Source of the DNA: Planctomycetota bacterium
GTDB taxonomy: Bacteria > Planctomycetota > Brocadiia > Brocadiales > Bathyanammoxibiaceae
Assembly (NCBI GenBank): GCA_023261505.1
Contig: JAHFOV010000019.1
Coordinates: 1 to 36,239, forward strand
Direction of reading: 5' to 3'
Length of the DNA: 36,239 nt
Part shown: positions 1 through 36,239 of the stretch, in pieces
Layout: each line of letters starts with the position of its first letter
How positions within the stretch are numbered: position 1 is the first letter of the stretch
Program-made: the position numbers and the translations under genes
The notes under the pieces: generated by a model
Seen by the model: the letters and a program-made list of their open reading frames with translations, nothing else
Databases searched by the model: none
Told to the model about the DNA's origin: nothing

Positions 1-144
1 GAACACGGAAGGAAGGTCTGCCAGGCAAGAAAGCCCCTTTGCCCCACGTGCGTAATCATAAAACTTTGTGATTATCCAGCCAAGACCACCGAAGATGACC
101 CATATTACCTGAATTACTTGAAGAGGGCAGTGGTGAGTGGGTAG
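1..144 (+). CDS. nth: Endonuclease III, C-terminal end (partial)
   Basis: The first 47 codons from base 1 stay open to a TAG at 142-144 and encode the end of an endonuclease III-type DNA glycosylase/AP lyase. The visible piece starts EHGRKVC and carries four cysteines spaced C-x6-C-x2-C-x5-C (residues 7, 14, 17 and 23 of the fragment). This is the [4Fe-4S] cluster loop that closes the Nth/MutY family fold. The enzyme removes oxidised pyrimidines in base excision repair. The HhH motif and catalytic Lys/Asp lie upstream of the window. A tail of about 24 residues follows the cluster, slightly longer than in E. coli Nth. Confidence 0.85.
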   Translation, partial: EHGRKVCQARKPLCPTCVIIKLCDYPAKTTEDDPYYLNYLKRAVVSG

Positions 145-173
145 TAGACAGTAGGCAGTAGATAGTAGATAGG
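141..173. repeat. CAGTAG/GATAGTAG microrepeat tract
   Basis: Degenerate tandem copies of a 6-8 base unit (GTAGACA, GTAGGCA, GTAGATA, GTAGATAG) start inside the last codons of the upstream gene and fill the gap before ugd. The tract is rich in in-frame TAG triplets. It carries the GTAG tetramer that also edges many palindromic repeats in this window, though it is not itself a clear palindrome. Function unknown. Confidence 0.5.
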
Positions 174-183
174 GAGATTTATT

Positions 184-1491
184 ATGAATATTACTTGCAT
201 AGGATGTGGATATGTAGGGCTGGTAGTGGGAACTTGTTTGGCCGATCAGGGACACAAGGTTCTATGTATAGATTCGGACACAAAAAAGATTAACAAGCTC
301 AAAAAAGGCATCCTTCCCATATATGAGCCAGGTCTGGGGGAGATACTCAATAGAAATGTGAAAGAAGGCAGGCAATCTTTCAGTACCAGCCTTGCAAGGG
401 GGACAGAAACTGGGGAGGTAATATTTATAGCAGTGGGAACCCCAATGGGCGTTAATCATGATGCCGATGTATCAGCCGTCTTCACAGTGGCAGAGAAGAT
501 TGGTCGGCACATGAGGGATTACAAGATAGTAGTTGTTAAGAGTACAGTTCCAGTAGGCACTGCCTCCGAGGTAACAAGGCTTATAAAAAATAATCAAAAA
601 CAAACTGTAGATTTTGATGTTGTATCAAACCCCGAGTTTCTCAGGGAAGGAACTGCTGTAAAGGATTTCTTGGAACCAGACAGGGTAATTGTTGGACTGG
701 ATAGTCCCAAACCCCAGCTCAGGCATATAATGGAGACCTTATACAGGGGCATCACGCATACAGAACGCCCTCTTCTATTTACTACTACAAAGAGCGCTGA
801 ATTAATAAAATACGCCAGTAACGCTATGCTGGCTACCAGGGTATCTTTCATAAATGAAATAGCCGGGCTTTGCGAGAAGGTTGGTGCAAATATTAAAGAA
901 GTGGCCGCCGGTGTAGGGCTTGATTCTAGGATTGGTACAAGGTTTCTGGAGGCAGGAGCAGGCTACGGTGGTTCGTGTCTGCCAAAGGATGTAAAGGCCC
1001 TAACCAGGATAATGAAGAAATATGGATTGAAATCAGAGATTATAGAGGCGGTGGATAAGGTAAATGAGGAACACAAGCTGATGCCAGTGAAGAAGATAAA
1101 AACCCTTCTCCCTAACCTTAAAGGGAAGAGGGTCGCCGTATGGGGGTTAGCGTTTAAGCCAGGAACCGATGACATGAGAGAGGCCCCTTCTTTAACCGTT
1201 ATCAAGGAGTTACAAAAGGCCGGGGCAAAGATCCGGGCTTACGACCCTGTAGCCGAGGCCAATGCAAAGACGCTCCTAAAACATGTGACTTTCTCTTACG
1301 ACCCTTACGACACGCTCAAGGGCTGCCATGCCCTGATAATTCTCACCGAATGGAACGAATTCAGAGAACTAGACAAGAAAAAGATAAAGGAACTTCTAAA
1401 GGAGCCTAACGTAATAGATGGCAGGAACATCTACGAACCAGAGGAGATGAGAAGGCTCGGGTTTAACTATTTGAGTATTGGAAGGAGTTAG
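184..1491 (+). CDS. ugd: UDP-glucose 6-dehydrogenase
   Basis: Oxidises UDP-glucose to UDP-glucuronate with two NAD+, supplying cell-surface polysaccharide synthesis. The 435 residues match the usual family length. The Rossmann motif GCGYVG is at residues 7-12. The catalytic cysteine lies in GYGGSCLPKD (Cys265), and the C-terminal UDP-binding domain holds WGLAFKPGTDDMREAPS. The start ATG follows GGGAGATTTATT. A UDP-glucuronate decarboxylase gene 11 kb away (12646-13599) could use the product to make UDP-xylose. The next gene converges from the other strand, with its stop only 3 bases away. Confidence 0.95.
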   Translation: MNITCIGCGYVGLVVGTCLADQGHKVLCIDSDTKKINKLKKGILPIYEPGLGEILNRNVKEGRQSFSTSLARGTETGEVIFIAVGTPMGVNHDADVSAVFTVAEKIGRHMRDYKIVVVKSTVPVGTASEVTRLIKNNQKQTVDFDVVSNPEFLREGTAVKDFLEPDRVIVGLDSPKPQLRHIMETLYRGITHTERPLLFTTTKSAELIKYASNAMLATRVSFINEIAGLCEKVGANIKEVAAGVGLDSRIGTRFLEAGAGYGGSCLPKDVKALTRIMKKYGLKSEIIEAVDKVNEEHKLMPVKKIKTLLPNLKGKRVAVWGLAFKPGTDDMREAPSLTVIKELQKAGAKIRAYDPVAEANAKTLLKHVTFSYDPYDTLKGCHALIILTEWNEFRELDKKKIKELLKEPNVIDGRNIYEPEEMRRLGFNYLSIGRS

Positions 1492-1494
1492 CAG

Positions 1495-2346
1495 TTAACC
1501 ATTACTTTGAGGATTCCATGGCTTGGAAGTATTAGAATAGATGATGTCCTGGTAAACGGGATTATTTGGACGCACAATTAGGTTTTGACCTAGGACGCCG
1601 CAAAAAAACGTGCTTTCTTTATAATTCATAGTATAGAAATTAAGAATTTTGTGGCTTTCAAGAGCGATCAGGAGGTCTCCTACGGATGAGCATGGTTCCA
1701 TTTCATGAACACCATCAGGATGCACGAGACATTTTTGTAGGAATTCACAGGCCTTTTCAAGTTCCTTAGTTTTATTTGGTAAATTGGATAGAATTTCTAA
1801 TATCTGTTTGCACAATTCGTTCTTCTCTTTTAGAAAATCGGTAACGGGACAAAGGGAGCAGCACTTTTTCTCCCCCAAATCGTAGCGTTCATATGGCTTT
1901 TTCTCTTTAATGGGATAATTAGATAAGTAACAGCCGGTACCGCTAACTAAATGACCTAAATTCTTCTTAAGCCTAAATATACCGTGCTTTATTAATGTGC
2001 GAAGGTAACGTTTAGCACGTTCGGTTAGTTCCGCATCGTCTCGGTCCTTAAATATTTCTTGCAGCATTAATAAGCAAATTTGCCGCTTTCGATTCTGCTG
2101 AGGAGGAAGGACACTTGTTACATGTCTTTGCACTTTCTCATAAGAGCCTTTGGCGTTTAATTGATTCATCAGATAAACGGCTTCATTAATAACACGGCGT
2201 TTGAATTCTTGAACAACAACTGGACTGGATATTGTAATGTTATAAGAAGCCAAACGCTGCTCAATGGCTTTCTTCATTTCTGGTTCACGTAATAGCCTGG
2301 CGATTTGGATTGATGTATCAGTGAAAATAGCGGTTCCGGATGGCAT
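1495..2346 (-). CDS. PIN-like domain protein, last gene of a three-gene cassette
   Basis: 283 residues, family not recognised with certainty. The N-terminus (AIFTDTSIQIARLL, Asp10), a following VVVQEFKRRV (Glu47) and a C-terminal GDLLIALESHKILNFYTMNYKES (Asp224, Glu230) have the order and spacing of PIN-domain nucleases. In that fold acidic residues sit at the ends of beta strands and bind Mg2+/Mn2+. The last acidic position of the usual T-x-D motif reads Asn241. A large insertion (about residues 60-215) carries a Cys-rich patch, KCCSLC (162-166), with further cysteines at 179, 200 and 206, which may bind metal. It is expressed leftward, 29 bases after its upstream neighbour. PIN nuclease activity is inferred from the pattern, not shown. 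Confidence 0.5.
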   Translation of the reverse strand: MPSGTAIFTDTSIQIARLLREPEMKKAIEQRLASYNITISSPVVVQEFKRRVINEAVYLMNQLNAKGSYEKVQRHVTSVLPPQQNRKRQICLLMLQEIFKDRDDAELTERAKRYLRTLIKHGIFRLKKNLGHLVSGTGCYLSNYPIKEKKPYERYDLGEKKCCSLCPVTDFLKEKNELCKQILEILSNLPNKTKELEKACEFLQKCLVHPDGVHEMEPCSSVGDLLIALESHKILNFYTMNYKESTFFCGVLGQNLIVRPNNPVYQDIIYSNTSKPWNPQSNG

Positions 2347-2375
2347 TACAGGAATCGTTAAGAATTTAAAAAGAA

Positions 2376-2945
2376 TTATTCTTGGGGCTTCCCACTAATT
2401 CCACGCCAAGGGTCAAAGCCGGCATCAGAAAGTACATCTAATGCTTCCTCAGAATCTGCGTCGGTTACCCCTGCTTTGCAAAGGTACTCACTAACAACCT
2501 TTTTTATGCCCAATTTTTGCGAGCAAGAAAGTTGCTCAAATTCTACTTGGGCCAACACAGCTTGCAGAATATTTAAGAGGTCTCCCCAATTGTCCTCTCT
2601 AAGACGCCTATGCTCCCATAGATCTTCCAAACAACCCTTAAATGTAAATGCTAAATTTGCCTGTTCAATGGGACCTTCCACAGTTAAGAATTTTGTAACC
2701 GTATCCGAAGCTTCACGTAATAACCTATTCACCACTTCTGCAGTTGCAATTCGTTGAAAATCTTTACCAACTGTGACTTCTGCCTTTCTTTTAGGATTTA
2801 TGGGTTCTACACCAGTTTTACTATAACACAAATCATAATTGGAACTCCTTCCACCTTGATCCTCTGTATGCTTTATAAAAGCAGTAGTGCTGCTATGTTT
2901 ACCAACAGTTCCTTCGGACTCGACTAATAAATTGCTGAAACGCAT
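2376..2945 (-). CDS. Uncharacterised protein, middle gene of the cassette
   Basis: 189 residues, not recognised. The first 55 residues are polar (many Ser, Thr, Gly). The rest is predicted largely helical, with the segments RIATAEVVNRLLREASDTVT and WGDLLNILQAVLAQVEFEQL. No transmembrane segment or signal peptide is evident. A good ribosome binding site (AAGGAAGGTG) lies 5-6 bases before the ATG. It sits 18 bases after the 264-residue gene and 29 bases before the PIN-like gene, so all three are probably co-transcribed. A role as partner, adaptor or antitoxin of the PIN-like protein is a guess from position only. Confidence 0.55.
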   Translation of the reverse strand: MRFSNLLVESEGTVGKHSSTTAFIKHTEDQGGRSSNYDLCYSKTGVEPINPKRKAEVTVGKDFQRIATAEVVNRLLREASDTVTKFLTVEGPIEQANLAFTFKGCLEDLWEHRRLREDNWGDLLNILQAVLAQVEFEQLSCSQKLGIKKVVSEYLCKAGVTDADSEEALDVLSDAGFDPWRGISGKPQE

Positions 2946-2963
2946 AAATCACCTTCCTTCATT

Positions 2964-3758
2964 TTAAGTAAAGGCATTTGGAAGCCTTCCCTCAATCTGT
3001 CTCAATGATTCGGTAATAAAGTCTCTAGCTTCTACATCCTTGGGCATTTCTACAAACGAATCAACATCAATCATTGCTGCAAATGCGGGATTCTTGGCTA
3101 TTCTTTTCTTTGCCTTCAACTGGTCTAATAGGAATTTGTTTTGGTCGCGGCTAAGCTGACTTGCACGAAGACCAAGTATATTCTCTCCAAGGTCTACTTG
3201 AGCGTAGCGCTCTACCCCGTTTATTGAAATACGGAACTTTCTATCTTTTGCTGCAATAATAGCTATATAATTCTTTGCTTCGATAGTGCCATCGAACGCC
3301 GTAGCTATTGAGTTATCAACAGGCATCTCTTTTAATAGTTCCGATATCCACCTTTCCGAATCTTCTTTTGTTGGAGAAGCAAACAAGTACCATATTCTAA
3401 AACCGACCCTAGTGAAATCCTTTAAATTAAGTCTTTCGTTTAGTATAGAGGAAACGAAATCTACTTGCTTTGTAAACTCATTTGTATCTTCTTCTTCTAA
3501 GTCTTTATCTGAACCCAGTGGTTGTTCTAATGAGAAGTCATACTTTAGTGCAGAAAAATTTAACCTTGTTCCATTTCTTAGGCTTACAAGGGGTGCATTT
3601 TGTGGATTTGGGCTGCTTTCTGGCAATATCCATTCAGAAGCACTTTTCATAATCTCATTAACAGTACTTCCACAACGGTCAAGATACGTAAAACCGTATT
3701 TGTAACGCACTTCATATACTACCTTGTTGCAGATTGAAGACTTCCCTTTAATTACCAT
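2964..3758 (-). CDS. Uncharacterised protein, first gene of the cassette
   Basis: 264 residues; I do not recognise it securely. The N-terminal half has alternating strand-like stretches (KVVYEVRYKYGFTYLD, RLNFSALKYDFSLEQPLG) and the centre has VGFRIWYLFASPTKED. The layout loosely recalls the TIGR04255 family of accessory proteins, but that is only an impression. No catalytic motif, membrane segment or signal peptide is visible. It is the first gene of the leftward cassette; a candidate promoter lies about 130 bases upstream. The whole 1495-3950 segment is visibly more A+T-rich than the housekeeping genes around it, which fits acquisition as a unit. Confidence 0.55.
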   Translation of the reverse strand: MVIKGKSSICNKVVYEVRYKYGFTYLDRCGSTVNEIMKSASEWILPESSPNPQNAPLVSLRNGTRLNFSALKYDFSLEQPLGSDKDLEEEDTNEFTKQVDFVSSILNERLNLKDFTRVGFRIWYLFASPTKEDSERWISELLKEMPVDNSIATAFDGTIEAKNYIAIIAAKDRKFRISINGVERYAQVDLGENILGLRASQLSRDQNKFLLDQLKAKKRIAKNPAFAAMIDVDSFVEMPKDVEARDFITESLRQIEGRLPNAFT

Positions 3759-3886
3759 TGTTTTACCCTGGAGTTTAGAAAATGGTAATGTCTTTACCAG
3801 AAAGTATTGAAAGGGCTAATCTGTTACTTGGGTTTCTTGGTAGCAAGAACCAAATTGTTGCTTCTAAGTATTTGTGCAATCGCGTT

Positions 3887-3914
3887 ATTGTACGCTTTTT
3901 TTTGAAATAATCAA
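3887..3914 (-). promoter_or_regulatory. Candidate sigma70-type promoter for the three-gene cassette
   Basis: On the minus strand TTGATT (3909-3914) and TACAAT (3887-3892) are 16 bases apart, facing the cassette that starts at 3758. The spacing is acceptable and the -10 is close to consensus. Near it is a direct repeat, AAGATTCAA, on the plus strand (3930-3950). No experimental support. Confidence 0.4.
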
Positions 3915-3953
3915 ACCACCGTTCAGTAAGATTCAATAAGATTCAACATAGTT

Positions 3954-4562
3954 TTATTTTTTGCACTTGATGAGAGAGCAAGAGCCAAGGAAGTTCACCC
4001 TCTCCTGGTGTTCTATCCTTAGTTCAGCCTCCTTGAGTAAGGACTCTATATCAATATGCTGCCCGAGGCCCAGGGCATTTCTGAAGGGGGAGATAAATTT
4101 CTCTATCTGAGAGAGCCACCCCTTTGTGCTGCCTGCATAGTTCAGGATATAAATCTCCCCACCCGTCCGACAAACCCTCTTCATCTCCAGTATTAACCTC
4201 AAGGGTTCAGGTACCACAGCCACCGTGTGGGCCGCAATTACCTTGTGAAATCTACCAGACGTGAAGCCCATCTTAGTGGCGTCCATTTCGTACAGCGTCA
4301 CGCGCGATAACCCGAAATCCCTCTGCCTCTGCCTGGCCTTTTCAAGCATCTCTTTAGAAAGGTCTATTCCCACTACATTAGCCTCTCTAGGGTATAAAGG
4401 CAGGGCTGTGCCTGTCCCCACCCCAACTTCAAGGATTTCCTCCCCCGGCCTTATGTTCATAAGCCTGATAGCGGCCCTCCTGCCAGCGGCGTACAGCCTT
4501 CCAAAAATGCTGTCATAGAAGGTTGAATAAAAGGCGTATACTGTTTTAAGTCTCTCTGACAT
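3954..4562 (-). CDS. Class I SAM-dependent methyltransferase, PmtA-like
   Basis: 202 residues. Motif I is EVGVGTG (residues 45-51), followed by the acidic loop VVGIDLSKEMLEKARQR. The N-terminus VYAFYSTFYDSIFGRLYAAGRRAA resembles the Rhodobacter-type phosphatidylethanolamine N-methyltransferases, which make phosphatidylcholine through mono- and dimethyl intermediates. Ubiquinone/menaquinone-type methyltransferases share the fold, so the substrate is uncertain. The ATG overlaps the stop of the carboxypeptidase gene by one base (TAATG), which suggests translational coupling in an operon with envelope genes. Confidence 0.7.
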   Translation of the reverse strand: MSERLKTVYAFYSTFYDSIFGRLYAAGRRAAIRLMNIRPGEEILEVGVGTGTALPLYPREANVVGIDLSKEMLEKARQRQRDFGLSRVTLYEMDATKMGFTSGRFHKVIAAHTVAVVPEPLRLILEMKRVCRTGGEIYILNYAGSTKGWLSQIEKFISPFRNALGLGQHIDIESLLKEAELRIEHQERVNFLGSCSLIKCKK

Positions 4563-6082
4563 TATTTAGTAGCAACTATATCTTTCGGTTTTTCGTTATT
4601 ATACGCAACGAGTACTCTACACACTGAGTCCTGGAATTCCTTTACATTGGCAGGTACGGCCTTGAAGTCATTGACCAGTATAGAAAAGGCAAGGGTATTT
4701 CCACCCCGGGTCTCTACGTAGCCAGAAAGGGCACAGACCTTAGAGATGTAGCCTGTCTTGGCCCTGACCTTTCCTGCGCTTGAAGGTTCTCTTAATCTTT
4801 TACGGAGACTCCCTGTGATACCGGAGACTGGTAGAGAAGAAATAAATGTTTCTTTCTCCTTATGCTGATACATAAAGGTCAGCAGATCGGTTATCATTTC
4901 GGGGGAGAATCTGTTCTCCCTGCAGAGCCCTGAACCATCGGCCGACTGATATTCCCAAGGTTCGTAACCCAACTTAAGCATGAATTCTCTAATTACCTCC
5001 AGGCCGGCTGAGAAGCTGCCTTGTCCCTTCATCTCTGCCCCCAGGGTCTTTAGTATCTGCTCGGCGTAAAAATTCTGACTCCTTGTGTTAGTAACCATCA
5101 CAGTCTGTGACATCGGAGAAGTTGTGCATGTAAGAAGTTGCCATGCTTGGCCGGGTTTTTCTGACCCCAGTAACCGTGGCTGGCCAGACACCTTAATACC
5201 CTTCCTTTCTAGAACTTTCTGGAAGGCGCTAACAAGAAAGAGTGGAGGCTTGTCCACCGGCACTGAATATCTTAGGGTTTTGGCTGCCGAGGGTATCTCT
5301 CCCCTGATATAAAGCTCCCCAGAGGCGGGGTTTCTACATATATGTATATGAGATTTTCTTATATTATCCGATACCCTGCAAGAATTTGATATTTTTATAT
5401 AACTACTGTCTGGTTCTAATTCCATCTTTGCCCTGCCATCTCTGCCAGGGTGGAGGATAATGTCCACACAGTTATCATTTATAGAAAGGGCGCTGGCTGG
5501 TGCGCAGTACCAGGATAGGAGCTGGTCTTTTGGCCATTCGGGGTGGACCCATTGTTCGTCGAAAAAAGAGTCATCGGCTACTATGTCTCCCTCTATCTCT
5601 TTTATCCCGGATTTGAGCAGGGCTTCTGCCCAATCATCAAGGATGGCAGTAACCTTTCCCCCATTAAAACGCCCAGAGATATTGGGGTCTCCACCTCCCT
5701 GGATGATTATATCCCCATGGAGTTTGCCCTCCTGGTCTACATTACCTCTTAGGTATAGTCTTGTCTTGAATTCGTAACTGGAACCCAGGCAATCCAGGGC
5801 AGCCGCAGTGGTAAAAAGTTTTGTGTTGGAGGCTAAAGTAAAGAGTTCTTTGCTATTGTAAGCGAAAAGTGGAGTCTTATCAGGAAGGCTAATTACGCTA
5901 ATCCCTACTAAGGCGCCTTGTACGCTGGGATTGGAGAGTAAAGGTAATAGCTGCCTGGCCAGTTCTTCCGCAAGGAGTGTGGGTTGGAAAAAAAGGAATA
6001 CAGAATTCAGAATACAGAATATAAAGCACAGAATTCCGACTCCTGACTTCTGAATTCTGAATTCTTTGATATTAGGAGGCAC
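4562..6082 (-). CDS. dacB: D-alanyl-D-alanine carboxypeptidase/endopeptidase, PBP4 type (peptidase S13)
   Basis: 506 residues, typical for the S13 family. It trims or cleaves peptidoglycan cross-links in the periplasm. The three active-site motifs are SNTK (85-88, nucleophile Ser85), SQN (335-337) and KTG (442-444); DGSGLCREN (382-390) is also family-typical. A hydrophobic stretch around residues 15-33 should act as signal peptide. That stretch is encoded by a palindromic AGAATTC repeat (5995-6065), so the secretion signal seems built from a repeat element. The start overlaps the receiver-protein gene by 11 bases, and its stop overlaps the methyltransferase start by one. Confidence 0.9.
   Translation of the reverse strand: MPPNIKEFRIQKSGVGILCFIFCILNSVFLFFQPTLLAEELARQLLPLLSNPSVQGALVGISVISLPDKTPLFAYNSKELFTLASNTKLFTTAAALDCLGSSYEFKTRLYLRGNVDQEGKLHGDIIIQGGGDPNISGRFNGGKVTAILDDWAEALLKSGIKEIEGDIVADDSFFDEQWVHPEWPKDQLLSWYCAPASALSINDNCVDIILHPGRDGRAKMELEPDSSYIKISNSCRVSDNIRKSHIHICRNPASGELYIRGEIPSAAKTLRYSVPVDKPPLFLVSAFQKVLERKGIKVSGQPRLLGSEKPGQAWQLLTCTTSPMSQTVMVTNTRSQNFYAEQILKTLGAEMKGQGSFSAGLEVIREFMLKLGYEPWEYQSADGSGLCRENRFSPEMITDLLTFMYQHKEKETFISSLPVSGITGSLRKRLREPSSAGKVRAKTGYISKVCALSGYVETRGGNTLAFSILVNDFKAVPANVKEFQDSVCRVLVAYNNEKPKDIVATK
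5995..6065. repeat. AGAATTC-type inverted repeat inside the carboxypeptidase gene
   Basis: The left arm around 5996-6020 has ACAGAATTCAGAATACAGAA; the right arm, TTCTGAATTCTGAATTCT, is at 6048-6064. They are near-complementary and could form a hairpin. The element overlies codons about 6-30 of the gene and supplies the hydrophobic part of its signal peptide. Similar GAATTC-rich repeats are familiar from intergenic DNA in several phyla. Confidence 0.65.
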
Positions 6083-6524
6083 TCGAAGTCCTCTTCTTTT
6101 TCTCCTTCCCCTTTATAGCCATTTTTCTTGCACGTGTTTTTAATGTCATTTTTAGGGGCAGGACCTCTGGTTTTTCCACTAATTTTTCAATTTTTTCTAT
6201 GACCTGGTCTTTATCCAGGGGAAGTTCCAGGATGGCAGAGGCCCCTGCCTTTATTAGAGTGGATTGGTAGCGCTTCGATTTTTGTTCCGAGAGAAAGATT
6301 ATGGGTAACGTATTATCTAGCTCGCAAAGTTTTCTGATAGTATTAATTTCTTGGAAACTCGACCCTACAATGGCCAGGTTCATCTTTCTTTCCTCTAGGA
6401 TAGCGTAGGCAACCTGAAAGTTTAAAGCCACCTCCGTTTCAAAACCTGCAAGTTCCAGGTTGTCCCGAAGCTCATCTACTATCTGCCTGCTTTCTTCTAT
6501 AATAAGAATACGATCCCTGGCCAT
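6072..6524 (-). CDS. Degenerate response-regulator receiver-domain protein
   Basis: 150 residues: one CheY-like receiver domain (1-115) plus a Lys/Arg/Ser-rich tail (about 125-150). It begins DRILIIEESRQIVDELRDNLELAGF, the usual beta1-alpha1, but with EES where the acidic pair sits. The phosphoacceptor Asp after beta3 is missing (NLAIVGSS). The conserved Lys before the final helix reads Leu (ILELPLD where KP is expected). It is therefore probably a phosphorylation-independent pseudo-receiver. The ATG is 11 bases after the mature 3' end of the tmRNA, and the gene overlaps the carboxypeptidase gene by 11 bases. Partner unknown. Confidence 0.75.
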   Translation of the reverse strand: MARDRILIIEESRQIVDELRDNLELAGFETEVALNFQVAYAILEERKMNLAIVGSSFQEINTIRKLCELDNTLPIIFLSEQKSKRYQSTLIKAGASAILELPLDKDQVIEKIEKLVEKPEVLPLKMTLKTRARKMAIKGKEKKKRTSSAS

Positions 6525-6535
6525 TTACGACAGGA

Positions 6536-6891
6536 TGGTGGAGGCGGCGGGAATTGAACCCGCGTCCCAATGCATCTTGGTAAAGGCTTCTACATGCTTA
6601 GTCTATCTTTTTAACCTTCATCACCTTAGGCCCCGATAGACAGGGTCCCAAAGCAACTATCTTGATGGAAGTTCTCGCTCTACCCTCATCAAGCTCAAAG
6701 GTCGAGCCAGCCTGCTAGCTGTCGTCTCTTCCAACCCCGCAGGCAGGGCCAGAGAGACGGGCTGCTAATTAGGCAGCCATTGCCATATTGTATTCGGCAC
6801 TTTTCTTTTTGTCAGGTGTTTTACGAGGCCTCCTGACAACCTCAGCATGCCACTCTTTTACCTCCTTGCACGGTCGAATCCCTTCGCCCCC
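6536..6891 (-). ncRNA. ssrA: Transfer-messenger RNA (tmRNA)
   Basis: Rescues stalled ribosomes by trans-translation with SmpB. Read on the minus strand, the 5' end GGGGGCGAAGGGATTCGACC and the 3' end with GGTTCAATTCCCGCC and an encoded CCA pair to form the tRNA-like domain; the acceptor stem is 7 bp with one G-U. Downstream of a GTCAGG/CCTGAC stem (pseudoknot 1 position), the message reads GCC GAA TAC AAT ATG GCA ATG GCT GCC TAA. This gives the tag (A)AEYNMAMAA with the degradation-signal-like end MAA. The tag start is inferred: the same frame is open further upstream. The 5' end lies 4 bases past the smpB stop. Confidence 0.93.
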
Positions 6892-6895
6892 CTTT

Positions 6896-7336
6896 CTATC
6901 TCTTTAGAGCCCTTTGGACCTCCCGTTCAACTACTCTTCGGCGGAGGGTCTCCCGCTTGTCAGCCAACTCCTTTCCCTTGGCTAAGGCAAGCTCTATCTT
7001 GGCGTAGCCATCCTTAAAGTACAATGAGACAGGCACTAACGTAAACCCACGCTGTTGCACCTTGCCCAGTATCCTTTTAATTTCCTCCTTATGGAGCAGC
7101 AACTTCCTAGGCCGCTTAAGCTCATGGGATTCCATCCCTGCCTGCTCATAAGGGCCTATGTGCATACCGTACAGGTATATCTCTCCATTTCTTACGTTAG
7201 CAAAGCTCTCATTAAGGCTTACGTTACGGTTTCTTAAGGATTTGACCTCACTACCTTTAAGAACAAGACCAGCCTCATACCTCTCCAGGAGGTCATACTT
7301 GAAATGAGCCTGTCTATTAGTAGCCACAACATCCAT
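6896..7336 (-). CDS. smpB: SsrA-binding protein SmpB
   Basis: Binds the tRNA-like domain of tmRNA and carries it to stalled ribosomes. With the ATG at 7336 the protein is 146 residues (MDVVATNRQAHFKYDLLERY). It has the family signature GSEVKSLRNRNVSLNESFA and a basic C-terminal tail (ADKRETLRRRVVEREVQRALKR). An upstream in-frame TTG at 7351 would add five residues, but GAGG about 10 bases before the ATG favours the shorter form. The stop lies immediately upstream of the tmRNA, so the protein and its RNA partner form one unit. Confidence 0.95.
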   Translation of the reverse strand: MDVVATNRQAHFKYDLLERYEAGLVLKGSEVKSLRNRNVSLNESFANVRNGEIYLYGMHIGPYEQAGMESHELKRPRKLLLHKEEIKRILGKVQQRGFTLVPVSLYFKDGYAKIELALAKGKELADKRETLRRRVVEREVQRALKR

Positions 7337-7356
7337 GGAGTATGGCCTCAAAAGCT

Positions 7357-7385
7357 AAAATAACAGATTTTTGCTTACAAATCAA
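7357..7385 (-). promoter_or_regulatory. Candidate promoter for smpB-ssrA
   Basis: On the minus strand TTGATT (7380-7385) and TATTTT (7357-7362) are separated by 17 bases, leaving a short leader before the ATG at 7336. A second TTGAAA/TATTTT pair with a 16-base spacer lies just upstream (7413-7418 and 7391-7396). Either could drive smpB-ssrA. Confidence 0.4.
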
Positions 7386-7547
7386 CGCCTAAAATATCAC
7401 TTTTCTCCAAGATTTCAAGACTTTTTCTGCTAAATTTGTAATTTTTTGTTCGTTTTTTGCTCATTTTTGGCTCCGTCCTGGCCCGAAGAAAGTCATTGCT
7501 ACACTAATTATCAATGTTAACTTTCCCATGATTTGCTAACTTTTTAT

Positions 7548-7576
7548 TTGACATGTATAGGAAGAAAGACTATATA
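7548..7576 (+). promoter_or_regulatory. sigma70-type promoter for the 927-residue repeat protein
   Basis: A perfect TTGACA (7548-7553) is followed by a 17-base spacer and TATATA (7571-7576), about 50 bases before the ATG at 7628. The 276-base region between the divergent smpB and this gene holds promoters for both directions and is A+T-rich; I see nothing else in it. Confidence 0.6.
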
Positions 7577-7627
7577 GTTGGCTCAAAGAATTTGAAGGGG
7601 TCAGTAACACAGAGGGTTTAACCACTT

Positions 7628-10411
7628 ATGACAGTCTTTCTGACTTTTCTTTTATTACTTACTCTTTGCCTCTCGCCCTTCGTTCGTTCAGCAGATACAG
7701 CCGGTTCTGGACAGCCCTCTGAACCGAAAACTCCACCATATTCAAAAAAACTCAAAAATTTAAAAATAGAACCGCCTATTCTAAAAATAAGGCCCGGAGA
7801 TACCAGCCGTATCCCTGCTGTTATAGAAAATCAAGATGACAATTTTGCCAGGATACAAATACCTGATAGTTTCACGGTATTTGGAGAAAAAAGCGGTGAG
7901 GAGGTATTGGTAGAAATAAACGAACCCGAGGCAGCAGAAAATCTCGAAAAGCTACCCGAAGGAATCAAATTTCCTGATTCACTTCCTGAGTCACTCAAGG
8001 GCAGGATAAGTCACGACGCTGCCAAAAAACTTCTCGTACTTAAGGGCTTTATGAAAAAGGAGGAAAGAGATGCCTTGCTGAACTTATCAAAAGGTAACAC
8101 ACCGGAAGATTCAAGATACAAGGAAGCTGTCGAAAAGCTTTTTCAGAACTCTCAAAAGAAGTGGACGATGGATTTGGGGCCAAGGGAGAAAGGCTACTTC
8201 TTTGTTAGTGTTGACAAGAAAGAGGCTGAAAAGGTAGACAACGATACGTTCAAAGGGAACCTTATAGTTGAGAATGTCGAGAATCCAGACGATAAACGAG
8301 GGATAGAAATTCGCCTACAATCAAGGTATCACAAGGAGCTTTGGCAGCTGGGCGCGTTATTCGGATTGATTTTTGCCGGGGCAGGGATGTCCCTCTTGTT
8401 AGGAAGGTTTCTCCCAGCCATGAGCAACAGGGCCAGTAACTTTAAAGAGATTAGGGAACTCTTCAGCAGATTAAATTCCATAAAAACAGAGTTCTACGCA
8501 CTGGAGATACAGGACCGCCTGAAGGCCCTCCTGTATGAGGCCCGACAGTGGAACGACTTCTGGTTCTTCTCAGGTTCTGCCCTAGAAAAGAACGAAAAAG
8601 TAATAGAGCGCATAAAGGAGATAAGAGGGAAGCTGGGGTTACTTGAAAAGATTCAAGATATGTACACCATAATAGAAAAGACCGACTTCATCCCCCCCAG
8701 CGCAGAGAAACGTGTAACGGATCAGTTAGAGTGGGCCATTTATTACCTATGGGTAGGAGATACCGGTAGCACTCAAAAAGCCTACGACACCGTCTTAGAG
8801 ACCTTTTCAAAGGGCGCCGTCTCAGACTACGCAGTAGAACTCAGTAAAAAGATAGAAACAAGATTCCCCGAAATCTCTGAAAGCTTTAAAGAAAAACCAC
8901 CAAAAGGATTTCCCCCTCCGTCACTCAAAGATAAAATAAGTTACGATGCTGACAGACTACTCCTTATTTTTAAAGGTGTTATGACACCTGATGAAAAAAA
9001 GACATTGCTACAGTTAAAAGAGCCTCCAAAAGGGCAACAAAAAGAACAAGATGATGTGCAGCCAAAAGGGCAACAAGAAGAAGCCTCATGGTGGGAGTGG
9101 ATTGTAGAAAGACTTAAGGCGTGGCTACGGTTAAAAGAGCCTTCTTTTTGTTGCCCTTTTGCTGGCCAGCCAAAACGGGAACAAGAAGAGGCCTCGTATG
9201 AGGAGGTCATAGAAAGACTTTTTGAGCTGTCACGAAGAAACTTAAAACTGAAGGAGGTAGATGAATTAGTGGAATTGCAAAACTATAAGGAGCAAATAGC
9301 AATTTCCCTAAACAAGCTAAACGCTTACTTAAAAATGTTTCCGGACGACACCAACTATGTAATGAATGCTGATGCACTCTACCTTAAGCTTGAGCTCATT
9401 GAAAAGTTTGAAACCCTTTGTCAGCGGTTCGCTAAAGAAGAGAAAGAAAAGTGGCCCGTCAAATTTTTAAATCTACTCCAGGATGATAAATTGCCTGAGG
9501 CAGTCGATTTTGTTAAAGGTATCGCTGCCGGAGGTGTAACAGTTAATAAAATAAAGAAGCTGTTAGAAGAGAGAAAGTATCACATAGAATGGGAACCCTT
9601 ATGTCCCGTAGCAAGGACTTTAACCACATTCCGGGCTGTGCTTGAAGATTCAACGTGCGATAATAGCGTCCTTATGGATAAGTTTGACTTTATCTGGACA
9701 ATACGTAGCCCGCTCAGCAAATTTTTTAAGACCTATGAAAGGCTTGAAACACCACCACCAAAAGGATTTCCTCCTGCCTCACTCGAAGATAAAATAAGTT
9801 ACGCTCCCAAAAAACAACTCCTTATTTTTAGAGGTGTTATGAAAGAAGCAGAAAGAGCCGAATTGACAAGGTTATCAGAAGAAGCCCCATATCAAGAAGC
9901 TATAAAAAGACTTTTTCAAAAGTCCCGGATGGGACATATGGTCGAGTATCGTTATAAAGGAAAAGAGGTTATGCATATTTTTAAGGAACCAGGTACTAAT
10001 TACGAGGTGAATGTTAAGGCTTATATAAGAGACGCCGACCCTTCGGAGCCCCGCCCTAAGCAAGAGAGTCAGCAGCAAGGAGAAACCAAAGAAAAAAAGA
10101 AGAGGGAATTTCGCCCCGTTATCTCTGAAACAACTAACAGGCTTGTAAGGGTGGAGAACCCTCCCAAACTCTCCCAGGCCCTCCTCTGGATAGACCTTGG
10201 TTCCTGGGCTGGGACTTTCCTAATTGCAGGGGCGAGCAGTTACATGGCCTGGAAGGCCGAACTTAGCAATTTACCCACCTGGACGGCCTTATTCACGGCC
10301 TTCTGGTGGGGTTTTGGATTGAGCCAGGGTCAGATTCGCTTTCTCGACGCCTTCAAAGGTGTAGGAGGGAGACTGGAGAAACTAACGGCCGCACCCAAAA
10401 GTGAAAAATGA
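7628..10411 (+). CDS. Large membrane-anchored protein with three repeated modules, function unknown
   Basis: 927 residues, not recognised. It has a signal peptide (about 1-22), a beta-rich segment, one transmembrane helix (about 237-262), a long helical region, and two C-terminal hydrophobic segments (about 850-905). A module appears three times, at about 108-178, 424-537 and 711-770. Its pattern is FPxSLxDKISYDAxxxLL-F-KGVM-xxE-xxLLxL, ending Y-EAI-RLF--S. Copies 2 and 3 are also close in DNA (8899-8983 and 9759-9842), so they duplicated recently. Copy 2 is interrupted by a local duplication with an inverted segment. From memory, a similar SYDxxxxxLxFxGxMTxxE module occurs in very large secreted or toxin-like proteins; I could not check this. 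Confidence 0.7.
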   Translation: MTVFLTFLLLLTLCLSPFVRSADTAGSGQPSEPKTPPYSKKLKNLKIEPPILKIRPGDTSRIPAVIENQDDNFARIQIPDSFTVFGEKSGEEVLVEINEPEAAENLEKLPEGIKFPDSLPESLKGRISHDAAKKLLVLKGFMKKEERDALLNLSKGNTPEDSRYKEAVEKLFQNSQKKWTMDLGPREKGYFFVSVDKKEAEKVDNDTFKGNLIVENVENPDDKRGIEIRLQSRYHKELWQLGALFGLIFAGAGMSLLLGRFLPAMSNRASNFKEIRELFSRLNSIKTEFYALEIQDRLKALLYEARQWNDFWFFSGSALEKNEKVIERIKEIRGKLGLLEKIQDMYTIIEKTDFIPPSAEKRVTDQLEWAIYYLWVGDTGSTQKAYDTVLETFSKGAVSDYAVELSKKIETRFPEISESFKEKPPKGFPPPSLKDKISYDADRLLLIFKGVMTPDEKKTLLQLKEPPKGQQKEQDDVQPKGQQEEASWWEWIVERLKAWLRLKEPSFCCPFAGQPKREQEEASYEEVIERLFELSRRNLKLKEVDELVELQNYKEQIAISLNKLNAYLKMFPDDTNYVMNADALYLKLELIEKFETLCQRFAKEEKEKWPVKFLNLLQDDKLPEAVDFVKGIAAGGVTVNKIKKLLEERKYHIEWEPLCPVARTLTTFRAVLEDSTCDNSVLMDKFDFIWTIRSPLSKFFKTYERLETPPPKGFPPASLEDKISYAPKKQLLIFRGVMKEAERAELTRLSEEAPYQEAIKRLFQKSRMGHMVEYRYKGKEVMHIFKEPGTNYEVNVKAYIRDADPSEPRPKQESQQQGETKEKKKREFRPVISETTNRLVRVENPPKLSQALLWIDLGSWAGTFLIAGASSYMAWKAELSNLPTWTALFTAFWWGFGLSQGQIRFLDAFKGVGGRLEKLTAAPKSEK
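9007..9228 (+). repeat. Intragenic duplication with an inverted 20-bp segment
   Basis: Two tandem sub-units share GTTAAAAGAGCCT (9013 and 9130 onward), an AGCCAAAA-to-AAGAAG-GCCTC stretch (9060s and 9169 onward) and TAGAAAGACTT. Within them CAAAAGGGCAACAAAAAGAA (9027-9046) recurs as its exact reverse complement at 9142-9161. The first copy encodes PKGQQKE and the inverted copy encodes SFCCPFAG, with the frame intact. Confidence 0.8.
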
Positions 10412-10796
10412 AACCTAATGGACTCCGCTGCTGGATAGAATGAGACCCTCTGCAAAATGCATAATTTTGGAGTCCACACACCCCCATCCCCTCTTTTAAG
10501 AGGGGAGAGAGGGGTGTGTGGAATATTTCCCATCCGCCTGAGGCGGACTAAGGCGGACTGGACTCCATAAAAGGGAGTTTTTCAGAGGTCTCAGAATATG
10601 AATGACAAGTCGAGTGTGAGAGAAGGCAAGGAGTGGTCGGTTTAACTTGACCCAGTCGACAAAAAGTGCTTTACTTAGGATGTAAAAGTTTTTCCCTTGA
10701 CAGGAAATAATGTTTGTGTGTAGTGTCCTTTGTCGTTTCACGAAGAGGTTATTCTAAGTAGCCAATTCAAAGGACTTAGGAAGGGGCTGAATATAC
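10412..10796. other. 385-bp intergenic region with nested palindromes
   Basis: No convincing gene. The left part holds the composite repeat at 10469-10566. Between 10570 and 10796 I see only a weak promoter-like TTGACA at 10697-10702 with a poor -10 (TAGTGT, 10721-10726) facing the next gene. A further TGGACTCC at 10419-10426 extends the repeat family to the left. Confidence 0.5.
10469..10566. repeat. Composite nested palindromic repeat
   Basis: Outer arms GGAGTCCA (10469-10476) and TGGACTCC (10559-10566) enclose CCACACACCCC (10474-10484) pairing with GGGGTGTGTGG (10511-10521). That hairpin in turn encloses CCCCTCTT/AAGAGGGG (10488-10505). Beside it sits TCCGCCTGAGGCGGA (10533-10547) with an extra half-copy, TAAGGCGGA (10549-10557). 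The layout suggests successive insertions of small elements. Confidence 0.8.
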
Positions 10797-11384
10797 ATGA
10801 GAACCGTGGAATCCTTAATAGACTATCTTTTTGAGGTCCGTCATGGCGAGAAGTGGTATCGCGAGGGAGAAGACAAAGTTCCAGAAATGATTAACCTTCT
10901 CAGGGAAGCAACGAAAACGGTTAAAATAGCTGTGGGGGAGTTAAATCCGGACAATTTCGAGCGTGAAAAGGTTATAGTAAATTTTAGTTCTCTTCTGGGA
11001 AAACATGTAGAAATAATAATAGTATGTCATAAAGCTGATAGTAAAGAATCCGCTATAGAAGGGTTTATTAAAGAGAACCCGAAACTAATTGAACTGAAAA
11101 AACGTTTCCCTGATAAGCTTATTCTTTACTGGCAAAAGGAGAGGGCTGAAGTTCATTACTGTGTTGTAGATGAAAAACATGTTCGTTTAGACACCCCGCA
11201 TTTGCCTTATAAGGGGAAAGTGGCCGTATTTAAGTATAACGCAGAAAAACTAGCAAAATTATGGTCAGAGAGATTTGATAAACTCATCGCTAATAAAGAC
11301 GAATGTCAAGAAATTCAGCTGGAGGAGATTAAAGAGGTAGAAACCAAGTTTGAAGCTTCACACTCTATGCATCAAGGAGTGTAG
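10797..11384 (+). CDS. PLD-like domain protein, uncharacterised
   Basis: 195 residues. The segment VKIAVGELNPDNFEREKVIVNFSSLLGKHVEIIIVCHK, followed by KLILYWQKERAEVHYCVVDEKHVRLDTPH, has the strand-helix order and His-x4-Asp spacing of phospholipase D-superfamily proteins. A full HKD motif is not present (VHYCVVD where HxKxxxxD is expected), so it may be a degenerate, binding-only member. No membrane segment. The frame stops at a TAG (11382-11384) but remains open in the same phase through to 11807, so this gene and the next membrane gene may be one gene split by an amber codon. Confidence 0.5.
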   Translation: MRTVESLIDYLFEVRHGEKWYREGEDKVPEMINLLREATKTVKIAVGELNPDNFEREKVIVNFSSLLGKHVEIIIVCHKADSKESAIEGFIKENPKLIELKKRFPDKLILYWQKERAEVHYCVVDEKHVRLDTPHLPYKGKVAVFKYNAEKLAKLWSERFDKLIANKDECQEIQLEEIKEVETKFEASHSMHQGV

Positions 11385-11468
11385 TTAGGTAGTTTCAACA
11401 ATATCTTCAAGAACCCTATTCCCAGCAGACTGTCTTTAATACCATTCGCCTTTGTAGGTGCGGTTTGC

Positions 11469-11807
11469 GTGAACCTAGACAACCTAGACAAAATACACTC
11501 GCTGGCCGTCATAGCTGCTATAATACTCGCCGTAGAGCTATTTGTATCTCCTTCAAAACAATTGCAGCCGAAATGGAAAACACTTCACCTTGTAAATATT
11601 ATTGTTAGAGCTTTCGTGTGGATTTCATTAGTTTTCTCTATGACATGTGTTTTCTGGGAGTTTGGGGCTTTTATAGCGTGGGCATTAATTATGGTTGCTC
11701 TTCCCATGTGCCTAGGAGCTGAAACATTACTTTTGGTGCTAGCATATGCAGAATCCCCTGACGCTAGAAATGAACAATTGGATAAATACTTCGTTAGCTT
11801 GGCTTAA
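11469..11807 (+). CDS. Small multi-pass membrane protein, uncharacterised
   Basis: 112 residues from a GTG, with three hydrophobic helices: about 10-27 (LAVIAAIILAVELFV), 45-65 (IIVRAFVWISLVFSMTCVF) and 68-92. The short polar C-terminus ends NEQLDKYFVSLA. I do not recognise the family. The reading frame is open upstream to 11385, directly after the TAG of the preceding gene, and lacks a good start codon there. The GTG is only the best available start; a longer protein made with the upstream gene is possible. Confidence 0.45.
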   Translation: MNLDNLDKIHSLAVIAAIILAVELFVSPSKQLQPKWKTLHLVNIIVRAFVWISLVFSMTCVFWEFGAFIAWALIMVALPMCLGAETLLLVLAYAESPDARNEQLDKYFVSLA

Positions 11808-11845
11808 AAGCCCAAACCGCTTACGGGCAATGTTGGCGAGTCCCT

Positions 11846-11867
11846 GTAGGGTGCGTCTCGACGCACC
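11846..11867. repeat. GTAG-edged palindrome
   Basis: GTAG followed by the perfect stem GGTGCGTC/GACGCACC (11850-11867) with a 2-base loop. It lies between the convergent genes ending at 11807 and 11875. It might also slow transcription from both sides, but no T-tract follows. Confidence 0.65.
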
Positions 11868-11874
11868 TTAGGCC

Positions 11875-12465
11875 TTAATCCGCATCATCGGCGAAGAGTT
11901 GCAGGGTAGCCTGGCGCACCTTTTCCAGGAGTTCCGGATGTTGTTTGACTGCCCCCTTTTCCTCAAGTCCGTGACAGAGGATTTCCCCCTTGTATTCAAC
12001 ATTTAGCGTGTAAAAAAGGGCTTTTACTGTCTGGATGGAACCTGCAAAGATTTCATCGCCTTTGTTCAAGGCGGCGGCAGAGATGTACATCCCCCGTGGT
12101 TGGCATGTACCAGCACGGAGTTCCTTTTTCAATACGTAGCGTCTAGACCAGAGGGCCTGACAGCGGTCTATAAGGGCCTTGAGCTGGGCGCTTACACCCA
12201 TAAAGTAGAGGGGCGAGGCGATAACTATATAATAGGAATCCAGAAGCTGGGTATAAACAGCTTGCATGTCGTCCTGCTGAACGCACTCTCCGGTCTTCCT
12301 GCAAGCCCCACAGTCTGTGCAGGGGGCGATTTTCAGTTCACTCAACTTCAACATGTGTGTATCCACCCCTGCCCCCTGGGCGGTTCTTAAAACCTCTGCC
12401 AGGAGGAGGTCTGTGTTACCCCCTTTCCTTGGGCTTCCCGCTATGGCTAGGAGTTTTTTCTTCAT
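11875..12465 (-). CDS. Iron-sulfur flavoprotein / NADPH-dependent FMN reductase family
   Basis: 196 residues. The N-terminal GSPRKGGNT (10-18) is the FMN phosphate-binding loop of the flavodoxin-like fold. A compact cluster motif, C49-x2-C52-x2-C55-x5-C61 (CTDCGACRKTGEC), is that of the Isf family, which carries FMN and one [4Fe-4S] cluster and transfers electrons. ASPLYFMGVSAQLKALIDRC follows, as usual. It is a cytosolic redox protein; its physiological partner cannot be told from the sequence. It stands alone, leftward, next to the UDP-glucuronate decarboxylase gene. Confidence 0.85.
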   Translation of the reverse strand: MKKKLLAIAGSPRKGGNTDLLLAEVLRTAQGAGVDTHMLKLSELKIAPCTDCGACRKTGECVQQDDMQAVYTQLLDSYYIVIASPLYFMGVSAQLKALIDRCQALWSRRYVLKKELRAGTCQPRGMYISAAALNKGDEIFAGSIQTVKALFYTLNVEYKGEILCHGLEEKGAVKQHPELLEKVRQATLQLFADDAD

Positions 12466-12533
12466 GACTAATCTACAATTTTAATTGTCAACAATCACTC
12501 TTGTCCAAAATAATTTTTATGGGGCTGTGTGGC

Positions 12534-12551
12534 GTTGGAGCTTGCTCCAAC
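12534..12551. repeat. GTTGGAGC/GCTCCAAC palindrome
   Basis: A perfect 8-bp stem with loop TT, in the 180-bp gap between two leftward genes. About 35 bases further on, GAGCAAGCTCGTAGGCTAC (12585-12603) looks like a related second element with GTAG/CTAC character. No gene is seen in this gap. Confidence 0.6.
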
Positions 12552-12645
12552 GGGGTCACGGGCGTTTCCTTGAATAAAACGTATGAGCAAGCTCGTAGGC
12601 TACATTTTCAATTTCAATGGTTTTCTACGGTCAATACGGAGACTA

Positions 12646-13599
12646 CTACGCCGAAGGGTTTGTAACCCTCTGCAGTTTCCTGGAGAAATATCCTATGGTC
12701 TTCAGCAATCCCTCTCTGCGTCCCACCTTCGGCTCCCAGTTAAGTAGCCTTTTGGCCTTTGAGATGTCCGGTTTTCTTAGTCGGGGGTCATCTTCAGGAA
12801 GGGGCTTGAATACTATTTTGCTCCTGCTAGAGGCAAGTTCTATAATCTCTCTAGCCAATTGAAGGATGGAAATCTCTTCCGGGTTCCCGAGGTTAACTGG
12901 TTCATGCTCATTAGACAGGAGGAGCAGGTAAAGGCCTTCCACCATATCGGAGATGTAACAGAAACTCCTGGTCTGTTCGCCTGAACCGAACACGGTAAGT
13001 TCTTCGCCCTTAAGGGCCTGGGAGATGAAGGTGGGCAGGGCCCTGCCGTCGTCCAACCTCATTCCTGGGCCGTAGGTGTTGAAGATGCGGGCTATGCGGG
13101 TATCAACGCCATGGACCCCGTGGTAGGCCATAGTAAGGGCCTCAGCAAAGCGTTTGGCTTCGTCATACACGGCCCTTGGGCCTACCGGGTTGACGTTACC
13201 CCAATAGGTCTCTACCTGGGGGTGCACAAGAGGGTCACCGTACACCTCAGAGGTAGAGGCGAGGAGGAATCTGGCTTTCTTGTGCTTGGCCAACCCAAGG
13301 GCAATCAGGGTTCCCAGAGCACCTACCTTCAGGGTCTGGATGGGCAATCTGTGATAATCCACTGGACTGGCTGGAGAGGCCAGGTGTAGGACGCAATCTA
13401 TGTCATCCTTCAGATAAATACTTTCCGTAATATTATGATTTATAAACACAAATTCCCCGTTCTCCGAAGAGGCAGGTAGATTTTCAGGAGCACCTGTGCT
13501 GAAGTTGTCTATGCAGACGACGGAGTGTCCTTTTTCAAGGAGGTATTTGCAGAGGTGTGAACCTATGAAACCAGCACCGCCTGTTATTACTATTCGCAT
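12646..13599 (-). CDS. uxs: UDP-glucuronate decarboxylase (UDP-xylose synthase)
   Basis: 317 residues, short-chain dehydrogenase (extended SDR) fold. It converts UDP-glucuronate to UDP-xylose with bound NAD+. GGAGFIGSH (7-15) binds [23 protein letters not shown] (72-91) and [17 protein letters not shown] are hallmarks of the decarboxylase subgroup rather than of dTDP-glucose dehydratases. The catalytic pair is Tyr145/Lys149 in VYDEAKR. It pairs functionally with ugd at 184-1491 although it is not adjacent. The gene is probably monocistronic. Confidence 0.92.
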
Positions 13600-13872
13600 G
13601 CGAAAAGGTTACGCCTCTAAAGAATAAGACTTGCGTATTTTATTAGTTATTTCCGCTTAGGATAAAAATTTTTTTGTAGTATGTATTAGCTTAATCCCTC
13701 TCTGGCTAAAAATCAAACGATATTAACTGCCCTTGGTGGAACGTAACTTAAAACCAGATGTTAAGCGTCAGCCTTCTAAGACTTTATTTTGTCTGCAAAA
13801 GGTGATATGTTGACTTTGATAGGCTGATAAGCCCTTATAAATCTTTATATTAGGTAAGAAGGAGGGTTAACA

Positions 13873-14187
13873 ATGACTGGTGAAGAGCTAAAGGAGTTGA
13901 AGAGGTTCATACTTGAGACATGCCTTGCCCAGGGTTTTGCTACTTATATGGCCCTCAAATATAAAGACCAGCTTCCTTCTCTCACAGACGAAGAGGTGGG
14001 TGCCTTGTGCTCCGAGCTGCAGTTTTACAGGACGGTAATGTCTGAGATGCTGAGCGGGCTGGCCCTCCATCCCGTGGAGGAGGAATTCCCCGAGGTATTT
14101 GGTAAGAAAGAAATTACAATGAAGGACGTACACAAGATTTTTGAGGGCATACTAGACGAGACCCTTCGCAAGGTTCGCTCAGAATAG
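13873..14187 (+). CDS. Small uncharacterised helical protein
   Basis: 104 residues with a strong ribosome binding site (AAGGAGG, 8 bases before the ATG), which supports a real gene. Predicted mostly helical and acidic, with no membrane segment, signal peptide or cysteine motif (its two Cys are at 17 and 46). I do not recognise it. It stands between the divergent decarboxylase gene and the toxin-antitoxin pair. The upstream 273 bases are A+T-rich with no clear promoter pair. Confidence 0.6.
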   Translation: MTGEELKELKRFILETCLAQGFATYMALKYKDQLPSLTDEEVGALCSELQFYRTVMSEMLSGLALHPVEEEFPEVFGKKEITMKDVHKIFEGILDETLRKVRSE

Positions 14188-14252
14188 GTAGTGCAAGGGC
14201 ATTTTTAAGTAGAATTGAATTGAATAGAGGGTTCTGAAAAACCCTGCACAGC

Positions 14253-14332
14253 TGTCATTCTGAGGGAGCGAAATCCGCCTAAGGCGGAAAGAATCTCTAT
14301 GCAGTATATTTTTTGCTTCACCCAGAATGACA
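14253..14332. repeat. TGTCATTCTG inverted repeat with the 15-bp palindrome nested inside
   Basis: TGTCATTCTG (14253-14262) and its exact complement CAGAATGACA (14323-14332) bracket an 80-bp element of the widespread GTCATTCTGAG...GAATCTC type. TCCGCCTAAGGCGGA (14274-14288) lies within it, between GAGCGAA and AAGAATCTC. It looks like a later insertion into an older repeat. Confidence 0.8.
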
Positions 14333-14365
14333 TGCGCGAAAGGATGGTACAAGTTGGAGTGAGGG

Positions 14366-14394
14366 TTGACAAAAAAGAATAAGTAAGATAAACT
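14366..14394 (+). promoter_or_regulatory. sigma70-type promoter of the Panacea toxin-antitoxin pair
   Basis: Perfect TTGACA (14366-14371), 17-base spacer, TAAACT (14389-14394), then a 30-base leader to the ATG at 14425. It is one of the strongest promoter matches in the window. Confidence 0.6.
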
Positions 14395-14424
14395 CTTTAA
14401 CTAGAAGAACACTGAGAAATAGCA

Positions 14425-15012
14425 ATGAATAAAAACGTCCAAATAATTAAGTTCATTGTGGAGCGCCTTCCCGGTAGGCTAGGCCGTGTTCACTTGATAA
14501 AGCTAATTTACTTAGCAGATTACTACAGCCGTAGGCTCTATGGAAAGCCGGTCTCAACCTTTGATTATATTTGGTGGAATCATGGCCCGTTTGATAAAAA
14601 ATTCTATGAAGATGTAGAAAATCTCAAACCAGATTACATCTGGGAAGAGGAGATCTGTTTCTTATCAGACAGAGGTTGCATATCTTACAGATATCATGAC
14701 GGCCCTGCTCGAATTAAGTATAGTTTTACTGACTCAGAACGCTATACATTGGAATATGTGATTAGAACCTTTGGAAAGGCCGACCTTGGCGCGCTTTTGG
14801 AAGAAGTGGTGTACAAAACAGAGCCTATGGATCAATTATTAAGAAAAGGAAAGAAAGCCTTTGGAAGTAAGCTAAATATGAAGATTATAGATAATGTCGA
14901 CAGAGCCTTGTACGGGGGCCTTAACCCTGAAGACATTATTGAGGGTGAAAAAGCTCTTCAGGAAGGGAAGGTACGTTCCCTGGAAGAGATGTTTAGTGCC
15001 TTACAAAGTTGA
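14425..15012 (+). CDS. Panacea (SocA-like, DUF4065) domain antitoxin
   Basis: 195 residues. The N-terminal half, IIKFIVERLPGRLGRVHLIKLIYLADYYSRRLYGKPVSTFDYIWWNHGPFDKKFYE, is a clear Panacea/SocA domain: KLIYLADY, then the Y-x-W-x-HGPF motif. The domain is known as a promiscuous antitoxin module that neutralises unrelated toxins, and in SocA as a proteolytic adaptor. The C-terminal part is variable (about 120-195) and may be the toxin-specific portion. It overlaps the downstream RelE-like gene by 17 bases (14996-15012), which supports a co-translated pair. Confidence 0.85.
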   Translation: MNKNVQIIKFIVERLPGRLGRVHLIKLIYLADYYSRRLYGKPVSTFDYIWWNHGPFDKKFYEDVENLKPDYIWEEEICFLSDRGCISYRYHDGPARIKYSFTDSERYTLEYVIRTFGKADLGALLEEVVYKTEPMDQLLRKGKKAFGSKLNMKIIDNVDRALYGGLNPEDIIEGEKALQEGKVRSLEEMFSALQS

Positions 15013-15277
15013 AATTGTTGACAGTAGGGCTAACAACCTTTTTTTGAGCCAGCTTCCCAAAGACCTTCTTCCCAAAGTAGCTGAACACCTGAAACTGCTT
15101 GGTGCACATCCATATTTAGGACGTAGCGTAGAAGCGCCTATACCTGCCTATATTTACAGCTTCAACATAACTTACTCTAAACAACTACAAAAGTTTACTG
15201 TCTCTTATAAAATTAATGAAGGGGATGAAACCATCATCATTAACAGTTTCGGGCGTGAAATCATCAAAAGAAGGTGA
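14996..15277 (+). CDS. RelE/ParE-fold toxin, probable partner of the Panacea antitoxin
   Basis: 93 residues from a GTG at 14996, preceded by GGAAGAG at a good distance. An upstream ATG in the same frame (14894) would put 34 unrelated residues in front and lie deep inside the antitoxin gene, so I reject it. The order PYKVEIVDS, LPKDLLPKVAEHLKLLGAHPYLG, FTVSYKINEGDETIIINSFG, ending REIIKRR, fits the RelE/ParE fold (beta-alpha-alpha-beta-sheet). Most members cleave ribosome-bound mRNA or poison gyrase. Catalytic residues cannot be assigned with confidence. Confidence 0.65.
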   Translation: MPYKVEIVDSRANNLFLSQLPKDLLPKVAEHLKLLGAHPYLGRSVEAPIPAYIYSFNITYSKQLQKFTVSYKINEGDETIIINSFGREIIKRR

Positions 15278-15378
15278 GTACTTATCACTAACTCTTTAAG
15301 GGGATATCCCATAATGTCACGCTTACCATTAAAAACCTCAGAAAGCTACATATTTATTTTTAAGTATCCGTCCACAGC

Positions 15379-15407
15379 TTGAACTTTTTAAACCTTTTTG
15401 CTATACT
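15379..15407 (+). promoter_or_regulatory. sigma70-type promoter of queE-queC
   Basis: TTGAAC (15379-15384), 17-base spacer, TATACT (15402-15407), followed about 28 bases later by the queE start. I looked for a preQ1 riboswitch in the leader and found none. Confidence 0.6.
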
Positions 15408-15435
15408 TTGGAAAATTAAATAAGAGGAAAAAGTT

Positions 15436-16131
15436 TTGAAGCTGAAGGTAAACGAAATCTTTAAAAGCATACAGGGGGAGTCTACATATGCAGGTCTACC
15501 TTGCAGCTTTATTAGGCTAACAGGGTGTAACCTCAGGTGCAGTTACTGCGATACGGTCTATGCCTTTGAGAAGGGGATAGACATGAGTTTTGACGAGATT
15601 CTTTCAGATATGGAACTCCTGGGATGCAATCTTATAGAAATCACAGGGGGTGAACCCCTCCATCAAGAGGGTACAAGTGAAGTTGTCAAAGAACTGCTTG
15701 GGCAAGGATACAAAGTTTTAGTAGAAACTAACGGAACCCTAAACATTGATGTCCTTCCTGAGGGCACCGTAAGGATAGTGGACATCAAGTGTCCTGGCAG
15801 TGGTATGGCCGAGCGGATGGACTGGAAGAATATGGAAAGGCTCTGGAAAACGGACGAGGTTAAATTTGTCCTGAGTTCCAGAGAGGATTACGAATGGTCC
15901 AAAGTAATTATAGACAAGTATGTACTAACTGAGAAGTCAAAGGTTTTAATGTCTGTAGCCTTCGGCAGACTGGAGCCCAGGCCACTGGCCCACTGGATAC
16001 TCCAGGACGGATTAGAGGTACGCCTTCAACTTCAACTCCACCGCTACATCTGGCCTCCGGGTGCGCAAGAAGGGACACTGTTGAGGAGCACATGCCGCCA
16101 TGAAAAGGGAGTTGGCAGTAGTACTTCTTAG
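15436..16131 (+). CDS. queE: 7-carboxy-7-deazaguanine synthase
   Basis: A radical SAM enzyme that converts 6-carboxytetrahydropterin to 7-carboxy-7-deazaguanine in preQ0/queuosine synthesis. 231 residues. FKSIQGEST is followed by C31-x3-C35-x2-C38 (CNLRCSYCD), which holds the [4Fe-4S] cluster; ITGGEPL and VETNGT bind SAM. The start is TTG with GAGG 9 bases upstream. The usual C-terminus (RLQLQLHRYIW) is followed by about 25 unusual residues that overlap queC by 32 bases, so the two genes are probably coupled. Confidence 0.93.
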   Translation: MKLKVNEIFKSIQGESTYAGLPCSFIRLTGCNLRCSYCDTVYAFEKGIDMSFDEILSDMELLGCNLIEITGGEPLHQEGTSEVVKELLGQGYKVLVETNGTLNIDVLPEGTVRIVDIKCPGSGMAERMDWKNMERLWKTDEVKFVLSSREDYEWSKVIIDKYVLTEKSKVLMSVAFGRLEPRPLAHWILQDGLEVRLQLQLHRYIWPPGAQEGTLLRSTCRHEKGVGSSTS

Positions 16132-16822
16132 TGGTGGCATGGATAGCTGCGTAACCGCGGCCATTGCCGGGCAAGACCACGAGCTTGCCTTGTTACATGC
16201 AAACTATGGACAGAAGACTGAGCGGCGGGAACTCAAGGCTTTTAACGACATCGCCCAATACTACCATATCCCGCCCCACAGGAAGCTTGTAGTGGATATG
16301 CACTACCTGAGGGACATGGGTGGGTCTAGTCTTACTGACCCTAGACTAGAAGTACCCACGCAGGCTAAAGCCTGCGGCTACAATAATACGCTTAAGGCGG
16401 GCGTCCCCTCCACATACGTTCCATTCAGAAATGCGAATCTCCTTGCCTCTGGAGTATCATGGGCAGAGGTGCTGGGAGCGAGAAAGGTCTTCATAGGGGC
16501 AGTGGAAAACGACAACCCTTGTTACCCTGACTGCAGGGAGCTCTACTATAAGGCCTTCAACCAATTGGTAAAAGTGGGCACCCGTCCTGATTCTCAGATA
16601 ACGGTGGGAACACCCTTATTACATCTAAAGAAATCCGAGATTGTAAAGAAAGGCTTGGCCCTGGGAGCACCATTAAATCTGAGCTGGTCTTGTTATAAAA
16701 ATGAAGATAGGGCCTGTGGCGTGTGTCTGAGTTGTAAGCTGCGGATAGAGGCCTTTAAAGAGGCAGGTTACAAAGACTCCATTCCCTACGAAGCAGTAAG
16801 TCTTGAAGTGGCTCCTTCATGA
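16100..16822 (+). CDS. queC: 7-cyano-7-deazaguanine synthase
   Basis: Converts 7-carboxy-7-deazaguanine to preQ0 using ATP and ammonia, the step after QueE. 240 residues. The PP-loop SGGMDS (11-16) binds ATP. The zinc site is C198-x7-C206-x2-C209-x2-C212 (CYKNEDRACGVCLSC). VPSTYVPFRN is family-typical. Before it lies an extra stretch, TQAKACGYNN, encoded by a GTAG-type palindrome (16359-16381), apparently an in-frame insertion in a variable loop. The last 37 bases overlap the convergent rnc gene. Confidence 0.93.
   Translation: MKRELAVVLLSGGMDSCVTAAIAGQDHELALLHANYGQKTERRELKAFNDIAQYYHIPPHRKLVVDMHYLRDMGGSSLTDPRLEVPTQAKACGYNNTLKAGVPSTYVPFRNANLLASGVSWAEVLGARKVFIGAVENDNPCYPDCRELYYKAFNQLVKVGTRPDSQITVGTPLLHLKKSEIVKKGLALGAPLNLSWSCYKNEDRACGVCLSCKLRIEAFKEAGYKDSIPYEAVSLEVAPS
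16359..16381. repeat. GTAG-type palindrome inside queC
   Basis: The stem CGCAGGCT/AGCCTGCG (16359-16366 and 16369-16376) is followed by GCTAC (16377-16381), i.e. GTAGC on the other strand. It is read as TQAKACGY within QueC. Confidence 0.7.
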
Positions 16823-17532
16823 CCTTGCAGGGTTAAGAGCCTGTAGGTAGCCTCGGCAGCGAGTTGTTCGGCCTGTTTCTTACTCTTCCCCTTCCCGTGA
16901 CGGTATTCAGCATCCTTTATCATCACAGCCACCTCAAAGGTTTTCCCGTGTTCCGGGCCGTGTTGATGTATCAACTTATAGTGTGGGGTAGTGCCTAGAT
17001 GTTTCTGGCAATATTGCTGCAAGAGAGATTTGTAATTACCTTCGTGTTTGCTCTGGCAGACGTGGGCAATCTCTTCTCCTAACTTTGAAACTATGAACTC
17101 CCTTGCGGCTTTCAGCCCGCCGTCCATGTATATAGCAGCGATAACGGCCTCAAAGACATTAGCGATGAGAGAACCAGGGTACTTCTTCCTATCGGGTAGG
17201 CCCTTGCCAACCACCACATGGTCCCTTAGATTTAAACCGTCTCCAATCCTGGCCAGGATGGCCTGGCTCACTACTACAGACTTTACCCTTGTCAACTCGC
17301 CTTCGCAGTATTCCGGGAAAGTTTTATACAGGTGCTCTGAGATAACCAACCCCAGGATGGCGTCTCCGAGAAACTCTAATCTTTCATTGCTGCCATTATA
17401 TTCCAGTTTACAAGAGGTGTGTATTAAGGCCTTCTCCAGGAGGGAAACATCCTTAAAGGTGTAACCTAGGGCTGTCTGACACTCCTTAAGTCCGCCTAAG
17501 GTGGGTTGGAAATCAGGTTCCTGGGACTTCAT
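16786..17532 (-). CDS. rnc: Ribonuclease III
   Basis: Cleaves double-stranded RNA in rRNA and mRNA processing. From the ATG at 17532 it is 248 residues; an ATG at 17571 would add 13 and overlap the NYN gene by 59 bases. Neither start has a good ribosome binding site. The signature NERLEFLGDAILG is in the N-terminal endonuclease domain; a double-stranded RNA-binding domain (YKSLLQQYCQKHLGTTPHY onward) is at the C-terminus. The second metal site reads IANVFEA, with Asn where E. coli has Asp; from memory this variant occurs in other bacterial clades. The N-terminal linker FQPTLGG is partly encoded by a degenerate copy of the 15-bp palindrome. Confidence 0.93.
   Translation of the reverse strand: MKSQEPDFQPTLGGLKECQTALGYTFKDVSLLEKALIHTSCKLEYNGSNERLEFLGDAILGLVISEHLYKTFPEYCEGELTRVKSVVVSQAILARIGDGLNLRDHVVVGKGLPDRKKYPGSLIANVFEAVIAAIYMDGGLKAAREFIVSKLGEEIAHVCQSKHEGNYKSLLQQYCQKHLGTTPHYKLIHQHGPEHGKTFEVAVMIKDAEYRHGKGKSKKQAEQLAAEATYRLLTLQGHEGATSRLTAS
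17491..17505. repeat. Degenerate TCCGCCTNAGGCGGA copy in rnc
   Basis: TCCGCCTAAGGTGGG matches the 15-bp palindrome at 13 of 15 positions. It falls in the variable N-terminal linker of RNase III, before the conserved domain. Being degenerate, it could be chance. Confidence 0.4.
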
Positions 17533-18046
17533 CCTTTTGGAATTTTTTCTCCTTAAAAAGCATATCCTCATCCAGGGCGGTATACTTAGTAGAAGACTGG
17601 ATTAGGTCATTGGAAGTACTCTTTCTAAAGGATACGACCTCTACCCGGCATCCATGTGCCTTCAACATCTCCACCAGTGGAACAAAGTCCCCATCACCAG
17701 AGACTAACACTACTGCGTCAAGCCTCGGAGCTATAGCGATACTATCTATAGCAATGCCCATATCCCAGTCCCCTTTGGCTGTGCCATCTGGACGGAGGCG
17801 CAGCTCTTTAGTCTTTATCTCGTAACCAAGGCGTTCCAGGGCCTCTATAAAGCTAGACTGGTCAACGTCTGGCTTTTGTACTACATATGCAATGGCTCTT
17901 ACTAATTGTCTATCCCCTACTATTTCTTGCAGGAGTTTACTGTAATCTATCTTTGACTGATGCAAGGCCTTAGCAGAGTAAAACATATTCTGTACGTCAA
18001 CAAAAATCCCCACTCTTTGGTCTGAATTCTTAGCACCCTTCCCCAA
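17513..18046 (-). CDS. NYN domain protein (LabA/DUF88 family)
   Basis: 177 residues. The fold is PIN-like: VGIFVDVQNMFYSA (Asp17, Asn20), KGDWDMGIAIDSI (Asp93, Asp95, Asp101) and VLVSGDGDFVPLV (Asp118, Asp120) supply the acidic metal site. Such proteins are predicted or shown RNases. The start is TTG with AAGGAG 7 bases upstream. It precedes rnc on the same strand with a 20-base overlap (using the shorter rnc start), so two RNA-degrading enzymes are co-transcribed. Confidence 0.85.
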   Translation of the reverse strand: MGKGAKNSDQRVGIFVDVQNMFYSAKALHQSKIDYSKLLQEIVGDRQLVRAIAYVVQKPDVDQSSFIEALERLGYEIKTKELRLRPDGTAKGDWDMGIAIDSIAIAPRLDAVVLVSGDGDFVPLVEMLKAHGCRVEVVSFRKSTSNDLIQSSTKYTALDEDMLFKEKKFQKDEVPGT

Positions 18047-18059
18047 TATGAAGCTCCTT

Positions 18060-18088
18060 AGTATAATTTAATAATTTAACACTGAAAA
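18060..18088 (-). promoter_or_regulatory. Candidate promoter of the NYN-rnc pair
   Basis: On the minus strand TTTTCA (18083-18088) and TATACT (18060-18065) are 17 bases apart, just upstream of the ribosome binding site of the NYN gene. The -35 is weak. The 342-bp region 18047-18388 holds this promoter and the pheA promoter; I see no gene in it. Confidence 0.4.
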
Positions 18089-18281
18089 TAGATATGTAAG
18101 CCACAATCATCATAAAGTGAACTGCAAAGTTATAAACGGCTGCGTTCCATAAATATGTTTGCATAGTCACTATTCGAGGAGTGGCTGTCCTCCGTTTACA
18201 ATTCTAAACGTGAATCTTATTTAGAGATAAACCACTAAATCTATTTTAACAAGGCCGTAAAAGGAGTCAATTAATATTTTA

Positions 18282-18310
18282 TTGACACCTTTCTTAAATT
18301 CTGTTATATG
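18282..18310 (+). promoter_or_regulatory. Promoter upstream of pheA, likely head of the long rightward operon
   Basis: Perfect TTGACA (18282-18287) with TTATAT (18304-18309; 16-base spacer) or TATATG (17-base spacer), about 80 bases before pheA. From here nearly all genes to 35827 run rightward with small gaps or overlaps. Confidence 0.55.
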
Positions 18311-18388
18311 TAGCAGTTAAGGAAATTTGTCTCTACTCCGCCAAACATTGGCTCCTCCATAGAAAGAGCCGTATCAGGACGTAAAAAC

Positions 18389-19507
18389 ATGACAAACCAG
18401 AACTCTCTGGAGTTTTTAAGGGGGCAGATAGACGCCCTGGATACACGGATAGTCCAGCTCCTTAACGATAGGGCCAGGCTTGCACAGCAGATAGGAGAGA
18501 TAAAAAGGCAAACCAATACGAGTATATACCACCCAGATAGGGAATTACAGGTCTATAAGCGTGTAATCTCTGAAAACAAGGGCCCCCTCCCTAATGCTTC
18601 TTTAACAGCCATTTACGGGGAGCTCATGGCTGGCTCCAGGGCCCTCGAGAGGCCTTTCAAGGTATCTTACCTGGGACCTTTAGGTACCTTCAGCTATGTG
18701 GCCGCAAGAAAAAATTTTGGCCCTATCGTGGATTATATACCCCAGAGGACTATTGAAGGTGTATTCAGAGAGGTGTCCATGCACAGGGCAGACTATGGCA
18801 TAGTGCCGGTAGAAAATTCTACCGAAGGCGGGATAAGGGAAACCCTGCAGATGTTTTTAGAGTTCGATGTTAAGGTCTGTGCAGAGGTCGTGCTTCCTAT
18901 ACACCATTGCCTCCTAAGCAACAGCCCAGAGGAGTCCATACAGAGGATTTATTCCAAACCTCAAGTCTTTGCCCAATGTAAGAACTGGCTTGTCGCTCAC
19001 TTCCCCCAGGCAGAACTTCTGGAGGTGGGAAGCACTACTGAGGCCTCCAGGCTGGCTAAGAAAGAGGCCGGCTCGGCCGCCATAGCACATGAAGAAGTGG
19101 CAGAACTCTACAACCTCAACATACTCTATAAGAATATAGAGGACAGCCCCTTAAATATTACCAGGTTCTTCGTTCTAGGGGAGAGCTACCCTTGCCCCAG
19201 TAGCCAGGACAAGACCGCCATCATGTGTTACATAAAAAACCAGGTGGGTGCCCTTTACGGACTCTTGCATCCTTTCAAAAAATACTGTATCAATCTCACC
19301 AGTATAGAATCCCTCCCTTCGCGCAGAAAGGCCTGGGACTACAGTTTCTATATCGAATTTGAGGGTCACGCCTCTGAGTCTAGAGTTAGCAAGGCACTGA
19401 ATAAGATTAAAAAGAGATGTCTGGAACTCAAAATCCTCGGCTCATTTCCCAGAAGTGAACCACTTCTGGTGGAGGAAAAAAAGATTGAAACCATTCATAG
19501 CAGGTAA
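18389..19507 (+). CDS. pheA: Bifunctional chorismate mutase / prephenate dehydratase
   Basis: Makes phenylpyruvate for phenylalanine. 372 residues in three parts. The chorismate mutase is AroQ type (1-85; LRGQIDALDTRIVQLLNDRARLAQQIGEIK). The dehydratase (about 90-265) has YLGPLGTFSYVAA and VPVENSTEGG. The ACT regulatory domain (about 275-350) has GALYGLLHPFKKYCINLTSIESLPSR, the usual Phe-binding site. Feedback inhibition by phenylalanine is therefore expected. The 3' end overlaps tpiA by about 23 bases. Confidence 0.95.
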   Translation: MTNQNSLEFLRGQIDALDTRIVQLLNDRARLAQQIGEIKRQTNTSIYHPDRELQVYKRVISENKGPLPNASLTAIYGELMAGSRALERPFKVSYLGPLGTFSYVAARKNFGPIVDYIPQRTIEGVFREVSMHRADYGIVPVENSTEGGIRETLQMFLEFDVKVCAEVVLPIHHCLLSNSPEESIQRIYSKPQVFAQCKNWLVAHFPQAELLEVGSTTEASRLAKKEAGSAAIAHEEVAELYNLNILYKNIEDSPLNITRFFVLGESYPCPSSQDKTAIMCYIKNQVGALYGLLHPFKKYCINLTSIESLPSRRKAWDYSFYIEFEGHASESRVSKALNKIKKRCLELKILGSFPRSEPLLVEEKKIETIHSR

Positions 19508-20258
19508 CTGGAAGATGAACCTGAGCCTGGAAGAGGCTAACACCCTTGCCAGGGGTCTAAGGGAAGAGCTGGAGGGACTGGATGGCGTAGAGGTGGGAGT
19601 TTGCCCGCCGTTCGTCTGGCTGCCTGCCGTATGCTCCATCGTTAAAGGAAGCAAAATATTAGTTGGGGCGCAAAATATGCACTGGGAGAAAAGTGGGGCC
19701 TTCACCGGGGAGATTTCAGGATACATGTTAAAAGAACTGGGCTGCACCCACATCCTGCTTGGCCATTCCGAAAGGAGACACCTCTTCGGCGAGACCGACT
19801 CAATGATAAATAAAAAACTGAGGACAGCCCTTTCAATGGGCCTGAAGGTCATCTTCTGCCTTGGGGAGAGGCTGGAGGAGAGGGAATCTGGTAAGACCTT
19901 TGAGGTGGTGGAGAAACAATTAACTGCCGGCCTGGAGGGTGTAGGGCAAGAAGCGATCCCTGAACTGACAGTCGCTTACGAACCAGTATGGGCCATAGGA
20001 ACGGGGAAAAACGCTACCCCCGCCCAGGCACAAGAGGTTCACAGCTATCTTCGTAATCTACTAGAAAATAGCTGCGGAAACGAAATGGCCTCCCGGGTAA
20101 GGATACAGTATGGAGGAAGTGTAACTCCTGAGAATGCAAGAGAACTCCTTGCCCAAGCCGATGTTAATGGCCTCCTGGTAGGAGGCGCCAGCCTTAAAAA
20201 GGATTCTTTTTTAAAGATAGCTTTCACTGCACTGGAACGTGTGAGGAGTCCAATATAA
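19485..20258 (+). CDS. tpiA: Triosephosphate isomerase
   Basis: Interconverts dihydroxyacetone phosphate and glyceraldehyde 3-phosphate. From the TTG at 19485 (GGAGG 9 bases upstream) it is 257 residues and begins MKPFIAGNWKMN as the family does; a GTG at 19455 would add ten foreign residues. Active-site residues visible are Lys10, His94 (LLGHSERR) and Glu166 (AYEPVWAIGTG). The phosphate loop YGGSV and GLLVGGASL are near the end. Followed after one base by secG. Confidence 0.95.
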   Translation: MKPFIAGNWKMNLSLEEANTLARGLREELEGLDGVEVGVCPPFVWLPAVCSIVKGSKILVGAQNMHWEKSGAFTGEISGYMLKELGCTHILLGHSERRHLFGETDSMINKKLRTALSMGLKVIFCLGERLEERESGKTFEVVEKQLTAGLEGVGQEAIPELTVAYEPVWAIGTGKNATPAQAQEVHSYLRNLLENSCGNEMASRVRIQYGGSVTPENARELLAQADVNGLLVGGASLKKDSFLKIAFTALERVRSPI

Positions 20259-20259
20259 T

Positions 20260-20799
20260 ATGGAACTAAGGTCAGAAAAGTCTTTGAAATGGATTTTAGC
20301 CTCAGTAGTATTGTTTGGCATAATAGGGGCACTATACTATCTTAGATTAGTCTTTTTATTAAAGGTCTTTTTGGTCCTAAATTGTCTTACCCTTTTAGGC
20401 ACCATCCTACTCCAGGCTGGTAAAGGAGGGGGGTTGGCAGCCCTGGGTGGGATATCCGACCAAACGGCCTTCGGTACTAGAACAAGCACATTTCTGAGCA
20501 AGCTCACTTATTTTATAGGTGCAGCATTTATCATCAGCACTATATGCCTTACCAAGCTCGCCACCACCGTATCGGTGGAAAGGGCAGTCTTACAAGAAGA
20601 AAGAAAAGCCCCTATGCCTCCTGAGCATCCTCCTGTAGAAAGGGCTAAAGAGGCTGCACATCCTGCACTTCCTCAGCCCGAAAAGGAGGCCAGCCCCACC
20701 CTGGGATGGCAGGAAAAACAGCCTCAGGGAGAAAAGCCCCAACAGGCTACCGCTCCTTCAGAAACCCAACAGAATCCGCCTAAGGCGGACAAGCAATGA
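20260..20799 (+). CDS. secG: Preprotein translocase subunit SecG
   Basis: Small membrane subunit of the SecYEG channel. 179 residues, longer than usual. Two transmembrane helices (about 30-50 and 82-102) flank the signature LLQAGKGGGLAALGGISDQTAFGTR. A Pro/Glu/Ala/Gln-rich tail (about 110-179) extends past the core. Its last nine residues (QNPPKADKQ) and the stop are encoded through a TCCGCCTAAGGCGGA palindrome. It lies directly between tpiA and yicC. Confidence 0.9.
   Translation: MELRSEKSLKWILASVVLFGIIGALYYLRLVFLLKVFLVLNCLTLLGTILLQAGKGGGLAALGGISDQTAFGTRTSTFLSKLTYFIGAAFIISTICLTKLATTVSVERAVLQEERKAPMPPEHPPVERAKEAAHPALPQPEKEASPTLGWQEKQPQGEKPQQATAPSETQQNPPKADKQ
20775..20789. repeat. TCCGCCTAAGGCGGA palindrome in the 3' end of secG
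   Basis: A perfect 15-bp copy, read in frame as N-P-P-K-A-D, ten bases before the TGA stop of secG and eleven bases before the ATG of yicC. Confidence 0.8.
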
Positions 20800-20800
20800 A

Positions 20801-21682
20801 ATGCTAAAGAGCATGACAGGCTTCGGAAGGGCCGAATATAAGGAGAATAAACTTCATATAGAAGTGGAGGTTCGTTCGGTTAATAATAAGTACTTGAAGA
20901 TTACCTCCAGCCTCCCCGATACCCTTCTACCCTTTCAAGAGCAACTCGAGAGGCACCTAAAGGACAAGATACACAGAGGAAGCGTACACCTGGAGATAAA
21001 ATGCCATACTTCTACAGAAGCACCAGCTTATCGCCTTAACCTGGAAACCCTCAAAGGCTATTATCGTTCCCTGCAGGAATTAAAAAAGGAACTTGGACCA
21101 GAAGGAGAAGTACCGCTGGCGGCCCTTTTTTCCCTTCCAGGTCTATGCGAGAAGAGGGAGGGGCCAGAAGATATAGAGGTAAAACTGCCCCTCCTGGAAT
21201 CTTTGATAAACTCGGCCCTTGAGAAATTCCAGGAAACACGCACCCAGGAAGGAAAGACCATAGAGGAAGAAATTTTCAGATGTAAAAGACAGATTGAACG
21301 GCTACTTACACGCCTGGCGAAAAAGGCACCACAAGTGGTAAAAAACTATAAAGAAAGGCTCCACAAGAGGGTCTCCCAACTCTTAGAAAGTTCAGGCATA
21401 GAACTGGCCGGAAGTGACCTTGCCAGGGAAGTGGCCTTCTTTGCGGAGCGTTCCGACATTACTGAAGAAGTAGCCAGGCTAAAGAGCCATCTCCAGCAGA
21501 TAGACGAAACTACAAAGGCGGAAGCCCCCGCTGGGCGCCGAATGGAGTTCATCACCCAGGAGATGTTCCGAGAGGCTAATACAACGGGCTCCAAGGTGGG
21601 GGATGGAGAGATGCTCAGAGACGTTATAGACATCAAGATGGAAATAGAAAAAATAAAAGAACAGGTATTGAATGTGGAATAA
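20801..21682 (+). CDS. yicC: YicC/YloC family endoribonuclease
   Basis: 293 residues. The N-terminal MLKSMTGFGRAE and VRSVNNKYLKI, and the C-terminal GRRMEFITQEMFREANTTGSKVGD, are the conserved ends of the family, which has RNase activity in E. coli and B. subtilis. It starts one base after the secG stop and normally sits next to gmk. Here a hicBA module separates the two, and a diverged copy of the last 23 codons of yicC appears again at 22235-22303. Confidence 0.93.
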   Translation: MLKSMTGFGRAEYKENKLHIEVEVRSVNNKYLKITSSLPDTLLPFQEQLERHLKDKIHRGSVHLEIKCHTSTEAPAYRLNLETLKGYYRSLQELKKELGPEGEVPLAALFSLPGLCEKREGPEDIEVKLPLLESLINSALEKFQETRTQEGKTIEEEIFRCKRQIERLLTRLAKKAPQVVKNYKERLHKRVSQLLESSGIELAGSDLAREVAFFAERSDITEEVARLKSHLQQIDETTKAEAPAGRRMEFITQEMFREANTTGSKVGDGEMLRDVIDIKMEIEKIKEQVLNVE

Positions 21683-21780
21683 ATCCTGCGGCAGCAACCT
21701 GTTACATTATCGAAAATAGCTCAGGGGAAGAACATGATGTGGTTGATTAAAGATAAATTGGAAGGAAGAGGAGTTTACAG

Positions 21781-21978
21781 ATGGAATTCTTGGTGAAAAT
21801 ACACAAAAGCAAGTATGGCTATGATGTAGTCTGCCCTATATTGAAAGGCTGTGCGAGTCAAGGGGATACTGAAGAAGAAGCCCTGGAGAATATAAAGGAT
21901 GCTATAAGGGAGTATCTGCTGGCTGTAAAAAAGGTACGTAGGGGCGAGAAGCTCGTGAAGGTAGAGGTTAAGGTATAG
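21781..21978 (+). CDS. hicB: HicB-family antitoxin
   Basis: 65 residues. The N-terminal partial RNase H-like fold reads EFLVKIHKSKYGYDVVCPILKGCASQGDTEEEALENIKDAIREYL, the classic HicB pattern. There is no separate DNA-binding domain, so this is the short form. AGAGGAG lies 8-9 bases upstream of the ATG. It overlaps hicA by one base. In type II hicBA systems HicB binds HicA and often represses the operon. Confidence 0.88.
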   Translation: MEFLVKIHKSKYGYDVVCPILKGCASQGDTEEEALENIKDAIREYLLAVKKVRRGEKLVKVEVKV

Positions 21979-22187
21979 TGCTCTTTACTGATGTATCTAG
22001 TGAAAGGGCTGTGCGTGCGTTTAAGAAAAAGGGATTTAAGATTGTTAGAAAAGGAAAGCACATTATTATGTCTGATGGAGAACATTTTATCTCCATCCCC
22101 CCACATAAACGCATCAACCCTTACACCCTGATAGCCATAATTGAAGGTGCAGGTCTGACCGATAAAGAATTCAAGACTCTCTTATAA
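21978..22187 (+). CDS. hicA: HicA-family mRNA interferase toxin
   Basis: 69 residues from a GTG that overlaps the hicB stop (TAGTG). It has the small dsRBD-like fold: RAVRAFKKKGFKIVRKGKHIIMSDG, with the catalytic His at 28 and the conserved ISIPPHKRINPYTLIAIIEGAGL. The gene order is hicB-hicA. It appears intact. Confidence 0.88.
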   Translation: MLFTDVSSERAVRAFKKKGFKIVRKGKHIIMSDGEHFISIPPHKRINPYTLIAIIEGAGLTDKEFKTLL

Positions 22188-22234
22188 TATTAGATAAGCA
22201 CTTTTGGGAATAGCGGACTGCGACGCTCAAGCCC

Positions 22235-22303
22235 CTCAGAGATGTAATGGATATAAAGATGGAACTAGAGAAAATAAAAGAACAGGTATTTAATGTGGAA
22301 TAA
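22235..22303 (+). pseudogene. Diverged remnant of the 3' end of yicC
   Basis: 69 bases encode LRDVMDIKMELEKIKEQVFNVE and a stop. They match the last 23 codons of yicC (21614-21682) at 61 of 69 positions. Seven of the eight differences are at third codon positions and five are silent, so this copy evolved as coding sequence. Similarity stops sharply at CTCAGAG upstream. Together the two copies bracket hicBA as a direct repeat. Confidence 0.85.
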
Positions 22304-22379
22304 ACCAGGAACTAGTTTCTCTACGCGTCCCTTGCCTTTCTCAAGGGCTAATTCAATTGAGGGTGATAACCCATTCAAG

Positions 22380-22946
22380 ATGACAGAAAGAAACGGAAAA
22401 CTCTTAATTATTTCCGGTCCCTCGGGTAGCGGCAAGACCTCTATATGTAGAGAACTGGAAAAAAATCCACGGGTAAGGAAATCTATCTCTGCCACCACTC
22501 GCCCTCCCCGCCCCCAGGAACAAGAAGGGAAGGATTATTATTTTGTTAGCGAGGAGGAGTTCCAAAAGAAAATAAAAAGAGGGGAATTCGCCGAATATGC
22601 CCGCTATTCGGGCCATCTCTACGGAACCTTACTAGATGCCCTAAAAAAGGCAATTAAAGAAGGCGTTGTTTATCTGCTAGAGATAGACGTACAAGGTGCT
22701 CAAGAAATTTTGAAGAAATTTCCGGAAGCCATTTCCATCTTCATACTACCTCCGAACGAAGAGGCACTAAAGGAGAGGATAATGGAAAGAAATTTGCAGA
22801 CCGATATAGAGAGCCGCCTGGCTATAGCCAGGGAGGAAATCAAATTTGCCAAAAAGTATAAGTATCGGGTAGTAAATGATGTACTGGAAAGGGCAGTGGA
22901 AGAGATACAGCAGATACTTGAGCTAGATTCTCCTAAAAAAGGGTAG
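22380..22946 (+). CDS. gmk: Guanylate kinase
   Basis: Phosphorylates GMP to GDP. From the ATG at 22380 it is 188 residues beginning MTERNGKLLIISGPSGSGKTS, as usual. The P-loop GPSGSGKT is at residues 13-20; GKDYYFVSEEEFQ and GEFAEYARYSGHLYGT line the GMP site. An upstream ATG (22293) lies inside the yicC remnant and would add 29 foreign residues. Displacement by the hicBA module may explain why no strong ribosome binding site is seen at the normal distance. Confidence 0.92.
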   Translation: MTERNGKLLIISGPSGSGKTSICRELEKNPRVRKSISATTRPPRPQEQEGKDYYFVSEEEFQKKIKRGEFAEYARYSGHLYGTLLDALKKAIKEGVVYLLEIDVQGAQEILKKFPEAISIFILPPNEEALKERIMERNLQTDIESRLAIAREEIKFAKKYKYRVVNDVLERAVEEIQQILELDSPKKG

Positions 22947-23006
22947 CAGCAGGTCTCCTGACCTGCGGTGGATATTTAAGCATGCGGTCAGAGACCGCAT
23001 GCTACC
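22942..23006. repeat. Paired GTAGC-edged palindromes downstream of gmk
   Basis: GGTAGC (22942-22947) and GCTACC (23001-23006) bound two hairpins. The first is GCAGGTC/GACCTGC (22949-22955 and 22960-22966). The second is the perfect GCATGCGGTC/GACCGCATGC (22980-22989 and 22993-23002). The doublet arrangement resembles BIME-type REP pairs. It starts at the gmk stop codon. Confidence 0.8.
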
Positions 23007-23061
23007 CTGAGAACAGGCAGAATTAGAATTTATTATACTTGATTTTAAGGGAGGCATTAAA

Positions 23062-23247
23062 ATGAGTCTAATTAAAGAGGTAACTATAGAAGCTATAAAA
23101 AAATTGCCTGAAGAGTGCTCTGTTGAAGATATAATGTACGAAATAAACTTTGTTGCTCAAGTTCTTGAAGGACTCAAAGATGCTGAAGAAGGTAAAATGT
23201 TGACCACTGAGGAACTCCTCAGCAGGGTCAAACAATGGGCAAAATAA
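23062..23247 (+). CDS. Small antitoxin-like protein (partner of the ParE-like gene)
   Basis: 61 residues: EVTIEAIKKLPEECSVEDIMYEINFVAQVLEGLKDAEEGKMLTTEELLSRVKQW. The pattern (short helices, GLKDAEEGKxLTxEEL) is that of small antitoxins preceding RelE/ParE toxins. The ribosome binding site GGGAGG is 8 bases before the ATG, and TATACT (23034-23039) is a plausible -10. It overlaps the start of the toxin frame by 13 bases. It appears intact, unlike its partner. Confidence 0.75.
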   Translation: MSLIKEVTIEAIKKLPEECSVEDIMYEINFVAQVLEGLKDAEEGKMLTTEELLSRVKQWAK

Positions 23248-23549
23248 AATAGACTGAGAAGGCGAGCAGTAATTTGCAAGCAATTTACGATTATATTGCC
23301 AGAGATTCTAAAACGTACGCCATTAGATTTGTAAAGTCCCTTGTTGAGGTTGCCACAAAACTTCAGACAATGCCTCGTTGTGGCCGTATTGTCCCAGAGC
23401 TTGAAGAGTATGGATTTCGAGAAGTCATATATCATAATTATAGGAATGTTTATAGAATTACTGAAGACGCAAAGGATGTTGAAATACTTGCAATAGTACA
23501 TGGCGCTCGAGAAATTAAAACGGTATTTCGCCAAGAATGGGAATTATAG
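23235..23549 (+). pseudogene. ParE/RelE-family toxin, interrupted by an amber codon
   Basis: From the ATG at 23235 the frame reads MGKIK, then TAG (23250-23252), then TEKASSNLQAIYDYIARDSKTYAIRFVKSL and on to VEILAIVHGAR. Family members have I-x-W-T-x-x-A at this place, so a TGG to TAG change of Trp6 is the simplest reading. The remainder (91 residues from the TTG at 23274) is well preserved, including FREVIYHNYRNVYRI. Restart at TTG would lose the first beta strand. Most likely a recently silenced toxin beside an intact antitoxin. Confidence 0.8.
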
Positions 23550-23601
23550 TTGCGGAAATTGCTAATTAAAACCATAATCGATACAGGCATAAGGTAGCTA
23601 T

Positions 23602-24201
23602 ATGGCATATACAGTAATCCTTGGAGTTACGGGAAGCATAGCAGCCTATAAGGCCTGTGAAATTGTCACCAGCCTCGTGAAATCTGGCGTGGAGGTAGTG
23701 GTGGTGATGACCAGCCCAGCCAGACAATTTATCACACCTCTTACCTTTCAGACCCTTTCCCGCAACGAGGTGGTTACGGAACTCTTTGGTCCCCAGGAGG
23801 TGCACGACCCCCAACATGTCTCCCTTTCCGACAGGGCTGACCTAATATTAATAGCCCCCGCCACCGCCAACATACTGGGCAAGCTGGCCTCTGGCATAGC
23901 AGAGGACGTCCTTGCCTGCACAGTGCTGGCCTCTAAGGCCAAAGTGCTTATAGCACCCGCGATGGATGACAGGATGTACAATCATCCAGTAGTTCAAGGA
24001 AATATAGAGAAACTAAAGGGCATCGGATACCGCTTCATCGGTCCGGTGGAGGGCAGGCTCTCCTCTGGCCGCATAGGGGTAGGAAGAATGGCCCCTGTGG
24101 AAGAGATAGTCAGGCTGGTACAAGAAGAATTGAAAGAATTAGCCTCTAACTCCATCAAGGATATAAAAGTAAGGGAACCCAGTGGAAAAAGTAAGGGTTA
24201 A
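23602..24201 (+). CDS. coaC: Phosphopantothenoylcysteine decarboxylase (CoaC half only)
   Basis: FMN-dependent decarboxylation in coenzyme A synthesis. 199 residues cover only the flavoprotein half of the usual CoaBC fusion; the CoaB ligase half is absent and not in the window. Visible are [40 protein letters not shown] with the catalytic His, and [14 protein letters not shown]. The latter has Asp for the Asn of PxMNxxM, and SSG replaces ACG before the C-terminal GVGRM. From memory such variants occur in whole clades, so activity is not excluded. It overlaps dut by 20 bases. Confidence 0.88.
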
Positions 24202-24631
24202 TATCAAAAGAAAAGAAGGATGCAAGGACCTCCCCCTACCACGCTACATGAGCGAAGGAGCAAGCGGCGTTGACCTCTATGCGGCAGTGGAAACAGAATT
24301 TATACTTGAGCCAAGCCAGATAAAGGCCATCCCTACGGGGATTTTCATAGAAGTTCCTGTAGGCTATGAGGCGCAGGTAAGGGCCAGGAGTGGACTTGCC
24401 CTGAAGAATGGTCTGGCAGTAGTTAATGCCCCGGGTACTATTGACAGTGACTACCGTGGGGAGGTTTGTGTTATACTTTGCAACCTGGGCAAAGAACCGT
24501 TCAAAATTCAAAGGGGGATGCGCATTGCCCAGATGGTATTTCAGCCTGTGGTAAGGGCTGAACTTAAAGAGGTGGAAGAAGTTCAAAAGACGGGAAGAAA
24601 CGAGGGTGGCTTTGGCCATACAGGAGTCTAA
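24182..24631 (+). CDS. dut: dUTP diphosphatase (dUTPase)
   Basis: Hydrolyses dUTP to dUMP, keeping uracil out of DNA and feeding dTMP synthesis. 149 residues from a GTG. The trimeric dUTPase motifs are in order: [40 protein letters not shown] and the C-terminal arm GGFGHTG. Typical length, no anomaly. Confidence 0.95.
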
Positions 24632-24635
24632 GGAC

Positions 24636-26735
24636 ATGGAGAGAAATAGAACCCTAAGTATTGTCCTGGCAGTGTTTCTTGTATCCTTCGCCCTCTTTGC
24701 CTTGATAAGCATTGGAAGTTTTAACCCCACGGACCCGCCTTTTTCCAACTTTCCCCCAAGTGCTAAAGTGAAAAATTATTGTGGACTGGTTGGCGCCGTG
24801 CTATCGGGCTACAGCCTATCCGGGCTGGGCCTGTCAAGTATTGCAGTGATGCTCCTTCTAGGGGCCTGGGGCGTAATACTCCTATGTAAAGGAGATCTGG
24901 GAGATCTCTGGATTAAGGCCATAGGTGGAATACTGCTTATAGTCTCGTTCAGCCTATTTTTTGGTCTCCTGTCCCCACTCCTACCCCCTAAAGGTCTCCT
25001 GGCATGGGCGGGTGGAATATTTGGCAAAACGGCCTCTAATCAATTAGTAAAAAACCTTGGCCTGGCTGGTACCTGGGTATTTCTGGTCTTCGGGTTCTTT
25101 GTATCCACTGTCCTCTTATTCAACATAAGCCCTGTAGAGAGCCTGATTGAATCTATTAGGGGGTTAAAAAAGCGACAAAAGGAGCCCAAAAAAAATCCCT
25201 CTAAAACCCCTGACCCAAATGAGCCAAAGGAGGAGGTTGCAACAAGGCCTCTTGCAGGCCCTTTGCAAGTACCTCTGGAGCTATTGGATGAGCCGGACCG
25301 GCTAGATTTCCAGGATGAGGAGTCCCTACGTCATGGAGGGGTGGTACTTGAGTCCACCCTGGAGAAGTTTAACATAATTGCCCATGTGGTAGGTTACGAA
25401 ACGGGCCCAACGATAACCATGTATGAGGTAGAGTTGTCTCCAGGTACAAAGGTATCTAGGGTAATCTCCCTGTCCGATGACATAGCTATGGCCATGAAGG
25501 CACCCAGTATAAGGGTGGTTGCCCCTCTTAAAGGAAGGTCTACAGTAGGAATAGAAGTACCCAACCTGCGCAGGAGGGACGTCAGGCTAAGGGAACTAAT
25601 TGAACTTGCTGCTGAAGGTAAAATAGACACAAGCAATAACTCAGTGCCACTACCCCTGGGAAGGGACATTACAGGTTACCCTATCTTTTGTGACCTTGCC
25701 TCCATGCCCCATCTCCTAATTGCAGGCACCACGGGCTCAGGAAAATCTGTATGTCTGAACTCTATCATACTCAGCATCTTGTTCTTGAGGTCACGCAGGG
25801 ATGTGAAACTGCTGCTGGTGGACCCAAAAATGGTAGAGTTTTCTGTATTTAAGGATATACCCCATTTAATAACCCCTGTGGTTATAGATGTGAAAGAGGC
25901 CCAGGCAGTGCTTGAGTGGGCCGTTAACAAAATGGAAGAACGCTACAGCCTCCTCGCCAGGGTTGGGGTGAAGAATATTTCAGAATACAATAAGCTCGGG
26001 GAAGAAAAGCTCAGGAGCAAACTAGGCCCCAGTGCAGAACTTGACCCGGAGGCCTTCCATCTTCCCCACGTGGTAATAATCATTGATGAACTGGCAGACC
26101 TCATGATGGTGGCCTCAAGGAAGGTGGAAGACTATATCATCAGGCTTTCTCAAAAGAGCCGTGCCGTGGGCATACACCTGATAGTTTCCACCCAGAGGCC
26201 CTCTGTGGATGTAGTTACGGGGCTAATAAAATCCAACCTCCCTGCCCGAATATCCTTCCATGTAGCCTCCAAGGTGGACTCCAGGACTGTACTGGACGCT
26301 AACGGTGCGGAGAAGCTCTTAGGCAGTGGAGACATGCTCTTTATGCCCCCTGGTACCACAGAACTCATGAGGGTGCAAGGCACCTATGTCAGTGACGAGG
26401 AAGTGAGCAGAGTGGTGGATTACCTTAAGAAGCAGTCTACGCCGGAGTTCTCGACGGAACTCAGGCAGTGGAAGCTCCAGGCGAAGAAGGAAGAGAAGGA
26501 AGACCCGCTCTACAAAAAGGCCGTGCAGGTAGCCCTGGGCAAGGGCAGGTGCAGTGAGAAGTTACTCCAGGAAGAACTCCAGGTAAGTTACGCCCAGACA
26601 GTGCGCCTGATGGACCAGATGGTGGAGGACGGGATACTTGGAGAAGACAAAGGGGGAGGAATCAGAGCGGTACTTCTTAAGCCTGAGGAGTGGGAACCTA
26701 AAAAAGAAGACTATAGAGAAACACTAAAAAGATGA
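24636..26735 (+). CDS. ftsK: DNA translocase FtsK
   Basis: Moves DNA at the division septum to resolve and segregate chromosome termini. The ATG at 24636 gives 699 residues; a GTG ten codons upstream would overlap dut. Four to five transmembrane helices lie in the first 170 residues, then a short charged linker. The motor has Walker A GTTGSGKS (364-371), Walker B VVIIIDELADLMM and STQRPSVDVVTGLIKSNLP. A winged-helix gamma domain (DPLYKKAVQVAL onward) closes the protein and reads polar guide sequences. The stop overlaps the rimO start by 4 bases (ATGA). Confidence 0.95.
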   Translation: MERNRTLSIVLAVFLVSFALFALISIGSFNPTDPPFSNFPPSAKVKNYCGLVGAVLSGYSLSGLGLSSIAVMLLLGAWGVILLCKGDLGDLWIKAIGGILLIVSFSLFFGLLSPLLPPKGLLAWAGGIFGKTASNQLVKNLGLAGTWVFLVFGFFVSTVLLFNISPVESLIESIRGLKKRQKEPKKNPSKTPDPNEPKEEVATRPLAGPLQVPLELLDEPDRLDFQDEESLRHGGVVLESTLEKFNIIAHVVGYETGPTITMYEVELSPGTKVSRVISLSDDIAMAMKAPSIRVVAPLKGRSTVGIEVPNLRRRDVRLRELIELAAEGKIDTSNNSVPLPLGRDITGYPIFCDLASMPHLLIAGTTGSGKSVCLNSIILSILFLRSRRDVKLLLVDPKMVEFSVFKDIPHLITPVVIDVKEAQAVLEWAVNKMEERYSLLARVGVKNISEYNKLGEEKLRSKLGPSAELDPEAFHLPHVVIIIDELADLMMVASRKVEDYIIRLSQKSRAVGIHLIVSTQRPSVDVVTGLIKSNLPARISFHVASKVDSRTVLDANGAEKLLGSGDMLFMPPGTTELMRVQGTYVSDEEVSRVVDYLKKQSTPEFSTELRQWKLQAKKEEKEDPLYKKAVQVALGKGRCSEKLLQEELQVSYAQTVRLMDQMVEDGILGEDKGGGIRAVLLKPEEWEPKKEDYRETLKR

Positions 26736-28114
26736 AGACCCCCAAGATTGCACTTGTCAGCCTTGGATGTACCAAGAATCTGGTGGACTCCGAAAAGATA
26801 CTCGGAAGGCTTGCCCAGGGAGGGGCGGTCTTTTGCCAGGAACCAGAGGTGGCAGATGTACTGATAATTAACACCTGCGGCTTTATAAAAGAGGCCAAAG
26901 AAGAGTCCGTAGAGACTATACTCCAGATGGCACGACTTAAAGAAGCTCACCTGAAAAAACTCATAGTCACAGGCTGCCTGGCCGAGAGGTATAAGGAGGA
27001 ACTAACCAGGGACATCCCTGAGATAGACCATGTAGTGGGGTTGGAAAACTTTGACCTGGTAGCAGAGCTTTCTGGCCTGAAAGAGGAAAAAAATGTTCGC
27101 CACGACGAACCTGCCGCAGACCTGGGATGCCAGGGAGACTTTAGAATACGTCTTACCCCCAGGCACTATTCGTATCTGAAAATATCCGAAGGCTGTAATA
27201 ACCCTTGCAGCTACTGTTCCATACCCATAATAAGAGGCCCGTTCAGGAGCCGTGCTATGGAAGAGGTGCTAAGAGAGGCCAGGGAGCTTGTCTCGGGTGG
27301 AACTAAAGAGATAAACCTCATCGCCCAGGACAGCACCATTTATGGTATAGACCTTTACGGAAGGCAATGTCTGCACGAACTCCTTCAAAGACTCTCAGCA
27401 ATTGATAACCTGAAATGGATAAGGCTTCTATATACCCACCCGGCCCATTTCTACCCTGCTCTCATTAAAGAGGTTGCCGATAACGAAAAGGTGGTGAAGT
27501 ATATAGACCTACCTATCCAGCATATAAATGATAAAATTCTGGAAATGATGGGAAGGGGCGTTAGCAGTGCTAATATTGCGGGCCTTATAAAGAGACTGAG
27601 GCAGAAGATACCGGGGCTGTTTCTAAGGAGTACTGTAATCGTGGGCTTCCCCGGGGAAGGGGAGGAGGAGTTCCAGGAACTCCTGAACTTTTTAGAAGAA
27701 AACGCCTTTGAAAGGTTAGGGGCGTTTAAGTATTCTAAGGAAGAGGGGACAAGTGCGGCGAAACTTAAGGGGCACGTCTCCGAAAAAACAAAGAAGCAGA
27801 GGCTGGAAAAGGTAATGTCGCTTCAACAAGAGCTTGCCTTCAAGGAGAATGCCCGCTGGGTGGGTAAAGAAATAGAGGTTCTAATAGAGGGCGTAGGGGC
27901 AATCCGCCCCAGGCGGACGGTTGCCCAAAATAATGGGGCAGGTACAAGACCTGCCCCTACACTGCAATGGGGGTATGGAAGGTTTTATGGAGATGCACCA
28001 GAAGTGGACGGTGATGTCAAGTTGAAGGGGCTCAACCTGAAAGTAGGGGAACTTCGCAGGGCTCTTGTAACAGGCTGGGAGGGTTACAATCTTGTTGCCC
28101 GCTCTGTGGACTGA
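26732..28114 (+). CDS. rimO: Ribosomal protein S12 methylthiotransferase
   Basis: A radical SAM enzyme that adds methylthio to the conserved Asp of ribosomal protein S12. 460 residues. The N-terminal MTTase domain has LGCTKNLVDSE, INTCGF and TGCLAE (three cysteines for one cluster). The SAM cluster motif is EGCNNPCSYCSIP. A TRAM domain is at the C-terminus. Between VLIEG and GRFYGDAPEVDG the family has about 7-10 residues but here there are about 28, encoded by a 68-bp nested palindromic element. The gene is otherwise intact, so the insertion is tolerated. Confidence 0.94.
   Translation: MKTPKIALVSLGCTKNLVDSEKILGRLAQGGAVFCQEPEVADVLIINTCGFIKEAKEESVETILQMARLKEAHLKKLIVTGCLAERYKEELTRDIPEIDHVVGLENFDLVAELSGLKEEKNVRHDEPAADLGCQGDFRIRLTPRHYSYLKISEGCNNPCSYCSIPIIRGPFRSRAMEEVLREARELVSGGTKEINLIAQDSTIYGIDLYGRQCLHELLQRLSAIDNLKWIRLLYTHPAHFYPALIKEVADNEKVVKYIDLPIQHINDKILEMMGRGVSSANIAGLIKRLRQKIPGLFLRSTVIVGFPGEGEEEFQELLNFLEENAFERLGAFKYSKEEGTSAAKLKGHVSEKTKKQRLEKVMSLQQELAFKENARWVGKEIEVLIEGVGAIRPRRTVAQNNGAGTRPAPTLQWGYGRFYGDAPEVDGDVKLKGLNLKVGELRRALVTGWEGYNLVARSVD
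27893..27960. repeat. 68-bp nested palindromic element inserted in frame in rimO
   Basis: Bounded by GTAGGGGC (27893-27900) and GCCCCTAC (27953-27960). Inside are TCCGCCCCAGGCGGA (27903-27917), flanked by GGGCAA/TTGCCC (27897-27902 and 27921-27926), and the stem GGGGCAGGT/ACCTGCCCC (27935-27943 and 27949-27957). It encodes part of the extra loop of RimO with no stop codon. Confidence 0.85.
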
Positions 28115-28757
28115 CAGACTAATAAAATGGCTGGGTAGGGAACCGAAAGGGTTGTCGTGGCCCTTTAACCTATCCGTAGTAGGCAAATGGAGCAGGTCGG
28201 AGAACCTGCCTAACCAGCTCACCGTCTTGAGACTCTTCATGAGCCTCTTCTTTTTCCTCGCCCTTTCGCTGAGTTTCTTTGACATGGCCCTGGCGGTCTT
28301 CATTATGGCCATTGCCACGGACTTTCTGGATGGTTACCTGGCCAGGCGTAATGGCCAGATAAGTAACTTCGGCAGGATAGTTGACCCCCTTGCAGATAAG
28401 TTAATCATCTGCGGCGGCTTTTCCTTGCTTCTTTCTTATCTCCCAATTTTGAAGCCATGGATGGTGATAACAATTATCTTGAGAGAATTACTGATAAGCC
28501 TTATAAGGGGATATGCTGAGCTAAATGGGGTTAACCTTCCCAGCAACATATGGGGTAAGGTTAAAATGACCTTTCAATCATTTACCCTTGGGCTATTAGT
28601 TTTCATTACTGGCCACTATCAGCCTCATTGGGTTAGCAGAATAGCGGAAGGGCTGCTGTGGCTTACTATTATGCTCACCGTATTTTCTGGCGTTTCCTGT
28701 TTCCTTCAGGGAAGACATCTCTTCCAAAGAAGGCCCACCCGAGTGAGGATTGAGTAA
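28092..28757 (+). CDS. pgsA: CDP-diacylglycerol-glycerol-3-phosphate 3-phosphatidyltransferase
   Basis: Makes phosphatidylglycerophosphate, the committed step to phosphatidylglycerol. 221 residues from a TTG with GGGAGGG 8 bases upstream. The CDP-alcohol phosphatidyltransferase motif D-G-x2-A-R-x8-G-x3-D-x3-D is in DGYLARRNGQISNFGRIVDPLADK, among several transmembrane helices. The family normally begins near NLPNQLTVLR; here about 38 residues precede it, partly encoded by a GCAGGT/ACCTGC palindrome. The start overlaps rimO by 23 bases. Confidence 0.88.
   Translation: MLPALWTDRLIKWLGREPKGLSWPFNLSVVGKWSRSENLPNQLTVLRLFMSLFFFLALSLSFFDMALAVFIMAIATDFLDGYLARRNGQISNFGRIVDPLADKLIICGGFSLLLSYLPILKPWMVITIILRELLISLIRGYAELNGVNLPSNIWGKVKMTFQSFTLGLLVFITGHYQPHWVSRIAEGLLWLTIMLTVFSGVSCFLQGRHLFQRRPTRVRIE
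28192..28209. repeat. GCAGGT/ACCTGC palindrome at the head of the pgsA core
   Basis: GCAGGT (28192-28197) and ACCTGC (28204-28209) around a 6-base loop. It is the same stem type as the first hairpin after gmk, and a GTAGTAGGC lies just upstream (28176-28184). It falls within the N-terminal extension of PgsA. Confidence 0.5.
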
Positions 28758-28765
28758 GAAACCCT

Positions 28766-29548
28766 ATGGAGTTTTGTAAGACCTTAGCCTTAACTCTTAA
28801 CAGGATAAACTATAGCAATACCAGTCAGATAGCCACCTTTTATACCCTTCACTATGGAAAACTTCAGGCCCTGGCCAGGGGTTCAAAACGCATGGGGAAA
28901 AAGGCCTTAGGCTCTATAGACCTTTTCTCTTACAATGAGATAATCTTTCTTAAAAAGGAAACAAGCCAGTTACACCTCCTAACCGAGTGGGAGGTACTGG
29001 AAGGTTTTCCAGCCTTCAGGAAAGATATAGAAAGGTTTTATTCTGCCTGTTATGTGGTGGAGCTATTAAATGAACTCAGCGAGGAGGGAGAGCCCGATAG
29101 TCCCCTCTTCTATCTGCTCCTGGACACCTTGTTCGGTTTATCAAGAAATGACAATAAGGATTTAAATCTTTTGGCCTTTGAACTGCAACTACTCAGACAT
29201 CTGGGTTATTTACCTGAACTTGGGGAATGTACTCAGTGTGGCGAGAAGTTCCTCCGGAATTCGGGGGCGGTGTTAAGCCCCTTCCGAAAGGGCCTGTTAT
29301 GTAAGGAGTGTGCCTCTGATATAGCAGGGGCACAAGTCCGCCTGAGGCGGATGCCCCTACATCTCTCTCCTGCTGCTATTGGGGCTGCTAATTTCTTAGT
29401 AGATTGCAAACGTTCTTCTCTTAACCGACTCCATTTACCGAAAAAGGTACTTGAGGAATTGAGGAGTCTGAGTGCAGAGTACCTTTCTCAAATCCTGGAT
29501 AGACCGATAGGACATTGGAGATGCTTACAGACTATCGCAAAAATATAA
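28766..29548 (+). CDS. recO: DNA repair protein RecO
   Basis: Loads RecA with RecR in gap repair. 260 residues: an N-terminal OB fold (1-80; LALTLNRINYSNTSQIATFYTLHYGKLQALARGSKR), a helical domain, and a zinc finger C-x2-C...C-x2-C (CTQCGE and CKECA). Directly after the second cysteine pair comes AGAQVRLRRMPLH, encoded by a 37-bp nested palindrome (29324-29360), apparently an in-frame insertion. The 3' end overlaps the next gene. Confidence 0.88.
   Translation: MEFCKTLALTLNRINYSNTSQIATFYTLHYGKLQALARGSKRMGKKALGSIDLFSYNEIIFLKKETSQLHLLTEWEVLEGFPAFRKDIERFYSACYVVELLNELSEEGEPDSPLFYLLLDTLFGLSRNDNKDLNLLAFELQLLRHLGYLPELGECTQCGEKFLRNSGAVLSPFRKGLLCKECASDIAGAQVRLRRMPLHLSPAAIGAANFLVDCKRSSLNRLHLPKKVLEELRSLSAEYLSQILDRPIGHWRCLQTIAKI
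29324..29360. repeat. 37-bp nested palindrome inserted in frame in recO
   Basis: GCAGGGGCA (29324-29332) and TGCCCCTAC (29352-29360) flank CAAG and TCCGCCTGAGGCGGA (29337-29351). Outer and inner parts are the same two families as in the rimO element, in the same reading phase for the core (V-R-L-R-R-M here, I-R-P-R-R-T in RimO). Confidence 0.85.
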
Positions 29549-30459
29549 AGCTAGCCTTTTTTATAGGGATAATACTACTCTTGCCTTCCACCAATCTCTA
29601 TGGCAAGATGCTATGGAACAAGGATACAGGCTGGGTGGACCCTGCCACTCTGAATCCCCGTATTCCAGACCAGCGTCTTAAATTAGCCCTGGCCATGATG
29701 GTAGACCGGCAGTACGATAGTGCAGTAAAAGAATTTCAAGGCCTACTGGATAAATATCCAGAGGGAGATATGGTAGAGCCCTGTCTATACAACATCGCTC
29801 AGGCCTATTTCCTTGCGGGAAAGTACAAGAAGGCATTTGATGCCTATGAAATCTTCCTCGAGAGGCTTCCTGGAACCCGGCTCTCGGGGCTGGTCTTAGA
29901 GAAGGAGTTCCAGACAGGAGTAACACTAATGGAATCCAAACCCACAGCCTCAGTGGAAATATTTGAAAAGGTAATGGACCACAACCCTAAGGGTCCACTG
30001 GCCCCTGAGAGCCAGGTGAAGATAGGTGATGCCTATTTTCTGGCCATGGAATATGAAACGGCTGAAGAGACCTATAGAAAACTACTTGAGAATTACCCCA
30101 AGAGCGAGTGGGCACCTTATGCTATGTTTCGTATTCCACTTACCATGCTCAATCTGGAGATTATGAGAGAAAGAGACATGAGTAAGCTGTGGAAAGCAAG
30201 GGAAGGTTTTGAGGAATATCTTGCCAACTATCCTACGGGGAGCTTTGCAGAGGAGGCCAAAAATAAAATCCATGAAATAGACGAGCTTATCGCTCAGAGA
30301 CAATACAACGTTGCTGAGTTCTACCTCAGGAAGAAACATCCTCAAGCTGCTTTGGACCATTTTGAAGGAGTAATAAGCCGTTTTTCTACTACGACCTGGG
30401 CTGAAAAGTCCAGAGAGCAGATAGACTTCTTAAAAAAGATTAACGCAATAAAAAAATGA
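29521..30459 (+). CDS. TPR-repeat lipoprotein-like or periplasmic protein, BamD/YbgF-like
   Basis: 312 residues from the ATG at 29521 (AGGA 8 bases upstream; a TTG two codons earlier is also possible). A signal peptide occupies about 1-28 (KLAFFIGIILLLPSTNLYGKM) with no lipobox cysteine. Five to six TPR-like units follow, e.g. YDSAVKEFQGLLDKYPEGDMVEPCLYNIAQAYFLAGKYKKAFDAYEIFLERLP. The pattern matches outer-membrane assembly TPR proteins (BamD/YfiO) or the cell-division coordinator CpoB. With lptE downstream, an envelope role is likely, but the exact one is not determined. Confidence 0.75.
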   Translation: MLTDYRKNIKLAFFIGIILLLPSTNLYGKMLWNKDTGWVDPATLNPRIPDQRLKLALAMMVDRQYDSAVKEFQGLLDKYPEGDMVEPCLYNIAQAYFLAGKYKKAFDAYEIFLERLPGTRLSGLVLEKEFQTGVTLMESKPTASVEIFEKVMDHNPKGPLAPESQVKIGDAYFLAMEYETAEETYRKLLENYPKSEWAPYAMFRIPLTMLNLEIMRERDMSKLWKAREGFEEYLANYPTGSFAEEAKNKIHEIDELIAQRQYNVAEFYLRKKHPQAALDHFEGVISRFSTTTWAEKSREQIDFLKKINAIKK

Positions 30460-30953
30460 GACTATTATGGGTGGGGTTTCTAATAATGAGCTTTCTCGTG
30501 GCAGCCTGCGGCTACACCTCAAGGTCTCTCCTTAAGCAAAATGTAAACACTATTTACATACCTATATTTGAGAACCAAAGCTACCGAAGAGGGCTAGAAT
30601 TTGATATGACCAACGCCTTCAAAAATGAGATACTCTTCAAAACCCGTTTAAAGGTAGTAGATAAAGACCGTGCAGATTCCATATTTTATGGCATAATAAC
30701 AGATGTAAAAGAGTCCGTCCTGATAGAAGACTTCCAGGCTAATATAGCGCAAAGCAGTGTAATAGTTTTTATGAACTTTAAATGGGTAGACCGTCGAACT
30801 GGCAGAATTATAGTGGAAAAGCAAAATATCCAGCAACGAGCCGAATTTTCCCCAAGAAGAGTAGTAGGAAAAGAAGATATAGGGACGGCCGAGAGGAAGG
30901 CCTTTGTATACCTGGCAGAGAGGCTGAAGCAACTCATGGAAGAAGGGTGGTAA
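30456..30953 (+). CDS. lptE: LptE-like outer-membrane lipoprotein
   Basis: 165 residues. A signal peptide ends in the lipobox LVAAC (Cys18) followed by GYTSRS, typical for LptE/RlpB, the plug that places LPS through LptD. IYIPIFENQSYRRGLEFDMTNAFKNEI is the conserved core in more distant members. It overlaps the TPR gene by 4 bases. It indicates an outer membrane with lipopolysaccharide-like lipid. Confidence 0.8.
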   Translation: MRLLWVGFLIMSFLVAACGYTSRSLLKQNVNTIYIPIFENQSYRRGLEFDMTNAFKNEILFKTRLKVVDKDRADSIFYGIITDVKESVLIEDFQANIAQSSVIVFMNFKWVDRRTGRIIVEKQNIQQRAEFSPRRVVGKEDIGTAERKAFVYLAERLKQLMEEGW

Positions 30954-30957
30954 AAGC

Positions 30958-31863
30958 TTGGTAGAAGCTAATCTTAAAGAGCGTATACCCAGAACTAAAG
31001 ACCTTAATATGTTATGCGGGACAAAAATTCTGGAGATTGAAAAGAAAACCCAGGTAATGGGCATTTTGAACATAACCCCAGACTCTTTTTATGACGGCGG
31101 GCGTTATCTTAAGATCCGTGATGCCGTCAAAAGAGGTCTCCAGATGATAGACGAAGGGGCAGACCTCGTGGACATCGGAGGGGTTTCAACCCGACCAGGT
31201 TCGGAGGCCATCCCTGTAGAGGAAGAATTAAAAAGAGTAATACCAGTGATAAAGGAACTAACTTCCCAAACAAAAAGGCCCCTTTCTATAGATACCTACC
31301 GCGCCAAGGTAGCAGAAAAGGCCCTGGAGGCTGGAGCCGTCATGGTCAACGATATTAGCAGCCTGAGCGATAAGGATATGGCCCGGGTGATAGCCTCTAA
31401 CGGAGCTGCACTGGTTATAATGCATATTAGGGGAAAACCCCATTGCTACCCTAAAAACCCTGTTTATTACAATCTTATTGCAGAAGTTAAATCCTTCCTG
31501 GAAAGAAGGGTTGAAATGGCACTGAAAGCGGGGGTAAAATCGTCAAATATAATTATCGACCCGGGGTTGGGCTTCGGCAAGACTGCCTGGCAGTCCCTAG
31601 AACTCTTAATGAGACTGGGAGAGCTAAAGGTCTTAGGGCTACCCATAATGGTGGGTCCTTCCAGGAAGAGTTTTATAGGAAAAATATCGGGGGAAAACGC
31701 AAAAGATAGACTCCCTGGCACACTAGCCGCCGTTACACTGGCCATCCTCCAGGGGGCAAGTATAATAAGGGTTCACGATGTAAAAGAAGCAGTACAGGTG
31801 GCCACCCTATGCGATGCCTTAAAAGAAAGAGATGGAAAAAATTATAGGAAAACTAGATTTTGA
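30958..31863 (+). CDS. folP: Dihydropteroate synthase
   Basis: Joins p-aminobenzoate to dihydropterin pyrophosphate in folate synthesis; target of sulfonamides. 301 residues from a TTG just after the lptE stop (AAGGGTGG about 7 bases upstream); an ATG at 31009 is an alternative. Motifs: MGILNITPDSFYDGG, VDIGGVSTRPGSE, MVNDISSL, IIDPGLGFGKT and GPSRKSFIG. It overlaps cdaA by 32 bases. Confidence 0.94.
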   Translation: MVEANLKERIPRTKDLNMLCGTKILEIEKKTQVMGILNITPDSFYDGGRYLKIRDAVKRGLQMIDEGADLVDIGGVSTRPGSEAIPVEEELKRVIPVIKELTSQTKRPLSIDTYRAKVAEKALEAGAVMVNDISSLSDKDMARVIASNGAALVIMHIRGKPHCYPKNPVYYNLIAEVKSFLERRVEMALKAGVKSSNIIIDPGLGFGKTAWQSLELLMRLGELKVLGLPIMVGPSRKSFIGKISGENAKDRLPGTLAAVTLAILQGASIIRVHDVKEAVQVATLCDALKERDGKNYRKTRF

Positions 31864-32641
31864 GGTCCTCCTACGGAACTCCATAGAGATTTTTATCATA
31901 TTCCTTATGTTCTACTTTGTTCTTGGGTTTATGCAAGGTACAAGGGGTGTGGGCATACTGAGGGGACTTGTCTTCCTGCTGGTCATTGCCACTGTAACCC
32001 TCCTTTTCATTATAAGAAAATTTCAGCTCTACACTGTGGACTGGCTATTAACCGAGTTTCTGCCCTGGGTCACCATCCCTTTTATCATCCTTTTCCAGCC
32101 AGAATTCAGGCGAGCACTCGTAAGACTGGGTCAAAACCCCTTTCTCGGAGCCTTCTTTAGGGCAGAAGCCCCTATATTAGAGGAGGTTGTAAAAGCGGCC
32201 GCCACTTTATCTAAAAACCGTTTAGGAGGAATAATAGCTATAGAAAGAAAGGTCGGCTTAGACAACTTCATTGAGGGAGGAAATCGCATCAACGCCGACC
32301 TCTCTAGCGACCTTATAAACACCATCTTCTGGCCAGGTTCACCCATGCACGACGGTGCAGTAATCGTACAAGGAAATAAGATAGCCGCAGCAGGGTGCCT
32401 CCTGCCTTTGAGCGATAATCCCAACATAGATAAGGCACTGGGCACCAGACACAGGGCCGGCCTAGGCCTCACAGAAGAAACAGATGCCATATCCATCATA
32501 GTATCGGAACGTACGGGCAATGTCTCGCTTGCTGTAAGAGGGCAGCTTAGCGGGGGTTACGATGCCCAAGGACTAAGGAAGGCCCTGGATCAGTTGCTGG
32601 GCCAAGTAGACCACAATTCCAAGGAGGCCAGCCTTGGTTAA
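31832..32641 (+). CDS. cdaA: Diadenylate cyclase CdaA
   Basis: Makes the second messenger c-di-AMP from two ATP. 269 residues: three transmembrane helices (about 17-35, 40-62, 72-90), a short coiled coil, then the DAC domain with DGA (174-176, in MHDGAVIV) and RHR (206-208, in GTRHRAGLG). All catalytic motifs are present. It is followed by its usual regulator-type neighbour with YbbR domains; glmM, often third in such operons, is not here. Confidence 0.95.
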   Translation: MEKIIGKLDFEVLLRNSIEIFIIFLMFYFVLGFMQGTRGVGILRGLVFLLVIATVTLLFIIRKFQLYTVDWLLTEFLPWVTIPFIILFQPEFRRALVRLGQNPFLGAFFRAEAPILEEVVKAAATLSKNRLGGIIAIERKVGLDNFIEGGNRINADLSSDLINTIFWPGSPMHDGAVIVQGNKIAAAGCLLPLSDNPNIDKALGTRHRAGLGLTEETDAISIIVSERTGNVSLAVRGQLSGGYDAQGLRKALDQLLGQVDHNSKEASLG

Positions 32642-33626
32642 AGAGGCAATCCTAGGCAACTGGGGAACCAAACTCATGGCCCTTGTTATGGCCATAGCAT
32701 TGTGGTCTTATGCCACAGGCAAGTACACGGGTGAGCTAACCTGCAAAGTCCCTATACAGATTGCCTTTCCATCAGGCTATACTCTACTTCAACAATCCAC
32801 CAAAGAGCTAAAGGTCAAACTCACAGGACCTAAACATAGCATTGACTATGTCTCAGAACTCGTCAGGGCCAAAGAACTGGTGGCCCGATGCGAGATTACC
32901 GCTGAAGGCCGTCCTGCCGTAGACCTTTTGGAAGAAGTGGTAACGCCTGATAAAAAGAATTTCAACCTACCTCCAGAGATAAAATTGGTGTCCTTAGAGC
33001 CAGATGCGGTGAGGATAACCCTGGGGAAGCTAGAGGAGAAGACCCTCCAGGTCAAGCTCCAGAAGAGGGGAGAACCGGCCCTAGGATACACCCTGGCAGG
33101 GGAGTTCTTCTATCCCTCCCAAGTCAAGGTTACAGGGCCGACTAGCCTTCTTAAGGAGGCAAAGAGTATATCTACGGCTATTATTGACATTTCTAACCTG
33201 ACTAGCGATCAAAACCGTACTTTTCCATGGAGAGTGCCTCTGGAACAAAGAGTAATATTAAACCGCAATGGAGAGACCGTAGAGGTTACAGTAAAATGTA
33301 CTGAACAAATTAACGTGTGGTTACAGCTAACTGAACAACCGGGCAGTAAGACCTTCCAGAAGGTAAAGATTAAACTCATTCACCCCTCGGATTTCCTCTA
33401 CAAGATAAAACTAGAAGAAGAAAACATAGATGTTAAAATAAGGGGACCAAAACTTGTGCTTGACAAGCTCGCCCCACCAGTGGTTTATATTGACGTTGGT
33501 GGGTTAGAACCCCCCGGACCGTACAAACGCCCGCTCGCATGTATCCTCCCACCTCAGGTACAACTGGAAGAAGCCTTGCCAGAAATTCACCTTGATTTCC
33601 TTGAGGAGGAAGAGGTCAAGAAATGA
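32634..33626 (+). CDS. cdaR: YbbR-domain protein (CdaR-like regulator of CdaA)
   Basis: 330 residues from a TTG with AAGGAGG 6 bases upstream. An N-terminal membrane anchor (about 8-27, [21 protein letters not shown]) is followed by three to four YbbR-like beta domains with the recurring pattern [29 protein letters not shown] and [13 protein letters not shown]. CdaR modulates CdaA activity at the membrane in Firmicutes. It overlaps cdaA by 8 bases and pdxJ by 4. Confidence 0.88.
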
Positions 33627-34375
33627 CGAACCTCGGAGTAAACATTGACCATGTCGCTACCCTTAGACAGGCCAGAAAGACCTACGAACCCGATCCTGTT
33701 ACTGCTGCACTCATGGCAGAACAAGGTGGTGCCGACGTTATTACTGTCCATCTAAGAGAAGACCGAAGGCATATCCAGGAAAGAGACCTGAGATTACTAA
33801 AAGAGACCATCTTTATCAAACTGAACCTGGAAATGTCTACAGCCCCGGAAATAGTTGAAATAGCCTTCTCATTAAAACCCAATCAGGTAACTTTGGTGCC
33901 TGAGAGAAGACAGGAGGTCACCACCGAAGGGGGACTTGACGTCGCTGTACAAAAAGATACCTTTAAAGATTTGATAAAGAGGTTTAAAGAAAATGGTATC
34001 CTGGTGAGCCTCTTCATAGACCCCGAACCACTGCAGATTCGGAGTTCCGAAGAGGTCGGGGCGGAACTTGTAGAACTTCATACAGGAGCTTACGCCAATG
34101 CCCCCACAGGAGGTCTTCGTCTTGCCCAATTAGCCAGGCTGCGTCAGGGAGCCCTCTTAGCCAGAGAGAGGGGTATGCTAGTAAATGCTGGCCACGGGTT
34201 GACTTACCACAATGTAGGCCCTGTTGTGGAAGAACTTTGTGCGGAGGAACTCCATATTGGCCACAGCATTGTCTCCAGGGCCATTTTTGTGGGAATAAAA
34301 AGGGCCGTTGAGGAGATGAAGGAACTTATCTACAGGCATAGTCTCCTGGCCGAGAGGATAAACCCTAAAGGATAA
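33623..34375 (+). CDS. pdxJ: Pyridoxine 5'-phosphate synthase
   Basis: Condenses 1-deoxyxylulose 5-phosphate with 3-amino-2-oxopropyl phosphate to form vitamin B6 phosphate. 250 residues, standard length. Signatures: [48 protein letters not shown] and [11 protein letters not shown]. It implies the DXP-dependent B6 route. Confidence 0.95.
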
Positions 34376-34391
34376 CACAGAGGAGGTAGTC

Positions 34392-35258
34392 ATGCTCAGT
34401 GGTTCTATAGTGGCTTTAGTTACACCTTTCCGTAACGGTGAAGTAGACCTCGGAAGGCTAAGAGAACTGGTAGAATTCCATATAAGGGAAGGTACTAGCG
34501 CCGTCTCCCCCTGTGGTACGACAGGAGAGTCTGCCACTCTTACCCCTGAGGAGCACGAAAAGGTCATCTCAGAAGTAGTCCAGCAGGCCAGGGGCCGTAT
34601 CCCCGTGGTCGCCGGTACAGGTTCTAACAGCACCAAGGAAGCCCTCAGGCTCACGCACTACGCCAAAAAGACAGGTGCCAACGCTGCCCTAATCATCACC
34701 CCTTACTACAACAAGCCTACTCAGGAAGGCCTTTATCGCCACTACAGGGTTCTGGCGGAGGCCGTAGATATACCCATCGTGATTTATAACGTCCCCTCTA
34801 GAACAGGGATATCCATCTCTGCAGAAACAGTGGCCAGACTGGTAGAGTTCAAGAACGTTGTGGCTATAAAAGAGGCCAGTGGAAGTCTTGACCAGGTTAG
34901 TGATATCCTCAGGTTGTGTAAAATCACTGTGCTTTCAGGAGACGACTCCCTTACCCTTCCTATCATGTCCCTCGGAGGCAAAGGGGTGGTCTCCGTTGTT
35001 GCAAATATTGTCCCTAAAGATACTGCGAAGCTAGTGGAAAGCTTTTTGAAAGGAAACATCTCAGAGACAACCCAGCTCCACCACAAGCTCTTCCCTCTGT
35101 GCAAGGCAATGTTTATTGAGACCAATCCCATTCCAGTAAAGACGGCTATGAAGCTACTGGGGCGGCTCAATGGGGAATTGCGCCTGCCCCTATGTGAAAT
35201 GAGTAAAGAAAATGAAAACAGGCTAAGCAAGGCCCTTAGAGATTACAAACTGATGTAA
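34392..35258 (+). CDS. dapA: 4-hydroxy-tetrahydrodipicolinate synthase
   Basis: First committed step of lysine/diaminopimelate synthesis, from pyruvate and aspartate semialdehyde. 288 residues. The Schiff-base lysine is Lys160 ([12 protein letters not shown]), Tyr132 is in IYNVPSRTG, and GTTGE (42-46) binds substrate. A strong ribosome binding site (GAGGAGGT) precedes the ATG. Standard length. Confidence 0.95.
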
Positions 35259-35260
35259 GA

Positions 35261-35827
35261 ATGGATACCCAAAAGATAATCAAGGCAGTACGCCTGTTCC
35301 TGGAAGGCATAGGTGAAGACCCAGACCGACCCGGCCTGAAAGAAACCCCGGAAAGGGTGGCCGAGATGTGCGAGGAGATTTACTCTGGTATCGGGAAGGA
35401 TGCCAAGGCGGAGATAAAGGTCCTAAAATCAGAGGACCACGATGAGATTGTCCTTTTGAAAGACATACCCTTTTACTCTGTATGTGAACACCATCTTTTA
35501 CCTTTTATCGGTGTGGCTCACGTAGCATACATCCCTCAGGGTGGGAGGATCACGGGAATAAGTAAACTGGCCAGGGTGGTGGAGAACCATGCCAAAAGGC
35601 TTCAGGTTCAAGAAAGATTAACTACTGCCGTTGCTGACAGCATTATGGAGGCCTTACGTCCCAAAGGAGTGCTGGTCATCGTACAGGCTGAGCACCTCTG
35701 CATGACCATGCGCGGGATAAAGAAGCCCGGTTCCAAGGTACAAACCTCGGTGGTGAGGGGAATATTCAGGGAAAACCCAGCCACCAGGGCCGAGGCTTTG
35801 TCCCTCATACAGTCCACGAGAAGCTAA
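35261..35827 (+). CDS. folE: GTP cyclohydrolase I, type IA
   Basis: Makes 7,8-dihydroneopterin triphosphate, the entry to folate and also to the QueD/E/C pathway. 188 residues. [17 protein letters not shown] is family-typical. The zinc ligands are Cys75, His78 and Cys147 (CEHHLLPF and EHLCMTMRG). It starts 3 bases after dapA and probably ends the operon at the palindrome downstream. Confidence 0.95.
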
Positions 35828-35849
35828 TTTCACTTCGGGTCCGCAATAT

Positions 35850-35877
35850 GTAGGGGCGATTCATGAATCGCCCTTTT
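35850..35877 (+). terminator. Palindrome and T-run after folE, possible terminator and GTAG repeat
   Basis: GGGCGATTCATGAATCGCCC (35854-35873) is a perfect 20-base palindrome directly followed by TTTT, as in a rho-independent terminator. The GTAG in front (35850-35853) marks it as a member of the window's GTAG-edged repeats, so one element may serve as terminator. Confidence 0.6.
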
Positions 35878-35916
35878 CGTTTCTCAGAATCAGAGGTAAT
35901 CAAGAGGGAGAAAGTA

Positions 35917-36239
35917 ATGGAGAGGCAATGGGTATTAAAACGAATTAACATGATGATACAAAGGAAGCTCGATAGTGCGGGCGGCGGGCTTGAGCTTTTC
36001 TCCGCCATTCTGATGTCGCTTGCGACCGTGGGCTCCGCCTGGTGCCTCTATCAGGCGACTTTGTGGGGTGGGAAACAGGTCTTTCTTCTAGCCGACGCAT
36101 ACAAGGAAGCCCGTATGGCGTCTGTAAGAACGGTTGAAGCGAACCAATACAGATTACTTGATGCCTCAATGTTTATGCAATATATAGGTCATGTTTATCG
36201 GGGTGAAAACGCATCAGCGGAGTTTTGTCTTAAACGTTT
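35917..36239 (+). CDS. Uncharacterised small membrane protein (partial, runs off the window)
   Basis: 107 codons are visible from the ATG at 35917 (GGGAG 7-8 bases upstream) with no stop before the end. One hydrophobic segment (about 28-50: LELFSAILMSLATVGSAWCLYQATLW) is followed by QVFLLADAYKEARMASVRTVEANQYRLLDASMFMQYIGHVYRGENASAEF. The pattern GGxLELxSAILMxLATVxSAWxxYQATLWGG recalls a family of conserved hypothetical proteins of unknown function with one or more membrane helices. Confidence 0.65.
   Translation, partial: MERQWVLKRINMMIQRKLDSAGGGLELFSAILMSLATVGSAWCLYQATLWGGKQVFLLADAYKEARMASVRTVEANQYRLLDASMFMQYIGHVYRGENASAEFCLKR

Follow-up and report, generated by a model that had tools for sequence, protein, structure and literature searches.

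A patchily distributed three-gene cassette with a putative PIN-type nuclease, inserted next to ugd in a planctomycete genome

The window analysed here, i.e. the whole stretch of 36,239 nucleotides of contig JAHFOV010000019.1 (Planctomycetota, Bathyanammoxibiaceae), carries three open reading frames on the minus strand, flanked by ugd (184-1491, plus strand) on one side and by a methyltransferase gene (3954-4562, minus strand) on the other. Do these three genes, designated A, B and C, form an accessory unit, and what kind of unit might it be? The first-pass annotation had described a tightly spaced, A+T-rich cassette with its own promoter, possibly of a defence or toxin type and inserted next to ugd. 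The features of the locus are as follows.

2964-3758, minus strand: gene A, 264 aa, with a predicted TBP-like fold, perhaps distantly related to TIGR04255, with a proposed role as sensor or trigger
2376-2945, minus strand: gene B, 189 aa, an acidic protein (pI about 5) with a proposed role in restraint or coupling
1495-2346, minus strand: gene C, 283 aa, putative PIN-type nuclease with a long insert bearing conserved cysteines, proposed effector
3759-3953, minus strand: intergenic DNA upstream of A, with a weak promoter-like site at 3914-3887
1492-3953, no strand: inserted DNA, with approximate limits set by comparison with the empty site of a genome from the same family

The gaps of 18 nt between A and B and 29 nt between B and C bear out the tight spacing, and the composition is indeed unlike that of the neighbours, with GC of 0.38-0.41 and GC3 of 0.31-0.37 in the three genes compared with 0.42-0.50 and 0.46-0.59 in four flanking genes. 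The coding part of the cassette ends at 3758, and 3759-3914 is upstream DNA, for which the claim of an own promoter was not upheld: the site at 3914-3887 is at chance level in a promoter scan (four promoter-like sites in the region versus a mean of 6.1 in dinucleotide shuffles), and the region upstream of A shows no conservation among the cassettes of relatives. No operator-like palindrome upstream of A is conserved either, and a 9-nt repeat found there in the window is absent from the relatives. Among four close copies, whose synonymous sites are near saturation, pN/pS of the cassette genes was 0.22-0.44, which shows that all three genes are under purifying selection.

Comparison with other genomes indicated that the cassette has been inserted. 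In a genome of the same family (G195), the order nth-ugd-methyltransferase-dacB is kept with the cassette absent and 118 bp between ugd and the methyltransferase gene. Window positions 184-1487 and 3962-4559 align to 4122-5434 and 5568-6165 of L078, and the 2.47 kb between them (1488-3961) is replaced by about 0.13 kb at the empty site; the cassette is also missing in genome G745. No direct or inverted repeats of at least 9 bases were common to both insertion junctions. In genome G743, the interval between nth and the methyltransferase gene contains a gene for the toxin ParE and one neighbour (L081:2293-3117), thus the site is variable and seems to accept different accessory genes. Together with the patchy spread over the order and over phyla described below, the empty site directly supports the proposed accessory unit next to ugd.

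Among 392 genomes of the phylum Planctomycetota, C was found in 7 and A in 8. A whole-order search recovered A in 5 of the 62 genomes of the window's order, and A was not found in any other genome searched of the same family. Scanning 84,980 species genomes added one copy from Acidobacteriota (49% identity) and one from Spirochaetota, and G479, a copy that has diverged strongly, came from a profile search in Acidobacteriota. Co-occurrence of the three genes elsewhere had been named as the check on which the unit would stand or fall, and the A-B-C order recurs in ten other genomes, which belong to Planctomycetota, Acidobacteriota and Spirochaetota, at identities as low as about 20% and with B always as the middle gene. 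Besides the window, these loci are G366, G228, G374 (from the window's order), G339, G041, G145 (split at contig ends), G277, G479, Acidobacteriota L020 and Spirochaetota L023. Across matrices over ten genomes, the pairwise identities of the three proteins are correlated with one another at r = 0.96-0.98 (permutation p <= 0.0002), which indicates that the three genes diverged together. The three genes are a conserved, co-diverging, patchily distributed and inserted unit under purifying selection. While the closer relatives of the window's A and C include the Acidobacteriota copy at 45-49% identity, the G339 copy from the window's own order is just 23-27% identical to the window, which points to horizontal transfer. 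Searches of plasmids, phages and viral contigs gave nothing for A, and a plasmid search gave nothing for C.

A location in defence islands, which had been named as a check, was not borne out: most copies sit amid housekeeping genes, outside recognised defence islands, and no defence-island clustering was seen. Toxin genes were found near some of them: a PemK gene lies about 0.6 kb from the G228 copy, and a TIGR04255-PemK string lies about 13 kb from the cassette on the G041 contig. In Spirochaetota L023, A and B are intact and C is broken; the PIN-like start of C is cut off by a stop, after which there is just the C-terminal part, and most of the middle is gone (L023:10096-10659). A broken C beside intact partners fits a costly effector, in a single assembly where an error is possible. 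Several other observations were made at these loci. Beside the G339 cassette, an inovirus (filamentous-phage)-like prophage was recognised by eye from a Zot-like ATPase, a secretin and a replication protein (L024:335-6683). Directly upstream of A in G041, a gene has a weak likeness to ClpP-like SDH serine proteases (L022:9534-10025, E 0.082). On contig C77 of the same genome, an A-like fragment without B or C is in frame with the C-terminal end of PurL (L025:1127-1852), and could be an insertion remnant or an assembly chimera.

The annotation of C as a PIN-like protein with a Cys-rich insert fits the alignment of its homologues. D10, T11, S12, I13, E47 and D224 are invariant across nine of them, as are the cysteines C139, C166, C219 and C249. 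D10 (within FxDTSI), E47 (on the helix that follows) and D224 (within GD[LA][LI][IM]A) are more conserved than their surroundings and follow the D...E...D order of acidic residues of PIN domain nucleases (PF01850 clan). In the tenth homologue, G479, E replaces D10 and the last cysteine is absent. The order of the predicted elements of C, with beta-alpha-beta-alpha before the insert and alpha-beta-alpha-beta after it, is that of PIN domains. A profile of C scored 31.5 against 24 PIN proteins of related genomes, compared with 9.9 +/- 1.6 (maximum 15.6) for column-shuffled C and no more than 15.1 for the controls B, A, TIGR04255 and reversed C against the same PIN profile; the match spans the N-terminal half of C. 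The window's C had no Pfam PIN match, and one homologue weakly matches PF01850 (E 0.0043). The AlphaFold2 model of C was poor (pTM 0.53), and no PIN structure was among the Foldseek matches of this poor model. In the PADLOC search, one copy of C matched CARF_HEPN in the helical insert (E 1.4e-6), probably by chance since the match is absent in orthologues of 60-70% identity, and two Cmr5 matches in single homologues were also judged to be helical chance matches. The protein is mostly basic, with a pI of 8.7-9.1 in seven of ten copies and of about 9 in the window. This sequence evidence supports C as a PIN-type nuclease whose acidic triad is intact, and the cysteines suggest a putative metal site.

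The two partners are, as had been annotated, without recognisable function: neither A nor B, nor C itself, had anything above threshold in Pfam, NCBIfam, PADLOC or PHROGs. For B, no recognisable family was found in Pfam, NCBIfam or PADLOC, and no known antitoxin family. It is acidic (pI 4.4-5.4), and its position and charge suggest that it may act as an antitoxin or coupler. The alignment of A has residues invariant among homologues, and its AlphaFold2 model (pLDDT 78.6, pTM 0.79) contains a duplicated beta-alpha-beta-beta-alpha unit. Foldseek returned TBP (TATA-binding protein) chains as the top PDB matches at low TM (0.26-0.38), and one viral protein scored better than these (TM 0.46/0.58). 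Direct PDB sequence searches gave chance matches only, and an SspD match of A (E 0.017) was not taken to be meaningful.

A kinship of A with TIGR04255 is possible as judged by profiles. The window's A does not match TIGR04255, falling short of its curated cut-off of 30 bits, and two A homologues match it weakly and below threshold (E 0.018 and 0.072, the latter at 12.9 bits). The global profile score of A against TIGR04255 was 20.7, compared with 3.4 +/- 2.5 (maximum 12.8) for a column-shuffled null, with shuffles of 40-column blocks reaching 24.8. The profile similarity vanishes once the G277 and G479 members are removed; hhalign without the most divergent members found no similarity between A and TIGR04255, and a first local comparison likewise found none. 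By inspection, the order of predicted strands, helices and motifs is the same in the two.

This possible kinship draws attention to the gene strings that TIGR04255 heads in Planctomycetota, a family for which no mention was found in the literature searched. In a sample of 30 loci from the phylum (L040-L069), a mechanical reading of open reading frames placed two more genes in a tight same-strand string with TIGR04255 at 21 loci, one of them with a doubtful third gene. The second gene is variable, and the third encodes a PIN protein at four of the 30 loci (L046, L048 and L049 by Pfam, L065 by a whole-genome PIN scan and reading of its frames) and PemK/MazF at one (L042). Three of these 4-9 Mb genomes have 20-34 PIN genes each, or some 0.4% of all genes if there is one per kb, thus chance would put about 0.1 PIN into the 30 third positions, a rough figure for genomes that were chosen for having such strings. 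The other third genes include DUF7689 and two recurrent groups, with 'RQGDIF...VLTQDCDL'-like motifs and 'LLRR'-like starts. The cassette resembles these strings in its order but differs in that A is below the cut-off, B is by eye unlike the middle genes, and the PINs there are short and VapC-like, without the insert. We tentatively consider, at somewhat less than even probability, that A is a divergent TIGR04255 member, that TIGR04255 is the shared head of an undescribed three-gene immune or toxin class whose effectors can be exchanged (PIN, PemK/MazF and several unnamed families), and that the cassette is a cysteine-insert PIN branch of this class.

Among known systems, VapBC is similar in being a small, patchily spread operon whose last gene is for a PIN-type nuclease (putative in the cassette) with D-E-D residues; this nuclease is basic, and the gene right before it encodes an acidic protein. 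However, VapBC is a two-gene operon with an antitoxin of a recognised family, while the cassette has three genes, with an extra, predicted TBP-like one (A) in first place, its C is twice the length of VapC and carries the cysteine-bearing insert, and its B, at 189 aa, matches no known antitoxin family; no operator-like palindrome was found. In the DefensePredictor systems DS-3 and DS-5, a PIN nuclease is needed for phage protection and, in DS-5, a partner protein as well (PMC13092281). Both contain a PIN domain, as predicted for the cassette, and DS-5 also has a partner; however, DS-3 consists of a single protein and DS-5 of a pair, with DUF5830 and AcrIF4-like domains, and these descriptions set the cassette apart.

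We propose that the cassette is a horizontally moving three-gene module, toxin-antitoxin-like or for abortive infection, in which A senses, B restrains or couples and C cuts, and we give this proposal an even chance of being right. C, as a PIN-fold nuclease, would stop growth by cutting RNA (or DNA); the acidic B, made just before C, would bind the basic C and either hold it inactive or couple it to A; and the TBP-like A would sense a trigger, e.g. phage nucleic acid or protein, and release or activate C. In this scheme, what A and B do, what triggers the module, what C cuts and how the host gains are inferred. A toxin- or defence-type unit is the best reading because of the putative PIN active site of C, of toxin genes that lie close to several copies and of the parallel with TIGR04255-X-toxin strings. 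To this extent the defence or toxin type suggested by the first-pass annotation gained ground; against it counts that the cassette matched no known defence or toxin-antitoxin family and that the PADLOC models were unmatched.

TBP-like folds often bind nucleic acid, and A and B might instead recognise foreign nucleic acid and recruit C to it as a direct nuclease-type defence complex, with neither protein an antitoxin. The basic C of the window would suit such a complex, and DS-5, a PIN system of two proteins that has been validated, shows no toxicity when its partner is missing (PMC13092281). However, the TBP-like matches of A are weak, the copies showed no clustering in defence islands, and the PemK toxin in the TIGR04255 parallel favours a toxin; we regard a direct defence complex as rather unlikely, though with a real chance of being correct.

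A housekeeping or stress role in RNA processing, in which C would mature or degrade a particular cellular RNA with A and B as dedicated cofactors and no part in toxicity or defence, seems improbable to us. Some PIN proteins do act in RNA processing, all three genes are under purifying selection, and copies lie amid housekeeping genes, but the cassette is missing in 57 of the 62 genomes of the order, including all the other genomes searched of the same family, and has a foreign base composition. A needed RNA-processing factor would not be so patchy, thus the patchy distribution and the empty site argue against it. It seems very improbable that C is no active nuclease at all and, as a PIN-like or metal-cluster protein, has a structural or regulatory role. 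While the four invariant cysteines suggest a metal site, the divergent G479 lacks both D10 and the last cysteine, and the fold model of C is poor, D10, E47 and D224 are invariant in nine homologues and conserved above their surroundings.

PIN nucleases in toxin-antitoxin and defence systems are already known, including recently validated examples (PMC13092281). The libraries searched contain neither the A and B families nor the insert with its cysteines nor the arrangement of three genes. All three proteins fall outside every family library searched, yet they make up a coherent, horizontally spread unit, and its scattered distribution over phyla far apart suggests that it is a toxin- or defence-type unit so far undescribed. 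If it is of this type, the cassette would add a PIN branch with new partner genes, and the comparison points to TIGR04255, an unnamed family, as a recurring head of three-gene toxin-bearing modules.
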